NCBI GenBank assembly: GCA_028711945.1
Contig: JAQTRG010000011.1
Coordinates: 1 to 11,493, forward strand
Length of the DNA stretch: 11,493 nt
Direction: 5' to 3'
Source of the DNA: Minisyncoccota bacterium
GTDB taxonomy: Bacteria > Patescibacteriota > Minisyncoccia > Minisyncoccales > Minisyncoccaceae
A program made the position numbers and the translations under genes. The notes below the pieces were generated by a model that worked only from the letters and a program-made list of their open reading frames with translations, had not been told where the DNA came from and ran no database searches. This document shows, piece after piece, positions 1 through 11,493 of this stretch (positions within the stretch are counted from its first letter, which is position 1; the number at the start of each line of letters is the position of its first letter).

Positions 1-298
1 TGCAAATATTTTAATTTTTTCAAGAATGAGAGAAGAATTAAATAGCGGTAAAGATGTTTTAAACAGTGTCACTGAAGGATGTGATCGTGCATGGCCTTCA
101 ATTAGAGATGGACATTTTACTGCATTAATCGTTATGATAATTCTTTATATGTTTGGGACGAGCTTTATCAAGGCCTTTGCCTTTGCTTTAATTCTAGGTA
201 TTTTGTTAAACCTATTCTCCTCAATGGTTGTTTCGAGAATTTTCTTGGAATTTGTTGCTTCTAGTAGGGCTGGAAAGATAAAATGGTTATGGAAATAA
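1..298 (+). CDS. secD: SecD, C-terminal end only (protein translocase subunit)
   Basis: This is the last 98 codons of SecD, with the 5' part lying outside the window. The frame is open from base 2, before the first internal ATG at 26, and reads ANILIFSRMREEL, the SecD TM4 motif that normally follows a conserved Asp. That preceding codon ends in t at base 1, compatible with GAT (Asp) or AAT (Asn), but cannot be read here. A conserved DGHFTALI-type stretch follows, then two hydrophobic segments and the short basic tail of SecD. In the family, SecD and SecF form an RND-like membrane complex that uses the proton gradient to help pull secreted proteins out of the SecYEG channel. The stop is 4 bases before secF, so the two are co-transcribed. 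The assignment is secure; only completeness is lacking. Confidence 0.93.
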   Translation, partial: ANILIFSRMREELNSGKDVLNSVTEGCDRAWPSIRDGHFTALIVMIILYMFGTSFIKAFAFALILGILLNLFSSMVVSRIFLEFVASSRAGKIKWLWK

Positions 299-302
299 AA
301 AT

Positions 303-1220
303 ATGAACTTTTTAAAATATTCAAAATTATATTTTGTCATTGCAATAGTCGCTGTTGTCTTAAGCATATATTCTCTATTTGCATATGGATTGAAAGTCGG
401 TATAGATTTTGAGGGAGGTAGCTTGATTCAGTTTGATTATAAAAATTCTAGACCAGAAACATCAAGTATCCAAAATGCTTTGAGCGGAATTGAAGAAACT
501 AAAAATGTTCAAATCCAACCAATGGGAAACAATGGTGTTGCTCTAAAAATTAGCAAGAAAGATATTTCTCCAGAGGTATATAATAATATTATTTCTAAAA
601 TCAAAGAGACGGGGGAGATAGACGATAAGTCAATTAGTAGCGAAACCATAAGCCCTCTTGTTGGAAAAGAATTAAAAGATAAAACGATACTTGTTGTTAT
701 CGTTGCGTTAATTGCAATGCTTTTCTATATCGCAATTGCTTTTAGAAATGTTTCAAAGCCCATCACTTCATTTCAATATGGCTTGTCTTCAACCTTGATG
801 CTTTTTCACGACATTATTATTCCTTTAGGGGTAATAGCATTTTTGGGTCATCTTTACGGAGTTCAGTTAACTATTCCCGTAATTACAGCTTTATTAACTA
901 TTGTTGGAAGCTGTATTAATAATACAGTTGTTGTTTTCGACAGAATAAGAGAAAATCTTACGAAAGACAGAAAGTCTTCTTATGAAGAAATAGTTAATAA
1001 AAGTTTGAATGAAACCTTTGTTAGATGTATTAATACCTCTTTGACGGTTATTATTGCTTTGATTCCTTTATATTATTTTTTTAACAATGAAGATGGGTTA
1101 AAATATTTTACTTTGACAATGGGGATAGGTATTTTAGTGGGTACTTTTTCTTCAGTATTTTTAGCTAGCCCGTTATTGGTTTCTTGGAACAATTTTAGAC
1201 AAAAGAGAAAAGGCAAATAA
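303..1220 (+). CDS. secF: SecF, protein translocase subunit
   Basis: A complete SecF of 305 aa, the normal length. Residues about 10-28 form TM1, followed by the family signature VGIDFEGGSLIQF, an extracytoplasmic domain to about residue 125 containing ISPLVGKEL, and then five more membrane segments. TM4 reads GSCINNTVVVFDRIREN where the family has G-Y-S-x-N-D-T-V-V. The Asp of NDT is therefore Asn here (residue 207, codon AAT at 921). The partner Arg is kept at residue 241, 34 residues later, matching the D637/R671 spacing of the Thermus SecDF structure. SecF acts with SecD in late protein translocation. ATG at 303 is chosen because it lies directly after secD and opens the typical N-terminal helix. 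No Shine-Dalgarno sequence is visible. Identity is certain; whether proton coupling is intact is open. Confidence 0.96.
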   Translation: MNFLKYSKLYFVIAIVAVVLSIYSLFAYGLKVGIDFEGGSLIQFDYKNSRPETSSIQNALSGIEETKNVQIQPMGNNGVALKISKKDISPEVYNNIISKIKETGEIDDKSISSETISPLVGKELKDKTILVVIVALIAMLFYIAIAFRNVSKPITSFQYGLSSTLMLFHDIIIPLGVIAFLGHLYGVQLTIPVITALLTIVGSCINNTVVVFDRIRENLTKDRKSSYEEIVNKSLNETFVRCINTSLTVIIALIPLYYFFNNEDGLKYFTLTMGIGILVGTFSSVFLASPLLVSWNNFRQKRKGK

Positions 1221-1224
1221 TCTG

Positions 1225-1253
1225 TTGACAATAGTTGAATTAAATGTTATAAA
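1225..1253 (+). promoter_or_regulatory. Near-consensus sigma70-type promoter with extended -10
   Basis: TTGACA (1225-1230), a 17-bp spacer, then TATAAA (1248-1253) preceded by TGT, an extended -10 TGn element. The predicted transcript starts near 1260, giving a leader of about 20 nt before the ATG at 1280. The promoter sits in the 59-bp gap after secF and would make the following three genes a separate transcription unit. It is one of the two strongest promoters in the window. Confidence 0.85.
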
Positions 1254-1279
1254 TTGTTTACAATATTTAATAAAATATC

Positions 1280-2332
1280 ATGGAATTAGATTATAAAAAA
1301 TTAACACAGGAAATTCTTAAAAATATCCCAGAAAGAACGAGAGTAGTTATCTCTCGCAGATTTGCTTTGGGCAAAACAGGAAAGCCTGAAACATTGGAAG
1401 CTATAGGCAAAAGCTATGGCGTGACAAGGGAAAGAGTAAGGCAAATAGAGAATGACGGAATAAAAAGAGCAAGAAAGGCCATCGAATCTTCTGGCGCAAA
1501 AGATGAATTTAAAAAAGTTAAAGCTTTGTTTGAAAAAAAGATAAATGCTTGTGGCGGAATTAAAAAACAAGAAAATCTCTTAGAAGAGCTTGGCTCTAAG
1601 GAAGATAGGAATAATATTCTTTTTCTTTTGAGCTTGAGTGAATCATTGGTTAAAGAAAAGGAAGATGACAATTTTTATTCTTTTTGGTCAATAAACAAAG
1701 AGACATCATCTTTAGCTAGAAAGACTGCAGCAGATTTTATTAAGCTATTAGAAGAAAAGGGAAGTCCTGAAACGCTAGAAAATCTTTATAGTGAATACAA
1801 GAAAACATCTCAAAAATTAAATAATATTGCATTTTACTGCTATCTAGAAATTTCTAAGAATATTTTAAAGACAATAGATGAGAATAAAATAGGGTTGAGT
1901 TCATGGTCAGAAGTAAATCCAAAAACAGTTAAGGATAAAATAAAATTAATCTTGAAAGAAAAAGAAAAGCCTTTGCATTTTAAAGATATAGCAGACATGA
2001 TTTTTACTTTGAATGAATCTCTTTCAGCAAGATCTAATAGAGCCAAAAGATTACATCCTCAAACAGTACATAATGAATTGATTAGAAACCAAGACTTTAT
2101 TTTGGTTGGTAGGGGATATTATGCATTAAGAGATTGGGGATATAATCCAGGACAAGTTAAGGATGTTATTTATGAAGTTTTGAAAGCAGGGAATCCACTT
2201 TCAAAAGATGAAGTAGTTAGTAAAGTTTTGGGGCAAAGAATGGTTAAAGAATCAACTGTTCTTTTGAATCTACAGAATAAAAACCTCTTTACGAGGGACG
2301 GAGAAGGTAAATACACTATCCGCGAAGCATAA
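1280..2332 (+). CDS. Sigma-70 region 4 / HARE-HTH / winged-helix DNA-binding regulator
   Basis: A 350-aa predicted transcription factor. Residues about 17-67 match sigma70 region 4: TLEAIGKSYGVTRERVRQIE is nearly the -35-recognition helix-turn-helix of RpoD-type sigma factors. There is no region 2 or 3, so it cannot be a complete sigma factor. Residues 70-210 are a charged helical linker. Residues about 212-288 (from NPKTVKDKIKLIL to GRGYYALRDWG) look like a HARE-HTH domain, the fold found in the RNA polymerase delta subunit and in eukaryotic ASXL proteins. Residues 289-350 resemble another winged helix. ATG 1280 lies about 20 nt after a strong promoter, without a Shine-Dalgarno sequence. The membrane protein gene follows after 15 bp, suggesting an operon. 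The role is inferred as RNA-polymerase-associated or DNA-binding regulation; the target is unknown. Confidence 0.8.
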   Translation: MELDYKKLTQEILKNIPERTRVVISRRFALGKTGKPETLEAIGKSYGVTRERVRQIENDGIKRARKAIESSGAKDEFKKVKALFEKKINACGGIKKQENLLEELGSKEDRNNILFLLSLSESLVKEKEDDNFYSFWSINKETSSLARKTAADFIKLLEEKGSPETLENLYSEYKKTSQKLNNIAFYCYLEISKNILKTIDENKIGLSSWSEVNPKTVKDKIKLILKEKEKPLHFKDIADMIFTLNESLSARSNRAKRLHPQTVHNELIRNQDFILVGRGYYALRDWGYNPGQVKDVIYEVLKAGNPLSKDEVVSKVLGQRMVKESTVLLNLQNKNLFTRDGEGKYTIREA

Positions 2333-2347
2333 GTTTAAAATTTATAA

Positions 2348-3679
2348 ATGCCAGAAATAGCATTGCTAACAACATCGTTTTCCAGCGTATGGGAAATAAT
2401 TTTTTCTTATCTTTTATTAATTAAAGCTATTTTCTTGCAGTTCTGGATATTAATTATCCCTTTCTTGCTTGTAAATCCTTTAAAATTTCTTCTTGTTAAG
2501 TGCGTCAACATCGCTTGGGATTCTGATCCTATTAGAAAAAGGGTGCTTTTGGAAATCAAAATTCCTCAAAAAGTGGAGAGACCATTGAGAGCAATGGAAA
2601 ATGTTTTTAATTCTATGTGGGGGACATATGATCCTCCAGGAAGCTGGAAAGAGAAATATTATGAAGGAAAATCTCTGCTCGGTTTTTCTATGGAGATAGC
2701 TGGAATAGATGGGGTTCCTCATATGTTTATCAGAATGCCTTCTAATAACAGAAAATTAATTGAATCAGCTATTTATTCTCAATATCCAGAAGTAGAATTA
2801 GTTGAAGTCCCTGATTATACTAAAGATGTTCCACAGAATATTCCTAATAAAGAATGGGATTTGTGGGGATTCGATTGCCAGCTTTTGAAAGATTGGGTTT
2901 ATCCTATAAAAACATATGAGCAGTTTTTTGAGGAAAGACCAGAAATGTCAGAAGAAATTAAAAGAGTAGATACTTTATCTTCATTATTTGAAACGATTTC
3001 AAAAATGAAGAAGGGTGAAAATCTTTGGATTCAGATTTTTGCTATGCCTTACGGAACAGATGAAGTTGATTATGTTAAGAAAGCTCAAGGAGTGGTTGAC
3101 AAGTTGGTTAAAAGGCCAGAAAGGACCAAGGGAAGGACATTAATTGAAGATTTTTGGACTTTACTTACTACAGGAGAAGTTCCTCAAGAGAAAAAGGAAG
3201 AGCCGGGATTTCTTCCTCCAGAAATGAAGCTAACATCTGGAGAGAGAGATGTGGTTACAGCGATTGAAAAGAAAGCTTCTAAAATATGTTACCTTAGTTT
3301 TATTAGATTTATGTATGTTGCCAAAAGGAATATATGGTTCCAAGGTGCTAAAGGTTTTGGTATTAGTTTTTTCTCTCAGTTTGCTGCTAGAAATCTTAAT
3401 GGGGTAAAGCCTTTGAAAAAAACCATTACTAAGGTTCAAGCTCCAGATATTTTTACCGAAAGAAGAAAATATGTAAGGAAAAGAGATTTAATTGATAAAT
3501 ATAGAAGAAGAGATCCATCATGCGACCCATTTGATCTTCCTGGAGCAACTTTTCTTTTAAGTTCAGAAGAGTTAGCAACTTTATTTCACTTCCCAAGTCA
3601 GGAAGTTGCTCCATCAGCATCTTTTAGAAGAGTAGAAATAAAGAAGGGGGCACCGCCATCAGAATTGCCAGTAGAATAA
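2348..3679 (+). CDS. Membrane-anchored partner of the downstream type IV coupling-type ATPase
   Basis: A 443-aa protein with one or two N-terminal membrane helices (about residues 12-50, ending VNPKFLL-like and then basic), followed by a large soluble part. Segments such as ENLWIQIFAMPYG and the C-terminal FLLSSEELATLFHFP resemble the region that precedes the motor domain in single-chain CPR/Firmicute type IV DNA-transfer ATPases. I recognise this from general familiarity with those proteins, not from a search. The ATPase gene begins 3 bp after this stop and lacks membrane helices itself, so the pair looks like a membrane/assembly half and a motor half encoded separately. The protein probably sits in the cytoplasmic membrane with its bulk inside the cell. 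There is no ATP-binding motif and no recognised enzymatic motif. ATG 2348 is 15 bp after the regulator, without a Shine-Dalgarno sequence. The exact function is unknown. Confidence 0.7.
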   Translation: MPEIALLTTSFSSVWEIIFSYLLLIKAIFLQFWILIIPFLLVNPLKFLLVKCVNIAWDSDPIRKRVLLEIKIPQKVERPLRAMENVFNSMWGTYDPPGSWKEKYYEGKSLLGFSMEIAGIDGVPHMFIRMPSNNRKLIESAIYSQYPEVELVEVPDYTKDVPQNIPNKEWDLWGFDCQLLKDWVYPIKTYEQFFEERPEMSEEIKRVDTLSSLFETISKMKKGENLWIQIFAMPYGTDEVDYVKKAQGVVDKLVKRPERTKGRTLIEDFWTLLTTGEVPQEKKEEPGFLPPEMKLTSGERDVVTAIEKKASKICYLSFIRFMYVAKRNIWFQGAKGFGISFFSQFAARNLNGVKPLKKTITKVQAPDIFTERRKYVRKRDLIDKYRRRDPSCDPFDLPGATFLLSSEELATLFHFPSQEVAPSASFRRVEIKKGAPPSELPVE

Positions 3680-3682
3680 TAT

Positions 3683-5380
3683 ATGAATTTATCTAAAGAT
3701 ATAATCTTTTTTGGAGAAACCTCGTTTAGGGGAGAGAGCAAGAGGTTTGGAATTAGAATAGACGATAGAAGGCGTCATATTTATGTTGTTGGAAAAACAG
3801 GCATGGGAAAGACCGAGCTTTTGAAAAACATGGTGATTCAAGATATTCAAAATGGAAACGGGATTGGATTTGTTGACCCTCACGGAGAAGCCTCAGAAGA
3901 GATACTAAAATTTATTCCTGAAGAAAGAATCAAAGATGTCGTATATTTTAATCCATCTGATATTGAGAATCCAGTTGCTTTTAATATCATGGAAGATGTT
4001 GATGTTGAATATAGACATCTTATCGCTGGAGGATTGATGGGCGTATTCAAGAAAATTTGGCCCGATGTTTGGTCATCAAGAATGGAATACATATTAAATA
4101 ATGCTATTTTGGCTTTGCTTGAAATACCTGGTTCAACTCTTTTGGGGGTAAACAGACTTTTAGCTGATCCAGAATGGAGAGCAGAAATTATTGAAAAAGT
4201 TAAAGATCCTGTGGTTAAATCATTTTGGACTAAAGAGTTTAGTCGTTATAGTCAAAGATATGAAATTGAAGCAACAGCTGCAATCCAAAACAAAATTGGG
4301 CAGTTTATCTCAAGTCCTTTGATTAGAAACATTATTGGACAGTCCAAGTCAACGATTGATATGAGAAAAATCATGGATGAGAAAAAGATTTTAATCATGA
4401 ACCTATCTAAAGGAAGGGTAGGAGAAGATTCTTCAAGATTATTAGGCGCATTGTTGGTTACTAAATTACAATTAGCAGCCATGTCTAGGGTTGATACTCC
4501 TGAAAAAGATAGGGCAGATTTTATATTATACATTGATGAATTCCAAAACTTTTCAACAGATTCTTTCGCTAGCATTTTATCTGAAGCAAGAAAGTATAGA
4601 TTGTCTCTTGTTCTAGCTCATCAATATATTGCTCAAATGGAAGAAAAGGTAAGAGATGCAGTTTTTGGAAACGTGGGAACAATGATTCTTTTTAGAGTGG
4701 GAGCAGAAGATGGAGATTTTTTAGAAACAGAATTTTCTCCAGAGTTTTGCACTCATGATTTGGTTAATATAGGAAAAAAGAATGTTTATGTTAAATTAAT
4801 GATTGACGGAGTTACTTCAAGGCCTTTTTCAGCAGAAACATTAAAACCAGCGGTTCCTATGGAAAAAGATTTTGAGCAGGAAATTATTGATTTTTCAAGA
4901 AAGACATATGGAACAGTTAAAAAAGTTATTGAAGAAGAGATTTCAAAATATACTGGATTGAATGAATTGCCAAAAAACGAAATAAGAGAAAGGCAGCAAC
5001 AGCAGACAGAATTATATGATGCTCAATGTGAAAAATGTGGGAAGAAGGTAAAGGTTCCTTTTAAGCCAGATGGCAAAAGGCCAGTTTATTGCAAAGCTTG
5101 TCTTGGAAAGAATAATGAAGATCATCCCAAAAGTTCTTTTGAAAAATTGCCATACATTAGCCTTTCTGAAACATCTAAGGAATTTGTTCCTGTTAAGAAA
5201 GAAAAAAAACAAGAGAAATTGATAGTAAAGCCTGAAATGATTGATGTTAATAAAACTGCAAGGAAGAAAATTGATTTTGAAGGATTAAGAGAGGTGATAA
5301 GAGAAGCAAAGAAAGAAAAAGAAGATAATGGCAATAAAGAAAAAGGAACTATTAACCCAGGTGAGGTTATAAAGTTTTAA
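3683..5380 (+). CDS. VirD4/TraD-like type IV secretion (DNA-transfer) AAA+ ATPase with CxxC-x17-CxxC tail
   Basis: A 565-aa motor ATPase of the VirD4/TraD/TraG kind. RRRHIYVVGKTGMGKTE holds Walker A (residues 37-44). FVDPHGE follows, as in family members. Walker B is ILYIDEF (about 281-287, Asp285/Glu286), and AHQYIAQM resembles the sensor segment of the TraG/TraD C-terminal region. After a charged linker, Cys449, Cys452, Cys470 and Cys473 form an exact CxxC-x17-CxxC putative zinc ribbon, typical of Patescibacteria. The tail to 565 is Lys/Glu-rich and probably disordered. It has no membrane segment; the adjacent upstream protein probably supplies the anchor. In the family these ATPases pump DNA or protein through membranes or couple substrates to secretion channels. 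No relaxase, pilin or channel gene lies in the window, so the substrate is unknown and transfer is only inferred. Confidence 0.85.
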   Translation: MNLSKDIIFFGETSFRGESKRFGIRIDDRRRHIYVVGKTGMGKTELLKNMVIQDIQNGNGIGFVDPHGEASEEILKFIPEERIKDVVYFNPSDIENPVAFNIMEDVDVEYRHLIAGGLMGVFKKIWPDVWSSRMEYILNNAILALLEIPGSTLLGVNRLLADPEWRAEIIEKVKDPVVKSFWTKEFSRYSQRYEIEATAAIQNKIGQFISSPLIRNIIGQSKSTIDMRKIMDEKKILIMNLSKGRVGEDSSRLLGALLVTKLQLAAMSRVDTPEKDRADFILYIDEFQNFSTDSFASILSEARKYRLSLVLAHQYIAQMEEKVRDAVFGNVGTMILFRVGAEDGDFLETEFSPEFCTHDLVNIGKKNVYVKLMIDGVTSRPFSAETLKPAVPMEKDFEQEIIDFSRKTYGTVKKVIEEEISKYTGLNELPKNEIRERQQQQTELYDAQCEKCGKKVKVPFKPDGKRPVYCKACLGKNNEDHPKSSFEKLPYISLSETSKEFVPVKKEKKQEKLIVKPEMIDVNKTARKKIDFEGLREVIREAKKEKEDNGNKEKGTINPGEVIKF

Positions 5381-5386
5381 CAAGTC

Positions 5387-5415
5387 TTGTGCTTTTCGTT
5401 TGTTTTTGGTATATA
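5387..5415 (+). promoter_or_regulatory. Possible promoter of tRNA-Glu and the glycosyltransferase
   Basis: TATATA at 5410-5415, overlapping TATAAA at 5414-5419, lies 9-13 bases before the tRNA. A poor -35, TTGTGC (5387-5392), is 17 bp upstream of TATATA. The placement fits a transcript starting just before the tRNA, but the -35 match is weak. No terminator hairpin is seen in the 48-bp gap after the ATPase gene, so read-through from the upstream operon is also possible. Confidence 0.4.
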
Positions 5416-5428
5416 TAAACCTGTCTTT

Positions 5429-5500
5429 GGCCCCATCGTCTAACGGTTAGGACGCCAGATTTTCAATCTGATAATCAGGGTTCGATTCCCTGTGGGGTCA
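5429..5500 (+). tRNA. tRNA-Glu (anticodon UUC)
   Basis: A full cloverleaf. The acceptor GGCCCCA (5429-5435) pairs with TGGGGTC (5493-5499) with one G-U pair. The D arm is GTCTAACGGTTAGGAC. The anticodon loop TTTTCAA carries TTC at 5462-5464, and the T arm CAGGG-TTCGATT-CCCTG spans 5476-5492. The discriminator is A (5500) and CCA is not encoded, so it must be added after transcription. The first anticodon-stem pair is a C-A mismatch. The next gene's ATG begins only 3 bases after the discriminator. Confidence 0.95.
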
Positions 5501-5503
5501 CAA

Positions 5504-7066
5504 ATGGAAGAAAAATATTATCTAAAAATTGGAAGGGCTTCTGATCTTGAGGATAAGAAGGAAAGAAAGCTCTATCGTTTCTTAGAAATGTTAACTGGCC
5601 TCTTGAGTTTGTTAATCTTATTCTTGGCTGGTTTTTTGTCTTTCAAACTGCCTATTTTTATTGCTTTTTTCATAATCATATATGATATCTATTGGTTGCT
5701 CCGAACAATATATTTTGCTTTCTATCTTAAGGCGGGGTATTCACAAATGAAAAATAACGAGAAAGAAGATTGGTTAAAAAAGATTGAAGAACTGGGAAAG
5801 CCTAAAAATGGATTAAACATTGATTCGTGGAAAGATGTATATCATTTAATTGTCTTGCCAATGTATAAGGAGTCAATGGAAGTAGTTGATCCAGCTTTTG
5901 AGCATCTATTGAAAACAGATTATCCCAAAGAAAAGATGATGGTTGTTTTGGCTTGTGAAGAAGCTGACAAAGAAAATGCAGAAATTATTTCTAAAAAGAT
6001 TCAAGAAAAATATGGAGATAAGTTTTTCAAGTTTTTAGTGACAATGCATCCAAAGGGGATAGTTGGAGAATTAGCTGGGCATGGGTCTAATGATGCTTGG
6101 GCAACAAAACAAGTCAAAGAATTATTAATAGATACTTTGAACATTCCTTACGAGAATATTATTGTTTCATCTTTTGATATTGATGCTTATGTTTATCCTA
6201 AGTATTTTAGTCGTTTAGCTTATTTATATTTAACAGTTGATAATCCATTAAGGAACAGCTATCAACCCATTCCTTTATACTTAAATAATGTTTGGCAATC
6301 TCCTCCATTATCAAGAATATTTTCTTTTTCTTCTACTTTTTGGCATACAATGAATCAAGAGAGGCCAGAAAAACTAGTGACATTTTCTTCTCACTCAATG
6401 CCATTTAAAGCTTTGAATGATGTTGGATTCAAACAAGTTAATGTTGTTTCAGATGATTCAAGAATATTCTGGCAATGTTTTTTCTATTACGATGGAGATT
6501 ACAAAGTAGAGCCAATGTATTATCCTGTTTCAATGGATGCCAATTGCGCAGAAACATTTTTGAAAACAATGGGTAATGTTTATAAACAGCAAAAAAGGTG
6601 GGCATATGGAGTAGGAGAAGTTCCTTATTTTTTGTTCGCTTGCTTGAAGAACAAAAAGATTCAATTGAAGAAAAAGATATTAATGGGATTTGATTTGATT
6701 GAAGGACATGTTTCGTGGGCAGTTTCTTCTATTTTAATTTTTCTTTTAGGCTGGTTGCCAATATATTTTGGAGGAGGTGATTTTGCTCAAACTCTAGTTT
6801 CGTATAATCTTCCCAAGGTAACAAGCATGATATTAACTGTAACAATGTGTAGCTTGATTATTTCTGTTTGGTTGAGTACAATTTTGCTTCCACCGAAGCC
6901 AGTTAATTACGGAAGATTTAAATACATATTAATGGCTCTAGAATGGATTCTTATTCCATTTGTAATGATGTTTTTTAGTGCTTTGCCAGCTTTGCATGCT
7001 CAGATGCACTGGCTGTTCGGTAGATATATGGGGTTTTGGGTAACACCAAAGGTAAGAAAGAGTTGA
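5504..7066 (+). CDS. Membrane-embedded family 2 (processive-type) glycosyltransferase
   Basis: A 520-aa polytopic enzyme. Two membrane helices (about residues 34-80) precede a cytoplasmic GT-A domain, and about four helices follow from residue 395. Catalytic-type motifs are visible: FDID (residues 224-227, the DxD metal/nucleotide-sugar site), SDDSRIFW (Asp317/Asp318, the likely catalytic acid region) and QQKRW (362-366, the QxxRW signature of processive GT2 enzymes such as cellulose and hyaluronan synthases). It would transfer sugars from a nucleotide-sugar to a growing surface glycan, but product and sugar are not predictable. The start is ATG 5504. The longer GTG start at 5492 lies inside tRNA-Glu and is rejected. 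With only CAA between tRNA and ATG, there is no room for a Shine-Dalgarno sequence. The stop is 1 bp from the convergent recG stop. Confidence 0.85.
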   Translation: MEEKYYLKIGRASDLEDKKERKLYRFLEMLTGLLSLLILFLAGFLSFKLPIFIAFFIIIYDIYWLLRTIYFAFYLKAGYSQMKNNEKEDWLKKIEELGKPKNGLNIDSWKDVYHLIVLPMYKESMEVVDPAFEHLLKTDYPKEKMMVVLACEEADKENAEIISKKIQEKYGDKFFKFLVTMHPKGIVGELAGHGSNDAWATKQVKELLIDTLNIPYENIIVSSFDIDAYVYPKYFSRLAYLYLTVDNPLRNSYQPIPLYLNNVWQSPPLSRIFSFSSTFWHTMNQERPEKLVTFSSHSMPFKALNDVGFKQVNVVSDDSRIFWQCFFYYDGDYKVEPMYYPVSMDANCAETFLKTMGNVYKQQKRWAYGVGEVPYFLFACLKNKKIQLKKKILMGFDLIEGHVSWAVSSILIFLLGWLPIYFGGGDFAQTLVSYNLPKVTSMILTVTMCSLIISVWLSTILLPPKPVNYGRFKYILMALEWILIPFVMMFFSALPALHAQMHWLFGRYMGFWVTPKVRKS

Positions 7067-7067
7067 T

Positions 7068-9188
7068 TTATTCTAAGTGAACCTTTTCTTCAAAAGATTC
7101 TACCCTTGCTTTTAAGCTGGGGTATTTTTCTAAGCTAGGGCTAGATTTTATTATCTCTTCTGCTGATTCTTTGGCTTTAGCAATAGCTTTTGTGTCTCCC
7201 AAGAAAGACATAGCGAAATCAGGAAGGCCCCATTGCCTTACCCCAAAGAAATCTCCAGGACCTCTTAATCTAAGATCTACTTCTGATAGTTTAAAACCAC
7301 TATCATACTTAATCATTGCTTTTAATCTTTTGTCTGTCTTTTGGCTTTTTGAATCTGTTAAAAGAAAACAATATGATTGATGCTCTGCTCTGCCAACTCT
7401 ACCTCTGAATTGATGGAGTTGAGACAGACCAAATCTATCAGACCCCTCAATCATCATTACAGTAGCATTAGGAATATCAATTCCAACCTCAACTACTGAA
7501 GTTGAAACAAGAATATCAAATTTCTTGCTTCTGAAATCTTTCATTGTTTTGTCTTTTTCTTTGCTGGTCATTTTCCCATGAAGCATGGCAATTTTTAAAT
7601 TAGGAAATACATTTTTAGAAAGTTTTTCGTATTCTTCTTTCACAGTTTTTAATTCTAATGTACTATCTTCTTCTATTTCTATCCTTGGACAGATAACAAA
7701 AATTTGTCTTCCGCTCTTTGCTTCTTTTTCTATAAAATTATATGTTTCTAATCTTTTTTCTTCAGTAATAATTTCAGTGATTATTTTTTTTCTTCCCTTA
7801 GGCATTTCTTCAATTATTGAAAGATTTAAATCTCCCCAAATAGTTAAAGCTAAGGTTCTTGGTATCGGGGTTGCAGTCATTGAGAGTAAATGAGGTATTT
7901 TTTCTTTATTTTTGGGAGACAATGATGCGCGTTGTTTCACTCCGAATCGGTGTTGCTCATCAACAATGATTAATCCTAGACTTTTGAATTTAACCTTATC
8001 TTCGTTTTTTGTTTTTCTTTTATTCATGGGGGATATTAAAGCATGAGTACCGATGAGAATATCAATTTCTCCTTTTTCAGTTTTTTCTAATAATCTTTTT
8101 CTAGAAATTTCAATAGTATCTGTTTTTAGTTTTTTAGAATAATATTTGTCTTCTTTTCCAGTCAAAAGCCCTATATTTATATTAAAGTCCTTTAATAGGT
8201 TGAAAATTGTCTTAAAGTGCTGTTTTACCAATATCTCGGTTGGAGCCATTAGAACGACTTGATTTTTGGCTTTAACAGCATTTATAGAGGCTATAGCCGA
8301 AACTACGGTCTTTCCAGACCCCACATCTCCTTGTAAAAGCCTGTTCATGGGGATGCCTTGCTCCATGTCTTTAAGTATCTGCCATGTGCATTTTCTTTGG
8401 TCGTCAGTGAGATTAAATGGAAGAGATTCTATTAGTCTTTTGACAATATCTAGATTGATGGGAATAGCTGGAGCTTTTTCTTTTCTTAATTCAAGTCTCT
8501 TTTTTAAATTAAAAAGACAGATAAGAAAGAGCTGTTCAAAAGAAAGTCTTTCTTTTGCTCTTTCAGCATTTTCTAATTTATCAGGAAAGTGTATTTGATA
8601 GAGAGATTCTTTTAAAGATAGTAAGCCATGTTTATCAATTATTTCTTGAGGTAGGGTTTCAGGAAAATTATCTTTGATGGATAGTAATATCGGTTTAATG
8701 ATATGTCTTAACCATCTTGATGTTATTCCTTTTGTTTCTGAATATATGGGAGCGATTCTTCCTAGGTGAGTAGTATCTTTTAAGGATATTTTTTCAAGAG
8801 TAGGAGAAACTAATTGTAGCCTTCCATTTTTTATCGTTGTCTTTCCAGCAAGAATTAATTCTTCATCTTTTTTTAGATAATTAATTAAATATGGCTGATT
8901 GAACCATACAACTTGAATAGCAGCACTGTCATCTTGAATAATAGCCTTAGTTATAGAAATTTTTTTAGCCCAAGCTCTGTCTTGTTCAATTCCTAATACT
9001 TTTCCTTGTATGCAAACATCTTCATTGTTTTTAATGTCTCTTATTTTTTGTATCTTGCTATAATCCCTGTATTCTCTGGGGAAATAATATAAAAGATCAC
9101 TAAGAACTGATATTCCTAGTTTTTTTAATCTTTTCCTGTGTGCATCTCCAATATGAGGAATTTCCCCAACAGGTGTTTTTAGATTCAT
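7068..9188 (-). CDS. recG: RecG, ATP-dependent DNA helicase
   Basis: 706 aa, a normal RecG length. The N-terminal helical region holds the helix-hairpin-like LKKLGISVLSDLLYYFPREY. The wedge/OB domain (about residues 50-140) is followed by superfamily 2 helicase motifs: GDVGSGKT (287-294, Lys293), MAPTEILVKQH, DEQHRFG (410-416), SMTATPIPRTL, and STSVVEVGID to QFRGRVGR (593-600). The C-terminal TRG region reads LRLRGPGDFFGVRQWG, where many RecGs have GTRQSG. RecG remodels stalled forks and Holliday junctions. The ATG at 9188 is used because the 28 preceding in-frame codons belong to tRNA-Arg, and the protein's conserved N-terminus begins here. The A of this ATG is also the last A of the tRNA's encoded CCA, so recG is probably expressed from the tRNA transcript. 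Confidence 0.96.
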   Translation of the reverse strand: MNLKTPVGEIPHIGDAHRKRLKKLGISVLSDLLYYFPREYRDYSKIQKIRDIKNNEDVCIQGKVLGIEQDRAWAKKISITKAIIQDDSAAIQVVWFNQPYLINYLKKDEELILAGKTTIKNGRLQLVSPTLEKISLKDTTHLGRIAPIYSETKGITSRWLRHIIKPILLSIKDNFPETLPQEIIDKHGLLSLKESLYQIHFPDKLENAERAKERLSFEQLFLICLFNLKKRLELRKEKAPAIPINLDIVKRLIESLPFNLTDDQRKCTWQILKDMEQGIPMNRLLQGDVGSGKTVVSAIASINAVKAKNQVVLMAPTEILVKQHFKTIFNLLKDFNINIGLLTGKEDKYYSKKLKTDTIEISRKRLLEKTEKGEIDILIGTHALISPMNKRKTKNEDKVKFKSLGLIIVDEQHRFGVKQRASLSPKNKEKIPHLLSMTATPIPRTLALTIWGDLNLSIIEEMPKGRKKIITEIITEEKRLETYNFIEKEAKSGRQIFVICPRIEIEEDSTLELKTVKEEYEKLSKNVFPNLKIAMLHGKMTSKEKDKTMKDFRSKKFDILVSTSVVEVGIDIPNATVMMIEGSDRFGLSQLHQFRGRVGRAEHQSYCFLLTDSKSQKTDKRLKAMIKYDSGFKLSEVDLRLRGPGDFFGVRQWGLPDFAMSFLGDTKAIAKAKESAEEIIKSSPSLEKYPSLKARVESFEEKVHLE

Positions 9189-9262
9189 GGTGCCCTCGAG
9201 AGGAGTCGAACCTCTGTCGCAAGCTCCGCAAGCTAGTATTCTATCCATTGAACTACGAGGGC
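9188..9262 (-). tRNA. tRNA-Arg (anticodon GCG), CCA encoded
   Basis: The acceptor GCCCTCG (9262-9256) pairs fully with CGAGGGC (9198-9192). The discriminator A is at 9191 and CCA is encoded at 9190-9188. The D stem is GTTC/GAAT, and the T arm is AGAGG-TTCGACT-CCTCT (9215-9199). The anticodon loop TTGCGGA puts GCG at 9229-9227, reading CGC/CGU as arginine. The anticodon stem CTAGC/GCTTG has one U-U mismatch and the variable loop is 4 nt. Bacteria normally read these codons with an ACG (inosine) tRNA, so G34 is unusual. The final A of CCA is the first base of recG. Confidence 0.92.
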
Positions 9263-9270
9263 CTATGTAC

Positions 9271-9298
9271 ATACTATCAAAATTTGACTCAAAATCAA
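9271..9298 (-). promoter_or_regulatory. Possible promoter of tRNA-Arg/recG
   Basis: On the minus strand, TTGATT (9298-9293), a 16-bp spacer and TAGTAT (9276-9271) end 8 bases before the tRNA 5' end, so transcription would start almost at the tRNA. A perfect TATAAT lies further upstream at 9311-9306 inside an inverted repeat (CTAATT 9303-9308 / AATTAG 9317-9322), but it has only a poor -35. Either could serve. Each assignment is moderate because the boxes are imperfect. Confidence 0.45.
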
Positions 9299-9358
9299 CC
9301 AGCTAATTATATTTTAAATTAGTATGTGAACGGAATGTTTGGACTAAAACATTAATTA

Positions 9359-9390
9359 ACAAAAAAGCCTTAATAGGCTCTTTTTGTATG
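9359..9390 (-). terminator. Rho-independent terminator after tRNA-Ser(UGA)
   Basis: On the minus strand, AGCCT (9379-9375), loop ATTA, AGGCT (9370-9366), then six or more T residues, beginning about 10 bases after the tRNA 3' end. The upstream A-run can pair with the T-run, so the structure may also work on the plus strand. It separates tRNA-Ser from the tRNA-Arg/recG unit. Confidence 0.75.
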
Positions 9391-9475
9391 AGGAGGGAGA
9401 GGGATTCGAACCCTCGGTGAGTTGCCCCACAATAGTTTTCAAGACTATCCCTTTCAACCGCTCAGGCATCCCTCC
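9391..9475 (-). tRNA. tRNA-Ser (anticodon UGA)
   Basis: A class II tRNA. The acceptor GGAGGGA (9475-9469) pairs perfectly with TCCCTCC (9398-9392). The anticodon stem ATAGT/ACTAT encloses CTTGAAA with TGA at 9441-9439. A long variable arm (TGTGGGGCAACTCACC) is followed by the T arm GAGGG-TTCGAAT-CCCTC (9415-9399). CCA is not encoded, and the base in the discriminator position is T (9391), where bacterial tRNA-Ser usually has G. A near-consensus promoter lies just upstream and a terminator just downstream, so it is a single-gene transcription unit. Confidence 0.94.
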
Positions 9476-9486
9476 GCGATAGGGAA

Positions 9487-9515
9487 ATAATATATAAAAA
9501 AGAGAGCATTGTCAA
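9487..9515 (-). promoter_or_regulatory. Near-consensus promoter of tRNA-Ser(UGA)
   Basis: On the minus strand, a perfect TTGACA (9515-9510), a 17-bp spacer and TATTAT (9492-9487). The -10 ends 11 bases before the tRNA 5' end, predicting a start near 9480. The -35 begins 15 bases after the stop codon of the HD-domain gene. Confidence 0.85.
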
Positions 9516-9530
9516 TTAAGAATGAAATAA

Positions 9531-10514
9531 TTATTGTTCAAATTTGATAAAATATCTCTTGGGACAAGATTCTCTTTCAATCACTTTTTTCCAATTTAAT
9601 TCTTTCTCAGACAATCTTTTTATTTGTTCGCCTTCTTTGAATAGGGGATTAATTACTCTTGATTTGCACAATACCTGTGAGTCGTAATTGTTGGGGTCAT
9701 TTTTTGTTTTTATTTTGTTATTCATTCTATCCCAAAGCAATTTTAATTTTTGATCTTTGTTTATAAAGCCTTCTATTTTAGTTAATATTTCTTTGTCTGT
9801 CGTGTAAAGGTCTTTTTCAGAAACATAGCCTTGCTCTATAGTGTATTTTATACAATCTCCAACAGTTCGAAACATTAGTGCTGATTCCATGCCAGCAAAG
9901 TAGTCGGTGTTAAGTTTTAAGAAAAGATTAGCAAAGTCTTTGGCAGAGTTTAAATCATTAAAAACCCAATTGTTTTTTTCTGTTGATAAAGATTTTAATA
10001 ATTCTTGTATTTCTTCAAATGTTTTTTCTTCAAACACTAAAGCTGTCCTTAGGGCGTAATCAATTCGGTCAGCGCACAAATCAGGCAGAGTTTTTTCTTT
10101 CAATGGGAAATTATTATCATCTAATATTTTATTTATATCAAATGAATATTTTTCAAGTATTTGTGGTATGTCGGTTTCTTTAACGAAGTTTACAAAAATA
10201 TTATCTTGATGGTTATGTTCTGTCTCTGATCCAGCGCTAAGGATGTAATCAATGCAATGAGAAAAAACAGAGTGGGAAACATCATGGATTAATCCAGCTA
10301 TTTGTTCTTCAATTGATGCATTATATTTTTTGAGCAACAAATAAACTCCAACAGAATGTTCAAAACGATAAAAGGTTCTGCCAGGGAAGTATGGTTCTAT
10401 GAAGCCAGCTTGGTCAATATACTTTAGTCTTTGGATAAATGGAGAATTTATTAAATCCAAGATAACGGGTTCGTTTATTTCTACTTTTCCATATGCGCGG
10501 TCAATATACATCAT
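9531..10514 (-). CDS. HD-domain phosphohydrolase (SAMHD1/dNTPase-like family)
   Basis: A 327-aa soluble protein with the order of motifs seen in HD-superfamily phosphohydrolases of the dGTPase/SAMHD1/YdhJ kind. These are QRLKYIDQAG (about 28-37), RFEHSVGVYLL with His53, GLIHDVSHSVFSH with His77-Asp78 plus His81 and His86, and LPDLCADRIDYALR with Asp149. His53, His77, Asp78 and Asp149 form the expected metal-binding set. In the family these enzymes hydrolyse (d)NTPs or other phosphomonoesters; the substrate here is not predictable. The start ATG at 10514 overlaps the dedA stop as ATGA, and a second ATG follows immediately at 10511. The overlap suggests translational coupling and one operon with dedA. 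No Shine-Dalgarno sequence is seen. The C-terminal 100 residues are not recognised. Confidence 0.82.
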   Translation of the reverse strand: MMYIDRAYGKVEINEPVILDLINSPFIQRLKYIDQAGFIEPYFPGRTFYRFEHSVGVYLLLKKYNASIEEQIAGLIHDVSHSVFSHCIDYILSAGSETEHNHQDNIFVNFVKETDIPQILEKYSFDINKILDDNNFPLKEKTLPDLCADRIDYALRTALVFEEKTFEEIQELLKSLSTEKNNWVFNDLNSAKDFANLFLKLNTDYFAGMESALMFRTVGDCIKYTIEQGYVSEKDLYTTDKEILTKIEGFINKDQKLKLLWDRMNNKIKTKNDPNNYDSQVLCKSRVINPLFKEGEQIKRLSEKELNWKKVIERESCPKRYFIKFEQ

Positions 10515-11143
10515 GAATTTTTCTTGTTTAAGAATTCAGCAAGAATCGGGATAAATGATATTAAAATTATAGCCACTATAACAATCGAAAAATTTTCTTT
10601 CACTTGAGGAATGTTTCCAAAGAAATATCCTGAAAGAGTAAACATAGATATCCAGAATAATCCTCCCAAGATATTAAATAAAGAGAATTTAGCATAATTC
10701 ATTTTGCTTATTCCAGCTATAAATGGTGCGAACGTTCTTATTATTGGAATAAATCTAGCTAAGAAAATAGTTTTTCCGCCATGCTTTTTGTAGAATTCTT
10801 GAGTTCTGTTTATGTAATTTTGATTTATGTTTACTTTATGGCTGTCTATTAGTTTTTGCCCTATGAATTTTCCTATATAGTAATTAGCAGTGTCTCCCAA
10901 GAAAGCAGCAAGCCAAAGTAATAAAATTAAAATAGAAATATTAAAAGAGCCAGTTGCCGCAAAAGCTCCAGCCGCGAATAATAGTGAATCTCCAGGAAGG
11001 AATGGAGTAAAGACAAATCCTGTTTCAGCGAAAATAATGGCAAACAAAATTATATATGATAAATTTCCATACGTACTAATTATTGTACTAAGGATTGTGT
11101 CGATATGAAGCAAGAAATTTATAGAATCCATTAAGATTTGCAT
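10511..11143 (-). CDS. dedA: DedA/VTT-family inner-membrane protein
   Basis: 210 aa from ATG 11143. IIFAETGFVFTPFLPGDSLLFAAGAFAA, GDTANYYIGK and FYKKHGGKTIFLARFIPIIRTFAPFIAGI closely follow E. coli DedA as I recall it. They include the essential acidic residues (Glu40, Asp52) and the two Arg of ARFxPxxRT. DedA/VTT proteins are lipid scramblases or flippases, needed in several bacteria for undecaprenyl-phosphate recycling and membrane-potential homeostasis. Possible starts are TTG 11164, ATG 11143 and ATG 11131. The TTG lies upstream of the -10 box and would not be in the transcript; ATG 11131 fits E. coli DedA's N-terminus about equally well. It is the first gene of a two-gene unit with the HD phosphohydrolase. 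Confidence 0.93.
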   Translation of the reverse strand: MQILMDSINFLLHIDTILSTIISTYGNLSYIILFAIIFAETGFVFTPFLPGDSLLFAAGAFAATGSFNISILILLLWLAAFLGDTANYYIGKFIGQKLIDSHKVNINQNYINRTQEFYKKHGGKTIFLARFIPIIRTFAPFIAGISKMNYAKFSLFNILGGLFWISMFTLSGYFFGNIPQVKENFSIVIVAIILISFIPILAEFLNKKNS

Positions 11144-11152
11144 GTTAATGAA

Positions 11153-11181
11153 ATTATACGCCAATTATCCCGATTTTACAA
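11153..11181 (-). promoter_or_regulatory. Promoter of the dedA-HD unit
   Basis: On the minus strand, TTGTAA (11181-11176), a 17-bp spacer and a perfect TATAAT (11158-11153). The predicted start is about 11146, only a few bases before ATG 11143, so the mRNA would be leaderless or have a leader of about 15 nt if ATG 11131 is used. The -35 overlaps the end of the T-run of the preceding terminator. Confidence 0.75.
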
Positions 11182-11213
11182 AAAAAGAACTCAGCATTTA
11201 GTGAGTTTTTTTT
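11180..11213 (-). terminator. Rho-independent terminator after the 46-aa gene
   Basis: On the minus strand, AACTCA (11207-11202), an 8-nt loop, TGAGTT (11193-11188), one C, then seven T residues (11186-11180). The opposite strand also ends in a T-run, so it could act in both directions. It begins 14 bases after the stop of the small membrane peptide gene. Confidence 0.75.
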
Positions 11214-11226
11214 GAGAGAATGCTGT

Positions 11227-11367
11227 TTACTTTTTTTCTGGGATAAAGGCAGAAAACCATGCAAACCACGCTATCCAAACAGCTTCCATCCAATCGTTGT
11301 TTATAATGCCAACTATTCCTTTTATTCCCAATAATCCCAATAATCCCAAGGGCCATTTATTTGTCAT
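11227..11367 (-). CDS. Small hydrophobic peptide, 46 aa (hypothetical)
   Basis: An open frame from ATG 11367 to TAA 11229-11227. It begins MTNKWPLGLLGLLGIKG, continues with hydrophobic IVGII, a polar NNDW, then a Trp-rich stretch (WIAWFAWFSAFIP) and a basic end. This fits a tiny protein with two short membrane segments. The LGLLGLLG part is encoded by a 9-bp tandem repeat. Small Gly/Leu- and Trp-rich membrane peptides of this look occur in bacteria without known function; I cannot name the family. It fills an otherwise empty 200-bp gap, lies between tRNA-Ser(GCU) and a good terminator, and has no evident promoter or Shine-Dalgarno sequence of its own. It may therefore come from the tRNA transcript. 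Confidence 0.6.
   Translation of the reverse strand: MTNKWPLGLLGLLGIKGIVGIINNDWMEAVWIAWFAWFSAFIPEKK
11327..11349. repeat. 9-bp tandem repeat inside the small peptide gene
   Basis: CCCAATAAT at 11327-11335 and 11336-11344, with a partial third copy (CCCAA) at 11345-11349. Because 9 bp is three codons, copy-number change would add or remove a Leu-Leu-Gly triplet in frame. Confidence 0.8.
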
Positions 11368-11380
11368 ATTTTTTATTTGT

Positions 11381-11411
11381 TTTTAAATTAAAGACTTCGG
11401 CCTTTTTTAAT
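11381..11411 (-). terminator. Weak hairpin after tRNA-Ser(GCU)
   Basis: On the minus strand, AAAGGC and GTCTTT pair around a CGAA loop (one G-U pair). A bulged A/T extension (AATT/AATT) follows, but there is only a short interrupted T-run. The plus-strand version has a C(TTCG)G tetraloop and six T residues but one A-C mismatch. It could trim or terminate the tRNA transcript, or let part of it read through into the small peptide gene. Confidence 0.4.
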
Positions 11412-11493
11412 TGGCGGAGAGGAAGGGATTCGAACCCACGAGTCGCTTTCGCAACTAACACCTTAGCAGGGTGCCCCATTCGACCACTCTGGC
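11412..11493 (-). tRNA. tRNA-Ser (anticodon GCU), 5' end cut by window edge
   Basis: A class II tRNA missing about its first nine bases. The acceptor 3' strand CCTCTCC (11422-11416), discriminator G (11415) and encoded CCA (11414-11412) are present. The T arm carries GGTTCGAATCC. The long variable arm reads TAGTTGCGAAAGCGACTCG, and the anticodon stem GCACC/GGTGT encloses CTGCTAA with GCT at 11467-11465, reading AGC/AGU. The missing 5' strand should read GGAGAGG just beyond the window. Confidence 0.92.

Follow-up and report, generated by a model that had tools for sequence, protein, structure and literature searches.

In mitochondria, tRNAs punctuate the transcripts: an open reading frame (ORF) lies directly behind a tRNA, excision of the tRNA sets the 5′ end of the mRNA, translation is leaderless and the CCA is added later. 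In maturation of the Escherichia coli type, the CCA is encoded, RNase E cuts downstream of it and exonucleases trim the 3′ end. A further route is described in passages of two papers, according to which tRNA-precursor cuts were mapped between the two Cs of the CCA in Propionibacterium acnes, reported to be without tRNase Z, and likewise in Streptomyces coelicolor; CCA repair by a nucleotidyltransferase was proposed, and many leaderless mRNAs are reported in both bacteria (PMC3848588, PMC4681348). Among the matches listed from open-licence PMC texts, we found no paper on the abutment of tRNAs and ORFs in Patescibacteria. Such an abutment is described here in the window, i.e., the whole stretch of 11,493 nucleotides of Minisyncoccota DNA that was analysed.

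The tRNA-Arg/recG junction

On the minus strand the junction reads ...CTCGAGGGC-A-CC-ATGAATCTA. Behind the discriminator A9191 we find C74 and C75 (9190 and 9189) and then A76 (9188), which is also the A of the recG ATG, as stated by the initial annotation; the gap from discriminator to ATG is 2 nt. The tRNA matches the Rfam tRNA model with 64 bits (9191-9262), carries an Arg anticodon and forms 12 of 12 pairs in the acceptor and T stems. On the same strand, an ORF thus starts at the 3′ end of a tRNA, the arrangement expected of tRNA punctuation. The recG product of 706 aa is a full-length RecG by NCBIfam equivalog (823 bits, cut-off 718). That the conserved N-terminus begins at the junction methionine, as had also been claimed, was borne out in relatives: with the start codon of each locus chosen by rule as the ATG nearest aligned residue 1, this ATG falls exactly at residue 1 in 108 of 138 distinct recG loci. 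At the far end of the window, a further partial tRNA match (11415-11493, minus strand, 29.5 bits) is cut off.

Table 1. Features in the window that bear on its tRNA-ORF junctions
Feature	Position	Strand	Basis
tRNA-Glu(UUC), then CAA and ATG (5504)	5429..5503	+	tRNA prediction, Rfam
glycosyltransferase-like gene, start 3 nt after tRNA-Glu	5504..7066	+	weak PgaC/IcaA match, below cut-off
recG, ATG at 9188-9186, A common to tRNA A76	7068..9188	-	NCBIfam; aligned start in relatives
tRNA-Arg(GCG), encoded CCA at 9190-9188	9188..9262	-	ARAGORN 9262..9188; Rfam tRNA
possible weak promoter TTGATT-16-TAGTAT, ends 8 nt before tRNA-Arg	9271..9298	-	read by eye
tRNA-Ser(UGA), upstream of tRNA-Arg	9390..9475	-	tRNA prediction, Rfam
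promoter-like TTGACA-17-TATTAT (11/12), upstream of tRNA-Ser	9487..9515	-	consensus match only

Recurrence and lability among relatives

Relatives of recG were drawn from 60 related genomes, of which 58 matched at E ≤ 0.001, from 196 genomes across the order, of which 177 matched at E ≤ 1e-100, and from 36 loci on named GTDB contigs, with titles such as Candidatus Paceibacterota or Nealsonbacteria; besides the loci returned directly by the searches, 80 stretches, a subset of the order-wide matches, were fetched by region. Three of the 138 rows (L091-L093) are not Patescibacteria and were left out of the count of 135 and of the RecG tree, which was built with FastTree only (135 rows).

A tRNA-Arg(GCG) lies on the same strand within 500 nt upstream of 84 of the 135 distinct Patescibacteria recG starts (84/138 with the three others included). 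Another tRNA occupies this interval in four further loci of the 138, no same-strand tRNA is found there in 47, each with 500 nt or more of sequence before recG, and three have too little sequence. The discriminator and the ATG are separated by a gap of 0-5 nt in 34 of the 84 pairs, hereafter called tight, and of 8 to 480 nt in the remainder. The commonest gap is exactly 1 nt (18/84, usually A73-C-AUG), and 2 nt is found in 8/84. For the 54 gaps of 0-18 nt, 18 of them at 1 nt, the binomial probability is 1.5e-10, or 6e-8 over 46 parsimony events, both computed under a crude uniform null and with relatedness not fully removed. Moreover, the tRNAs of the tight loci keep their acceptor stems, with 7 pairs in 31, 6 in one and 3 counted in two, where the tRNA 5′ end was probably called one base early. 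The same arrangement reaches other orders of the class, where 13 of 26 best-match loci have a same-strand tRNA-Arg(GCG) no more than 500 nt away and 6 have it 15 nt or less from aligned residue 1. In L133, it is a tRNA-Leu(UAA) that stands 1 nt upstream of recG.

Conservation of the exact CCA/ATG overlap, once checked in relatives, turned out to be rare, with three cases in the 84 pairs (the window locus L033, L080 and L130); L101, a candidate fourth CCATG junction, was rejected because a stop follows and it is not a recG start. The shared base is incidental, and the abutment of tRNA-Arg and recG recurrent. The junction is also labile and has been reached repeatedly, the tight state requiring at least 28 changes on the tree and gap 1 requiring 14. 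Within the window's own family, some loci have gaps of anything between 1 and 351 nt and others lack the tRNA. A particular case is L160 (1744-3906, minus strand), where a recG 5′ remnant sits at gap 1 behind tRNA-Arg and an intact recG lies ~1.8 kb downstream, an arrangement due to duplication or insertion at the junction, which is therefore dispensable there.

tRNA 3′ ends and processing enzymes

Of 361 tRNAs taken from the fetched loci, 350 encode C74, 98 encode C75 and 173 encode A76, and 71 have the full CCA. The tRNA-Arg that reads CGN codons has the anticodon GCG, and no tRNA-Arg(ACG) occurs in this set. In the genome bin of the window (G000), the CCA is encoded in 5 of 34 distinct tRNAs, or in 6 of 35 rows, including one truncated duplicate, without the suspect contigs. 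These are C62 (L119), C75 (L120) and C78 (L244), which bear archaeal-looking genes and are likely contaminants, C62 being judged by eye; the four own tRNAs of C62 and C75 were dropped from the 361, and tRNAs of these two contigs are still included in the 34 own tRNAs and in the sets of 110 gaps, 405 ORFs and 65 gap-1 sites used below. PF01743 (CCA-adding/poly(A) polymerase) is present in the own bin, and 28 of 30 genomes have it; together with the scarcity of encoded CCA, this points indirectly to post-transcriptional addition of the CCA, though the window tRNA-Arg itself encodes it.

Canonical RNase Z was dropped as the candidate cutter, since none of the 30 genomes has a match over the TIGR02651 cut-off (27 matches are weak; 9 of 14 control genomes are over it); with five of the 14 controls below the same cut-off, absence of RNase Z from the lineage is not proven. 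Five of the weak matches (L240, L242, L243, L245 and L246) look by eye like other metallo-beta-lactamase proteins, and L243, the one that was scanned, is a beta-CASP protein below the cut-offs. A strong partial match on C78 of the own bin has neighbours that by eye are archaeal TFB-/TrmB-like, and was therefore treated as contamination. Maturation of the E. coli type is not what the lineage displays either, the CCA not being generally encoded (71/361) and RNase E/G passing the cut-off in 0/30 genomes and in 6/14 controls.

Transcription and translation signals

The weak promoter read by eye in front of tRNA-Arg was not reported by the promoter scan. In 33 tight relatives, a TANNNT motif occurs 25 times at 8-12 nt before the tRNA versus 4 times at positions 0-7. 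Transcription of tRNA-Arg and recG could likewise begin at the promoter-like site in front of tRNA-Ser. Between tRNA-Ser and tRNA-Arg, a terminator-like site is called on the plus strand only, and there is none in the 2-nt gap between tRNA-Arg and recG.

Among 405 ORFs preceded by 60 nt or more free of other long ORFs, TANNNT stands exactly 6 nt before the ATG in 56, while each other spacing occurs 8 to 32 times. Shine-Dalgarno (SD) cores at -15 to -5 precede 26 of these 405 ORFs, spacings 7-9 being slightly favoured, and SD-like motifs precede 2 of 50 recG loci without a tRNA. Judging by these motifs, the lineage appears to use leaderless translation elsewhere.

Other tRNA-ORF junctions

On the plus strand of the window, tRNA-Glu(UUC) is followed by a glycosyltransferase-like gene (Table 1), and counterparts of this pair have gaps of 2, 2, 7 and 10 nt in L065, L086, L063 and L068, respectively. 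A pattern of T-arm plus C-ATG gave 55 matches in 34 of 60 genomes, against 6 for the reversed control. Of 65 tRNA-confirmed gap-1 sites in all fetched loci, 41 open a frame that either reaches 100 aa or extends past the end of the sequence. The starts of recG account for 19 of the 65; among the 46 others, 22 are followed by a frame of 100 aa or more, compared with 9.3% of all CATG sites when the ATG must be the first in its frame and 19.5% when any ATG counts. Nine of these sites join tRNA-Val(GAC) to what looks like one RluA-type gene with an open frame at gap 1 (L290, L293, L269, L288, L265, L285, L282, L208 and L272), and the one member tested is just over the TIGR00005 cut-off. Single cases include a peptide deformylase and a ClpB-like protein. 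A junction of tRNA-Gly(CCC) with a MiaB-like gene at gap 1 in the own bin was set aside, its contig (C75) carrying TIGR01578 and being possibly archaeal. For tRNAs other than Arg(GCG), there is a mild excess at gaps of 1-3 nt (8/110).

Proposed mechanism and alternatives

The anatomy of the junction, its recurrence, the C74 pattern, the gene content and the leaderless sequence signature incline us, by a little, towards a shared transcript from which tRNA excision yields a near-leaderless recG mRNA along with a working tRNA. RNase P would make the tRNA 5′ end, and a nuclease not recognisable as RNase Z or RNase E/G would cut the 3′ side after A73 or C74, the tRNA then being completed by the CCA-adding enzyme. 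After a cut at C74 the recG mRNA would begin with AUG at gap 1 and with C-AUG in the window, and after a cut at A73 with C-AUG or CC-AUG, respectively. This downstream piece, with its AUG 0-2 nt from the 5′ end, would be translated in a leaderless or near-leaderless manner; formation of the recG message and excision of the tRNA would be one event, and the CCA/ATG overlap of the window genome would be a by-product of compaction. Cleavage between the two Cs would account for an encoded C74 in nearly all tRNAs alongside the frequent lack of C75 and A76, although RNase P or another enzyme might be the reason why C74 is kept. Against the excision model speak the gaps, which are not kept tight within the window's family, the dispensable junction of L160, the SD-like cores in the acceptor strand of 12 of the 34 tight loci, through which internal initiation may occur, and the excess of short gaps behind other tRNAs, which is no more than mild. 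Its extension to a form of tRNA punctuation in these Patescibacteria, with a cut after C74 by a nuclease of neither kind, CCA completion and exactly leaderless mRNAs for genes with their AUG at position 75 (recG behind tRNA-Arg, an RluA-family synthase behind tRNA-Val, the glycosyltransferase-like gene behind tRNA-Glu, and others), whose expression would be tied to tRNA output, is a tentative one that we regard as possible rather than probable.

The initial annotation had seen in the shared base a dilemma, each transcript giving either a tRNA with its encoded CCA or an mRNA with an intact AUG. Its anatomical reading stands, as does its suggestion that the two genes are linked. The shared base, in contrast, is incidental, and the conflict would largely be avoided, for it presumes that the encoded CCA is kept, in a bin where few tRNAs encode one and PF01743 is present. 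With the CCA mostly not encoded and this enzyme family widespread, the exception then allowed for, a cut before the CCA followed by re-addition, is more likely the rule, and a cut at A73 or C74 with CCA completion would let one molecule give both the tRNA and an intact recG AUG. A stricter form of the dilemma, in which 3′ processing cuts inside recG or destroys its 5′ end and RecG comes only from molecules escaping tRNA maturation, draws on the fully encoded CCA of the window locus with its A common to the ATG, and on a 3′-exonuclease route, which would need a downstream cut; PNPase and RNase J are reportedly retained in CPR bacteria (PMC12641178). The scarcity of encoded CCA, gap-1 junctions that have no CCA to keep, a CCA-adding-type enzyme in nearly all of the 30 genomes and the lack there of a match over the cut-off for RNase E/G, the enzyme that makes the downstream cut in E. 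coli, render mutual exclusion distinctly unlikely.

Plain compaction without functional coupling, in which a promoter within the tRNA drives recG or initiation takes place on uncut RNA, is unlikely. The AUG of the window is preceded at 5 nt by a GAGGG in the acceptor strand that could act as SD, an SD core lies within this strand in 12 of the 34 tight loci, a looser motif is found in 21 of 53 recG loci with gaps of at most 15 nt, the gaps are labile, and L160 shows the two genes uncoupled. Yet 22 of the 34 have no core at -15 to -4, in a lineage where SD cores are scarce, and an SD there would be sequestered by the acceptor stem; GAGGG is paired in the predicted junction fold, which is no better than shuffles (z -0.21) and hence uninformative. 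As for an internal promoter, TANNNT stands 5-8 nt before the ATG just twice in the 53 loci. An upstream start of RecG, with an N-terminal piece read from tRNA sequence, would fit the window, whose frame is open up to further in-frame ATGs at 9272 and in the D-arm (734-aa ORF); it is highly improbable, as an in-frame ATG is missing upstream in 25 of the 34 tight relatives, the tRNA of 15 contains a stop in the recG frame, and the conserved N-terminus begins at the junction methionine in most loci. Chance abutment or an assembly error without wider meaning would suit the rarity of the exact CCA/ATG sharing; set against 34 tight pairs in 84 loci, their peak at 1 nt and the six close pairs in other orders, it is scarcely credible, the equivalent junctions in many genomes speaking against misassembly.

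Implications and comparison with known systems

If the excision model is true, leaderless mRNAs in bacteria can arise from tRNA excision as well as from transcription that starts at the AUG, and a route known from mitochondria extends to bacteria. The model predicts a cut exact to the nucleotide, and it raises the question of what enzyme processes the tRNA 3′ ends of a large and mostly uncultured lineage in which none of 30 genomes reached the cut-off for RNase Z or RNase E/G.

By analogy, the tRNA-Arg/recG pair resembles mitochondrial punctuation in its abutting ORF and in that excision would define the mRNA 5′ end, translation would be leaderless and the CCA would be added later. The mitochondrial 3′ cut is made by RNase Z, whereas no Patescibacteria genome of the 30 passed the cut-off for this enzyme. 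With the E. coli type, the window tRNA-Arg shares its encoded CCA, which is exceptional in its own genome, and the lineage differs in having no RNase E/G over the cut-off. As far as the passages on P. acnes and S. coelicolor go, no ORF starts at their C74/C75 cut; in Patescibacteria with a tight junction the AUG of recG lies at or near the corresponding, putative cut site, and the CCA is mostly not encoded while C74 is. Finally, the proposed recG mRNA would be like the leaderless bacterial mRNAs made from promoters, with an AUG at or near the 5′ end and no need of a Shine-Dalgarno, but the 5′ end of the latter is the transcription start, whereas that of recG would come from excision of the tRNA.
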